Assembly: GCA_002197995.1 (NCBI GenBank)
Contig: NGZR01000002.1
Coordinates: 8,804,001-8,868,000 of the forward strand
Origin: Gaeumannomyces sp. JS-464
Taxonomy: Eukaryota > Ascomycota > Sordariomycetes > Magnaporthales > Magnaporthaceae
Length of the DNA: 64,000 nt
Direction of reading: 5' to 3'
In this document: piece after piece, positions 1-64,000 of the stretch
Layout: every line of letters starts with the position of its first letter
How positions within the stretch are numbered: position 1 is the stretch's first letter
Made by a program: the position numbers and the translations under genes
The notes under the pieces: model-generated
The model's input: the letters and a program-made list of their open reading frames with translations, nothing else
Databases searched by the model: none
What the model was told of the DNA's origin: nothing

Positions 1-1488
1 TGGGCGACGCGCGAAGAGGAGAAAAATGTCAAGAGGTAATGAAGTTGGTAGCCAAGCAAGGACAGGCAGCAAAAGCGGAGGGAGCAAAAGAGGAGAAAAA
101 AAGAAAGACTAAGCAATTGGGTAATGGGGAAAAAGGGCAGAGTAATGTCTGCGCCGACGTGACAGCCCAGTGCAGCAAAGGAATACAATCGGCGGCTGTG
201 TCACTGCTGGCTGGGCTGGATTGATGCTGAGCACCGAAGAAAGGTATGGCGGGGTTCGACAGAAAATGACTGCGGAGGGGAGAAAATTTCAGCCCCTCAC
301 GCGTGGAACGCGTCAAAAATCCACAGTCACGTGTACACTGCTCCACCCCAAAACAAATCGGTCCAGCACTTTCCACGAGATCGCCACGGTGTCACGTGCG
401 TCTGTGGGAAATGGTGAATGACCCTTTGAAAGTTCAGGAGCGCAAGACGTGCCAAGGCCTAGGACTACCTAGGGTGTGGAAGGAGAAGAAACAAAGGAAT
501 CTAAGCGGAAAGAACAAAGGCGACGGAAGAAAACAAGGGGAGTGGTTGAAAATGGGTGTGGTTTTATGTGATTTGGCACGAATAGCATCGATTAGCAGTT
601 CTTAAGGTCCCAAGAGTAGTTTCGGGTCTTGGGTTCCGCTCCACCCTCATAGCAATTCATCCTTTGGGCATTTCGCCGACGGGTGGACGGAGATCATGCG
701 TATAATCATTGTCGGCTCAAGGGCGAGCGGGAGAACAAAGGAAAGGAGGGGAATGTGTTTAATTCTTAAACCTCATCCGTCCACAGGCCTCAGCCCGGAA
801 AGTCGGCATGTGCCTGTAAGGCCTGCGGATTGAACCCTCGCAATGGACAAGCGAGCAGTGGTGCTTTCGGGACGAGGCCGGCTACGGTGGGGCCCCGCAC
901 GGAAGCCCGTCATTGCGGCGGTCCGAGCGACGTGAGTTGGCATGCACACTACCTACGTGCGTACCTACCTACCTACCTATATAACCCAAGCGCGCGGGCG
1001 TGGCAACGTAGGTGTAATCAGGCAGATCCGACGAACCGCGCATGTCAGATTTCTGCCCATGTACTATCCCTCGTCCTCCTCCCGTGGGATCAGCGTGTTG
1101 CGTGTCGACAGGCGGGGAGAGTGAGCGTGCGCAGCTCGCGGCAGGACGTTGCAATAAAATCGATCTGGGATGGATCGAGCATCGGCACCTGAGCATCCGA
1201 GCTTAGCTTATTCCTACGTCAGATTAGTTGCGTCGACAGCTCGGGTTGGGGCCCTCGCGGCACGGGTTGACGAAACCTGTTGACGTCGGTCAATAAGGGC
1301 CGTAGGCTTAGCTGGATATTCCTGGGCATGTCTTCTCGAATGGAGCTCGTCTTTTGTTTGGCTCACTCCTTGCGCCATCGCAATCTAGATACTTTCCCCC
1401 GTGTGTTGCTGGACGGTGCTAGTTTCGTCACTCCGACAACACTCACCCACCTGGTGCCCATCGTCCCCTGGAGGATAGGAGCAGAGCC
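1..1488. other. Intergenic region, no supported gene
   Basis: Open frames here are short, of mixed composition and without signal peptide, motif or convincing splice structure. A short CTAC/CCTA-type run lies near 957-980. The last part probably holds the promoter and leader of the gene starting at 1489. Confidence 0.5.
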
Positions 1489-2640
1489 ATGGTTGTCCAA
1501 ACTAGGAGACCTAGGAGGGGCTCGCATACAGTTCATCGCAACGACGATATGATCAGCGACGCCACAATATTGAGAGCGGCGCGAGAGGTCTTAGATCGCC
1601 TCGAGATTAGGTTGGAAGCAGCGTCTCAGCATCCCCCGCTTAGCCCACAAGGCAACAGGAGCTGCCGTCAAACAGGAAGCTCAAGTGTAGCGCCCAAAGG
1701 ACCGCCTTCTCGTCGTCGAAGAGAGCAAGGAAATCGCTCCGGCTCACGCCCCGAGCGGCAGCCAAGTTGTCACCGTCCGGTCCAGCGCCGCGAGCCAGAG
1801 AGGAATGCCCAGCGCAGTACAGCGCCGCGACGCAGTCCAGAGCGGAAGCACGCATCATCCCCGCCGGCCCCTCCACCAATCCCGCAGCATCGCCCGCGGG
1901 CCGTTGACTACCAAAGATCTGTATTGGAGCTCCGGCGCAGCTTCGGCCTGATGGACAGCCAGAGCGACGTCGCGCTGGGCCGCCCCTCCGGCCCTGCCAA
2001 GGATGAAGTGGCAACAAGGCCCCGCCGGCAGAGCTTTTTGGAGCTTCCTCCATTTACCCGACTACAAGACGACATGGAGTCAGTCTCGGTATACTCGCCT
2101 TATATGACCCCTTCGAGCCTGATGAACAATGTGCACGGGGAAGGGCCCTCCACGGACAGGGGTGCCCGTACAAATAGTCCAACCCCCGTGCCAGCAGCAG
2201 TCTCCACGTCGGCACCGGCCGTCACTGCGCCGGAGTCAGTAGTCGTGGGATCCAAGCGAGCAAACCCTGGGCCAGAAGCGGAAATCCCTGCACCGGAGGC
2301 TGGAATCCCTCTACCGGAGCTAGGAGTTACTGCGCCGGAGCCGGCAGCCTCCACGCGTGGACCGGCGGGCGCATACGCTCCTGTCGCCGTCAGGGTCCGC
2401 AGGCCAAGGCCCAGGGATCAAGCGAGCCGACCCAGTCGCCGCCGTCATTGCGCCTGCAAGAAAAAGCTCAGAACACCCCAAACAACCAACAGCAGCCAGG
2501 CCGCGGACAACACAGTGGTGGTCCCGGGGTGCCTGGACGCCGTCGTCCTTCTGGCGGAAAACTGCCGACAGAGCGTCGCTGTGCGCGTGTCAACGACGCG
2601 ACACTTTTTGCGGGGGATGTGGGCGAGTCGGTCGACCTGA
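1489..2640 (+). CDS. Hypothetical disordered protein
   Basis: This is an uninterrupted 383-residue frame whose ATG sits in a good context (gagccATGG). I do not recognise a family. The first ~40 residues could form a helix (ATILRAAREVLDRLEIRLEA). The rest is strongly biased to Pro, Arg, Ser, Ala and Glu and looks intrinsically disordered. Residues ~255-290 hold short degenerate repeats of the type PEAEIPAPEAGIPLPELG. The C-terminal third changes to a basic, Cys-containing composition (RRRHCACKKKLR), which might be chance translation past the true end or an unspliced intron. No membrane segment or signal peptide is visible. The long frame could be partly a by-product of GC-rich DNA, so the gene call itself is uncertain. 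Confidence 0.35.
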   Translation: MVVQTRRPRRGSHTVHRNDDMISDATILRAAREVLDRLEIRLEAASQHPPLSPQGNRSCRQTGSSSVAPKGPPSRRRREQGNRSGSRPERQPSCHRPVQRREPERNAQRSTAPRRSPERKHASSPPAPPPIPQHRPRAVDYQRSVLELRRSFGLMDSQSDVALGRPSGPAKDEVATRPRRQSFLELPPFTRLQDDMESVSVYSPYMTPSSLMNNVHGEGPSTDRGARTNSPTPVPAAVSTSAPAVTAPESVVVGSKRANPGPEAEIPAPEAGIPLPELGVTAPEPAASTRGPAGAYAPVAVRVRRPRPRDQASRPSRRRHCACKKKLRTPQTTNSSQAADNTVVVPGCLDAVVLLAENCRQSVAVRVSTTRHFLRGMWASRST

Positions 2641-4199
2641 CAAGCGCAGGAGCCGGCGTCTGTCTCATGTTGGGGTGACTTGCCACCCGGGATTGTGTCT
2701 CTGACGGATGACATTGCTGCCCTTTAATTTTTGCCTTTTTGTGCCACCCCCCGGCTCGTCCATCACCCCGAGGTGGAACTTGCCCGAGAGGCGACGGCCG
2801 CCCTACCAACCCGGTCTGGCCGAGGGCTGCTTGCTTGGCCGGCCCATCCTTGCAGCCCTGATTTTGCGTCGCATTGGTTGCCCGAGGATTGTGTCAACGA
2901 CTCGTCGTAAGCTCTGGACGCTTTTGACAGATCTGCCAGTCGCCTGACAAACAGCCCCTGGCCATATTTAGTCTTCTACCACAAAGTTTGACGATCTTGG
3001 CGATAGGCTGCGCAGTGAAGTGTAATGGTTTTGTCAGAAAGGTTCGAGTGCACCTCGTGCCCCACTGGCCCCATGTCGAATTCGGGATTTGGCCTGCCTG
3101 ACTGCGTGCCTTGCAAGTAGCTCCAGGTGTTTTCACTTTTTTTTTTTTTTGCTGCTCTTATGCCTCCATGTCCCCCTGGTCCCATACGCGGAAAAATAGC
3201 CCGCAAGCGATACTCGTTGGGCAGTTCTACGCGGCTAAGATGGGGGATCGATAGGTGATGCCATTTTTAGAGGAGACCAGCGGCTCTGCACCTCTGGCAG
3301 CGCGCTGGACCCGCTATCAGATCCCAGCTGGTAGCGGGTCTTTACCCCTGAGGCTCCTCGCTCCCGCCCAAACTCCGCCACCCCTCCACGTCGGCAGAAT
3401 TCGATCCCCGCCACCCCCGAGGCTCAACATCATCGCAAGGTTCGCCCCGAGACCTCCGCCATCGGGCGCAAGCAAAGCAGGTGGACCCACGCGACCCGGC
3501 CACCGAGGACAGGGCTCCCCCATGCGACAGCCGGAGGAGGCTCCAGAGGACCGTTTCAACACGCTTTGCGTCCCATTGTATCACCATCTGAAGTTTATTC
3601 CCCCTCTCTCGCCGGTCCACAAAATCACATCAGGCGAGCGCAGCAGGCGAAAACGAACTCGTGCCTGAGGCGGTGGCCTTGTTTCGCCGAGGGAACCTGG
3701 AGATAATGCGGATCACGCCTCATGCCCCATGCGTCGATCGCCATGCGTTTCCCCTTGCGATATGGAGCGCTGCGTGAGCGCTGTGTGGGATGATCCCTGC
3801 GGTCGAGAAGCTTTTGCGCTGGGTATGCGCCGGCGTCACGGAGGATACCATGCCAGGCCAACGGAGACACTCTGCCTCAGGGAGGCAGTACTGCTGCCGA
3901 AAATGGACATAAAGGCTCGTCTTGGCCCAAACCTCTATGCTTTCTGCGTCTTACAACCATCAGGAGTTCGTTCACAGGCCTTTCCTCTCACATTCTTTTT
4001 TTTACCAGTCACTTTGACACCACTATCGTTCACACCTTACTCTCCTTTGCGCTTGAAGATCGGCCGCCTTGGCGCCTCACCAAGAATAAACATCTCCGAT
4101 TACCTACTTGATATATACCGCACAGATCTCATCTCATCCTACATCCTCTTACCGAAGCAAAAGCAAGCCTCGCCATCCGATCCAAGACATCAAGCAAAA
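2641..4199. other. Intergenic region; promoter of the LPMO-like gene at its end
   Basis: No supported gene. A T-run lies at 3137-3150. The last ~250 bases are pyrimidine-rich and contain a TATATA-like site near 4111-4117, about 85 bases before the ATG at 4200, consistent with promoter and 5' leader. Confidence 0.45.
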
Positions 4200-5039
4200 A
4201 TGCAATCCCTCTCTATCGCAAGCCTCCTCCTTGTCGCCGCGACCGGCGTCTTCGGCCACGGCTCCGTCACCTCGCCGCCGCGGCGCGTGGCGGGCGACGG
4301 CTTCAAGCAGAACTGCGGCGAGCAGATGTTCAACACCGAGAAGGGCGACGCCAACGGTAACATCCAGCAGCTGGCGCAGCAGGCGCCACGCCAGGGCTTC
4401 GACGCGTCCAAGTGCCAGCTCGAGCTGTGCAAGGGCATCCCTTTCTCCGACAATGACAAGTCGGACCGGATCCAGAAGTTCTCGCCCGGCCAGAAGGTCG
4501 ACTTCGTCGTGGCCGTCACGGCGCCGCACTCGGGCATCTGCAACGTCAGCGTCGTCGACACGAGCTCCAACTCCATCATCGGCACGCCCCTGATCGAGTT
4601 CGACAACTACGCCTCCACCAAGACGGGCGTCGCCAAGAACAACACAAACTTCAGCGTCACCATGCCCACCAGCCTACCCGAGAAGTGCGGCACCGCCGGC
4701 GCCTGCGTGCTGCAGTGGTGGTTGGGACAGCCCCGTCGAGGCCAGCAGACGTACATGAGCTGTGTCGACTTCACCTTCTCGGGTGCTGGCTCCGGTGCCG
4801 CCCCTCAGCCTGCCCCTAGCCGTGGTAACAATGGAGGCGCCGCCTCTGGGTCTGGCACCGCTCCCAACCCAGTCTCCAGTGGCGGGGCCAACACTGGTTC
4901 CAAGCCCAACACTGGATCCAGCCCCAACAAGGCCTCGGGATCGAACGGAGCCTCTGGCGCCAAGACATCCGGTGCCAACCCAGCCTCCCGCTCCGACGGT
5001 GGCTCCCGCTCCAAGTCGCCTGAGTGCGCTCGGAGGTAG
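4200..5039 (+). CDS. Secreted LPMO-like (AA16 / chitin-binding type-4-like) protein
   Basis: A single-exon gene of 279 residues. The frame is open for 471 bases upstream, but the ATG at 4200 is chosen because it begins a clear signal peptide (MQSLSIASLLLVAATGVFG) whose predicted cleavage leaves His as residue 1 of the mature protein (HGSVTSPPRR). A terminal His is the hallmark of copper-dependent lytic polysaccharide monooxygenases. The second copper ligand is probably His110 (APHSGICNVS, mature His91), and the axial residue probably Phe191 in the conserved end SCVDFTF. Paired cysteines and LQWWLG fit the fold. After about residue 195 comes a ~85-residue Ser/Gly/Asn/Pro/Ala-rich tail without a carbohydrate-binding module or GPI-type hydrophobic end. 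The likely role is oxidative cleavage of cell-wall glucan or chitin outside the cell. Assignment to AA16 rather than a related copper-binding family is from motif memory only. Confidence 0.8.
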   Translation: MQSLSIASLLLVAATGVFGHGSVTSPPRRVAGDGFKQNCGEQMFNTEKGDANGNIQQLAQQAPRQGFDASKCQLELCKGIPFSDNDKSDRIQKFSPGQKVDFVVAVTAPHSGICNVSVVDTSSNSIIGTPLIEFDNYASTKTGVAKNNTNFSVTMPTSLPEKCGTAGACVLQWWLGQPRRGQQTYMSCVDFTFSGAGSGAAPQPAPSRGNNGGAASGSGTAPNPVSSGGANTGSKPNTGSSPNKASGSNGASGAKTSGANPASRSDGGSRSKSPECARR

Positions 5040-6558
5040 ACGGCTTCTCGTTCCGTTGGCGCCTGGTGCGCGGGTTGTAGGCTGGTCCCTCATTAGCTGT
5101 ACATAGAGACGATTACTGCTTTGTAAATGAAATTCTCTTTTTGACTTGACCGGCCTTTCCGAAGCCCCAAGATTTTTAGCGCGGAACGCCGCTATGTAGG
5201 TACGAAGAAGAAACCGGCGCTTTGTTGTTCCAACTGCCCGACGACTTGTCCATGCCTAGGATAGCTAAGAAGAGGAGACGCTCCCCTTTTCATTCTGATA
5301 GACTGTGATATCTCCATAGTGGTAGTTGCAGACCTATTGTGCACACAAGACTTCAAGATGCTAGCTGTACCATTGCCAGGCCGGGTGCTTTCACCGTCGC
5401 GCCATGGCATCGAGTTGTAACGATGCTTTCAAGATCTTTTCGTTACATGTCAACCTGATCTTGATGATCAAGCATTCTCTCTGGAGGGATACGGGATGTC
5501 TCTGGTTGCTCTCAGCTTCTGCCTACACCAGCTATGTGCCTTCCCTCGGCCATTGATTGATCGAGGAGGCAACGTAATTCTCCCACCTGCCCCCACCCCA
5601 GCCCATCTAGAAAACGTGCACCCCTGGCTCCACACCCACGCCCTGCGGAAGGTGCTCTACCACTCTTGGGACTTCGCCTCTACGTCATTTCTACCTATAT
5701 CAGAGTCTCAAGGAACCCAGAAGAACTCTTTCGGCCCCTCTGATCAGCCAGCCCTAGTCCACGTGACTCCTGGCAGACTGATCTGTTCTCAACCCACCTC
5801 TTTATAAACCTCTTCCCTCCCTCTTCCCAATTTTCCTTCCTCTCTTCCTTCTCTTCCATCTTCAACCTAAAAAATTTTCCCCACCTACCACTACCACTGC
5901 CACAACCATCGCGGCTCCCAACCACATCAACAGCTATCGTCACCAACCATCAAAGCCTCATCGATGCCTGCTGGGAACTGCGGCGACTCGCCTGCCTTCG
6001 GTTCCGGGCAGCGCCCAGCCGCTCCGCGATCCGTCTAGCCCCAAAGTCCTGATTCTTTCTTTGACCTCGCTTTCTGCTTCTCGCCTCTCTCTATCAACCC
6101 ACTTCCTGGCAATCGCATCATGCTTTCCATCGCCGTGGCAGGAGCTGCGCGCCAAGGATGGGTGCATGGCGTCGTCGTCACCTCGACTACAGTAAGTCCA
6201 TCATCTCTTGGTTATTTCTCTTTGCGCACACATTCTTCAGTCTTTGCCCGTATATCCGCCTCACGCACCCACCAGCACGTTCATTCACCTGCCTACCTAG
6301 CCCATCCACCCACCTAACCTACATCAACCTTCCCTGCGAATGATGAGGATGGAATCTCTGGCCCCGTCCAAAATTAGTGTATCTGTTCTTCTCCCGGGCA
6401 CTGCCCGGGTATTTTTATTGAGATATCCAATTCCATGCTCTGCTGCCCTCTGGGGCGGGAGCATTCTGACGCACTCACCCCACCCTCCTTGATATCATAA
6501 CATCATCTTCGTCTACCGGACCCTGGAACATCACTTGGTGCTAACTTTTGCTTTCATC
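5040..6558. other. Intergenic region with pyrimidine-rich leader
   Basis: 5040-5160 is the 3' end of the LPMO-like gene. From 5800 to 6340 the sequence is C/T-rich with a TTTATAAA site near 5807 and looks like a promoter plus long 5' leader for the small gene at 6559. It carries short upstream ATG frames (near 5963 and 6120); the latter runs into a GTAAGT donor-like site near 6191, so an upstream intron is possible. Confidence 0.35.
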
Positions 6559-6820
6559 ATGAGAAAGGGAAAAAAAAACTCCTCAGTCGCGTCAGATCCC
6601 AAGGAGTCCTATTACTCGCATGGCATCACGTCGTGGTACAAGCGTAAGCTCAATTTTCCACCCCTCTCGAGTTGAAATAAAATCTTGCTAATCACATCTA
6701 TATTTCTTAGACGACGCAATTCCCTCTGTCTCATACGGGGGCATGTCGCCACGTCGGGCGTATCCATTCGCTGGGCCACAGCTTGTGATGTCGGGATATG
6801 ACATTCTCAGGATTCTATGA
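6559..6820 (+). CDS. Small spliced protein of unknown function
   Basis: Two exons, 6559-6643 and 6711-6820, give a 64-residue protein. The intron 6644-6710 begins GTAAGC, contains a good branch-like TTGCTAATC and ends TTCTTAG. Splicing keeps the frame across a split His codon. Exon 1 encodes MRKGKKNSSVASDPKESYYS followed by HGITSWYK. Exon 2 continues HDAIPSVSYGGMSPRRAYPF and ends soon after. The Tyr/Gly/Ser/Pro-rich composition resembles small conserved cytosolic fungal proteins, but I cannot name a family. No signal peptide is seen. Codons and splice signals support a real gene. The main doubts are the short length and whether an upstream coding exon exists. Confidence 0.4.
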
Positions 6821-8399
6821 CAACAAAAAGCAAAAGTAGGTGCGCAGTCAGTGACAGACACGTCCGCCAAATGCTGCTCCTTCGCCCATTTCCTTCTTCC
6901 GTGACACTGAACTAATCTTTTGCTGCTGTCTTGATCTCCAAAGGGTCATCTCGAACCGCAGTCATTGTCAAGATCGCCCTCATGTCGACACAACATCGCT
7001 TGGGCAAGGCTCTGAAGGCCAATCGCCTCCCTTGCAACCTGGACACGCCAAGCCTGCCATCCGCCATGTCGGCCAACAGGCTTAACAAGTCTCTCGTCTG
7101 ACATCACCTCCAAATCAATTTGTAAGTTTTTTTTCTGCTTCCCTGTTTCGATACTCAGCTCTTCTGTCCGCACAAATCACCAAAATCAAACGAAGAACAA
7201 ACGAAGAACAAACGAAGCTAAACAAGACCAAAACACAACAGGGCTGGCGGGACCCACCCCATGAAAATATCATTTGCCCATACGCCTCGTTCGTTCTTCT
7301 CGGCAGGTGTGGGCAAGATGGAGCGCAGCGCATATCCTCCATCGTGAGGCGGTAGCCAGGCCTTCGGGTGGGCGCCGTTGATCGTGGGTGGTTGGGAGGG
7401 GGGGACCTCTTGGTCTCGCATTGGTGCGGGCACCAGGGCAGACCAAGAGGAGCGCTGGGGTCGGGAGGAGGAGGGTGGGATACATGCATTCGGTATGGCT
7501 ACGTGCATTCGGTGGCTACTGGTATAGTAAAAAAATAAAGAAAAATAAAAAAAAAGGGTTGGGAGGGTGGGCCAAGGGCATTCGGTATGGATGGGTATTG
7601 TAAGAAAAAACAATGGGCTGGGAGGGCGGGCTGTGTGGCGGCCTATGTGGATGGTGAAGGCCGCGGAAGCGGGCTCAGGATCACGCGGATCGTTAAGGGT
7701 CCGCGTGATCTTGAACCCGCTTTGGCGTCTTCTGCCGTCCACATAGGCCGCCGAGTATTGTAAGTAGGTAGAAAAAAAACATATCATTATGAAAGTGCCG
7801 TCCCCCTTTTATGGTTTCCACTCCATCAAGCATTCTGAAAGATCTGGGCCAAGGTTATTTGTTTACGGCTCCGGTTAATTATCAGTACTTGGACACACGC
7901 CACGTCAGCTCGAAACGGCACCACCAGTGACTCTCCCGATAAGTAGCAGACCAAGGGTAGGTACCTTATTTGATCCAGCCCGCCGTCTGCGTAATAAACC
8001 CTGGACATGCCCCGTGCACGAACAGCGGTAGCGCGTAGTCAGTATGTGACCAGCTGCACGAGAAGGTGTCGATGACGGTTGAGGTGCTCTATGTGGCCAG
8101 CTGTGCCAGCAGAACCGTAGCAAACCCGACGAAGCGTAGAATTCTCAAGACAGAGCTAGTGAGATAAGGACGTGTACAAGCCGGCGTGCCAGTAGCGACA
8201 GACATTAGAACCTAAATAGCACGGCTCAGAGAGAGCTATGATGATAGAACGTAGATGAGCCAAACCTGACAGCTAGGTTTGCCGTCAACCAACCGCCCCG
8301 CGGGACCAGACGGCCATTCCCAAAGACATGCAGTGCCGAAATGGGCAATGTAGCACCGCCTCCTCCCCAGCGTGTGTGAAGTAGTTCCCGGGTTGCAGA
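6821..8399. other. Intergenic region containing repeats
   Basis: No supported gene. 7490-7620 has short imperfect repeats (GCATTCGGTATGG-type and GGGYTGGGAGGGYGGG-type units, with A-rich spacers). It is followed by the large inverted repeat at 7637-7752. Confidence 0.4.
7637..7752. repeat. 116-bp imperfect inverted repeat (hairpin or MITE-like)
   Basis: The outer arms GGCGGCCTATGTGGA (7637-7651) and its exact reverse complement (7738-7752) enclose further paired arms, 7670-7690 with 7700-7720 (GATCACGCGGA against TCCGCGTGATC, with a few mismatches). The centre is ~9 bases. No target-site duplication is seen next to the arms, so it could be a short foldback element or a regulatory or RNA hairpin. 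Confidence 0.7.
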
Positions 8400-9794
8400 T
8401 CAAGCTTTGGCAGCCGGGGTGATCGGCCCAGTAGAGAAAGTCGTGCCTCCTACCTTCTGGTCCGACGTCGAGGCTTCGGCCTGTTGCAGGGGCTTCTTGG
8501 GCGCCGCCATCTTCCACACGGACGAGGCTACGTCGCGTATCAGCGGCCGCATGACGGGGATGGACGTTGCCATGATGACCACGGCCGTCTCTGCGCCTCC
8601 CCAGATGACGAGTTGCGCTCCGTTGTCTGGGGCGATTCAAGTGCTTGTTAGTATCGGGCGAACTGAACCGTAGGTACCGGCCAAATACAGAGGAGAGAGG
8701 AGGTGGCCGAGCGGCGTACATGAGAAGTCACCGTGAATCAGGGTGGGCAGGTAGGAGCACTTGATGAAGGCGGCAATGCCAGCACTGTACAGACACAAAT
8801 GGATGTGAGCGCGGGCCCTGATTGTGTATGGAAGGAGGGGTATGGAGCTGGAGTACTTACAAGATACCTAGGTTCATGGCTAGAATTACGGCAACCTTCT
8901 CTTGCTGGTTGATCTGGACATCTTTCAAGACCTTCCACGGGAGTGCGGAGAGGATCAGATCCATGATTCCCGAGTACCCTAGCGTTGACCTCTTGGTTAG
9001 CCCAGGTGCCCTCAAAAGCGTCCATGGGAAGGCGTGAGCGCAGTGAACTGACCTCCAGCTATAATGCCATAGACGACATTGATCCTCGGATCCATGCACC
9101 TGCCCTCAGCCAGGAAGGGCTTCCACAGCCTCTCAAGCGGAACGCACTGGACCCAGAACAGCAGGGCGCTGATGCCGAACAGGATGTTCATGAGCACGAC
9201 GTTGACGAGGATGAAGGTGCGGACGCGGCCGCCACGGGTGAAGCGCAGCAGGGTCAGCGCGAAGCCCGTCTTGCTCCAGGCCTGGCCGGCGATGGAGAAG
9301 GTGACGGACACGAGCCCGGCGACGGCCAGGTCGGGCAGGGTCCGCCCGTCGACGGCGTGGCTGTGCTTGCCGTAGCCCAAGTCGACGGCGACGTGGGTGA
9401 AGATGCCGTTGGCCAGCAGCGCGATCCACGCGTTGATGAGTACCCAGTCGTCCCAGTAGAGGCTGCGCCGCCGCGTGCCGGCGCCGGCGGCGTCGTCGCC
9501 GCCGAGGGCGCTGATGCGCCGCCGCTTCTTCTTGGCGCACAGGCGCAGCGCCAGGAACAGGCCCGAGGCGGCCACGAGGGTCCACATGACCGTCTTGACG
9601 GCTGGTCCTTCGTCTTCGCTGCTGATGCGCTCGATCTCGAACGTGGGTGGCAGGCGCGAGGCCACGTCGCCGAAGTTGGTGTTGGAGGTCGTCATGGGGA
9701 GGTCGGCGAGGAGGATCGTGGCTGCGGTCGTCGGGTTTGGTCCATCGTTGCCTGAACTAGGGATGAGGTGCTGGATCGCGTCGAGGGCCTCCAT
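8400..9794 (-). CDS. Fungal rhodopsin-like (PTH11/SAT4-type) seven-TM membrane protein
   Basis: Four exons on the minus strand: 9794-9053, 8978-8861, 8784-8732 and 8626-8400 (379 residues). The start is the ATG at 9794 in a perfect context (GCCACCATGG). Introns have GTCAGT, GTAAGT and GTGACT donors, and two show GCTAAC/ACTAAC branch sites. The N-terminal ~65 residues are outside the membrane, followed by repeated hydrophobic segments (TVMWTLVAASGLFLALRLC, then helices through TFILVNVVLMNILFGISALL). YWDDWVLINAW, the LGYGKH loop and a Cys-containing PLERLWKPF segment match the fungal rhodopsin domain. The C-terminal tail is Ser/Thr/Pro-rich and cytosolic. No CFEM domain is present. The family includes PTH11-related receptors; receptor function here is inferred. 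All exons join in frame, so the gene looks intact. Confidence 0.85.
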
Positions 9795-10802
9795 GGTGGC
9801 GAGGGCGGATGACTCGTTGTAAGGTGGGCGTTCCACGATTTTGGCTTGTGCCAGAGGTATGTGTCATCGGCAGCTCGCGCCGGGTAATGAGTGTAGTCGA
9901 GGATGCAGCGTAACCGACAGAAACGAGAGTGTATGAAGCAGAAAGCTTGCCAAGGGAAAAACGGGCCAAAGAGAGTGATGGAAAGGAAGGACTGGCAAAT
10001 AAAACCGCACGGCGAAAAGAGAAGGACGGGGAAATTCAGGTGGAAGATAAAGAAGCAAAAATCCGGACGAGCGCGCGCGAAGGGTTTACTCAAATATCCG
10101 CTGCGATCCACGGTATCGATGGCATCGCAGTCGACGCGTCCCGCAGGGACCGCCGGGGGTTAAAGCGTGTCGTCGCAGATCAGGGAGGGCGCAAAACCTG
10201 GGGTAGCCAGCTCCAGGGTCTGGCGGTATCGGGTGGCACAGATCGCCCGCCGCGGGAGTTGGAGAGAAGTGGAAGGCATTGAGGGGAGCAGAATCCTGAT
10301 CGACAAGCCCGGGCGATTTCGAGGAGTGGGAGGATACCGGGCATCAAACAGAGCTTCGACAGGTGCTTCATTTTCCTCATGCATACCGTCCTCCCAGCTT
10401 GTAGACTTGGCGTTTATTTCTCTATGCTAGCATTCACGATTTCCCGGCATACGACTGGTTATTCGCCCTCCCGCCCGTCAGCCGCGCAGAGTCGCAACGG
10501 CAAAGCCGAGCACGACCTGCAAGCAACCATGCAGCCTTGGCTGCCCCGGGCTTTGTGTCTGCAGGGCCAGCGAGCATCTCCCGGGAACGGAATCAGCCAA
10601 CGGCCCGGACCAAATGCTCCATGCGCACGGCTTCCTGTCTTCTTGTCTCATGCCCGAAGGTCCGATCCATTGATCTGACGGGTCTGGTCGTGGGCCAGCG
10701 AGGACCAGTTTCCTAGACTCGAGAAAGGGGAGAGGTTGGATCAAAGGAAATCTGATTGAGGGCGACAAGAATCCGTCAAACTACCCACCCAACTGCCCAC
10801 AT
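9795..10802. other. Intergenic region between two minus-strand genes
   Basis: Contains the promoter of the seven-TM gene (9.8-10.1 kb, A/G-rich on this strand) and the 3' flank of the dehydrogenase. No supported coding frame or RNA gene seen. Confidence 0.45.
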
Positions 10803-11904
10803 CTACCACGCGGTGTGCCCACCATCAATAACAATATTCGACCCCGTCACGAAGCTGCTCGCGTTGCTCAGCAGGAACAAGACGGCCCCCTTGAACTCCT
10901 CCGGCTCGGCCAGGCGGCCCATCATGTTCTCGGCCTCCCACGTCCCGCGCAGCCCGGGGACCTCGTCAAAGTTCCGGCGCACCATGGGCGTCAGGATGTG
11001 GCCCGGGCTGATGCAGTTGACCCTGACGCCGCCGGCCCGCGTCCACTCCATGGCCAGGTTGCGCGCCAGCTGGATCACGGCCGCCTTGCTCGAGTTGTAC
11101 ACGCACGACTCGAGGCCCTTGTTGGCTACGAGCCCGGACATGCTGGCCACGAAGCAGATGGAGCCCCCTCCCCCTTCCTCGGGCCGCCGCCGCATCATCT
11201 GCCGCGCCGCCGCTTTGGCCGTCGTCAGCACCCCCGTGTAGTTGATGGCCAGCATGCGCGCCGCCTCGACCTCGCCGTAATCCAGGGCCGGCGACAGGTG
11301 CTGCACGCCCGCGGCCGCCACCGCCCCGTCCAGCCGGCCCCCGTTCTCGTCCGCGATGGCGGCAAACAGCGCCTCGGTGCCCGCCGCGTCCGTCACGTCC
11401 TGCTGCCGGTACGAGAGCGAGCCGCCCCACTCGGGCACCACGCGCCGCTGCGCCTCGGCCCAGTCGTCGCCCTCGGGCTGGGGTTCGCGGTCGAGGCAGT
11501 AGACTGGGAAAATGCCTTGTTAACGGTCTTGCCCTCTTGATACAATGGGGGAGGTGTTGCCTGGTTGTAAAATAACACTCACCCTTCCCTCCCGCCTCGA
11601 CAAGCCCCTCGGCCATCGACAGTCCCAAGCCCCGCGCGCCACCCGTCACGACGATGACCTTGCCCGCGAGGTTGAAGTCGGCAAACTGCTTCCTCCCGAC
11701 CTTGACGTCCGTGGGCGCCCTCGGGGATTCGGGTCGGTTGATGGGCCATGCTTGTCGTCTGGCTTGCTGCTCGTCCCGCTCGAGCGATCCCGGACGCCGC
11801 CCTGCCAGCCTGTGTGGAATCCCTTCCGCGCAGTCGTCATCGCTCTTGCGTATAGGGGTGGCTTTTCCGGGCGCCTGGTTGCGCATGCTGTCGTCGAAAG
11901 GCAT
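10803..11904 (-). CDS. Short-chain dehydrogenase/reductase (SDR), possibly frameshifted at its N-terminus
   Basis: Two exons, 11904-11583 and 11503-10803, give 340 residues. The donor is GGTGAGTG, the acceptor TTCCCAG, and the junction restores VYCLDRE in frame. The Rossmann motif TGGARGLG is at residues 87-94, the catalytic Ser is in FVASMSG (~228), and the YxxxK pair in VYNSSK is Tyr243/Lys247. SPGHILTP and the DGGHTAW end are typical of classical SDRs (sorbose, xylulose or arabinitol reductase-like); the substrate is unknown. The first ~62 residues from the ATG at 11904 look unnatural. An overlapping frame from an ATG at 11972 instead encodes a good mitochondrial presequence (MSIPLARPAYALWRHC..., RCLSTTACATRR) and runs up to the conserved region in the wrong frame. 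The two frames would meet near 11711-11724, so a one-base change there is suspected. Confidence 0.8.
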
Positions 11905-11972
11905 CGTTCTAGCCGGCCCGCGGGACAGTGCCTCCAGAGCGCGTACGCGGGCCTCGCCAACGGTATCGACAT

Positions 11973-12721
11973 CGTGTGTGGATATATATCCTTGAAGTGA
12001 GAATGTGGCTGTGATGGCTCGAATGTGATTTTGTGTTGAATTATGTTCGCCTGCAGCCCCTTTTCCCTTTTCTTAGCCAACTTCCTAGTCAGGTCGGGAG
12101 ACTTGAAGCTTGTGAGAGGACCTCATACCGATCCATCGTGGGCGGGAGCCTGGTATTTGAACAAACCTCCTCTCCTCAATGAAGTGGAAAAATGCCAAGA
12201 AATTTCGTCATGATATCAGAGTTCACGTGGTTTGACGGCCACAGCCAAGCCGGGACGCCTGCATCCTCGGCGCCATTCCTGCTGTTGAGCTGGGTCCTGG
12301 TTCCGAAAGGCTGGCAGGGCTTGCAGGGATTGACATGCACCAAGAAAAGCCGCAACGATGGTGATTGTCGATCGCCCGCCCTCCAACCAACAGGTGTACG
12401 CTTACGTGATCCTGCGCCTTATCAAATGCTCCGGGGGCGGACGAGATGGCCCTTTCTCGCCTTGGATGTGGAGGACGCGAATGCTCGGTGAGGCCAGCAT
12501 GGCCCGCAACGGCTGCTGTGGACGGAGGTGGCTGTTTTTGCCCGAGACGCCGAGACGGGTCTTTGACGTCATAGAGTTCCGCGAGCTCATTTGATGGCCA
12601 CTGTCGTGTAATGGATGTAGGGATTACGGGTGACAATTGCTGCCAAGAAAAAGCTTGGTTTACATAGAGCGGTGGCTGAGATATGTTTCCATGTACAGGC
12701 CTAATTCGTCTATTAGGGCCC
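11973..12721. other. Intergenic region
   Basis: Promoter side of the dehydrogenase and 3' flank of the dipeptidase pseudogene. Short open frames here have no recognisable features. Confidence 0.4.
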
Positions 12722-14485
12722 CTAGCTGGACGAAATGATCCTCTCCATCTCGGCAGCATCCTTCACCGCCGTGGTGAGGTTTTCGTATCCATCCTTGTGA
12801 GACAAGGTTGTCCTCGATTCTGCATGGCAAGCAGGGATTAGCAAAAGGGGCATTCCGAATCCCGGGCCGAGGAGATGTCAGGCGTCGTTTTACGCACCTC
12901 ACTCCGCCGACGTCCAGTACTTGTCCAGAACGGCGCTGTCAATGTACTTGGAGTGAACTGGGTCCTTCAGGTACGGCTCGATGATGAAGTTGCAGAAGTA
13001 GATCTATCATTGGAGGGTCGAAAGCAACCGATCAGCAAATTTCTTTGGCTCGAAAGGCACACACATGAGGAACCAAACACCGGGCTCGACAGTGTGACGC
13101 TCCCCGCCGGCAGCCTGCCCCGGACACGGAGGTACTTGAACATGGGATCCGGGTCCGCGTAGTTCGGGTTGCCGCCGGTGTCGTGCGTGTCCATGCCGAG
13201 GTAGTGGCCCAGGCCGTGCGGGAGGAAAGCGACGCTGGTGCGCGCCTTGAGGATCTCGTCGACGGTGCCGCCCTTGAGGATCCCCACCGATAGCAGACCC
13301 TCGATGGCCACGCGGTGCGCATGCATGTGCACGTCGTCCCAGAGCACGCCTTCCTTGAGCATCGCGATCGACTCGAGCTGCATGCGGAGGACGGTGTCGT
13401 AGATGGCGCGCGACTCCGGGGTGAACTTGCCCGAGATGGGGAACGTTCGGGTCTGGAGTACAGGGTGGGTCACTGTCAGCTGGATGATTGCAACATGAAA
13501 TCAGGACGAGGACAAGAAAACATACAATATCAGATGCATAACAGTCCCACTCGCACCCGGCGTCTAGCAGCAGGTTCAGCTTCCCCTCGAGCGGCTCGTT
13601 GTTCTTGACGTAATGCAGCGTGGCAGCCGCCCGGCCAGCCGCGACGATGGAGCCGTACGCCTGGTTGGGCCCGCCGCGGGCGACGCACTCGGACAGGAAG
13701 GCGGCGTGGAGCTCGCGCTCGTTCTTGGCGGTCCGGACGCGCTCCAGGACGGCGCGGTGCGCGGCGCCCGAGACCTCATTGGCCTTTGCGATCAGTGCCA
13801 GCTCGTAGGGGGTCTTGACGACGCGCGCGCGCTCGATGGCGTCCTTGAGAAGCGACAGGTCCTTGTCGCCGAAGCCCAGGAACGTGATCTGGTCCGACAC
13901 CTGGCTCGGGATCGCGTGGACCGTGGAGGAAGGGGCCGCGGCGGCGAGGCCGGCCAGGAAGGCGTTGACCTCGTTCGTGTAGCGGACCTCGTCCACCTCG
14001 TAGCGCTCGAGCGCCTCGGCCGTGGAGAGGGGGAGGCCGGACCAGATGACGGACTCGGGGTCGACGGGCGGGATGAACAGGGTCGAGCGTGAGGTCGCGA
14101 TATCGTAGACGAGGTGGCAGTCGGGCAGGTCGCAGCCGGTGAGGTAGTAAAAGTAGCGTCGTTGACTGGTGCGGCGAGAGGAGATGTTATGTCAGTCTCG
14201 TCATGCAATGCGTCGGGCCGCTCGTAGAGCCGTTTGGGAAAGGCAGTAGGTAGCGGGCAGCCCAGCGCCAAGGGCAATCCCAACAGACAGAAGCAAAAAG
14301 GAACATACCGGAAGTGCTCCTCGCCATCATTGTCCTCGATCATCTTTGTCTTCTGGCCCTCCAGGTAGAGCACGCCCTTGACGTCGGGCAGGCTTGGCGC
14401 GAAGGGCTTCGACGGTGCGTTTCGCATGCTCCTTGGCGGGGTACTTCCCCTTCAGGATCTCCTCGTACTGCGTCATGGCCGCCAT
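12722..14485 (-). pseudogene. Xaa-Pro dipeptidase / aminopeptidase P (M24) with several frameshifts
   Basis: Five exon segments are recognisable on the minus strand, from ATG 14485 (MAAMTQYEEILKGKYPAKEH) to TAG 12722-12724, with introns at 14308-14166, 13525-13453, ~13078-13004 and 12897-12820. The order of domains is that of a cytosolic proline dipeptidase: an N-terminal domain ([27 protein letters not shown]) and a pita-bread M24 domain. All five expected metal ligands are visible: Asp/Asp in [13 protein letters not shown], His in [14 protein letters not shown], Glu in VEPG and Glu in RIEDN. However, the conserved frame shifts at ~14391 (one extra C), ~13090 (extra AC), ~12915 (one base missing after TACTGG) and ~12797 (one extra base). 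Neighbouring long genes read through cleanly, so real decay is more likely than general sequencing error, though errors cannot be excluded. Confidence 0.8.
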
Positions 14486-15490
14486 TGTTCTCGTGGATGC
14501 CGGGTATCTCGAAATTCCGGGGGCCAATGGCCGATAGTGATTAGCGCGCCGCGGCCGGCTGCACTTGCGCAGATGGAGAGGGCCGAGGACAAGGCGGGGG
14601 GCAGCTGTGCTGGAGTAACCCCGCGGCTGCTGACGTATGGTCGCGTGCGCCGCAAATGGGGCCGCTGGTGGCTTCGCCTGGAGATGCGACAGTAGACGTG
14701 CAAGCGTGAAAGTGGCCGCGCACTGCAGTGGGACTCTTGTAAATATCAACACTCTTGGGACTTCGGCTGAAGTCGTGGGGATCACGGCAAGAAGAAACAC
14801 ACCTGTGAGGTCACTTGATGCCCCCTCATGGCATCGAAGGGGATCGGCGGGCTGTCGCACGGAGCCGAGGAGCGTGTGCGATAACGCTCGGCCACGGCTC
14901 CATGCTGTGCTGAGATAACGGCAGCGGGGTAGCCACCTTGTAGCGCCCCTGCAGGGGTGGGAAACCGTCAACGTTAGCCGGGGTGTGGGCCTGGAGAGGC
15001 CGATGATTGCCGCTGTCCAGTTGCCTGCTCGAATCTGGACCCGACGGTTGATCATGTCCCAGCCCCTGCCGTTTGTCACCCGAGCAATCAGTGGGCCGGT
15101 GGCTTTTCAGACTTGCAGTATTCATACCAGCTCTTTGTGTGATTAAATAGACGCTCTGCTATTTTGGGAAAGTGAAGTGTACTTGAGACAGAGACATTAG
15201 GTCGATATCTCCATCTGGGGTATCAAACATCGAAGCCGGGATGCCTTCAACGAAGGCACGGCCAAGCTTCGACAAAAGGCTAGCAATATTACACGAGTTC
15301 AGGCTATAACAGGCAAAATAAAAAGAAACCGCCAAAAGCTAGGATCGCTGCAGAATGCCGACAAATGAGCAATGCAACAAAGCAAGCGCGATGAGATGAA
15401 TGATGATGGGATGATGACACGAGTATCCATCAGTCAATGACACCGAATGGTGAAATCCACCGTCACCAGGGTCCACGCCGGCCTCGGTGC
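14486..15490. other. Intergenic region
   Basis: Upstream flank of the dipeptidase pseudogene and 3' flank of the cyclin. No convincing gene, RNA or repeat seen. Confidence 0.4.
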
Positions 15491-16630
15491 TCAGTGGTGT
15501 TGCTGCTCGTCAGACGAATGTGGTTCCTTCTTCTGTCTGCTCGGAAGACTCATCTCCAACGCCCCGTCAGCGTGGGCACTCGAGTTCCCCTCCCCAAACG
15601 CGTCCAGCGAGGCGCCCATGGGCGAATCCCGCATGACTACCCAGTGGCGACGCATGGCCTCGGGCGCTACGAGCAGCTCGAAGCCGGCCAGGAAGCAGAA
15701 GCTGATCTCTAGGCGCGTCAGCTCGGCGACGCTGATGCCGCCGACCTGGGCGACGCGGCGGTGTGGGTAGCTCCGGTCCTCGAGCGCCTTGGTGGCCACG
15801 CGCAGCGCGGCCAGCAGCAGGCGGTGCGCGTTGCGGCGCGTGACGGCGATGGCGCGGTCGTCGACGGCCAGGCGCGTGATGTAGACCGACGCCGCCAGGT
15901 ACACGGCGGGGCTGGCTGGGCAGAACCGGTGCAGGCGCTGCAGGTAGTCGCCGATGCTGATGGGAGGTGGGTTGCGGCTGTAGAACTTGCGCGTGATGGC
16001 GCTGTGCTGCACGTTGACCGGCTGCTGGTTGGCGCCCACCACCACGTACGGCTCCGGCGAGGAGGGCGGCGGGACAGGTGGTGGCGCATTACGGAGGCGG
16101 ACGCCGTCTATGTCTGTGGGTTCTTGTGAGGGGCCCGCGTTGGCCGCAGACAGGTGTGCTGAGGACTGCTGACTTTGAGCGGTCCGCGCAGCGGCAGCTT
16201 CTGCCTCGAGGCGCATGCGGACCAACGTGCGCTCCGAGTGTGAGCGCACAATATCTTTCTTCTCTGCATCCATGCCACGCATGTGCGGTGTCTCGGGCTT
16301 CTCGGGAGCCGGCGAGGGCGGTATGTCTCCGGTGAGGTGCACTAGGGCCTCGACGCCGTCGCCAAGCAGCTGCAGCGCGGCTAGCGCGGGGATTCGGAAG
16401 ATGTCGGTAGGCAGGTCGCGGAGGGAGGACCCAGCGCCGTCGCCATATTGGCCGGCGCTCGATGGACCTGTGATAGCCGACGGCTCGTCGTCTCTTGCCA
16501 GGCGCGGGTCTGACGCCGGGTTTGGTGCTGGCGGGGGCTCGCTGGGAGCCGGTGAGCGAAGGTTCATCTCATGTGGCGGGGGTAGCGCCAGCCTGGCCGT
16601 GCCCTCGTCGGAGCCTGGGGTGGGAGACAT
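15491..16630 (-). CDS. PHO80/PREG-like cyclin
   Basis: A single-exon, intact gene of 379 residues. Residues 1-205 are Pro/Ala/Ser-rich and probably disordered, with a possible helix around 70-100 (FRIPALAALQLLGDGVEALV). Residues ~210-330 form a cyclin box of the PHO80 subfamily: ITRKFYSRNPPPISIGDYL, the hydrophobic segment PAVYLAASVYITRL, NAHRLLLAALRVATKALED, then VAQVGGISVAELTRLEISF and the LAGFELLVAPE end. In yeast and Neurospora such cyclins bind a PHO85-type kinase and restrain phosphate-starvation transcription factors. That role is inferred from family membership. The start ATG at 16630 follows a stop-containing leader and is the first in frame. The C-terminal tail is short and charged. 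Confidence 0.85.
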   Translation of the reverse strand: MSPTPGSDEGTARLALPPPHEMNLRSPAPSEPPPAPNPASDPRLARDDEPSAITGPSSAGQYGDGAGSSLRDLPTDIFRIPALAALQLLGDGVEALVHLTGDIPPSPAPEKPETPHMRGMDAEKKDIVRSHSERTLVRMRLEAEAAAARTAQSQQSSAHLSAANAGPSQEPTDIDGVRLRNAPPPVPPPSSPEPYVVVGANQQPVNVQHSAITRKFYSRNPPPISIGDYLQRLHRFCPASPAVYLAASVYITRLAVDDRAIAVTRRNAHRLLLAALRVATKALEDRSYPHRRVAQVGGISVAELTRLEISFCFLAGFELLVAPEAMRRHWVVMRDSPMGASLDAFGEGNSSAHADGALEMSLPSRQKKEPHSSDEQQHH

Positions 16631-18888
16631 GACCGAGGCCGTTTTCCAGTGCCCGAGTAATCCTCGTCTCGATCTCCTTACGTCTAGTTATCCTGCCCCT
16701 TCAGCTTGTCTTGTTGCCTGTACTCCTCCCTTCCCACTCGATTCTTCCCCTTCGCCCTCCTTCCTGTTCTTCCTATTCTTTCTTCTGGTCTCCTTGGTGG
16801 GCGGCTGCGGGCAGACTCGCGGGGGAGGACGGCTTGGGAAACGGGCTGGGGCTCTATCGAGGGACAGGACAGGACAGGAGCCGAGGAATGGATATTACAA
16901 TATGTCACGATCAGGGCCAGGGCGGTGGCTCTGACAGGTCGTTCAATTTTTGTGTCTCCACCTGCATCGTCTCGCGGGCTTGACTCTGTTCTCGTTCCGC
17001 TTTTCCCAGGGACGAATCGGGCGTCGGCGGGCGGTCGTTGGGCCGTCTCGCCAGGGCGGAGCGCGTCGGCGTCGGGCCACGAAAGCTGGATCGGGGTTAT
17101 CGCGTGTAAACGAGCGGGATGGGGCGACACGGCTCTATTATGTCTAGCCGGGAAGATGCTGGCGTGTTGCGTAAAGCGCAGGGAAAAGGCGGCGGCCGGG
17201 CGCTCGTATTTGGAAGGCTGTGATGATCACGAGAGAAAAGAGGGATCGCCGAGCATCTGCCCGAGATTCCGGAATGCGGGGCACACAGGCAGGGGCGCGT
17301 GGGCCTGGGCCAGTGCCGACCGGACGCCAGGGATGCGCCTTTGGGTGATAGGCGCCCGCTGAGCGGCAGCCAGGAAGTGCCCCTGCCGACTGGATGGCCA
17401 ACCTGCACGGCCGTAAAAAGAGATATCACATGAACCCCGAAGGAGCGGGTGAATGGGGGAGGCGAGTTGGTGGTGCTGTTCTTCTTGTTGCTTCTTCTTC
17501 TCCTCGTCAGCCCGGGAATATTTTGTTTCTCACCAAGGCTTGGGCGAGGCGCGGATTTATTGCTCCAAGTTGCTAGCTCAAACCCAAACCTGGTCCTCTT
17601 TTTCGATGCAGGCGCCCGGCCCGCATGAGCCAAATCTCCCCTGCCGCCGACGCAGAAGACGAGTCCGGCCCTAGAACGTACGATTAGGGTGACAGTGAGG
17701 CGCGAGGGAGGGACCCGAGTTTCGTTGCACAGCAGGCGCCAGTGGCTGCGGGCCCGCATCTGTCCCCTGGAAACAGCTCGTTGGTTGCTCAGAGCCGCTG
17801 CCTTGCTTCGCCGCTTGGGTGGCAACCTTGGCAGGCGGCGCCCCAACTCGTTCGTTGGGCGCAAGAGGAGGGCTGCGGGATGCCGTCTCCACGAGTCTGC
17901 TGCATCTTGAAGGATGCGGAAGAGGTACAGACGGAGTTTTCGGATAGAGCAGCCGTTGGAATTAATTGCCGCGGAGCGAATCCTCGATATTCGTTGTCGT
18001 TGTTCCCCGGCTGGTCGCCTTGGACTCGACAGCCCGGCCAGCCTCCTGCAGGTAGATCCCTCTGGATCTGGGGCGCGATCTTCGGGATACTTTGGCTTTA
18101 ATGCCAGGCCAGTCTACACCTGCATGCAAACAACGAGGGGCGAATTTCTTCACAGAGGCTACATGCAGCTGGACCCTGCGTCCCATTCAAGTCCCCGAGC
18201 AGCACCCTAAGACTACTCGATTTCACGCTCACAAAAACCAAGTCAGCCAGTCTAGACCTCCTGCCAAATCCCGCCCCCTATACGGCCTCTCCAACATCAA
18301 CTAACAACAAACCGCGGCAGGGCGGTTCAAACCATGGAACCTCGACGGACCTGTAGCATTCCGCCTGCCCTGGCTGCCCACATCCCAAAAAACGCATCAT
18401 GCGGTGAATGCTACCGTCCAGGCCTGCCACGCTGGCGCCTCGGTCATGCAGGGTTCGGTCACGAGGGCAAAGCTGATCACGTCTTGGCTTTGCTGCCTTG
18501 CAGGCTTCGAAAATATCCACAGGCCGGGCCGTTTGCGCTTTGTTTTCGGGCCTAGCCGGTGCCCGGACCCGGAACTATTGTTGTCGGTATGCCGAAGGAT
18601 GGACTGCAGGTGACTGCTGTTGCTTGCGCCAGCGGCAGAACATCACGGGAGGTGACTGGTGGTCCAACTAGGCCATAGTGCCCGCGCCCCTTCACCAGGC
18701 TCCTCGCCGTGCCTTCTAGAACCATAGGAGGGCCAACACGCGTAATCAAAAATGGTCTAGCAATGGATCTACGACCTCCGCTTAACCCAGCATTAAACCC
18801 GAATTTGACCGTGAAATACTGAATACCGGAGTCGTTTTCCTGCCCACTCCACCCCGCCTCATTCTGGACTGTCTGCAGGTAGCTATTT
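16631..18888. other. Long intergenic region, no supported gene
   Basis: Holds the cyclin promoter (pyrimidine-rich on the coding strand) and the 3' flank of the thiamine-diphosphate enzyme gene. Frames of up to ~255 codons occur but have shifting composition, no motifs and mutually overlapping antisense partners, so I take them as chance frames in GC-rich DNA. Confidence 0.4.
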
Positions 18889-20850
18889 TCAGCTGCCAGA
18901 GACAACCTTGCAGTCCACCACAGCCGACTGGCCTCCTTTCACGGCGGCGATGGCGTCCTTGAGCACTGCTTCAAACTCGTCCGCCTTGCTAACCTTGGCC
19001 GCGAACAGATCGCCGTCGGCCGCCGCCTTGGCGATGCCAGAGTAGTCCGGCACAGGGTCGAATGAGATGTTGAGCTCTTCGTTGGTCGCCCTGGACCCCT
19101 CGCCGTCCGGGTGTACTAGTAGCAGTGAGCGCTTGGGTGCGTTCCAGCCTGTGTGAAGCGAGCAGAGTTAGGATCCGAAACCAATAAAAACAGAAAGTTA
19201 TGTATAGCATGGCATGAGGAGGGTAGCACGTACCCTTGTTGTTCAGAATAATCGTCAGCACCGGGATGCCGTAACGCTTCGCGATCCAGTGCACACTAGC
19301 CGGCACGCTGAACAGGAAAGTTCCATCGGCAACGACCTGACAGACAAACTTGCCGCCGTTCTTGGCGCCGCCGCCGTGCTCCCGATCGGTAGCGAGCTTG
19401 ATACCCAGAGCGCCGCCGCCGGACCAGCCAAGCCCGCCACCACCGCAGTTGATGAACGAGCCCGGCAGGGTCGGCTGCAGGCCATCATACACGAAAATGG
19501 TGTTGGTCACGGCCTCGACCGCCCAGATGGTGTCCTCGGGGCACGTCCGCCGCAGTGTCCGGCACACGTGGCCTGCCCCAAACGTGCCGTCCGTGTGCGG
19601 CTTTGATCGCGCCTCGATGGCCGCCACGCGATCCGCATGGCTGCGCCCCAGCGCGTCCCAGCGGGCCACAGCCTCGGGGGCCGCCAGGCGCGCCCGGCAC
19701 GCCTCGTCGCTCTTGACGCGCGCCGCGAGCTGCCGCACAGCCTGCAGCGAGTCGGCGCGGTACCGCTCCGTCGCGTCGATGTAGTGGACCGGCATCATCT
19801 GCTTGAGCGGGTCCGAGTCGATGTGGAAGATCTTGGCGTCCTTGCGCGGCCGGCACTGCGTCGGGATCCACGGGACGTCGACGTCGAGGACGATGATGAC
19901 GTCCGCCTCCTCGATCTCGGGCGCGGTCCCGTACCGGACGCCGAGCCAAGCGCGGTGGTCTGCTGGGAACGACATCTCGCTGCCCGCCGTGTCCAGAACG
20001 CGCAAGCCAGGGATCGCCTCCGCCAGCTCGACCAGGGCGCCGGGGACCTCGTGGTTGCGCGCCGCATAGCCCGTGATCAGCAGCGGCGACTTTGCGCCAG
20101 CAAGGGCCTCCGCGATGCCTGCGACCGCGGGCTCGGGCAAGGCGCCCAGCTCGACGGGGCCCCAGTGGCGCTGGTCCAGCTCATAGGGCTCGATGTCCTC
20201 CTCCATGACCTCGCGGGCGCCGCAGAGATAGACAGGGCCCTGGGGCTGGGAGCGGGCGAACTGCAGGGCCCGGCCGACCATCTGCTTCACGTTGCGGCCC
20301 GTCTTTAGCTCGGCCGTGTAGCGACAGTATTGGGCCACGATCTGCTTCTGGTCGGGCACATCCTGGACCCAGTGGATGAACTCGGTGCGGGATCCGCGCA
20401 TCTCGCCCTCGATCGTGAAGGGCGACAGGCCCGCGAAGACGAGGACGGGGGCACGGCCCGTCGACGCGTTGTGTACGGCCGCGCCTAGGCCCTGCGTGCC
20501 CACGTCGACGTGTACAATTACACACTGCGGCTTGTTGGTCAGGCGAGCGTAGCCGTCGGCCATGGACATGGCAACCATCTAGAAGTGACCGCATCGCAAG
20601 ACGAGGGTAGGTGGTGTTAGAGCCAGGTTTGCAGCCGAGTGCTTGGGTGACACAGAGGGAGTCCCGTGAGGGCAACGGCACTTGCCTCGTTAGGACATGT
20701 GATGATCTTGGGGAACTGCCCCTTCTTCTCCCTCGTGCCCTTAACCATGGCCTCGATGATGCTGGGGTGGTCCGACCCCAGGTTCACGAAGCAGTGGGTG
20801 ACGCCGGCCTCCCATAGCGCCTCAAAGAAGGCAAACGATGTTGTGTACAT
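18889..20850 (-). CDS. Thiamine-diphosphate-dependent enzyme (acetolactate synthase-like)
   Basis: Three exons, 20850-20686, 20578-19234 and 19148-18889, give 589 residues. The start MYTTSFAFFEALWEAGVTHC matches the usual N-terminus of this family. The frame extends upstream to an ATG at 21162 with a Ser/Arg-rich, presequence-like stretch, so a longer form is possible. Intron 1 is a GC-AG intron (donor GCAAGT, acceptor CTTCTAG) and splits CPNE from MVAMSMADGYARL. Domains are PYR (residues 1-170), a central Rossmann-like domain (~190-340; VLDVDVPWIPTQ, HIDSDPLKQ) and PP (~390-589; GGGGLGWSGGGALGIKLA). The metal-diphosphate motif is VADG (472-474) followed by ILNNKG, where many relatives have GDG. 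The product is unknown; the FAD-free ALS-like group includes decarboxylases and carboligases. Confidence 0.88.
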
Positions 20851-23184
20851 CTTGTCCGAGGCGCCCGAGGCTGTCGAGAGCGATCGAGTGCTGCTGAGCC
20901 TAGATAGCCCCTTGCTGGTAAAGGGCGCTGGGATGGCCGAGTGGCGAGAGTTATGCGTCCTGGCGGGAGCAGGTTGCAGTTGCTGGTCACGGCGTCCGCG
21001 ATCCTCTATGCTCGGGGCTTTGTTTGCGTGTCCACGCCGGCTGCCAAGCGCGCCTCCGAGCGGTAGCGATGTGGCAGCACAGCCGACCCGTGTTGTCTGG
21101 CGGCTGCACCGCACTCGGGCGAGAAGAGGGGGCGACAGTGGGGACGTCGTTGGTAGGCGCATCCTTCCGAGCTGGGGAAATCGAATCGGGTTGGGATCGC
21201 GCGTGGGGGTGGCTTGTCACTCCCGTCCCCCCTTCACCTGACGTATCGGCGTCGTCCTCGGGCAACCCTAGGTGCGTCGTAGTCGGCTATTGAAGCTTGA
21301 ATTGCCGATGAATGCCCGGTTTCGGCTGTGGCGGTCCCTCACAACCGGAGGCTACGGCGACGGGCCCGTGGAGGCAGCTGGGTTCCTCGGTCGACTCCTG
21401 GCTTCTCGGCAGCCAACTTGGCATCCAGTATGCGGTCAATGGGGCGAAGGTCAACTGGTCATCCAGACAGACAAGCTGTTGTTGTACACGCAACCAGGAA
21501 TGCTGTGGGGGCAGAGGCGCATTGGGCCGCGGCATTGGCTTTATAGGGAGGCAGCTGCGGTTCTCGGCTTTGTTGACAAACCTGCACAGGGTCCATTCCC
21601 GGGCCAGGATAGGATCGGGGAGCCACATGACGGTTGATCTAGGAGGGCTTGGTCGCGGGAAGGACAGGTGCAACAAGCTGGAAACGCGGGTGTGCGTTGA
21701 TACTGCTGGACAAAACAAGGTCCCGTGCTCGAATGCCGCGGGCAACTGGGGCTCAACAGGGGCCGGGGAGGAACAATCGTGCGGGGTATAGCGGGCAGTA
21801 CCCAGGGCGCGCCCTGCGATCACCGAGCCCACACGTTGACAGGCCAATGCCTCTGTGCCTCCCGAGGTACCATCCACCCATCTTGCTCTCGGTCCCTATA
21901 CGCGAAGGGAAAGCCGGGAATCGCAGTGGAAGAGAGGGACATTCCGGAAATATGTGAGCGAATAGGATTTTTCACACCAGGCAACCTGTCCGTTGAGCCC
22001 GGCCCAACAGTGCGGATCTGTGGCTGGGTTAGCTCATCCGGATGGGCCCCGTTGTCCAACTGGAATGTTGGTTTTTGGCTAGCTGCTGCCGGAGCGGCTA
22101 CCCTCGGCTGTAAGATCTTTGAGCGCAGATTCAGGGATCCGGGGACGGTGAATGTTATATCCAACCACTGCACTTGTCGTTAGATAACACTTATGTCGTT
22201 TGTCTGACATACCTAGGTGGAACGGGGCCTAGGTGGTTCCACCGCACGCTGCCCTCCTGGTGCTCTCGGCTGCCTTGATGGGGATTGGACATGGGAATGG
22301 GGCACAATTCTCGGGGAGAAGATGGTGGTTGTTCGGTCTGTGCACGGGCCTCATTCCACCTGTCACAACGGAAAGCTCGGTTGCATTGAACCAGCTCGGG
22401 CCCACGAACAACCCCAGATCTTTTTGCCATGATCTGGGGTAATCATAGACGTGCTCTTCCTGCCGCCTCGGTGTCCTCCTTTCCGCCCCAACTTGGGCTC
22501 TTGACATGCCTCACAGGCAGACCCCCGAGCCCCCGATGTCCCGCCTGCTTGTGTGACCTCCGCTAGAAGCGTTGCTGCTGCTCGTCGTGGTCCTGGTGGC
22601 CGCCACACAATTGCTCGAGGGGCTGGACAATTTGCGCGCGAGGGATGCGCAAAGACATGGCTGCCGCCTGGAGACGACTCGGCGGAACGAAGACGCTCAG
22701 CGGCTTCACAATGCACGGCAAGCAGACGGTCGCCGTGGTCAACATGATCTCGAACCCCAACTAGATGGTAATGTTGGAGCCCGCTCGTTCCATCTCCACC
22801 CTTCCCGAGTAGAGCTGGCTGGCGGATGGGTTGCAATCGTGCGATGCTGGCCAACGTCGCTTAGCAAGGCCGAGCGTGGGCGCGTCAGCATACTGCAAGA
22901 CGGACAGCGGCGCAGAGAGTATTGCAGGGTGAGCTTCTCTTGCTCATTTACCCGGCGGCCAGGCAACTTGTCACGGCATTTCCCTCCTTCAATATCGAGA
23001 GCCATACCCTCCTGAGCCGCGATGCCTCGAGGCACAAAATCCATAAGTCACATATAATGAATGTCGTGCGCCACAGTCACGATGCAATGTTACAAACAGG
23101 CTTCTGCTCCTAGGGTAGGGCCGCCTAGGGGAGGTGTTTTGGAACAGTACGCTTGTCAAGGGGTCTGGTGAGCTTGGTGACAGT
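20851..23184. other. Intergenic region, no supported gene
   Basis: Only chance-like frames are seen, overlapping on both strands and without motifs. A perfect 10-bp inverted repeat is annotated at 22411-22440. The 3' end grades into transposon-derived sequence. Confidence 0.4.
22411..22440. repeat. Perfect 10-bp hairpin with T-rich loop
   Basis: ACCCCAGATC (22411-22420) and GATCTGGGGT (22431-22440) are exact reverse complements around a ten-base loop starting TTTTT. No flanking duplication or gene tells its role. Confidence 0.6.
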
Positions 23185-23295
23185 AGTCTGATTGCTTGCC
23201 CAAGGTGGTACCTTGGAGCTAACTTAGGTTGACTGATGCCGAAGCCTCAGTCAAAGCTACCTAGGACAGAAGGGAATCCATCCTTATATACACAC
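23185..23295 (-). mobile_element. LTR fragment of the gypsy family, little RIP damage
   Basis: From GATTGCTTGCCC through CTAACTTAGGTTGACTGATG to TATATACACAC the sequence matches, in inverse orientation, the middle of the LTRs at 26118, 36148 and 40542. It keeps C/G where those have T/A (for example GACTGATGCCGAAGCCTCAG against the AT-rich versions). It is therefore a relic close to the pre-RIP state. Confidence 0.7.
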
Positions 23296-24669
23296 TATCT
23301 TACTACGCTTTGGTCCTGGTCTCCCGAGTCTCGTCACGACGCTAGAGACCGTGGTCTCCGGAGTTTCTTCGAGACTGGCGAGACCCCTCGAGTCTCGCGG
23401 GTCTCGCTCCGACTTGTGAGACTCAGGCACGCTTACCTAACCAGTCACGTGAACTCCTGGGAGGCGGGGTGGGAGGGGACTCGGCTTAACCCTTCCTAGC
23501 GCCCTGGGGCGGTAGGCCCTTGCCCCGCTTCCAGTCCTTATGTCTGGTCGTAACATGCCCCATGCCATCACGACACGCCCAGCCAAAGCACGCGGGTCCC
23601 CTAAAAGCCATGACCCGATCTTTGCGAGCGTCGACAGCAAGTGGAACATCAGCGACCAGTTCACCACGAGCCTGACGCCCGTCTGCTGTTTCCCGAAGCA
23701 GCGTGGATCAACGCTACCCGCCGTGCGAATATGCGCTGTAGGAACGGCAGCATCGACGCCAGCACGGGGCCTTGGCGCCCTCGCAGAGAACAAGATGTTC
23801 GCCAGCTTCTCCGCCGTGAGCATCAGCTCGTCGCCAAAAATGCCGTCGCGGCGCACGTATATTTTTGCCCCGCCGTATCTAGTCCAAGGAGTAGCGTTTG
23901 AACTTCCGACCAGAGGCCGCTCAGTGCCGTCACCGTTTGAATCGGTTATTTTATCGGCCTTCACCTGGGCTCCCGTGACCAAGCAGATCCTGGAACTGTA
24001 TCCTGTAGCAGGAGCATGCCACGCACCGCCGGTATACGGCGCGGGTTGCGTTGGCCAGGCGCTAGAGCTTACTACACCAGTCGAGGCAAGGGCGGGAGCA
24101 CCTGGCCGACATCTTGAAATCGAAGACCCCGAACCACCGCAGCGACTGACTGGACAAGACGCGAAATTGTTGGCCCAAGACTGATGGTTTGAAGCTTGTT
24201 AGACTCCACCATGGAGGACTGCCTAGGCCGACAGTCTCCCAGCCACAGCGGGTCTCCCGTCACGGAGAGGCACCGTCCTCTAGGCGATCTTGGTCTAGTT
24301 CCCTAGTTCTTCCCCCTCCCTTACGCTTACATGCCCAGCTCAAACTAGAGAGATGCCCGGAGCATCTCTCCCCGAAGCCCTGGACGATCCTTTAGTAACT
24401 GTAACAAGGGGACGAATGTCAGCTTAAAGGGGATGCTTCGTGTTGTGTGATAATCTTTTTAGGGGCTTAAGAAATGCTTGAGGAAGCAGAATCTCTCGAG
24501 GATCCTAGGGCCAAAAGGCCCTGCTATATAGGCTACAAAGTGGCCCGTGCGAAATGTGTGGCTATAAGGTACATAGGGCTTCGGTTTTCGGCGCTTAGGC
24601 CGTTAGGACTTTAATTTAGGATTTTTTTTTTTCGCCGTTTTTTTACAGGGGTCCGAGTGGGGTTTAATA

Positions 24670-24704
<35 letters not shown>

Positions 24705-24763
24705 ACGTCCCTGTATAACACCATCCTTTTTTTAAATTTTAAGGTTTTAAATTTTATAAACGT
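23296..24763. other. Boundary region, weakly open on both strands
   Basis: 23313-23412 is dense in GAGTCTC/GAGACTC-type words. 23437-24184 holds overlapping open frames on both strands (214 codons plus, 181 codons minus). The minus frame has protein-like stretches (GGAKIYVRRDGIFGDELML) but no family I recognise. It may be transposon or gene debris. From ~24440 the DNA becomes AT-rich. Confidence 0.3.
24673..24702. repeat. Poly-C tract, 30 bases
   Basis: An uninterrupted run of 30 C in otherwise AT-rich transposon-derived DNA. The length may be inexact because homopolymers are error-prone. Confidence 0.9.
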
Positions 24764-24897
24764 TACAATTAAAGGGTTTGCTTTTAAGGTAGGGCGCCTT
24801 AAAGGTGAACTGTGGACAGTAGTGCTGGTTCGGATTACAAGAGTCGGGAACACGTAACTAAAAAACGGTGTTTAATTGCTTGCCCTAAGGGATGCCT
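24764..24897 (-). mobile_element. Truncated gypsy-family LTR end, inverse orientation
   Basis: AATTAAAGGGTTTGCTTTTA through TTTAATTGCTTGCCCTAAGG corresponds to the terminal ~130 bases of the family LTR read in reverse (compare 40548-40672). The remainder is missing, replaced by the adjacent repeat. Confidence 0.65.
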
Positions 24898-24984
24898 GGC
24901 ACCTTCCCTTAAAAAATTCTTCCCATTAAACCCACTGTTAGTGGCCGTTAGGGAAACCCGGCCATTTTGGTATTGCGGGCTACT

Positions 24985-26034
24985 AAAATAAGCCGGATGC
25001 ATAACAGGTTTTAACAAGCTATTTGGCCTTGTTTAAACCGCGTTTTCCGACTCCTTTTAACAACGACATCGGCAACGCAACTGGGCCAAAAAAGCAAAAA
25101 AAGTAGGCTAGCAAAGGTTCGGGGTGCCTATTGCCAGCTGATGAAAAGGCTTGCACCTTATCGCTTAAGGCGCGCCTGGCGCGCGCCAAACCTCGACAAC
25201 CGGATTGCTTTAACCTCTGCGCATATCAGCCAGACCGCTTTTTAACTTCCCTATCGCCTTCGCTTCGCGAACTTACGAACCGAACGATTCCGAACGCATA
25301 AAAAGATTGCAGGCCGGAAAGCAGTTAAAACACATTGGACGAATAGCTGGCCCGGCCGCCGCCGTCCCCCGCCATTTTCGCGACTTTTCGTCCTCGCCAT
25401 CCTCGCGATTTCGCGTCCTTACCATCCTCGCGACTCCTCTTCAGTCGACCGCATTTTAACGATACGCACGGCGCAAGTTTGGCCTGCTATATAAGCACGC
25501 ACGCGCAAAATTTTTAAAATTATAACGCGGTTTTGTTTGCCAGTCGTGTCGTATACGAATCGTCCCACGCTGGCAAACCGCGTAGCTTATCGTTCGATAC
25601 GCGGAAAGGAAAAACACATAAGGAGCATATTAAGCTGGGAATAGGCCTTTTAACCCCCGAACTTTTCTTTTTTTGGCGGGGCCTCGAGGGGGGGGGGGGG
25701 GGGGACCATGGCGGCACCTTCCCTACTAAACCCGGCTTTACTTTTTTTCCAGCACTTTGCCAGCCGACTGCTTTCATTACTACCAACAGCAGCGCTTACA
25801 ACGCTTTGGCGTTTATTCGCCCTTTTGCCGATTGCTTGCTTACTAATAAGAAGCGCCGGAATGCGGCCCGAACTCCGTGTGCCTTCGGGTTTAAAACTTA
25901 TTAGCCGCTTTAATAGCATTATATAGCCTAGTGTTAAGCTTAGGTAACGCTAGCACGTCGTATGCCCCTCGGAAGGCAGGAACTGGTAAATTCCGACTTT
26001 ACCGACGTTAAATATACTTACTTACTTACTTACC
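24985..26034 (+). mobile_element. Short non-autonomous retroelement, copy 1 (LINE-tailed)
   Basis: Begins AGCCGGATGCATAACAGG, like the copy at 45398, and ends in a (CTTA)n tail at ~26016-26034. The last ~300 bases (CGCCCTTTTGCCGATTGCTT, GCGCTAGCACGTCGTATGCC, GACGTTAAATATACT) match the 3' end of the LINE ending at 45391. The 5' part is unrelated to that LINE. This copy is moderately C-to-T mutated and has an internal poly-G run (25688-25704). The structure suggests a SINE-like parasite moved by LINE enzymes. Confidence 0.7.
25688..25704. repeat. Poly-G tract, 17 bases
   Basis: Uninterrupted G run inside the short retroelement copy. The other copy has only a short GGGGGG stretch at the matching place (~45906). 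Confidence 0.9.
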
Positions 26035-26117
26035 CAGGAAATGCCCGGGAGCTAACTGTTACGACCAGGCATTAAAAGCAGGAAGCGGGGCTAAGGCCAA
26101 AAAGCTTGGAAGGCCAG

Positions 26118-26525
26118 TGTTACGACCAGCATACAAGCCCCAGGATAACAAAACGGGAGGGGGCCCCAAGTAGTGCCCCCGCCCTATAGCAAAACACGTA
26201 AAGTCACGTGGTCCGGATGAGATTTGTGGATTTGCAACAAAGCAACAAATCCAAACGGGATTTGTGGATTTGCGATAAAGCCACAAATTTAAAAAAATTA
26301 TTAAAAAAAATAACGTATATATAAAGGATGGATTTCCTACTATTTTAAATAGTTTTAACTAAAACTTCGGCATTAATTAACTTAAATTAGCTTTTAAGCA
26401 ACTTTTAAAGTAAATAATTAAATTATCCTTTTAAGTTACGTATTCCTTTATTTATTAGCACAAGCGAAATTGTTTTTTCCACCCCCGAAGTGCTTTATTT
26501 TAAAAGCAAACCTTTAATTGTAACA
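26118..26525 (+). repeat. 5' LTR of chromovirus
   Basis: 408 bases from TGTTACGACC to AATTGTAACA, with the inverted ends TGTTAC/GTAACA. It contains a TATATATAA box near 26316 and the motif CTTCGGCATTAATTAAC shared by all family copies. Confidence 0.88.
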
Positions 26526-29500
26526 TTTTAACTAATCCTATTTAATACTTTGTTAAAAGGAAAGGATAATGCAGTTATAGCAAGTAACAGCAAAAGCTTA
26601 AAAAGGAAAAAACTACGGTTTTTACCCTTAACGGTATTAAATATAACCTTAACGAAACTGCTAACACGGCTAGCCTTTTTAAATTTATAACGGACGAAAT
26701 CGCTAAAAGTTAAACCGAAGTGAAATAACTTACTACAAAATTAGAGTTTTTTAAAGCACTTATCGCAATTAAAACGTACAAATTCCCGTTTTAAACTTTT
26801 ATAAAAGGGAAAACGGCAAATTTAAAACGTTTTTTACCGAATGCAAAAGCTATTTTAAGTTTTACAAATAGCAGTTCGTAAACGAGGAATAAAAAGTCGT
26901 TTACGTTACTATTAAGCTAAACGGGAAAGTGAAAAAGTGGTTTTAGCTAATTTAAAACGATTACTTTAAAAGGTATAAAAATAGCCAAAAAACTACCAAA
27001 CTTATTTTCGCTAATTTCGAAACCTTCGGAAAAAAGGTTAAAAAAGTGTTCGGAATAATCGACGAAACTCGAATCGCTGAAAGAGATTGCTGGGCTTTTA
27101 AATAACGAAAAGCCGCGGCCAAATACGCCGCAAATTTCTAACGGATTAGTATTAAACTTAGCTGGAGCGACGCTACGTTAATACTGCACTTTTACAACGG
27201 ATTACGCGAAAACGTAAAAGATAAACTCGTAAAGTAAAATCGTTTGGAGTTTTTTACAAACTACGTCCGAAACGCGGTTCGTATTAATAATAAATTGTAC
27301 AAACGATAATAGGAAAAAAAATATAGTTTTAAAAGTGCGGTTTAAAATAGCAAAACTAATTAAAAAAAGCTAAATAGCAACTTATTACGGCTTATAAAAC
27401 GCATTTAAACTTTATAAATTTTGTACGAAGGCCGTTTACCAGCGATAAAAGTAGCAAAAAAGCAAAAGCAAAATTCGAAAAACGGGAAATGCTTTAAATG
27501 CGATTAAACCGGCCATATTAAAGCAAACTGTTTTTAACGGGATAATAACCGCTAAATAGCTAATTTTTAACGAACGCAAAAAAGCTTAACATAAAAAAAG
27601 CTATGCTTCGGGCCGGCGTTTAACTAAACGAACTATTACGACGAACTATATGCCATATATTAATTCGATAAGGAAATTACTAGATAGTATTTTCGAAAAC
27701 TTCGAAACGTTTGCATATTTAAAATTACAAGGTTTAAATACGATAGCGAAAGCGAATAACGCGTTATTTCCAAACTTACGAATTTAAAAAAGGAAAATAA
27801 CGCCGCCTTTTGTAAAGTTTAAAAAGGAGCACTTTTAATAACCTTAGCAAATGGTTTAAAAGGAGGAAAAGCCCGAAAAGAGCTTTTAAACTAAACACAC
27901 CTTTTTCGAAAATCGAAAAGCTTTAATATTAACGCTAAAATGGATTAAAACGGATAAAACTTCGAAACGGCCGAGTTTTAAAACAAACAAAAAGCTCGAG
28001 CGGCATAACTTTTAAACTTATAATCCGCAAAAATTAAACAAACTGGAAAGATTAACACGCTTTTACACTTTTCGATATTTCGGAATGTTTTTAAAATGTT
28101 AAGGTTTTAAAACACTTAAATGGCCCGTTATATTACGCCATTCCGGCGGAAAAAAATAACGGTTAACTTTTATCGTGGTTTAACGACTAGCAAAAAGTTA
28201 GGTATATTAAATACCGGGTTAACAACGTAAGCGAATTAAAAAGGGCTGCGCTAATCCCCGAAAACCACCTTAACATTAAGTTAAAACATTTTAAACATTT
28301 GCACCTTTTTTAAGCAAAATGCATTTATATAAAATACAAATTCCATTTATAACCTAAATTTAAACACGATTTTTTCCGACGGAAAATGGGAAATAAGCTT
28401 AAAGTTAAGCCCCGTTTGGCATTCTAATTGCCACGGTGGGAACCAGCCCGAATCGGTAGGTTTACCGCAGTTTTTAAACTTAATAAGCGGTACCCGATGC
28501 TATATATTACCAAAACGCTTAATTAAAGAAAATGCGAAATTGCGAAATGCAAAAAACATATGGCATAAAAAGCGAAAGCCTAGCATTAAAGGATTACGCG
28601 AGCGTACGTACCGTTTAACTCGAATAAAAAAACGAACGTACGGTACCCGTTCTTTTTACTAAAAAACAAAAAAACCACCCGAGCGGAAAACACGAAATAA
28701 AAAACGAAAACCGATAAAAACCTTCGCGATAGCAAAATCGATTTAACCGTACGACTTATTAACATTCCGGATAAAATATTAAAAAAAAAAGTTAAAGTAA
28801 TGATCGATTGCAAAGCATAAAGCGATTATATATCGTTATAAACGGTTAAACGGTATAAATTTTTATAAAACGGAAAAATTAACCGTACCAATTAAAAACG
28901 GCCGAAAAAATACCTATCGCTTATAATAAAAAATGGATTAACTAAAAAACATAATTAATAATATTACGCACCCGGAATAAGGAAAACGTTATTATTACAT
29001 TGGATAAATTAAATATAAAAAAAGAAAACGTTATTTTCGGAATCCGCTGGTTTAAAAAAAATAATTTACAAATAAATTAGGCTAACGGCCAAATTTAATA
29101 GGAAAAGCTACAAATAATTAAAACGGTTAGTTAATTATAAATTTTAAACTGTAAATATAAAAAGCAAAAAAGGGAAGTTACGACGGTAATAGGACTTAAT
29201 AATTTATTTTCGCATTTAGCATTAATAAATACACGATTATCCAGAATAAAAAGCGATTAAAACAACCAAACCAATATTAAAAAACGGCTCGCGAATATTT
29301 TAAAAAAATACCACAAATACGAAAGTTATTAAAAAAAAACCTAAAAACGGTGCTTCCCGAATATAAACCGTTCGATTTGGAAATTAAGCTTAAATTAAAA
29401 ACGCAATTTAAGTATTAAAAGTTATACCAGCTTAGCTTTCGATAATAAAAAGTGCTAAAAAAAACAGCTGGAAAAAAAAACTACGAAAAAGGCAAATTAA

Positions 29501-30850
29501 ACCTTTCGATTTTTAATAAAAACCTAAAATCCTATAAAAAAAAACGGAACGAATATGCATTAATTACCGATTATTAAACGAGGTTACGATTAAAAACCGA
29601 TATTTTTTGCTTTTATTAATAAACTACGAAATAAGCTCGGTAAAGCCTAATATTTTACGGTTTAAACCTATAAAAAGCTTATAGCTTAATACGGATTAAA
29701 AAGGGTTAAAATGGCTTACAGCTTTTAAAATAAAACTTAAATGCTATAAATTTTTAATAATAACTTTTAGGCTTACTAATGCGCTAACCACGTTTTAAAA
29801 GATAATTAACTATATATTACGCGAATATTTTAACATTTTTATTTTCGCGTATTTGGGCGATATTTTAATTTTTTCGAAAACGTTGAAAAAGTATAAACAG
29901 CGTATATATAAAATGTTTCGGAAGCTGCTTAATGCAAAGCTTTTTATTAAACTAGAAAAGTGCGAATAACATTTGTAAAAAGTCGCTTTTTTAAGGTTTA
30001 TAATTACACCTGGATAAATTTGTATAAATTTTAAAAAAGTTAAAAAAGTTAAAAAATGGCTTATATTTAAAAACGTTACGAAAGTATAAAGGTTTTTAAA
30101 AATTTTAAATTTTTACAAACGGTTTATTTGTAATTATAGCAAAATCGCTATACCATTTACAAATTTTACCAAAAATAACCATTAGTTTTATTAAAAAAGG
30201 CAAAAACAAAAAGCTTTTAAGCAATTACGAAACGCCGTATTAAAAAAGCTAATATTAATATTCCCGGATTTAAAAAAACCTTTTAAAGTTAAAACTAACG
30301 CGTCGAATTATGCGATCGGCGGCTAACTCGAATAGCGAAATAACTAAAAACGGTTGCACTTTTGCGGGTTTTTTTCGCAAAAGTTAAATGGATTTAAATT
30401 AAATTACCAAATTTATAATAAAAACTTTTTAGCAATTATTTAAACATTTGAAAAGTAACGACCATACTTTTATAAAATTAAGTATTAAGTTATAATATAT
30501 ATAAATTATAAAAACTTAACACATTTTACTATAAGCAAAAACCTAAATAAGCGATAAATCCGTTAAAACGAGTTTTTGCAAAACTACGACATTTGGATCG
30601 AATACCGGAAAAGGTCGAAAAACGGCCGGGCGAACGTTTTAAGCTAACGATTAAACCATTAAATTGTAATACTTAAAAAAATACGGGTAATTTTAACGGA
30701 AAACCAAACGGATTTTTAATTTTAATATAAAGGATATTCGTTAAAACGGTTTAATAAGGAAAAGTTTAAACTTTAAAAAAAATCTAACAAATTTATAACC
30801 AGTTAGCATACGGCTATTAAAACGTAAAAAAAACGTAAAAACGGTTGCAA
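26526..30850 (+). pseudogene. gag-pol remnant (CCHC knuckle, reverse transcriptase, RNase H)
   Basis: A CCHC zinc knuckle of gag is readable at 27490-27531 (CFKCD, stop, TGHIKANC). A reverse-transcriptase region runs ~29300-30100, with RLLNEVTIKNRY near 29565 and the palm motif at 29850-29861 reading YLGD where YxDD is expected. RNase H follows at ~30290-30560 (TNASNYAIGG and QKLNG segments). Many in-frame stops of RIP type occur throughout. The reading breaks at 30851, where the nested insert begins. Confidence 0.8.
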
Positions 30851-30888
30851 TAATATTACAGCCCTAGTGCGCGGTGTCCTGGTGTCCT
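30851..30888 (+). promoter_or_regulatory. Left half of replication origin: nonanucleotide, stem arm, iteron-like repeats
   Basis: TAATATTAC (30851-30859) is followed by stem arm AGCCCTAGTGCGCGGTGT (30860-30877). GGTGTCCT occurs twice in tandem (30873-30880 and 30881-30888). Tandem GGTGT-type words beside the stem-loop are the usual Rep-binding iterons in geminiviruses. Function here is inferred. Confidence 0.75.
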
Positions 30889-31369
30889 TTTCGGGGTAGT
30901 GTGGGTTTTCGTGCGGGGTTTACTGGGGTTAATTGGTGTTTTGCAAAGGATTGTTTTATTGTTTTCGTAATTTGCAGGACATTATTATATAATAATTTAA
31001 TTCTCGCAATGGCTAAATGGGACCGCATCCAATCGCAACTGCGCGATGCATATATCCCTGTATAAGTTATAACACAATTAAATGTAATCGGCATATTGCA
31101 GCTTTGCATAGCCTTTTATATTGCTTTTTAAGGTCGGTCGTTTAGACATTCCCCTTTATTATTGCATTAGTGTTTTACGCGAAATTATTGTTTATTTATT
31201 CGATCGCGATACGCGCATTCGATTAAACGTGGATTTTCCCGTTATTTTCGCGTTTTTATCATATCGATTATCTTTTTCTCTGCTTATAAAAAAAGGTGCT
31301 TTACTTGCCACGAGTTGCAAAATTACCCTTTTTCTCGATGTATTTACGATTCCGTTATAAGCGACCGAC

Positions 31370-32080
31370 TCGGTATCGTCGCTTTTACCCTAATCGCTCC
31401 TCATACGGCACCGTTCGTTTTTTAGCTCGATTTCCTCGTTAGCGTCGCTGGCGCTATTAAATACAACCGCCGTCCGCTATATCCTCCTCCATCGATTCGG
31501 CACTTTTTCGATTAGCCGCATTTCCGTTTTGGTGTTACTTTTACTTTTTCTCGACACTTTATGCACCATTTTCACTCCTTACCGTTATTACCGCCATTAT
31601 GGTTTCCGGCTTACAAGGAGGCTACGGGCGCCACTTCCGTAACGGTCGAGGTTTTAACCGCTTTGCGTCGGCAGTAAAGCAGGTTTTTAACGTTAAGCGC
31701 CATTTTACTAGCAAATTGGTTAATAGGAATTCGCAGCTAATCCGGTGTGAAATGCGTACCGGTACCTTTAATTCCGGTTTTTTTCTACCCGGTACCGAGC
31801 TTTATCGTGGTATTAACCGCGGCCCCGATATTAATACCGTTATTTATCGGGGTATTAAGCTTAATATGTCAATTTGTGTGTTTCGGTTTTGCAATATGCG
31901 GATTATTGCTTATCGCTTTGCTATTAATATTATTGCTAACATGTAGCATTATGGTAATCCTTTTAACGATATGCGAAATGTCGCATTTGTTTTGGGCGGG
32001 GGGGGGGGGGGGGGGGGGTGGTGGATTTGGTAAACTGGATTTAAAGGAAATTAACAATCCGTTTAGCGCTCGTTAATATC
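31370..32080 (+). pseudogene. Rightward gene remnant of the CRESS insert, possibly capsid
   Basis: The virion-sense side of the unit, where a capsid gene would lie. One frame at ~31379-31425 reads RYRRFYPNRSSYGTVRF, an Arg/Tyr-rich stretch of the kind seen at capsid N-termini, and then meets RIP-type stops. Another frame is open from 31599 (GLQGGYGRHFRNGRGFNRFA) to 31946 and is also basic and Gly-rich. Frames change, a G-run interrupts at 31998-32018, and no diagnostic capsid motif can be shown. The call rests on position and composition only. Confidence 0.35.
31998..32018. repeat. Poly-G tract, 21 bases
   Basis: Uninterrupted run of 21 G in the virion-sense part of the CRESS insert, continuing as TGGTGG. 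Confidence 0.9.
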
Positions 32081-32559
32081 TCGTTAAATGTGGAAACATT
32101 TTTTCTTTTTTTAATACTCGGACCATTTTTTTTCGGTCCATCGATTCGCAGCGCCGTTTACGCGTTTTGTTAAATTAAGTTTAGCATTTTTCAATATACG
32201 CGGGGCATTTTAATTTCGGCTTGTTTTTATTTGGATTTTTTTAATTTAAAAGGTTAAGTATTTCGGTATAAGGTTAAACGGTTTTTATCGGCGGATGCTA
32301 TAAAAGGTTCGGTTGGATATTTATTTTTTTATTATGTTTTATATTCCGTTTTTTACGGCGGAAAGCCAGTATAAGCCCAATCCTATAGTGATAAATTTGG
32401 ACCCTATTACTGTTATTTACACGAAGAAAGCTATGGATAAGCTGTCGTCGTCGTAGTTTGTTCGGCGCAAATCGGTGTTTTATTCTTTTCGTTTGCCCGC
32501 TTTAAAAATCCGGGACATTAGTTTTACTTTGTATTAGCGATAGCCGAAGCAAGGTAATT

Positions 32560-33830
32560 AATTAAAAAAAGCTATCGTTTTCCTCGTTTAATTGTTTTAT
32601 AAACGCTTTTAATGCTTCCACTTTTAAATTTAGCGTGCCATATGGTTTCGCTTTTACGAACAATGGTTTATGCATTTGTATAAACACACAATTTCCATCC
32701 AACCATATCGCATTTACCCATTATACTTACGTGGGTTTTCGTTTGCCAAATAAATGCAAAGCCATCCCCAGCTTTCGAAATGCACCTTTTTAAAGTACTT
32801 GTCGGTTACCGAAAAATTGCTTTAGCATTTTAGCATTTGCTTATAATGCTTAAGCATATCCTTATCGCTTAATAGCACGTTGTCGATTACCAAATATTTT
32901 TTAATGCTATCGAGTAGCGAGGCGTTCCAATACCCGCTTATGTAGTTATATAAGCCTAAGCTTTTAGCCCATATTATTTTAAACAGTTTTATTACATTGT
33001 ATAAATATAGTGATTTAGGTTGTCCTATTAATAAAAGATAAAGTTAGCCACGTATATAAAAAGTCCGGCGAGGGGCCCCCCGGGGGCCCTTTTAGGGTGG
33101 GGGGTTTAAGCCGTGGACCGGACCTAATAAAACACCATAAAAAATGGCCAAAAACTAGGTTTTTACCTTTTGGGGGGTCCCGTAGCGAGGGACGAGCGGA
33201 AAGGGGGGGTTATAGCGTACTTTGTTTTTCTCGCAAGTTTTTTTGCATCCATTTTGTAATTTCCATAAAGAGGTCCTATATACCGTTTAACACCGGTCCG
33301 ATATACTTTAGGATTAGCATGCGGAACGTATCGTCGGCGTAAGCTTTCACACTTATGTAATGAAAAATCAATTCGCGGGGGGCCTTTTCGCGGAACCGGG
33401 AAAAAAATCCGTGCGATTAGATGTTTTTACAATTGCAAACCAAAAGTTTGCTTTAAGGTTTTTGCGCAGCCCTTTTGGCTCGGTTATTATGCCGCTAACG
33501 TGTTTTAACTGGCCTTTTCACTTGTAAAGGTATTTCCAAGCAGCTAACGGTTGCCTAATCCGCTTAATGTTCGAATGGAACCGTCCAATGTCGAAGTGTT
33601 TGGGATTTTTAATGTTTTTTTTTTATCCCAATTGCCGATAACGTGGTAATGCGGGGTGCCGTTTTTATAATGCTTTCGGACGGCGTAGTAGTCGAAAAAG
33701 CCGAACTTTTCGATGCTTTGGTTAAGTTCTTTTGGCGAAAGCGTACATTTTGGGTACGTTAAAAAGACGGACTTTAATGCAAGCTGGAACGGTATATTAC
33801 CGACGCAAAAATCGACGACTTGCAAGTCGT
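32560..33830 (-). pseudogene. Rep (rolling-circle initiator / SF3 helicase) remnant
   Basis: An open stretch of 93 codons (33825-33547) contains HUH-endonuclease motif I FLTYPKC (33765-33745) and, 38 residues from its start, motif II HYH (33651-33643). The spacing is that of geminiviral Rep. A tyrosine motif of type YxxK (YLYK, 33532-33521) follows in another frame, just beyond a stop. Further left, in broken frames, WAKSLG (from 32971) and YLVIDN (~32896-32879) match the SF3 helicase region between Walker A and Walker B, and a NEN-containing strand near 32745 may be motif C. The gene is broken by frame changes and stops. The open stretch has no ATG start. The protein family nicks the origin and unwinds DNA in rolling-circle replication. 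Confidence 0.8.
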
Positions 33831-34124
33831 TTAACTGTTGGCTTGTTAGTGATATTAGTGCCTCGTTTTACATAAGCGAGTTAAATAAGTGGTTTATTAA
33901 AAGTGGAAAAAGTGGACCGATTAATAAAGTGTTTATTTGTGCGTTATATTGTTGGTTGTTAAACACTGTTTGTGGCACGAACAGCGGTAATAATTGCAAA
34001 AGAGAAAAAAGAGGAAAGGACGACGCCCGGAAAAGTTAAAATGGGGAAAACATATTGCTGCTTATTGCCTGTTACTTGGAATACTAGTAAGAAATCGAAA
34101 TGCGGTATCCTGTCCTTTTTATGT

Positions 34125-34166
34125 TTTTTTTACACCGCGCGGATACCAAGGCTAATTTAATATTAC
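34125..34166 (+). promoter_or_regulatory. Right half of replication origin: stem arm and nonanucleotide
   Basis: ACACCGCGC followed by GGAT and ACCAAGGCT forms the other stem arm, ending in AATT and TAATATTAC (34158-34166). Against the left arm, 9 base pairs are perfect. After a four-base bulge 7 of 9 more pair, and the two mismatches are those expected from G-to-A change. The loop would be 13 bases and contain the whole nonanucleotide. Confidence 0.78.
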
Positions 34167-35330
34167 GGGTTTGTAAAAACTCGAGCCGAAATATAAAACG
34201 CAATAAAAAATTACGAAAGTTATGCTAAAAACAAAGCTAAAAAGCATAACCCATATAAATTATTGCAATTTTTGCTAGTATTAAACGAAGCATAGCAAAA
34301 AATTACTATAAATTTCGTTATTAAACTTTCCCAATTTAAAAAACTAGTAATTAAAGTAAAATATAACAATATATTAGTAATAATAGATAAATTTACTAAA
34401 TATACCTTATTTTTACCGTATAAAAAAGTAGCAACGCTACCGAATTAACGTACGTTTTTATTAAGCACGTAATAGTAAAATACGGCACGCCGAACCGTTT
34501 AATTACGAATAAAAATAAATTATTTACAAGTAAATTTTGGAAAAGGTTTACAGCTTTACTAAAAGCAAAACATTCCTTATTTACAACTTATTACTTTTAA
34601 ATAAACGGATAAACGAAACGGATAAACCAAACTATAAAGCAATATTTACGTTACTACGTTAATTACAAATAAAATAACTGGATATAATTACTTTTTATAG
34701 CTTAATTCGCTTATAATAGCTTAATTTATAAAAGCATAAAAATTATACCGTTTTATACGAACTATAAGTTTACGTTTACAACGTATAAAAACCTAAAGCA
34801 AAAAAACATGCTTTAATAGCGGAAATACAAATAACAAAACTTACCAAACTGTATAAACACTTCCAAATAAAGCTAAAAAAAAGCTATAGCACTGTATAAC
34901 CATTTAAATAAACAAAAAAGGATTTAAAACCGACTTTTAAAAAAGGAAATAGCGTTTATCTTTTTTAACGCAATATTAAAACAAAACAACCGAACGATAA
35001 ACTAAACTACAAAAAACTAAACCTTTTTAAAATACTAAAAAAAATTTCGAACGTAAATTATAAATTTTAACTACCGCTAATTATAAAATCCTACTCGGTT
35101 TTTTATATTTCCTTATTTAAATTAGCGCTATTAAGCTTTAAAAGTAATAAGTTAGTGGAAATTAACCTAAAATAAAAGTACGAAATCGAAAAAATTTTAA
35201 ACCATAAGCTAAAAAACAAGGCCAAAAAGTACCTAATTAAATGGAAAAAATACGGCCACGAGGAAAACACGTGGAAAAAGCAACCAACCTTATAAACTGC
35301 TAAAAAGCCTTAATAAAGTACTAACAAAAG
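34158..35330 (+). pseudogene. Chromovirus integrase and chromodomain remnant
   Basis: This continues the gypsy pol after the insert. The HHCC end of integrase is readable (CAKNKAKxH-type around 34215-34250), then the DDE core: ILVIIDKFTKY near 34375, KAKHS...TTYYF around 34565 and the region before QTIKQYLRYYVNYK (~34630-34670). At ~35175-35300 a chromodomain is clear: EIEKILNHKLKN, then KYLIKWKKYGHEENTW. A C-terminal chromodomain defines the chromovirus branch of Ty3/gypsy and in related elements guides insertion to heterochromatin. RIP-type stops are frequent. Confidence 0.82.
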
Positions 35331-35409
35331 CATTTATAAAAAGGTTAGTAAAAGCAAAAATAGCTAAAAACCCGATCGCCGACGCGTCGATAATCGGATT
35401 TTTAGCAAT

Positions 35410-35481
35410 GGTCGCATTAAAAATCGAACCTAAAACTTTCGGCCAATTAGGTAAAATGCGCTACCACTGCGCCATACAACC
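35410..35481 (-). tRNA. tRNA-like sequence (mutated tRNA or SINE relic)
   Basis: Read on the minus strand, the 72 bases have tRNA proportions. The acceptor arms GGTTGTA and TGCGACC pair with G-U wobbles, the D arm is GCGC-AGTGGTA-GCGC, and a T arm TTAGG-TTCGATT-TTTAA pairs with two G-U. The A box (TGGCGCAGTGG) and B box (GGTTCGATT) of RNA polymerase III are recognisable. The anticodon stem does not pair properly, so identity cannot be read and function is doubtful. It lies between the chromodomain and the 3' LTR, inside the retrotransposon. Confidence 0.55.
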
Positions 35482-35627
35482 TATGGAAATTATTAAAGAA
35501 GCTACAATTTACCAGGTTAAAAAAAGGTAAACAAATCCAAGTCGGGATTAACCTCGAATGCTTACTAGTCGGGGGAAACGGTAAAAGCTACGAATGGCCC
35601 AAATTGCGAAGCAGTTTAGTAGGCTTT

Positions 35628-35867
35628 TTAATCGGCCTCCTCCCGCTCGATACGCTTTAATTCCTTTACGAAATTAATACCACGACGCACCGCGCGCATT
35701 ATCTTTTTTAACCACATTTGTTTTTGTTTTCGAAAACGGAAAACTTTTTCCTTCGCCTTTTCCAATTCGGCTTTAAGCTTGGAATATTGCACGACGATAT
35801 TTCGAAGCTTTATAAGCAAGGGCTTTAAAACGTCGCACTTTAATTGGTTAATTTGGAAGCATTCCAT
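35628..35867 (-). CDS. Antisense coiled-coil ORF between pol and 3' LTR
   Basis: An ATG-started 79-residue frame on the strand opposite to gag-pol has survived without stops in RIP-damaged DNA. It is Lys/Arg/Glu-rich with heptad-like spacing (LIKLRNIVVQYSKLKAELEK) and ends RRGINFVKELKRIEREEAD. This ending resembles the coiled-coil tails of proteins from other fungal transposons. No domain can be named. It may be the C-terminal remnant of a larger antisense gene carried by this element family. The tRNA-like sequence lies ~150 bases downstream on the same strand. Confidence 0.4.
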   Translation of the reverse strand: MECFQINQLKCDVLKPLLIKLRNIVVQYSKLKAELEKAKEKVFRFRKQKQMWLKKIMRAVRRGINFVKELKRIEREEAD

Positions 35868-36147
35868 ATATTAAAATAAATTTTAAAAAAAAGCTTTACA
35901 CTTTTTACGCTTTAAAACCTCGTAATAATAAAAGCAAAAAGGCATTTCGAAGGAAAAAAAAAACAATCGTTAAAAGCTTTTTACAATTAACGGTTTTTTT
36001 CGTAAAAGGACGTTTTCGCACTTAACTGGACATCCTGTTAAAATAAAAAGGGATAGGAAAAGGTAAAAAAGGAAAGTATTTACCATTAATAAAAAGCGGG
36101 GCGATAAAACGTAATTAAAAAAACTTAGCTTAAAAAAGGAAACCTAA

Positions 36148-36636
36148 TATTACAGCCAGCATATAAGCTTTAGGATAATAAAACGGGAGGGGGGTTTAAA
36201 TAATGCCCCCGCTTTACAGTAACGGGACGGGAGGTAGCCCTAAATAGTGCCCCCGCCTTATAACAGGATACGTAAAATTACGTAATTTAAATAGGATTTA
36301 TAAATTTATAGCAAAGTAATAAATCCAAGCGAAATTTGTGGATTTGCGATAAAGCAACAAATTTAAACAGGATTTGTGGATTTACGACAAAACTACAAAT
36401 TTAAAAAAACTATTAAAAGAAATAACGTATATATAAAAGATGGATTTTTTACTATTTTAGGTAGTTTTAATTAAAGCTTCGGCATTAATTAACTTAAGTT
36501 AGCTTTTAAGCAACCCTAAGGCAAGCAATTAAATTGTCTTTTTAAGTTACGTATTCCTTTGTTTACCAGCACAAGCGAAACTGTCTTTTCCACCCCCGAA
36601 ATGCTTTACTTTAAAAGCAAACTTTTAATTATAACA
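36148..36636 (+). repeat. 3' LTR of chromovirus
   Basis: Runs from TATTACAGCC (TGTTAC-type start) to AATTATAACA and matches the 5' LTR throughout, with C-to-T and G-to-A differences. It is ~80 bases longer because the block AAACGGGAGG...TGCCCCCGC occurs twice (from ~36180 and ~36226). The CTTCGGCATTAATTAAC motif and TATATATAA are conserved. Confidence 0.85.
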
Positions 36637-36649
36637 GCTAAGCAAGCTT

Positions 36650-37110
36650 TTAACCGCGCTTTCCTACAAGTTACGTAACCTAATGGCTTATTTAAGTTGG
36701 ATTTTTAAATTTTTAAACAAATTTATAAATTTAACGACTTTTAAATTTTTAAATAGATTTACAAATTTAACGGATTTTTAAATCTTTAAATAAAGCTATA
36801 AATTTAAAAACCGTGGTAATTGGGAAAAGTGTATATAAAAAATGGATTTCCTTTTGCCTTAGGTAGCTTTTAACTAAAGCTTTAGCATTAGTTAACCTAA
36901 GTTAGCTTTTAAGCATTTTTTAAAGTAAGCAATTACATTGTTCTTTTAAGTTACGTGTTTCTTTATACTTAAACCAGTAATACTGTCCTATTTACCCCCG
37001 AAGTGTTTTACTTTAAAAGCAAACCTTTAATTGTAAGATTAACTTAGGTTAATTAATGCCGAAGTTTTAGCTAAAACTACTTAATATATAAAGAAATTCC
37101 TTTATTATAT
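36650..37110. mobile_element. Diverged LTR plus inverted LTR fragment
   Basis: 36650-37033 is a further, more diverged LTR of the same family in plus orientation, with degenerate (AAATTTATAAATTTAACGG)-type repeats in its upstream part and ending AACCTTTAATTGTAAG. At 37035 the sequence switches directly to an inverse-orientation LTR fragment (TTAACTTAGGTTAATTAATG to TATATA), so two broken copies meet head to head. Confidence 0.65.
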
Positions 37111-37282
37111 ATTTTTTTTAGCTTTTACGCTAATTTTCTTAATTTCTTGTATTTTTTTTAAATTATTACGAATTGCTCGTTAAAAGTTAATTTGTCGTAA
37201 TTTTTTAAATTACTACAAATCGCTCGTTAAAAGTTAATTCGTCGTGATTTTTAAATGTTACATAGCTTTTAACCTAATGCGG

Positions 37283-37760
37283 GGTTGTTAATAACAAGCT
37301 ATATAATAGCCTTTAAATTACATTGTTAATGTAGTTAGCTACACATTTTAATGCACTATGCTAAATTAAATTTTAACAAGTTATAACGCTTTTATGCGCG
37401 TTTTTTTTACATTTCCAAGTTGCTCGAGTTTAATTCCCCATGCTTGCTGGTTTTTAAAAAATTTTCAATTAGTTCGAATGCTAGTAGATTTAAGCCTTTT
37501 ATTAGGCTAAAGCATAGTGCTGCACTGCCCCACACTGTGGAACTTTACAACTTGTGGAATGGCCCGTTTCGAAGCGCTTATCGCTTGCTACTAGCAGCGA
37601 TAATAAGTATAAAGCAAACTTATGTTTTAAATAGGCTTTAAAATAACGTTTAAAAAGTGGTGTTAATAATAGGCTATATAATAGCTTTTAAGCTGCATTG
37701 TTAATGTAGTTAGTTACACTTTTTAATGCATTATAACCGAATTAAATTTTAACAAAGGTA
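37283..37760. repeat. Pair of ~100-bp direct repeats
   Basis: GTTAATAACAAGCTATATAA...TTTTAACAA (37285-37382) recurs at ~37666-37758 with scattered C/T and A/G differences, about 380 bases apart. The intervening sequence is less AT-rich. These could be terminal repeats of a short element or a local duplication. Confidence 0.55.
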
Positions 37761-40541
37761 AAAGTTCGTTTTTTTAATCCACTTTTTTTAATATCCCGCC
37801 GTTTAACCTTTTACCCTTTTTTTGTTTTGGTCGTAACATTAAGTTTCCTTTTTAAGCCAAATTTTTTTAGCCATTTTTACAACTTTGTTTTTTTATTAGC
37901 TGGTAAATACTTTCTTTCTTTATTATTTCCCATTTTTTACTTATTTTAATAAAAATGTTTAATCGGGTGTAAAAACGCAAGTTTATTCCTTTTTTAACAC
38001 GTTGCCGTAAGGACTTCCTTATTGCTATTACGTTATTTTTTATTAAAATGCCTTTTTATATAAATTGCAAAACGCGTGGTTTTTCGTTATGCAACGCATT
38101 TTCCACCGAATTTAATTATTATACGAAATGTTTTTAAAATAACCAGATAAAATGTAACGTGTTAAGAATTTTTCCTAACATTTTTCGTTATTACGCTTTT
38201 TAACATTATTAATTAAATAAAAAGCTTAAAAAGGTTAAAAATGTTACGGTTAGGAAAGCTTTAAGTGTAAATAAAAAAGTTGGGACTGGAAACCTTTATC
38301 GTTAAATAAGGACGAAAGCTCCGCAAAGTGAATCCCGCATAAAAATATTTTAAATTTTTGCAAAGTTAAACCTCCGGCTTTTAACTTACTTTAAATATTA
38401 TCTTTTTGCTTTTTTAATTTTTTTGCTTTCGATTGCGTTAATAATTAATAGCAACTTTAAAAAACCTAAGCGACCGGCGCGAACGTAATCGCGGAAATTA
38501 ATTACGTCCTTTTTTACTTACCTTTTTCCCGGATTTCGCAAGTTTAAAACGGCGACGATCCTTTTTACTAACGTAGGTTTAAAACGGCGTTAAATTTACG
38601 TTTAAGCAGGTTTAAAGCGGCCCATAACGCTTTACTTTACACTTCTTTTTTTACTAATTATCCACCTAGCTATTGCAAGTTTAAAGCGGTTTTAGCAATT
38701 ATTAGTTATTTACTTTATTAGCGCAAGCTTAAAACGGCGTCGATAATTATTAACACTTTTCCTTTCCTTTTCCTATTTGCGGTAATAAGCTCGCATTATC
38801 CGAATCCCTTTTTTAAAGTTGTAAAAGATATTTTTCCGTTTTTCGCGTTAAGTTTTAAACGGGCGTTAACATTTAAATCACTTTACTTTTATTTCGTCCT
38901 TTTACTTTTTTATTACTATAGTTAATCCTTTAGCTGTAAACCTTTCGGAACTCGATAAAAACAATTAAACATCGGTAAATACGTTTATACTAAGTATAAT
39001 ATTTAGGTTTTTAATTTTTAAAAGCGATTTTCCAATGCTTTATTAAGCTATTACCTACTTATTATATAAGGATAATATGCATTTCGAAAAGGCTAAACGG
39101 ATTAACAATCGGTTTAAAATAATATAACCACTTTTGGGCATTAAGCAATTTACTAAACCTTTTGCTACCGTAATAGCTTTTAAGTTTCCATTTAACGATA
39201 GTTAATTACAATTTTAAATACGACTTTACTTGAAATATTCGCTTTAGCAAATTAGCATTAGTTATTTACCACCCACTTCGTAAAAAGCGCGAAACTACGT
39301 TTTAAACAATTATAAAAAAAGCTTCGTCCTTTTAATTTATTTTCCAAAGCTAGTTTTATCGGCTTAGCTTTAACGGAAAAACCATCCGCCGTTTAAAAAA
39401 CCAAATTAAAAATTACAAAAACCGCTTTTTCCGCGCACTTAAAAAGCTAAAAAGCTTTATTTAAAAGCAAAACAGTTTAAAGCAATTATAACGGGATTAA
39501 AATAAGTTTATAAACCAAATAAAAACAAAATTAAAAAGCATTAAAAATAACCGCGGGCGTTTTTAACGTTTTAAATATAAGCGTTATTATAACTCCCACG
39601 GTTCGTAATCGATTTACAACCGCAATTATACCCTATTTTTAAATAAAAGCGAAATACGCCACCTTTTCCAAAAAAAATCCAACGTAAATAAATTTAAGCT
39701 TATAACGCACCGGTATAATCGTTACGCGACGACCAAAACCCTTTTTTTAACGCGCGCGCTACCTTTTTTTATAATAACGGTTATTTAAACGCTAAGCCTA
39801 AAGCATACCGCGAACGGCCTAATACGAAAGCACTTCGTTTTAAACTTTAGCTGCTTTTAACTAAACAAGCTTACGTAACATATATTATTACGAGCGGTAA
39901 CGGAAACTTGTCGAACCTTTCGTCCTTTTTTAACGATAACGATAACAAAAGAGCCTTTTTTAACTAAAAGCTAAAAAAAACCTCCGCTTCGCTTATTAAA
40001 AAACCTTCGTCCCTTCCGGTTTATTTCTATTAACACCTTTTAATAAAACCCAGCTTAAAGCAAAAGCCACCCTTACATTTTTTTACCGAAAAATAAAAAA
40101 GATCGAAATTAAAATCGGGATTAAAACGTTTAAAAAAACGTAAAAAACCGCGCTGCCCGTAATTATAAGCAATAAATAGTCGACATTTACGTATCTATTC
40201 GCTTTAACAAAAATCGCTTCCTTTTTAAGCGAAAAATAATCGAAGTTTTTAATCTTTATTAAAAAACCCTAATAATTAAAGCATTTTTTCGATTTTAAAC
40301 TAACAATTTTATAAACGTTTACTTTTTTACCAAGCGGATCGAAATTTTTTGCAAAAACTTAAACACGGTTTAAAACGTCGATTATTAGTTATTTAACCTT
40401 TTTTAAACCCTTTTTAGCGGTTTAACAGCTATTTAGTAAAGCAGCTAATTTAATTGTAAAAAACGCGCCATTTTAAAAGTTTAAAATTTAATAGCAGTTT
40501 TTATAGCCTTAAACGACAATTCGCTTTAAACGTTAACAAAG
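37761..40541. other. RIP-degraded repetitive DNA, content not assignable
   Basis: AT-rich with frequent TAA/TAG in all frames and no surviving coding frame. 38500-38760 has recurring words (GTTTAAAACGGCG-type). The stretch may include the 5' part of the LINE that continues after 41012, because the solo LTR at 40542-41011 was inserted into pre-existing DNA. Confidence 0.5.
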
Positions 40542-41011
40542 TGTTACAACTAGGGGTTTGCTTTTAAGGTAAAGCACTTCGGGGGTGGAAAGGACAATGT
40601 CACTAATGCTGGTAAAAAAAAAACACGTAACTTAAAAGGACAATTTAATTGCTTGCCCTAAGGGATGCCTAAAAGCTAACTTAGGTTAATTAATGCCGAA
40701 GCTTTAGTTAAAACTACCTAAAATAGTAGGAAATTCATTTTTTATATACACATTGCTTTTTTTAGTAATTTTTTAAATTTATCGCTTTATTTTTAGCTAT
40801 TATAAATCCACAAATCCAGCTTGGATTTATCGCTTTGTTTTTAACTATTACAAATCCACAAATTTAGCTTGGATTTGTCGCTTTGTTTTTGGCTACCATA
40901 AATTTACAAATCCAGCTTAAAGCACGTAACTTTACGTGCTTTAATGCGAAGCGGGGCACTATTTAAACCTTTCCGTCCTATTGTTTTAAGGCTTACATGC
41001 TGGTCGTAATA
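40542..41011 (-). mobile_element. Solo LTR of the chromovirus family
   Basis: In inverse orientation it runs from TGTTACAAC to GGTCGTAATA. It contains the family motif TTAATTAATGCCGAAG, a TATATACACA box and the repeated AAATCCACAAATCCAGCTTGG-type units (in pieces). Perfect 5-bp duplications CAAAG flank it (40537-40541 and 41012-41016), showing an insertion followed by LTR-LTR recombination. Confidence 0.82.
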
Positions 41012-44000
41012 CAAAGTTATTAAGCTTTTTATAAAAACGATTTTTACCTTTTAAAACCTGGTTATAAACGAGTTCGCTTTGCATTAGCTCGTTTTTAAAA
41101 TGCTTCATTTTGTTAAAAGCATAAGAATTACTTAAAACGGCAACTAGTACGGCATTATAATTCAAATTTGGAACCGTTTTAATTTAAGCATTTAAACGCC
41201 GTTAAAAGCTCCCAAATCGATAAAAACTCGCGCTAAATACCTTCGTTATATTAAAAAAAAACAATTTAATGCTAATTACCGTAACCCGAAAGCATTATCC
41301 CAATATTATAGTTAAAAAACACAACTTTCGCAGCAAAAGCTATAATAACAACTATAATAGCAAACGTAACAATTACAGCTTTAGCAAATTTAGCAATCGC
41401 TATTACGATAAATCCCGTAATAAACGTCAGGATTATAATCGAAACCACCGCTATTTAAATTTTCACTGTTACAATTTTCGCTATTACAACTTTCGCCGTA
41501 ATTTTAACCGTAAATATTACTATCGCGATGAAAATCGCGATTATAAATTTCGCGATTATAAACGAAACGATTACAAAAACCGTAATAATCGCAAAAATGA
41601 TTACAAAAAAAGTGGCAGCCGTAACCGTTGTAATAAAAATCGCGATTATAAACGCTTAAATTACAAATAAGGTGACCGAGTTTATAACGTTAAAAACGGC
41701 GACGCTAACGCCGAAAACTCGCCGGTTAACCAAAACGACGATAATAACGTTTCGAGCGTTATAAAATCCGTCGACGCGGATAAGCTTTACGCTATTAAAA
41801 AGCGTGCGGGGTCGCACATTTGCAAACGTTATAACGCCGTTATTTTCTTTCGCAATTTGCTTTTTACTTATTTTACCGTTTGTTTTAACAAGCCCGTTTA
41901 TTAAATTAATAAAAAGCTTTTTACTTTTTAATAGTTTATAAAAACAAACGTTATTAAAAAGGTTATCAAAATCGATTTAAATATAATCGCATTAGGCGGT
42001 TACTTTTACGCTAAAATAACGATCCGCTCGTTTTTTAATAGCTAAAAAACTTAAATTTATGCTAACTCCAGCTTTGGCCGAAACTTGGTAATTATCGACT
42101 TTTTTCGTTATTACAAATATAAGGTTTACAACGTAAACGACCTTAACGTTTAACTTATCCTTTTTAAATGGAATTTTAAGCGCTTTAAACGTACTATTAA
42201 ATTCGCATGCGTTATTTTTTACACGTTTAACTATTATTTTAACGGTTTTCCCGCCGTGCTTAAGCAGTTAACCTACGTTTAAATCGTTAAACATTTAGCT
42301 ACAGGCATAATTTTTAGCGTTACCTTTTTTAAACCTTGAAAAGCCTCGATTAACTTTACGGCCGATTTAATTAACCTTTTTTTAAACCATTTTTACGCCC
42401 TGATCGTTATAGTTAAAAAAAGCATTGCAATTGTTCGAGCCGTTAAAACTATTAACGCCGTCGTAATCCCGGCGTAATAAATTATCGCAGTTTTAGTAAA
42501 GTATTTCCCGCTCCCTAAAAAACGCACGTTTTTTATAAAAAGAAACCATCCTATTGCTTTTAATACCGTGGTTAACTGCAACATTAAACCCGTGTGCTTA
42601 ACGCATAACGCTATAAACCAACCTATACGATTTACTAAAAACATACACATAGCTACTATTCGAAAGTATACGGATTAAATTTATTATATTTTTAATTTTA
42701 AAACAATTTTTAAAACTATTACTAGTATAACAGCATTAGCCGCCGTTATAAGTTATTAGGTTAAATATAACGTTAAGTACAACTTTAAAACCCTTTCGAC
42801 CTCTCTTTTTTTTTAAAACACCCGTTGCGGGCAAAACTTTTTAAAACGCTGGTTTTAAACCGATTATCCTCGAAGTAATTTTTAAACCGGACGTTAACAT
42901 CCCGTTAAAAAACTTGATGTTTAACTTTCCGGAATTTTTTCCCCGTATCCCGAAAAAAAGGAGCAATATCCGTGCTTTTAAAAAAGCATTTTATATTTTA
43001 ACCAAAAACAAAATCCACGTGTATAACGGAAACCTAACGAAAGCTCGAATTTTTAAAAACATTTATAAACCCGCAAACATTTAACGCAATAAAAAACCGA
43101 TCGATATTTTTAAAAACGAATAAATAAAAATCCCTTTATTAAAAAATGGCAAAACTAAAACGCTAAACTACTTAACCGACCTTATTTTTTACTCGCAAAA
43201 ATAAAAACGTTATTAACAAAACGCACGACAAACTTAACGAATAAAAACGTTAAAACCAGTTAACCACGTTACACTTTTCGCGTTTTTTTGCTTCGTTATA
43301 TGGCGTATAATTTACGGCTAACCCAAAAGTCGTATTATTATTAACCTCCGCTAATTTAACAAAATTTTAGTTCCGAACGCGTACCTTTGTCCTTTTTAAC
43401 AAAACGTTATTTACGCATTAAAAGGTAAAAAGTACGCTACCGTTATCGATACCACCGCTTTCTTTTTTCAATTCCTTATACACTTTAAACATCAGGACCG
43501 GCTTACGATTTTAAACTATAAAGGTTTTAAACGTTCGCGTATCGCTTTTATAAGTTACTAATGGGTATATAAAGCCGTTATAACGGTTATTATCCTAACA
43601 GCATTATACGGGGCCGAAATGTAGTATAAAAGCAAAACTAAGCCATACCCATATAAGCTCGCACAATAACAATATATCCGTTAAAGCTATTTAATTAAAC
43701 GGGTTAATAAAACTTTAATTGCGTTTTTTCGGGCAATAATACCAGCTTGGAAAACCATACCGATAAAAGCTTTACATTACGAATTTAGCATTCCGGGTAT
43801 TAAAACGCTTTTAAAACAAATCTGCTTTCGTTTTACGGCTCGCATTAATACGGTTTCGAAAGCCCACTTTTTAACCGCAGCGGTTAAGCCGACGATTAAC
43901 GTTCGAAGGCTTAAAACGGGCCTGCCCGGCAAGCAAACAACCTGTTTGCAAAAAATAGTTAAACTTTTTCCGGTTTGCATTTGCCCGCTTACCTCCCTTA

Positions 44001-45391
44001 TAAATATACGGGGTTAACGGTGGCCATATAAAAAAGCAAACAGCCGTTAAAGCATTTATAAGGTGGTTAAACACCTTTTCTTTTATACACGTTATAATTT
44101 ATAACGACGGGTTTAAAGCGGAAAACGGAACAGTTAAATACAATTGGGTAATATACTAAACCGGTTAACGCAAACTTTCCAGGCACGGCAAACTGGCGCA
44201 CTTTATTAAAATATTCGACGGCGAGGCGGAAAAAAGCCTAAATAGGTTTTCGCAAAGCTATTTAAAACTTTTATAACGCCATTTACCATTTGTGCCTCGA
44301 TAACACCCCGGCGGTTAACGGCTTTTTAAGCACGGCTTTTAATAGCTCGTAAAAAGCTTTTAAAAAGGTTTATTACTTTATAAAAAAATACCAGGTGCAC
44401 GTTCGTTAATCCCCGGGCCATATGGGAATTCCCGGAAATAAAAAAGCCGACGCCGAAGCAAAGCTTAGCACGGCCCTCCCGGTACCCTAATTATGCTAAA
44501 CCAACAATGGCCGGCGTTAAAGCTTTAGCCCGGAAGATGGCCCGGGACGCCCGGAACACTTGGTTTAAAAGTAACCTCCTGGAACGATATAAGGCTATAA
44601 GCCTCCCGCCGATACCACAGCGCTTACCCGACGTTTTGCAACTGCACCGGAAGGTATTATAACGGCTAATAGCCGCACGTACAAGCCACGGGGATTTCGA
44701 CTCGTACCACCGAAAGTTTAAACACGAGGACGACAACCCGTGCCGTTATAAGAAAAATAAATCCCTTTGCTACCTTGTATTTTGCAAGCTAGCTAAAGCA
44801 AAGGAAAATAAATGGCCTATGGCGGACCCCGTTTTAACCTTCGATAAGCCCGGGTATTAAAAACGGCTGCTATAAAAGCCCTTTTTTTTTGCCTCGTTCG
44901 TTAAGGCCACCAACTATTTCACCATCGCCGAACGATAATAATAAGGCATAACAGCCCGCATATTACCTATTTTTTATTCCCTTAGCACTTACACCTTTCC
45001 TTTGTACCACCCGGACTAATAATAAGCTCGTTAGTTCCTCGCAACCCCGGCCGGACCCAGGGGTGGTCCCAAAAACTCCCCGCCTAGCCTCGCCCCCTTT
45101 CCCGGCACACTCGCCGGCCGAACGCACTACTACCACCGCTGCGCTTACAACGCCCCGGCGTTTTATACGCCCTTTTGCCGATTGCCCGCTTACTAACAAG
45201 GAGCGCCGGAATACGGCCCGACCTCCGTATGCCTTCGGGTTTAATTTGCTAGCCGCCGTAATGGCAGCACCATAACCTGGTATATATAACTTAGGTAGCG
45301 CTAGCACGTTATATGCCCTTTGGGAGGCAGGGACTGGTAAATCCCGATCAGCTGACGTTAAATATACTCTCTCTCTCTTTCTCTCTCTCCC
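41012..45391 (+). mobile_element. Tad-like LINE, RIP-degraded
   Basis: Plus-strand remnants occur in LINE order. 41269-41670 is a very basic Asn/Tyr/Arg/Lys-rich stretch. The C-terminal side of reverse transcriptase is readable at ~43440-43800 (TALYGAEM, stop, YKSKTKPYPYK; AIIPAWKTIPIKALHYEFSI). An RNase H domain spans ~44090-44460 (GTVKYNW, FDGEAEKSLN, then PGHMGIPGNKKADAEAK). A Cys/His-containing tail lies near 44690-44790. The 3' end is a CT-rich simple-repeat tail (45362-45391), as in fungal LINEs with microsatellite ends. Stops are abundant. The 5' limit is uncertain and may lie left of the solo LTR. Confidence 0.72.
41269..41670 (+). pseudogene. Basic low-complexity remnant in LINE (ORF1-like)
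   Basis: An open 133-codon frame dominated by Asn, Tyr, Arg, Lys and Asp with repeated RDYK/NRDYK units. Its composition suggests a nucleic-acid-binding gag-like segment altered by RIP (Tyr, Asn and Lys codons enriched by C-to-T and G-to-A change). No zinc knuckle is intact. Confidence 0.35.
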
Positions 45392-45397
45392 AAAATG

Positions 45398-46268
45398 AGC
45401 CGGATGCATAACAGGTTTTAACAGGCCATTTAGCCCTGTTTAAACCGCGTTTTCCGACTCTTTTCAACAACGACGTCGGCACCGCAACTGGGTCAAAGGA
45501 GCAGAGAATGGCTGGTAAGCAGTTTGATACCTCGGACGATAACCGGCCCGGCCGCCGCCGTCCCTTGCCATCCTCGCGACTCCTCCTCGGTCGACCACAC
45601 CCAACGATACGCACGGCGCAAGATTGGCCTGCTTAGGCACCTGCTTAAGCACGCACGCGCAAGATCTGCCTGACCGCACGCGCCTTCGTTTGTTGTCACG
45701 CCGGGCTATACTAAAGTATAGGTGGCATCGCACGCGCAAAATCTTCGCGCGGCTTTGTTTGCCAACCGTGAAGTGTACGGCACGCCCTGCACCACGCTGG
45801 CAAGCCGCGCAGCCTATCGTTCGATACGCGATAAACACATAAGGAGCACACCGGGTTGGAATTAGGCCCTCCAGCCCCCGAACTTTTTTTCTTTGGCCGG
45901 GCCCAGGGGGGTCCCGAGGTCCCCTCCGCCTACACCCGACCTCACTCTTTTTCCGGCACTTTGCCGGCCGATTGCGTTTTTCTACCACCCGCGGCGCTTA
46001 TTGCGCCGCCCGCAGCGTTTACAGTGCCCTGGCGGTTACTCGCCCTTTTGCCGATTGCCCGCTCACCAACAAGGAGCGCCGGAATGCGGCCCGAACTCCG
46101 TGTGCCTTGGGTAGGCTTCTGCTTGCCCTATGGTTTGTTTTGTTAGCCGCCTCGATAGCAACATCATAGCCTAGTGTTAAGCTTAGGTAGCGCTAGCACG
46201 TCGTATGCCCTCTGGGAGGCAGGGACTGGTAGATCCCGACTTTGCCGACGTTAAATATACTCACTCAC

Positions 46269-46316
<48 letters not shown>
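45398..46316 (+). mobile_element. Short non-autonomous retroelement, copy 2 (LINE-tailed, little RIP)
   Basis: A second copy of the element at 24985, here GC-rich and nearly undamaged. It starts GAGCCGGATGCATAACAGG, shares the unique 5' part with copy 1, and ends in (CTCA)3 followed by a CT run (46256-46316). Its last ~250 bases match the LINE 3' end at 45120-45362. It abuts the LINE tail almost directly. No coding capacity is evident. Confidence 0.72.
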
Positions 46317-46319
<3 letters not shown>

Positions 46320-47893
46320 AATGTCAACCAGTATGTGCACCCAGCCCCAGCCCCAGCCCCATGCCTTCCGCCCCGGGGCTACATTCAGGCGGGCCGGCCC
46401 ATCGAGGAAACCCGCACGTGCTACGGTCTGCCCCGAACGGATGTTCCTTTCGAAAACGTTTAACCCCATCGCCTAAATAGGCAGGTGAAAAGCGACCCAC
46501 GAACATACAGTTGCAAGCTCCAGCATCGACATCCTGCAACGAATGCACCAACATGCAGGGCGGCGTGGCAAAGCCGTAATGCAGCGAGGCCAAGCCAGGC
46601 AAGGTCGCTGTCCTGCCTTTGCGGCCTTGTCCATCATTTCCCAAGCTTTTGCGGCCTTGGTGCAGGCGAACATGGCTGACATTTTACCACCCTTAGCGCT
46701 AAGGACAACTCGCCACGAGACTTGGAAGCGAAAAGAGCCATTTGAACGGGCCTTTTACGCCATGGCCATTCCCGCAACCTGGGCAGCCTTCGGGCCGGCG
46801 CTCGTTATCCTCGACTTTGGCAAAAGCTGCAAGATTGGCGCGAGGGATTACTTTAAGAAAAAACTTAACGATTATAACAAGGGCTGAAGGTGCCTCGAAA
46901 ACTCGGAAGTGGATCACTTTTACATTCTCGCCAGCGTTCCAAATAAGCCTAATAAATGCAGCTCGAATAATTCCAGGCTTTGCAAGGGTAAACAATACAT
47001 TAAATAATATTTCAAAATTTTGAGCGGCATTAATAACCTTTAAAAGAATGGCTTACACCCTTGGGCTGGCATTTCCGTTACCGATCTTATTAAAGGGTAC
47101 GTGGTTGCAACAAAACCTTGCTCATATGCTTTCCCCTTCGCGCTTGCAAAACACCATGCGAAGCAGCCACATTAAAAGATTCACGCTAATAGAAGGTTGC
47201 TTAAACATATAGAGCAGTGGCCAGCTACGAGGCAGCCGGACGGAAGAACGACGTGCGACAGTTGATCGATAACGTAAACCTCGAGCGATCCGTTAAAAGC
47301 ATTCATAGCGCGAAGCTGGACGTTATAAAGCCCGATATTGTCCGCATCCCCGTATGCCGTTGGAAGGAGGCCTACGCGAACCTTACTAAAAGTTGGAGCA
47401 AACGGGACTTTCTTAACTGGCCCTGCAACCCTTAGCTAAACGATCGGGATGCACATACAGCTGTTAAGTCCTGCCATTAAAGGGCGGATTGGTATCCGCC
47501 ATGGTGCAAAAGGGCCCGGGTTTTGCTATATTTAAACGTTTATCGGCCGCGTTCGACAAACTGTTCCAGCCAGAATATCCTCATGCGCCGCAGCCACCCG
47601 ATTGCGGCCGGTGCGACGGGGCCGCAAAAGCCAGCCGGCCGCCGCGCAAGGCCGAGGTTGCGACAATTCTCTACGGGCTAATCGCGTTAGGGCGATCGCG
47701 TAATAAGCAGTGCTGTGCGCGCAAAAATGCCACCGGCCGCGGCGTGGGCGGCATATTATGTTTTAAGATGGAAGCGCCGGAAATTATGGCCAAGTTTCCA
47801 CGCCTTGTCATCCGCGGCGTTTCAAATGTACGCAATAGATTAACCGGCACACACGTTATTGATATCGCTGGATAACACCCATCCCCCCGTCGT
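46317..47893. other. Repeat-flanking region without supported gene
   Basis: Mixed composition. 46870-47200 is moderately AT-rich. Open frames at 47217-47435 and 47489-47875 lack recognisable motifs and normal starts. Possibly transposon or gene debris. Confidence 0.35.
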
Positions 47894-48799
47894 TCAGCGT
47901 GCGTCGCTCACAGCCGGCGTGTTAAGCCCCTCCCCCGCCAGCTCCTGGGGCTGCTGGAAGCTCTGCTGGTGCATCTCCGAAGCGGACCTCGAGAACTGCT
48001 GGCCCCCAACGGGCTTGGGCCCGCCGGAGCTCCCGTCCCGGGCGAAGGATCCCGGGGGCGACGACCAGACAGGAGGCTGCGCCGAAAGCCGCCACATTTC
48101 CGGCGACGGCTGGTAACGGGCGCCCATCTCGTGCTGGCTTCCCCGGGCGCTGTGGTCCTTGTCGTGGTTGTTGGCGCCGAGGGCGCCGGCATCGGCCTCG
48201 GCTGGGGGCTGCTGCAGCTCCGACGGCTGCTGCGCTCCGTCCTTTTGCCTGCGCCGCTGCCACCGTGGCTTGTGGCAGCAAAAGTACAGGGTGCAGACCG
48301 CGGTCAGGGCTGGGGATTTGCCATCCGCCGAGCAAAGATGGCTGCCCTGGGTTGGGCGACGGCCACCCGGTGATTTGAGCGCTAGAAACCAGCTATTTGT
48401 ACACGAAGGGCAGTTTGAAGGTATATCCCTCGTCACGAGCTTGCGGCTCCCGCGCCGCAAGGACGGTCGGCAGCTGGGATCTTGTTTGATGTTTGTCCAG
48501 CAGTTTAACCAAACGGACCCTATATTTGTGTGGTGAGAAAGATGGCAGCAAGAAGCTAAAGTTGCCGCCCGTTCGCAATTAGTGTCCGGGTGGCGGGCGG
48601 GCGATTCTGTCCTTGGCGCGGCCGCCTTTCCCTCCCGGCGCCCCGAGTTTCCCCCCGCCCCGTTTTCGGCGTTCTGGCCGGGGATCTCTGCCGCCCTCCC
48701 GAGTGCTATGGTTATACGGTTAACGCCACCGGCATTCAGCCATTTTCCGGATTGACGGTCCAAATAAAAACTTGCCTTTTGTTGTTTGGAGAATGCCAA
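47894..48799 (-). pseudogene. Possible C-terminal remnant of a single-pass membrane protein
   Basis: A 301-codon minus frame. Its last ~115 residues resemble the cytosolic tails of fungal single-pass wall sensors and glycoproteins: a short hydrophobic stretch next to CCHKPRWQRRRQ, then Gln/Pro/Gly-rich sequence with HEM and PEM motifs and an ending QQPQELAGEG. The upstream part of the frame has an unrelated composition and looks like intron or non-coding sequence. No ectodomain is found in the window, so this is either a truncated gene or chance similarity. Confidence 0.3.
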
Positions 48800-49634
48800 A
48801 AAGCCTTGTGTACGAGTCGCAGGCCCTGATACTAGGATTTTGGTAAATTCTGGGTCGATCTAGCTCCCAGTTCGTTAACAATCGCGCGATGTACGCGAAT
48901 AGAGCTGTAGTTGTAGTTTGAAGGGGAAATGCCCGCACATTCAGCCCTTTGCAATGCTCCAAACATGGCCCAAGCTGGGGTAGCGAAACTATTTTGGGCG
49001 CGCGATCACCTCGCCACGAGTTAAAATAGCAAAAAGCTCCACCCAAAGCCCCATCAGGGTCAGGGTTAGGCCTGGTCGTGGCTGTTTATAGGTTCCTTGA
49101 TCACTAGGCAAGATTAATGATTCGCGGATTCCGCGCCCATATTCCCAGCGATGCGCTTGAGCCACGTTATATTTTATGGCTTTTATAATGCGACCGGGAT
49201 TGCGTCAAAAAGACTTGGGAGATCCTGTGACGGGAACCAGGGGCATAGAACCCAAAAAGATATTTGCCGGCCTATTTTAATACCAAAAAACGAAACATTG
49301 CCAGGTTGCACGGTTATAAATGTCTTGGCGCCTTGCCAGCAGGGGGACTTTTTTGCCTCCGCTTTCACGTTTTGCCATTCGGACAAGCTAATGGTGATGG
49401 AAAAAGATTCGACCTCGATGCAAACCCATGTAAATATTTAAATATAGAAACACCCTGCCTGGGACGTTATAGAAGAAGGTGGCATAAATACACAACCACC
49501 GGTACCATTATCATCTCCCATCTCTTCTCTTTCATTATCATCACCTCGGATTTTCACACCTCCCTGACACACATTACTTTATACCACCACCACCACCACC
49601 ACCACCACCAAGAAAGCTACCATCTTCCATTAAA
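48800..49634. other. Intergenic region, promoter side of the repeat-peptide gene
   Basis: No supported gene. A TA-rich site (CATAAATACACAACC, ~49484-49498) and a pyrimidine-rich stretch precede the (CCA)n tract and the ATG at 49635. Confidence 0.4.
49584..49610. repeat. (CCA)9 microsatellite in 5' leader
   Basis: Nine CCA units about 25 bases before the start codon of the repeat-peptide gene. Confidence 0.9.
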
Positions 49635-50600
49635 ATGTCGCCCTGTTCCTACTTTAACGCCAAGGGCCTGTTGGTGGTCTCCCTCCTTATCGCCAATGTC
49701 GTCGCCGCCACGCCTCAAAAGGGCCCCGCCGCGCTCGAAGCGAGGCAGCTGGTTAGAACCTGCGTCGACCAGCATTGCACCAAAACCGAAATGCGCCCAA
49801 AGCCTAAGCATCAAGCCACGATTGCTAGACGCGACCTGACGGGCCAGGACGAGTCGGCCGTGTTAAAAGCAAGGCGGCTGGTTAGAATTTGCGTCGACCA
49901 GCACTGCACCAAAACCAAAATGGGCCCAAAGCCTAAATATGACGCCACGATTGCTAAACGCGACCTGACGGGCCTGGACGAGTCGGCCGTGCTAAAAGCG
50001 AGGCGGCTGGTTAGAATTTGCGTCGACCAGCACTGCACCAAAACCAAAATGGGCCCAAAGCCTAAATATGACGCCACGATTGCTAAACGCGACCTGACGG
50101 GCCTGGACGAGTCGGCCGTGCTAAAAGCGAGGCGGCTGGTTAGAACCTGCGTTGATCAGCACTGCACCAAAACCGAAATGCGCCCAAAGCCTAAGCACCA
50201 GGCCACGATTTTCAAGCGCGAGTCGGCCGTGCTCGAGGCGAGGGAGCAGCTGGTCAAGCCCAAGGCGGGTACCATGGTGCCTAAATACAAGTACGCCGCC
50301 CACCGCCGCGATGTCGAGGACAACAGCGCTGCGCCGCTCGAGGCCAGGTAGATGGTCAAAGTCTGCGCCGACCAACATTGCACCAAAATGACCATGAAGG
50401 ACGAGGCCAGCCTCCACAGCACGCGGCTGCACCGCCGCAACAACGGCGACCTGACGGGTCTCGAGGCCAGACAGCTCGTTAAAACCTGCGTCGACCAGCA
50501 CTGCACCAAGACGGCCATGCGACCTAAGAACAACAACCCCGTCAGGGGCCACAAGCGCGACGTCGAGGAGGCCGAGGCCGAGTCCGCCGATAACAAATGA
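49635..50600 (+). CDS. Secreted tandem-repeat peptide precursor with kexin-type sites
   Basis: The frame opens with a clear signal peptide (MSPCSYFNAKGLLVVSLLIA, then NVVAA). It then holds 43-residue (129-bp) repeats of the plan RRLVRxCVDQHCTKTxM..PKPK, then ATIAKRDLTGLDESAVLKA. Four units with two Cys (C-V-D-Q-H-C) occur before a TAG at 50349-50351, and two more (CADQHCTK, CVDQHCTK) follow in the same frame to TGA 50598-50600. Dibasic KR/RR sites separate the units, as in fungal kexin-processed precursors (dikaritin-type RiPPs, pheromones, secreted repeat peptides). Units 2 and 3 are almost identical, showing recent duplication. The TAG sits in place of a CAG (Gln) codon. Alternatively, a GTAGAT donor at 50348 and a CCACAG acceptor ending 50419 would splice in frame. 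No DUF3328 (UstY-type) partner is visible. Function unknown. Confidence 0.75.
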
Positions 50601-52953
50601 GTCTTTTGATGATCCCACCTTTGCCCAAACTGGGATAGTGGTTTAGTCCTTTTTTTTCCTTGTCCTTTTTTTTGTTTCTTTTTCCTTTTCACATTCGTTT
50701 CTTTTGGTTTTTGATCCTGCCTGTTTAGCAGCGTCTTTTTTGCATGGTATCGTTTTGTTTTTATTTTGCCTGCTTTTTGCATTTTCTTTTTACTTTTTTT
50801 TTTGTTTTTGTTGATCCACGTGATCAACGCGTGCATCAGGGGAAATTCCACGTCTCGTAAAGCAGCAGGTTTATGGACCGTGCGCTCCCACGAGCCTACA
50901 AAGGGGGATCTTGCGATCCTTTTCCTGTAACTAGATTCCTTCCGAGACATGCATCACAACAGACACCAGTTCCAGATATATCGTACATATCTTTGGCATA
51001 GCATGTGATGACTCCTAGAAAGCATCTTTGCTAGCCTGAGATCTTCACACAAGTCTAAGTGCCGTCTCATCCTATAATCTCGATAAGTCAGCGTCAGGAA
51101 ATGATAATCAGCCATATCGAAGAAGGGTCCCCGTACCGGAGGCTGCTTGCTGACCACAATCGCCTCATGTGAGCCAAGTTTGGGTCTGGTTAGATCCGGC
51201 AGTACATAGACACTGCCGGCCATAGTTCAAGGAATCCTTTTCGTCCCAGCTATCGGGGCCTATCCGACCTGTCAGAGCCCATCCCATCCAAACTGCCAAC
51301 AAACCATCCGGGTCCCGCAGCCCTGGGCCAGAGATTGCCTCGGCCGGTGCATCGCCGAAAACAAAGTCGATATTTCCTTGTCGTTGTACTTTTTATGCTA
51401 TGAACTGCGCCACCCCAACACGCCGACACCGCTTCGTATGCCTACTTCGTCATCTGGTGGCTTAGCACGCCCGAGCTTAGGTCTGGTCTTAGGGCTACTA
51501 GGGCGCATGGTTTGGGCGCATGCCTCCTTGTCTGAAAGCCAGAGGCCCCGGCCAACTGCAGCCGATGATGCGGAGCCTTGGCGGCAAGGATAAACAAAGA
51601 CCTTCTGGAGCGCAAAGACAGCAGCTGAGCGCCCTTGCTGTGCAGCTAGCAGAATGCCGCATTGAGTCCAGCTCCTGCGTGTTGCTTCTAGCTGACAGCC
51701 TTCTATTTGCCGTGGCCAACCATCATACCCTCAAGCAGCCAAAGAGGACTGTGCGCCTGTCACCTCACCTGACGCCAACGTGCGAAGACCGCATAATATC
51801 GGTCGCCGGGGCGAGACCTGATGCAGACACACAGATACGTCCCATTAAAGTCGCACCATTTTGGCTCCGCATACTCTCGTCATGCCACGAATTCCTGCTG
51901 CGAGGCCGTCACTGGGCCAGCTCAGGACCTCTATGCGCGCGTCGAGAAGCCCATGACGGCCTCTGCGCTGCATCTCCGAGAATGGACGTGTGGGTAAATT
52001 CCCTGATGTGGAATGGCCGCTACAAACCCAGGTAGCTAGCCCTGTCGTCTGAACCCCTGCGATCATCTCCCTACTACCTAGGCCTTTGGCGGAGCCGTCG
52101 CCAAACTTTGTGTGCTCTTCGAAGGCCCGAGCCATGTTCCTTGCTACCTATCACGCCACGGCCTACCCCGGATTGAGTCGCCATTTAGGTTTGGATGAAG
52201 AGAGACGCGATCTGTTCTGCGTCCGACGAGAGGACCTCCCCGGCTTGTCCCACGAACAGAGCAAAATCATTGGCTGACAGTGGAAGGTCGGGTGCTAGTG
52301 ACTGGCAAACCCCGGCTTGTTGTTGAAGCAATCCTCTTCAGATATCCAGGATCACACCAAGGCCGGACATGGGCTCGGCGCCCTCCAATTACCTCCAGGA
52401 ACCGCGCGATACGAGATGATGTCACATGCCCCAGTCGACAGTTTACCGTAACGATGCCAGGCTCGGCCAGCGAGGCCATCTGGATGAGGCCTCGTCTGGA
52501 TTTCGCCCTTCCATCACGGGTCGGGGCGAGAAGGGAAGCCCGACACCCAAACTCGGTATTCCCACTCCTCGGGGTAGATCGCGCATGCCAAGTCAAAAGC
52601 CTGATGCCTGCAAACAGGTCAAAGCAAGCTCCGGCCAAGGACGGAGCTCCGAGAGGGGACGAGCATTCCAGTTCCTGGCCTCGGCTCGTGGCTCAGAACC
52701 TTGATCAAGACAGAAGGGGGAACCACGATGACGTTTCTGATATAAATGAGGCCATTAGACCCCCGCAAAAGCTGCCAACTGTTCTCGAACGTTTCTGGCA
52801 CAGGCCAAGAGCGAGTCCAACTGCCCTAACCAGCATCCGAGCCCAGATCCTCTGTACTTCATTTTTTGACACCAAGCCAGCGCCCTTCCAGCCACGAGTT
52901 TTACGGTTTGGCAACGTTACCCATACAGCAGACCACGCAACACGCAACACACA
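50601..52953. other. Intergenic region without supported gene
   Basis: 50640-50820 is T-rich (3' flank of the repeat-peptide gene, with T-runs). The rest has only chance-like frames on both strands. The last ~100 bases are the leader of the methyltransferase. Confidence 0.4.
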
Positions 52954-54125
52954 ATGCCAGGTATCCTACCCATCACCGAGGGAAACGGCCACAGCGCCGT
53001 CTCCACCATCGGGCTTAAGAACGGCGAGCTCGAGACGCTGGTGCGGGACGCGAGCCGGCGCCACGGGATGGGCGGCTTCTTCGCGGCGCGCGACGCGAGC
53101 GACGTCTACTCGGCGGTCGAGCACATCACGGGTCCCGTGGCCGGCCCGCTCCTTGAGCACGCGGGCCTCCTCGCCCCCGGCGGCCAGCAGCGGCTGAGCG
53201 CCGATATCAGGAGGCCCGTGTCTGTGCTCGACATGGCGTGCGGCACAGGCGTCTTGACGGCGACGCTGCACGATGCCATGGAGCGCTCCAGCCAGCAGTC
53301 TCGGGGCCTGGTCAAGATCACCTGCTCCGACATCTCGGAGCCTCAGGTCAGCTGGGTGCGCCGCCGTATCAAGCAGATGGGATGGCGCAACACCGAGGCG
53401 GTCGTTGCGGACGCCACCGTGAGTACTCCTAGATCCCCCCTCTCTCTCCGCTCTTCGCGCCTAGCTTTGCCTGTCGCTAATCTCTTCTGACTCCTAGAAA
53501 TGCTCTCTCCCGTCGGAAACATTCGACCACGTCATCATCGCCATGGCTCTGATGCTGATTCCGGACCCGCGCAGCACCATCAAGGGTAAGCCGAACCTCC
53601 ACACCCCTTTATTATGCCGAAATCACAGAACAGGACCACTAAACAACGGCATCGCCAACAGAGTGCATGCGCATGCTCAAGCCCGGCGGCAAGCTCTCCT
53701 TCTCCACCTGGAAGGTCGAGGGCTGGGTCCCAGACACGCGCGAGGCCATCGCGGCCGCCAACCTCCCCGGCAGCCCCTGCTGGCCGCAGGACTCGGACGA
53801 GCTCGTGGCGGCGTGGGCTATGGGGCCCTGGCACCACGAGGGCTTCGCCGAGCGCACCCTCAAGGCCGCCGGGTTCGAGGACGTGCAGGTCGAGGTGGTG
53901 ACGCGCCACATCGTCATCGAGAACGCGGACCAGTTCTGCCACATCTGGCGGGCCTTTGTCGCCGTCGTCACGCAGGCTTACTGGACCGAGACCCAGCGGG
54001 AGGAGTGCCTGCCGCTGGTCGAGCCGGCTTTCCGCAGGTTCCTGAACGCCAAGTATGGCGAGGGCATGCCCTTCACCGTCGAGCGCACCGCGATCATGGC
54101 CTCGGGTCGCAAGCCCATGAACTAA
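52954..54125 (+). CDS. SAM-dependent methyltransferase
   Basis: Three exons, 52954-53418, 53498-53585 and 53662-54125 (338 residues). Introns have GTGAGT and GTAAGC donors and CCTAG and AACAG acceptors and restore one frame. The SAM-binding motif I is VLDMACGTG (residues 91-99). Motif II-like ITCSDISEPQVSWVRRRI and the acidic ..EAVVADAT follow. The post-II region is FDHVIIAMALMLIPDPRSTI, then motif III MLKPGGKLSFSTWK, typical of class I small-molecule methyltransferases (Methyltransf_11/25). The C-terminal half is helical and probably forms the substrate cap. No signal peptide is present, so it is probably cytosolic. The substrate is unknown; such genes are common in fungal secondary metabolism, and a P450 lies 3.4 kb away. 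Confidence 0.88.
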
Positions 54126-55276
54126 TCAAAGCTGCCAAGAGCCGGCAGTCCGATACTTGACAGCTTGGATCCGGGGTTGTTTATCGGTTATGCTTTTTAC
54201 GAGAGATGGACATTGTGGCGTTTTGGCTTAAAAGGGCAAACACTCGTTAGGATATCGATGTCGTCGGGACAAAATTTGTCGTCCCTTGGCAAACGCAGGA
54301 GTTTACAGGATCTTGAATCCGCCAAATGGCCTGGCTTAACTACCTGTAATGAACTTTTAATTCAATTATTCTTGCCTTTCCAACTCGTGGTTCTCTGGCC
54401 CGGAGCTCGTAAACACTGTTCTGTCAAGCGATTGTCTTATTAGGTAGCTCTACGGGCAAGACGGCAGCGCAACAGGGGGCGCCTTGGAATGGCCCTTTCC
54501 GACAAGCGACAGGCAGTGCTTGTCTCGCTCTTCAACAGAACCAAGAATGGGAGAAGGAGAGACTGGATGGGGAAAAGAGTGTGTAACTGTAACGAGAACG
54601 CAAAAAGAATCGTCGGCCCTACAAACCCCACAAACGCACACAACCAACGCCGATTCATGTACCGGCAAAGCTTCAGAACAAGTGCTCTCCCTAAGTATAG
54701 TACCTGCCCCTGTGGCCCAAATGCATGTAGCGCCCTTACATCGGACGCCCAAGGCGGGCGGTGGCGCCAGCAAGACGCAGGCGCGAGGACGGGGTCCCAG
54801 GAGGTGCAGGGCCAGGGCGACCGCCGCCAGGGCCGTCTGTTCGAGTCGGCCGGGTAGGTGGTGTCTCTGGCCGCGGCGGACCACCGCGGCGGCCCCCAGG
54901 GTAGCCTGGGCCGTTGGTGCCGGTGGACTGAGGAGGAGGGTTTCCCGTGGGCGGGTGATCGCTGGGACCGGGGGTCCTAGTAGGGGGCGCAGGCGGAGCG
55001 CGAGCCCCTGTAGGCAGAGGACCGTGTTGGCCACTGGGTCCGCGGCCCTCAGCGCGCGGAGCAACTTCGCTTTCCACGTCGCGGGCACCGATGCCCTTGC
55101 CGGGGCTCTGCTTGCTAGTGCGGGTGCCGTTATGTTTGTGGAAGCCGCGGTGTCCAGGGTGGGTTCCGTTATGCGCGCCGAAAGTGCCATTGTGCGCGTG
55201 GTGTGTCCCATTCTGAGCGGGTGGCTTGCCGCTGTGACGGTGGAGGCCCATGTTTTTGAAGATGAGCCTCAGTCGC
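54126..55276. other. Downstream flank of two convergent genes, with HNGT-type repeat frame
   Basis: On the minus strand, directly after the chitin-binding gene and overlapping its last exon in another frame, a long open frame (to 54739) encodes NGTHHAHNGTFGAHNGTH-type repeats and then a Pro/Thr/Gly/Arg-rich stretch. It could be a mucin-like tail joined by an intron I could not place in frame, or a by-product of GC-rich 3' sequence. Confidence 0.35.
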
Positions 55277-55681
55277 TCAAATGGGCGCACCTTCCGCGAT
55301 GTTCGTGACCGCCCGCGCACCGCAGGATCCGTAGTTGCGTTGACATCCCTCGCCACAGAAGCTGATACTCGACCCACTGTTCGGAAGGAGAGACGTTCGC
55401 GTCAGTTTCCAATACGATGCATCCCCAGGCAGTGCTGCTGTTGAGGGAAGGTTCGGGGCTTGGCTGCGTTATTCTTACCAGTGTCCACCGATGGAGCAAC
55501 ACTCCCCGAAGGTAGATCCAGTGCAGATGAACCCATTGGCCTTTCCGCAAGACCCGTCTGTGGTCACGGCCCCAGGAGCAACGGCGGCAGCGTGGCCTTT
55601 CCTGCCCGAGGAGGGATTCGCCAAGACACCACTGGCCAGGCCCGCCAGGGTCAGAGATGCGATGATGCCGAGGTAGTGCAT
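55277..55681 (-). CDS. Small secreted chitin-binding (CBM18, hevein-like) protein
   Basis: Two exons, 55681-55479 and 55376-55277 (100 residues), with intron donor GTAAGA and acceptor GAACAG. The frame is restored at HC/GSS. The ATG at 55681 begins a signal peptide (MHYLGIIASLTLAGLASGVL). After a short Gly/Ala spacer, residues ~42-87 form one complete type-1 chitin-binding module: SCGKANGFICTGSTFGECCS, then GGHCGSSISFCGEGCQ and YGSC, with eight cysteines in hevein spacing and aromatic Phe/Tyr positions. No catalytic domain follows. Such proteins bind chitin outside the cell and may protect hyphal walls or mask fragments during interactions; that role is inferred. The gene is divergently placed from the P450 and converges with the methyltransferase. 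Confidence 0.85.
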
Positions 55682-57567
55682 GATGATCTCGGCAGGGCCG
55701 CAGTCTAGACGTCTGGATGATGACAATGGGTTCGAGCTAGTGAATCTCACAAGCGAGGCCGAGAAGAAGATTCACTGACACCGGGGGCCTAGAGGGAACG
55801 CCTGTGGAGAGCAAGAGGAGCCGCAGGCTGTCAGTGAGGCTGGAGTGCTGGTGTCCTGGGGCTGGGGACTGGGATGGATAATGTTCTCCTGGGGGCGTGA
55901 GGCGGGCTCTTTTATAGGCACAAAAACAGGAGATCACGGAATGCCCGCAAGCTGACGGGCATCTGGGCGGGATGGGAAGAGGACGGTTTGCGCTAATACT
56001 GACGGCTATCGCAGACCGGAAGCGCATCATGAGCTTTCTATGCTGGGCAATTGCGGCTAGCGGGAGGCGTTCAGCTTTCGAGCCGCCGTCTATGTCAAGC
56101 GCCGCAGCCGGCGCGTCTGGCTGACGAACGCCGCCGCCGATCCGGGATGGGCCGACGCCGGCTCGCTCGCACGGACAGCCGGGGCGGCCGGGCCCAACTC
56201 GAGGGGGCGCTTTTAGGCGTCGGGTGTCGGAACATTCCACGCTAGTTGGCTCGGCCACGCAGCCACTGCCGGCAGTGGGCTTGTGGCGGAGGTTAATGGT
56301 GTCGGTTGGCAGGAGCCTGGGTCCACGAGGCGGGTGGTGGCGGATGACAACATGAAGAGGCTAATCGCAATGGTGACGAGAAAGACCACCCAATAGTTGG
56401 TCGGGAGACGGCTGACTGACTTGCCCGCACGGAGGGAAGGCCTCCCGCCATACTGCCTTGGTGCCTGTGTGGAATCAAATGATGCTGTAATCGGCCCCGG
56501 GGGTCCTTTTTTTACGTCGCCGTCGCCTGTCGCGACTAGGTTGCTCTTTCTGGTTTCGTTTTACGAGGTCCTACACATCATTGACCACTGGGGAAAACGC
56601 CCGGTGTCTTTGATAGGTACCTACTAAATCAGGGTTTGATCTGCTCGGAACTGGTCGTCCATGCCTGGTCCTCGAATCGGCAGCCACGACCTAGTGGACC
56701 GAAGATAGCAGCTTCCATAGTTGCGCTCCCATCCAATCTAATCACGATGCAGCTAGATATGAGGGAAGACACCGGCCGAATCTCGCAGGACAACCAAGCA
56801 CCGATGTGGCACAGCCGCAGAGACTGGTTCCAAAGGTCAGCACTCAACTGTGACGGGACCCCGCGGCGGGAATCCGCGGGGACTCGCGGGGACTTGCACG
56901 GCTTGCTGGCTGGCTGGCTACCCTGCTCCTGCATGCGAGGTCGTAATTACCACCTACCTCATAGGTGGATGTCCGGGATGCCGTTATGTGAACTGTCTGC
57001 TCCATATTTCCGTCTAGCGGGGTCCGCCCGATCAACATGCCATCACCCATGCCTCGCCCTTCCGGCTCGATTTTTCGGGAGCCCCAGACTCCACGGATCA
57101 GCACAACGGACACCCACCGTCGGGCCTCGGTCTGGTGCCAAGGTTAGTCATGACGGCGAAGTGGGTGTGTGTGGAATCGGCGCCTATCCACGGCCCCTCT
57201 CGGTCGACCTGCCAAAGAGCTTCATGCCATTCGTCGGTGCCGGGGCCTTTCCCTGCCCGCTGCGGGTAGTAGTAAGCCGCAAATGCTACCGCGGGCGGAG
57301 GTGTGCGGGCTGAAGGTGGTTCCCCAATAGATGCACGCCAAGTTGATTGGCACACTCGCTTCGCACCACACGCTAATCGGACTTTGTCTGTGGGCGAGCG
57401 CAGAGTCTTCGCCTTCGCGATATATATAATTCCACCGCCCTTTCCAGCCACTGCTTCGGCATCCATCGCTTTTGTGGCTGGCTGCTTCTAGGATTCGTAC
57501 ACGCCGCGCCCACGTTGTCAATCCCCGAAAAGCCCTAGAGTTGGAAGACTGCAGGCACCCTGTCGCC
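55682..57567. other. Divergent promoter region between CBM18 and P450 genes
   Basis: No supported gene. A TTTTATAG site lies near 55909 on the minus-gene side. The P450 side has a TATA box at 57419-57430. Confidence 0.45.
57419..57430 (+). promoter_or_regulatory. TATA box of the P450 gene
   Basis: GATATATATAAT lies ~140 bases before the P450 start codon, in otherwise GC-rich DNA. Confidence 0.55.
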
Positions 57568-59321
57568 ATGTTACCAGAGCTGCTCCAATCTGGCCTCCAT
57601 GCCCTCCGAGGGCCATATGTGGTCCCGGCCGTACTGGGGGCGACGATCCTCTACGTCCTCGCCTCGTACGTGGCCGCCTACCGCCGCCTGCGCCACTTCG
57701 ACGGCCCGTGGCTCGGCCGCTTCTCCAGCCTGTGGATGCTGAGCCAGATCTCCAAGGGCCAGCAGGGCCCGATCTACGAGGAGGTGATGCGCAAGTACAA
57801 CCCGGACGGCCCCTTTGTGCGTGTCGGGCCCAACGACCTCGTGACCAACTCGCCCGATATGATACGGCGCATGGGCGGTGCCCGATCCGCCTACAAGCGC
57901 AGCTCCTGGTACCACGCCGTCAAGTTCAATCCATACGGAGACTCGATGCTCAGCATCATGGACACGGCCGCGCACGACAAGCTCAAGGCCAAGATGGCGT
58001 TTGGCTACGGCGGCAAGGAGGTCCCCGGCTTCGAGACCCTGATCGACGAGCAGCTAGCCAGGCTTGTGGGCCTGATCCGTCGCAACTACATCAGCGACGA
58101 GAAGCCCGCTGGAGGAGCGTTCAAGCCCATGAACTTGAGCAACATCATCTCGTACTTCACACTGGACACCATCGGCCGCCTCGCGTACGGCGAGCCCTTT
58201 GGCTACATCGCCGCCGACAGGGATGTCAACAATTACATGGGAATCATCAAGCTCAGCATGCATGCAATCGTCGCCAGCTGCGAGATTCTGCCGCTTCAAG
58301 CAATACTTCTAAACCCTCTGTTCTTGGGTTTCTTCGGGCCCAAGGCCACCGATAAGGAGGGGATGGGTTGTTTGATGAAGTAGGTCGACTCCGACAATCC
58401 CATCATCCATCCCCCACCAGCCTCGTGTCGGACAAGTAGAGAAAGGGGCGACGAAATATCTGACCTCCTTTTATCATTCGACAGGATCGCCAAGGATGTA
58501 GTCTCAACAAGATACGGGCCCGACGCCAAGGACTCACAGGACATGGTGGGCTCTTTTATCCGCCATGGCGTCACCGCAGAGGAATGCGAGCAGGAGGTGC
58601 TGCTCCAAATCCCCGCAGGCTCCGATACCTCGGCCGCCGCCATGAGAAACACCATCATGATGCTCTGCCAGTCTCCATTCGCGTACGGCCGGCTGCTTCA
58701 AGAGATTGACGAGGCCGTCCGGGTCAACAGGCTCGGGGAGCAACAGATATCGCTGGAGTTGGCAAAGACGCTTCCGTATTTGCAGGTAATGTTTGACGGG
58801 GACATGACCTCCGCCAGTGCCCGGACCGCCACAAGACAGAGCTGATTGTTGACAACAAACCCATGATTCACAAACAGGCCGTGATCTACGAGGGTATCCG
58901 TCTCAGCCCACCGTTCACGGGCCTCCTGATGAAGGAAGTGCCAGAAGGCGGCGACACGATCGAGGGCAAGTTCGTGCCGGCGGGCACCCGCGTCGGCGTG
59001 GCCATCAGGGCCGTGATGATGCGCGCCGACGTGTTCGGCCCGGACGTCTACATGTTCCGCCCGGAGCGCTTCCTCGAGTGCGACGACGCGACCCGCGGCC
59101 GCATGCAGCAGACGGTCGAGCTCGTCTTCGGCTACGGCCGGTGGATGTGCGCTGGCAAACCCATCGCCCTGATGGAGATCAACAAGATGTACTTTGAGCT
59201 TTTCCGTCGGTTCGATATTCAGCTCGTCAACACGAGAAACCCAGGTCAGGAGGTCAGCCAGAACATTCTCTGGCACGAGAATCTGTTTGTCAAGGTGACG
59301 GAGAGGAAGTCCGGTGCCTGA
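57568..59321 (+). CDS. Cytochrome P450 monooxygenase (pisatin demethylase-like group)
   Basis: Three exons, 57568-58379, 58485-58785 and 58878-59321 (518 residues), with donors GTAGGT and GTAATG and acceptors GACAG and AACAG, all in frame. An N-terminal membrane anchor (YVVPAVLGATILYVLASYV) places it in the ER. The I-helix oxygen motif is AGSDT (315-319), the K-helix ExxR is EGIR (376-379), the PERF motif is RPERF (432-436), and the heme loop FGYGRWMCAGKPIA has the axial Cys462. All essential residues are present. The pattern and length fit the fungal CYP families related to pisatin demethylase and benzoate hydroxylase-like enzymes. The substrate is not deducible. The neighbouring methyltransferase may act on the same compound. 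Confidence 0.92.
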
Positions 59322-61673
59322 GTATTGGGGGTTTCTGTGTCGGATGCTCAAAGAGGCGTGGAGCACCCATGCACTGCGCTGGGCCGCACGGATACGGCAG
59401 GGCGCAAGGAGGACGCCCAACCTGTGGATGCAGGTACCCGACAGAGAAACATCGGCACAAGCCCTACACATCGGGCGGAGCTTCACAAGAGGCTGCCTCT
59501 TTGATACCAAAGGAATCGGGCCCAACTAAGGACTGTTACCGCCACTTGTCTGATGTACCGACACCCCCTACATGCCAAGAGCAGCCCATTCAGGGCATCG
59601 GTTACATACCGCAAGAGGGAGCGATAAAAGAAACCCCCAAGCAGGAAGCGCAACCCCTGCCGCCTCAGCCCTCGGCGCATGGTGATCTTGGGTAGTAGTG
59701 GTGACAGCGAGCGGGAGGCGGCCGAAGCTGGCGGATCGTTAGAGCCAGCCGAAACCGACGGTGACTTGCCGGCACCGCAAAGCCGGTACATGATGTTGGG
59801 GAGATTTGCACTCTATGTTGCATCAAAACCATGCCTGGCAGACCGCCCGCAAGGGCGCTGGGCAATGCTCCAGCTGTGCACCGATGCAAACATCTAGGAG
59901 TGTTTCGGCTCCCTCGACCAGCCCGCCTCCCCCAAGGCCGTCCGCGTGCCCGGCTAGCTGCTTTGCGACGCATAGGGCGGTAGCTGGGGCAACGCAAAGG
60001 GGAAGTACTAAAAGCTGCAACCACGGACAAATGTTGCCGTGCTCCGCTGCAAGCATGCTCTCCTCGGCGCGGGTAACTGTGTGGCAGGGTGGTGTCGAGG
60101 GGGACCCGCCAGCCAAACATCCGATCTTCCACTTGAACAGTCTACCAGGCAACAATACCTTGGATTCAAACCTTGGAAGTATTAACACAGCTCTGCAGTT
60201 TTTTTTCTGGCTTTGGCGTCATCGTCGGCTTCTAGGCTTTGGAGCCAGTCGGTAAGTACAACGATCCCCTTCGTTATCACGCGCCCCTCCAGACTCATGT
60301 TTCTTTACCAACTATCCCATCACCGTCTCATTCTCTTGCCCGGCTCCAAGAAACCGGCATACAATTCTACCCGTGCTTATGCGGGGAGCCTTCGAGCTTA
60401 TAACTATCCCCCTTACCCCTTCCCCTTAGATGTGAAAGTGTCGAAAGGACGACCAGGGACGGGTTTACGACCTGAACCACAGGACTACAACGCCATACCT
60501 ACCTAAACACTGGTGGCAATGCGAGGCCCCGAACTTTCCGCGCGACGAGTTATGCGACGTAAAGAGCCGCAGGTGCTGGAGGACAGGTATCTGGGTAAGG
60601 GAAAGCTGCCGTCGTGAACCAAGTACATGACGGTCCCTGACTGGAGGCGAGCTAGGACCGTAGGAGTACCGGGTTAGATATAATCAGGATCGGCGCTGGC
60701 AGAAATGAGAACCAGCAATATCGTCTTCAGTTATAAGAAGGATCGGGCAGGCGTCTGGACGAGCTGTCGGTTCATGGGGGTTCGCGCCCCACTCGCAAAA
60801 TGTGAATCCAGGGATGGTAGCACCGCCGGTCATTGCCTCCTCCTTGTGTAGCCAGGCCGTCTTTCTTGGTCTGCTTCTTCTCGTTTGTCCTCCCAGGCAT
60901 CCTCGGCCTGGGCCTCGACTTGGTAGACTGTGCAGCCCGTCCCCATGTAGACGTGGGGGCCAGATGACCCCTCCGTACTTCTGTGCCAAAGATAGACGCA
61001 CCGGATAGACAGTTTCAACAACACCAACCGCTCATAGTCGCAGTATTACCTTGTGCCAGTACCCCAGTCCGGGGCACAGCAGACTTGATGTTTCCAAACA
61101 CCCCCCGCCGCCAGCTCATTCGGCCATAAGGAGAGGATGATGTGCTGCCATGTTTGATGCGGTGTTTCAGCCTTTATTGAATCCTATCCACCTCGTCACC
61201 CGCTACCTAAGGGTGCTTGTATACCAGTGCTACATTATTATCATCCGGCTATCTACCTAAGTACCTACCTATGTTAGTGGGTTTTGTTTCTCTTCTGGTT
61301 TTTCTTCGCCCCCACTTGGGCCTAGGCGCTTTCATAAGCCTCAAAGGCTGACTGCGATCGCACAGCATAGCACTGTACAACCATTACGGGTGGCTGCAGT
61401 TAAAAGAGATGCCCGACGCCGGCCTGTTTTCGGTCACGGAGGGCCAAAATAGCAGGCGATGCATGTACCATGTACCGCCTAGAGGTCACCTTCGAACAAG
61501 CCCTTCGCCCCCATTATGTTAATAGTGCGCCAATGGGGTTGGTCTGGTAGTATAAATAACACAGGGTTGTCGCCGTACTCTACTTGTCCGCTCGCTGCTC
61601 TAACATTTACTCTCCCTAGACAACTAGCATACGAAACTCCTTTTCCCAGCTCCGATCCTACGCAACTTTGATC
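59322..61673. other. Intergenic region without supported gene
   Basis: Only short frames without motifs or proper starts. 60190-60520 has weak splice-like signals (GTAAGTAC near 60252) but no convincing start. 61240-61275 has TACCTA-type repeats. The end holds the promoter of the DUF3176 gene. Confidence 0.4.
61530..61557 (+). promoter_or_regulatory. CCAAT and TATA boxes of the DUF3176 gene
   Basis: CCAAT at 61530-61534 and TATAAAT at 61551-61557, spaced as in a fungal core promoter, ~120 bases before the first ATG (61674). Confidence 0.55.
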
Positions 61674-61796
61674 ATGCCGCAGGTCACCCCTCCGCAGGAT
61701 GGCCTTACCAGCTCACTGCCCGGGCCCGACCCCGATGCAGACAGCCGGAAAGGAGCGCGTCTCGAGGTCAGGCCTGACACGCCCTCACGCCTATAA
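61674..61796 (+). CDS. Upstream ORF overlapping the DUF3176 start codon
   Basis: A 40-codon frame beginning MPQVTPPQDGLTSSLPGPDP ends in TAA whose last A is the first base of the ATG at 61796 (TAATG). It may be a regulatory upstream ORF that permits re-initiation, or the true N-terminus of the downstream protein displaced by a frameshift. Confidence 0.4.
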   Translation: MPQVTPPQDGLTSSLPGPDPDADSRKGARLEVRPDTPSRL

Positions 61797-63108
61797 TGGA
61801 AAGCCCTCCAGTGTCTGGTGGTGCCGCCACCATTCACCATCCTCAGCCTGATATGACTATGCTCGCCGTCAGCGCTAGCCCACAGCCAGCCACTGCCACC
61901 GTCGAGATCAGCCCTTCTGAGTCTTTGCTCCCTTCCTTCGGGCCGCTCGCCATTTCTCCAGCGGTCGAAGCGCCTCAGCTTCAAATGGGAGGCGGGGGCA
62001 TGCCGCACTCAGTTGAGCATGCCAATTCTGCCATCGTACTTCTACATGAGACCCAGGGCTCGCACTCGACATGCCCTACCACTCTGGGGTCAACCCAAAA
62101 TACGCTAGAACCTCGCGAAGCGTTACCGGCCCCAATCAGGTCTTTCTGGCAGATATGGAAGCTCGAGCTAGCATGCACCGCTTTTGCTCTTGCTACGTTT
62201 ATTGGTTGGTAAAAAGTTTTTTTTCTCTAAATATACCTTCCACACCATACAGTTAATTGCTTCAATGGCTTACCCGATCGTTAGCAATCATTATCGTTCT
62301 CTGGCAATTCGACCAGCGCAGTCTTCCAAACTGGCCACTTCGAATCACTCTCAACACATTTGTTGCTTTTTTCACCACCATCGCCAAAGCCGCCATCATG
62401 ATCCCCGTCACGGCCGCCATCAGCCAAACGCAATGGATCTTGTTTATGAGCGAGAGGCCGCTTCTGGACCTGCATATTTTCGACCAAGCCAGCCGAGGTG
62501 TCTGGGGCTCGCTCAAGCTTATCCTCCGGGTACGACTCAACCACTTCGTCGTTCTTGGCGCCGCCCTCACCATCGTCAGCATTGCAACGTCCCCGGTAAC
62601 CCAGTTGGCCATTAGCTACCCCGTCCGGGAAGTCCCGTCCGACCCCGACAAAGCCTATACCCAAGCCGCTCACAACCTTATCTCCAAGGTGGACGCGGTG
62701 GAATACCTGTCACATCGCGGTCTTGGACTTGCCAGGCTGGATTCATCTCGCGATAGCCCACTTGGTCCTGGAAGCGTCTTCTGTTCCACGGGCAACTGCA
62801 CCTTTAAACCGTTCCAGTCGCTGGCCGTTTGCGTTAAAGTTGCAAACCGAACCTCGGACCTGACAATCCAGCAAATAAATGACTTTGATATGGTCAAAGC
62901 CGTGGTGCCCGACGGCGCTGATTCCATGCTCAGGCTTTTGTCGCCCGAATACACAACCTGGAACGTTTCGCTGGACAAAACCGTCAGGCTGGTTCACCAA
63001 GGCTCCCAGGCGTTAATTTCGGGACCTCTGACAAGCGCGAGCTCGTCCACCTTCCGCGAGGACGCGGATCTAATGCAGACTCGGATCGTCTCGATGGCTT
63101 TAATTTAG
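61796..63108 (+). CDS. DUF3176 family membrane protein, C-terminally short
   Basis: Two exons, 61796-62204 and 62285-63108 (410 residues). The proposed intron (GTTGGT donor, CGTTAG acceptor) joins helix residues LATFI and AIIIVLWQFD in frame. After a ~120-residue disordered start come two or three membrane helices and the family signature: a short DQRSLPNWP loop, TLNTFVAFFTTIAKAAIMIP, ISQTQWILF, RPLLDLHIFDQASRG and WGSLKLIL. An extracytoplasmic domain follows with CSTGNCTF (paired Cys, N-glycosylation site). Family members usually continue for a few hundred residues and end in another helix; this one stops at SMALI. The stop codon TAG consists of TA from the target DNA and G from the inserted MITE. 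The function of DUF3176 proteins is unknown. Confidence 0.78.
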
Positions 63109-63878
63109 AGGCTCTTCCCGGCCACGCACCCTTTTTGCATCTACACGCACCCTGCCCCACTTTTGGCCCGTGCAACGCCTGTGCGTTCCGGTTTCGCAGC
63201 CCACGTAATTTTGCCTGCAAATTGAACTTGGTGCCATTTTTGATCTATTTTTCAACAATTACCCCTATGCACGAAGTGATCACGATCTCGAGCGACGACG
63301 AGGCCGGGCCGGACGAGGCTGGGCCGGCCTCGAGGGACCGGGCCCTTTGCCCGCACGGGTATACGGGCCAGCGCAAGGCGTGATTACTCTCAACACGAAC
63401 TGGGTGCCTCCCTGGAGGCACGTGACGAGGCTGACGAGGCGGAAGGTCCGGTGCTTACCCTCGGCACTCCCCTACCCTCAACGCCGGCCACTTTCCCCTC
63501 AACGCCGGCCGCCCTGCCTTTAAGGCTGGCCGGGAGGGCCTCCATGTTCTTTCCAGCGCCTGCGCCGGCCTTTGGCGAGTTTTTTTGATCCCTTTGCGAG
63601 TCCCTAGGCCCCTTTGTAGCCCTAGATAGACGGCCTTAACGCCGTGCCCCTGCACTTTTCCTATGTAATTTGGCGGTTCAACACCGCATTTTTGATCTTT
63701 TTTAATAAATTGCTCGTGGCGATAACTTCTACCTGCTTCCCTTTTGTTGATTGAGCCCCTGCCTGCATTGAAGCCTATGTTCGTTTGTGTGGGTGCGCCA
63801 TAGAAAAGTCCATGCGCACCGATATCGGGGTGGGGGTACGTGTAGATGCAAAAAGGGTGCGTGGCCGGGAAGAGCCTC
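63108..63878. mobile_element. hAT-like non-autonomous DNA transposon (MITE)
   Basis: Terminal inverted repeats of about 40 bases, beginning GAGGCTCTTCCCGGCCACGC at 63108 and ending with the reverse complement at 63878, enclose 771 bases. The 8-bp duplication TTAATTTA flanks it on both sides (63100-63107 and 63879-63886), as for hAT elements. Inside, a small frame near 63268-63383 begins MHEVITISSDDEAGPDEAG, a SUMO-interaction-like acidic motif often seen in fungal transposon proteins. No transposase is present. The DNA is GC-rich and shows no RIP. Confidence 0.88.
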
Positions 63879-63886
63879 TTAATTTA

Positions 63887-64000
63887 AGCCAGTGCACCCC
63901 CTGTCCGCCATCCCCCCCTCCGCCACCCATTTCCCCCATACAAACGCATTGTTTTTACAGCACAATTAAAAGTCGAATAAAAATCGGAACAGTAAAAATG
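63887..64000. other. Region after the MITE, window end
   Basis: Too short to judge. It probably continues the interrupted DUF3176 locus downstream of the insertion. Confidence 0.3.

Follow-up and report, generated by a model that had tools for sequence, protein, structure and literature searches.

A dispersed family of decayed geminivirus-like units in a Gaeumannomyces genome, probably joined by Rep to host copies of the origin nonanucleotide

The window, that is, the whole stretch of 64,000 nucleotides of Gaeumannomyces sp. JS-464 DNA analysed here, contains a decayed geminivirus-like unit that lies between two copies of TAATATTAC inside a chromovirus. The unit occupies 30860..34157 (+; 3298 bases), and both of its termini recur in the genome. 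The two nonanucleotides are located at 30851..30859 and 34158..34166 (both +), with their starts 3307 bases apart. An earlier note on this DNA had described a unit with TAATATTAC at both ends at this spacing, lying within a fungal chromovirus; both points were borne out, the surrounding element being a chromovirus at 26118..36636 (+). Within the window, TAATATTAC occurs four times, compared with a mean of 0.41 and a maximum of 2 in 100 shuffles, a control that is lenient because AT-rich DNA makes up only part of the window. In that AT-rich part (26001-44500), the looser pattern TAATNTTAY was found at 11 of 37,000 positions.

The chromovirus that received the unit is bounded by LTRs at about 26118-26525 and 36148-36636, the 3' LTR being longer by about 80 bases. 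Across an alignment of 407 bases, 58 transitions and not a single transversion separate the two LTRs, as repeat-induced point mutation (RIP) would give. In pieces of two other copies of this chromovirus, the SH3_Tf2-1 and Chromo domains both score above their Pfam cut-offs. The unit is younger than the chromovirus that it interrupts, and its copies are now decayed as well: across 231 pairs, the median frequency of transitions was 0.172 versus 0.032 for transversions, a pattern that RIP would give, with RIP in the unit copies judged from this transition excess alone. Additional LTR-like pieces, direct and inverted, were found next to the chromovirus at 36826-37127 and 40538-40887. The window also encodes a protein that is 93% identical to Gaeumannomyces tritici acetolactate synthase, which makes the host a probable relative of that fungus.

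The minus strand of the unit carries the remnant of a Rep gene. Its catalytic (HUH) domain, at 33544..33867 (-), matched the Pfam family PF00799 (Gemini_AL1) with 28.8 bits against a cut-off of 24, and matched Rep chains in the PDB, among them a solved Replication-associated protein at E=1.3e-6. A leftward Rep remnant with an HUH domain, first proposed by eye, was therefore upheld by profile search. The equivalent piece of a second copy scored 23.6 bits to PF00799, just below the cut-off of 24. The remainder of the gene comprises a decayed middle part (33215..33440, -) and a decayed helicase-side part (32560..33043, -), both with a codon-phase signal, and between them a GC-rich stretch without codon phase, possibly an intron (33056..33214, -). 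As for the SF3-helicase traces claimed earlier, Walker-like motifs are seen by eye only and the coding stretch there has codon phase; the window's own central and helicase-side pieces (including 32822-33043) matched no Pfam family. The middle piece of a third copy reached 13.3 bits to Gemini_AL1_M (cut-off 24) and was outranked by two unrelated families.

Between the copies and the window, transversions at codon positions 1/2/3 numbered 31/29/66 in the first Rep piece and 10/8/33 in the helicase-side piece, in per-piece counts where a change shared by several copies is counted more than once. The middle piece gave 85/32/12, counted in the same way, in the assumed frame; its bias sits in the neighbouring frame, which is the frame left open in another copy. 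A sliding transversion count found no codon phase in 33020-33199. The GC-rich stretch was also considered as a later insertion, which was rejected because it is matched at least partly in 22 other copies. Stop-free frames of at least 200 residues were present at only one of the 36 loci scanned (L043), and this locus matches the left part of the unit alone; therefore, no intact Rep was seen. The Rep pieces had no viral relative in viral contigs and no relative among proteins of 0.55-1.75 times the piece length, a range that does not reach full-length Reps.

A second gene runs rightward, with its best-supported coding part at 31599..31999 (+) and a weaker codon phase extending to about 32599. 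In its frame, transversions between the copies and the window were distributed 75/23/146 over codon positions 1/2/3, with shared changes again counted repeatedly; when each column was counted once over 12 copies, the distribution was 17/7/25 (p=0.007). Because transversions favour third codon positions, we regard this frame as a real gene, and the sliding count outlines two genes directed away from the origin side. The earlier description of a rightward remnant holds as far as coding is concerned, but profile searches gave no capsid homology. Since no Pfam family, protein or PDB structure matched (one PDB match had E=2.2), the capsid identity is a guess from the position of the gene on the unit. 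By eye, an arginine-rich start near 31336 was suggestive of a capsid; this reading was rejected, as 31100-31519 lacks codon phase in the sliding count. A long G run at 31998-32020 lies within the gene, and its length and flanking frames vary among copies.

The ends of the unit are inverted. The left arm (30860..30877, +) would form the 3' arm and the right arm (34132..34153, +) the 5' arm of an origin stem in a circle; by eye, ACACCGCG (34132-34139) faces CGCGGTGT (30870-30877), with an additional imperfect inner arm. Four natural tandem junctions in the genome each carry a nonamer (TAAAATTAC in one of the four). In these junctions, 0, 11, 22 and 97 of 200 shuffles folded at least as well as the natural sequence. 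The origin stem-loop expected from the inverted ends has mixed support: the arms are present, but the fold beats all 200 shuffles in only one of four junctions.

We searched the 53-Mb host genome with BLAST. Two pieces of the unit that contain no nonamer matched 26 and 31 stretches, the window included. Terminus patterns allowing up to three mismatches located 24 right and 22 left ends, whereas reversed-pattern controls located none, and the termini reached from the nonamer-free pieces were the same ends. One additional right end with an indel (C1:1057292) was located by BLAST, and about ten copies without one end, recognized by eye, stand outside the counts of 24 and 22. The unit is therefore a member of a dispersed multi-copy family of about two dozen decayed copies, and not the single fossilised replicon that had been supposed. 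The earlier note had also raised a DNA transposon whose copies end elsewhere and carry a different transposase; the copies instead share the two termini, apart from the roughly ten without one end, and a Pfam scan of unit pieces that cover part of its frames revealed no transposase family.

The independent junctions of these copies were then compared, leaving out the four tandem junctions. All 18 left ends adjoin TAAT[AGT]TTA[CT], and 19 of 21 right ends adjoin TAATATTA[CT], with the other two off by one or two bases. The left nonamers comprise TAATATTAC (10), TAATGTTAC (4), TAATTTTAC (2), TAATGTTAT (1) and TAATATTAT (1), and the right nonamers comprise TAATATTAC (17), TAATATTAT (2), TAACATTAC (1) and TAATAGTAG (1). 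At position 5 of the nonamer, 7 of 18 left ends carry a base other than A, versus none of 21 right ends (Fisher p=0.0021); the right-hand base is A even at insertions with G or T in the left nonamer and in the empty sites. RIP was considered as a source of the right-hand A: it could turn G into A, but it could not turn T into A. Nonamer-free BLAST pieces located 17 of the 18 left ends (the exception being C1:12441142) and all 21 right ends; since the ends were found without the nonamer in the query, the result was not produced by the pattern search.

Relatives of the targets that contain no unit were read at five targets. All 44 paralogous empty sites have one nonamer-like sequence, including 9 of 9 other chromovirus copies, five of them with exact TAATATTAC. 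When the two flanks of an insertion were joined and used as a query, matches spanned the join in 40 of 40 cases for one repeat (X), 18 of 21 for a second (Y) and 10 of 13 for a third (Z), and at a target formed by an LTR junction the nonamer was covered by 37 of 40 matches. The matches that did not span the join were mostly the filled site's own flanks, and one flank pair had no empty relative. At the empty sites of repeat Y, position 5 is T in eight and C in two, with A in none. The LTRs of the chromovirus begin with TGTTAC, so a preceding TAA makes a ready-made target; one such nonamer-like sequence lies at 36145-36153, where TAA precedes the LTR start, and of the five left ends where position 5 is G, four resemble sites of this kind by eye.

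At insertions where the bases of target and element are not the same, the nonamer on the left agrees with the target (TAATGTTAC, TAATTTTAC) and the one on the right mainly with the element. The proposal that the nonanucleotide was used for integration stands in that the ends lie at nonamers, with the change that the two copies have different origins. In the window, the left TAATATTAC would accordingly be pre-existing target sequence, with its final two bases possibly contributed by the element, and the right one would consist of the element's TAATATT joined to a target AC. The junctions fit joining at TAATNTT^AC, while the cut itself is bounded only to somewhere after position 5. According to the available text of a study of Rep cleavage (PMC7826260), cleavage lies inside the nonanucleotide, T at -4 and at -1 is almost unanimously most preferred, and only a slight preference exists at -3 and -2. 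Position 5 of the nonamer corresponds to -3, so the base that varies among targets is one that these cleavage data call weakly selected; the left ends vary at -3 but not at -4, -2 or -1.

Taken together, we consider it probable, at roughly three chances in four, that this is a decayed multi-copy geminivirus-like (CRESS-DNA) element whose Rep nicked both its own origin and TAATNTT^AC in the host and joined the two. In such a process, Rep would nick the origin of the element and a TAATNTT^AC site in host DNA, and the element's origin would be joined to the host nick with no target duplication left behind. The donor would presumably be a circle or a rolling-circle strand, and it may have come from either an infecting virus or a genome-resident transposon, the element being known from decayed chromosomal copies only. 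Each insertion would leave a nonamer at both ends, and these would serve as new docking sites from which arrays could grow. We infer that Rep rather than host recombination was the joiner. Against Rep joining stand the two deviating right ends (TAATAGTAG and TAACATTAC) and the one deviating tandem nonamer (TAAAATTAC), as well as three insertions with unlike flanks, the flank pair that had no empty relative, the mixed support for the hairpin and the lack of an intact Rep among the loci scanned.

The main competing explanation is that circular viral DNA recombined with a chromosomal TAATNTTAC through host repair, by a single crossover or by microhomology joining, perhaps at a Rep-nicked origin, with Rep supplying at most the break. 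A crossover within the nonamer would yield the same left and right hybrids, and every join has nine bases common to both partners. Nevertheless, this route leaves unexplained why the nonamer was used constantly over other short matches, and a randomly placed crossover would sometimes put the target base on the right, where A was found at position 5 in 21 of 21 ends. We therefore regard host repair as unlikely, although it deserves to be taken seriously. A cut-and-paste DNA transposon that duplicates 9 bp of its target and happens to carry a viral Rep fossil would account for two nonamers flanking a unit with inverted ends and for one nonamer in the empty sites. The fixed-direction difference between left and right nonamers (7/18 vs 0/21), together with the empty sites, argues against such a duplication; the T-to-A difference at repeat Y is no RIP change, tandem units share one nonamer, and the part of the unit that was scanned holds no transposase family, all of which makes this explanation very improbable. 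Spread of the copies by segmental duplication or retroelement hitch-hiking is more improbable still: the examined flanks are mostly repeats and two left flanks (the window and C1:10521104) lie at the same chromovirus site, but the flanks represent five or more distinct targets, many of whose relatives are unfilled, and the bias of between-copy transversions toward third codon positions implies that the copies diverged under constraint.

Joining by Rep at host nonamers would also bear on the tandem arrays. In four arrays, neighbouring units are parted by one nonamer (three TAATATTAC, one TAAAATTAC). The partners within an array were reciprocally nearest in none of the four, ranking 7 and 16, 1 and 5, 18 and 20, and 7 and 9 among 21 relatives. 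These ranks fit repeated docking better than concatemers, and the single shared nonamers together with the lack of a reciprocally closest pair suggest that repeated docking built the arrays. Concatemers were rejected as the source on the same ranks, although the array partner was the nearest copy in one of eight comparisons.

A broader reading is that these units represent a class of rolling-circle transposon built on a geminivirus-type replicon, in which Rep would treat a host TAATNTTAC as an origin, splice the unit in and re-create a docking site at each end, so that copies stack and nest and virus and transposon are one entity. We hold the chances for and against this reading to be about even. 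Helitrons and Replitrons are transposons of eukaryotes that use an HUH endonuclease and leave no target duplication when they insert. A Helitron has CTRR at its 3' end and goes in between A and T; the 3' end of the unit, unlike theirs, reads ...GCTAATT followed by TAATATTAC and ends at the origin nonamer. In AAV, a linear parvovirus, a viral Rep nick site matched by chromosomal sequence directs insertion at one preferred human locus. The present case is similar in that a Rep nick site matched by host sequence would direct insertion, but it involves a geminivirus-type origin and many dispersed sites.

Among the closest described systems is a geminivirus-like transposon from Tuber melanosporum (Liu et al. 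2011, PMC3198968), which, in the accessible part of that paper, is multi-copy and has no obvious target-site duplication; a copy reconstructed there carries two transposase ORFs and is bounded by terminal inverted repeats of 37 bp. Both are multi-copy fungal elements with a geminivirus-like Rep, inverted ends and no obvious target-site duplication. They are set apart, as far as that description goes, by the imperfect and shorter arms of our unit, the lack of a transposase in its scanned pieces, and its nonamer targets with empty sites, no nonanucleotide target being reported there for Tuber. For endogenous geminiviral sequences of yam and tobacco, the available text of Filloux et al. (2015, PMC5014472) suggests Rep-driven, Helitron-like spread. 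These sequences likewise form geminivirus-like units in tandem, and their repeat contains TAATATTAC, but their hosts are plants and that text gives neither target-site nor empty-site evidence. Whole CRESS genomes in Entamoeba and Giardia, near-complete units in a eukaryotic genome as here, are attributed to probable Rep-mediated integration (Kinsella et al. 2020, PMC7493932); they belong to other virus families and, in the portion available, come with neither a site-specific junction series nor target-site evidence. Replitrons are named in the accessible text of PMC13231165, and the word geminivirus is absent from that of the Gaeumannomyces genome paper (PMC11905480). We found no report of nonamer-directed insertion with empty sites in a literature search of weak reach, subscription papers falling mostly outside its coverage.

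In the literature covered, the arrival of single-stranded DNA viruses in the chromosomes of eukaryotes is credited to Rep or to repair without a junction series. Many junctions and sister empty sites in one genome, where the two nonamers can be told apart, make the question of Rep versus repair testable. If true, joining by Rep at host nonamers would provide a tangible example of the link suspected between single-stranded DNA viruses and rolling-circle transposons, and tandem arrays would be explained without concatemers.

Some loci show a more complex arrangement. At C33:490000-499900 (L045), the sequence after the right end of a unit belongs to the interior of a different copy, close to an internal nonamer-like site, and this locus, read by eye, is apparently a nested insertion. 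In C1:10521104/10516179 and C29:1738380/1724081, the left and right flanks come from different repeats, and the flanks of C31:1768031/1764760 are also unlike by eye. The unlike flanks of these three insertions perhaps arose by later recombination between copies or by joining to two targets.
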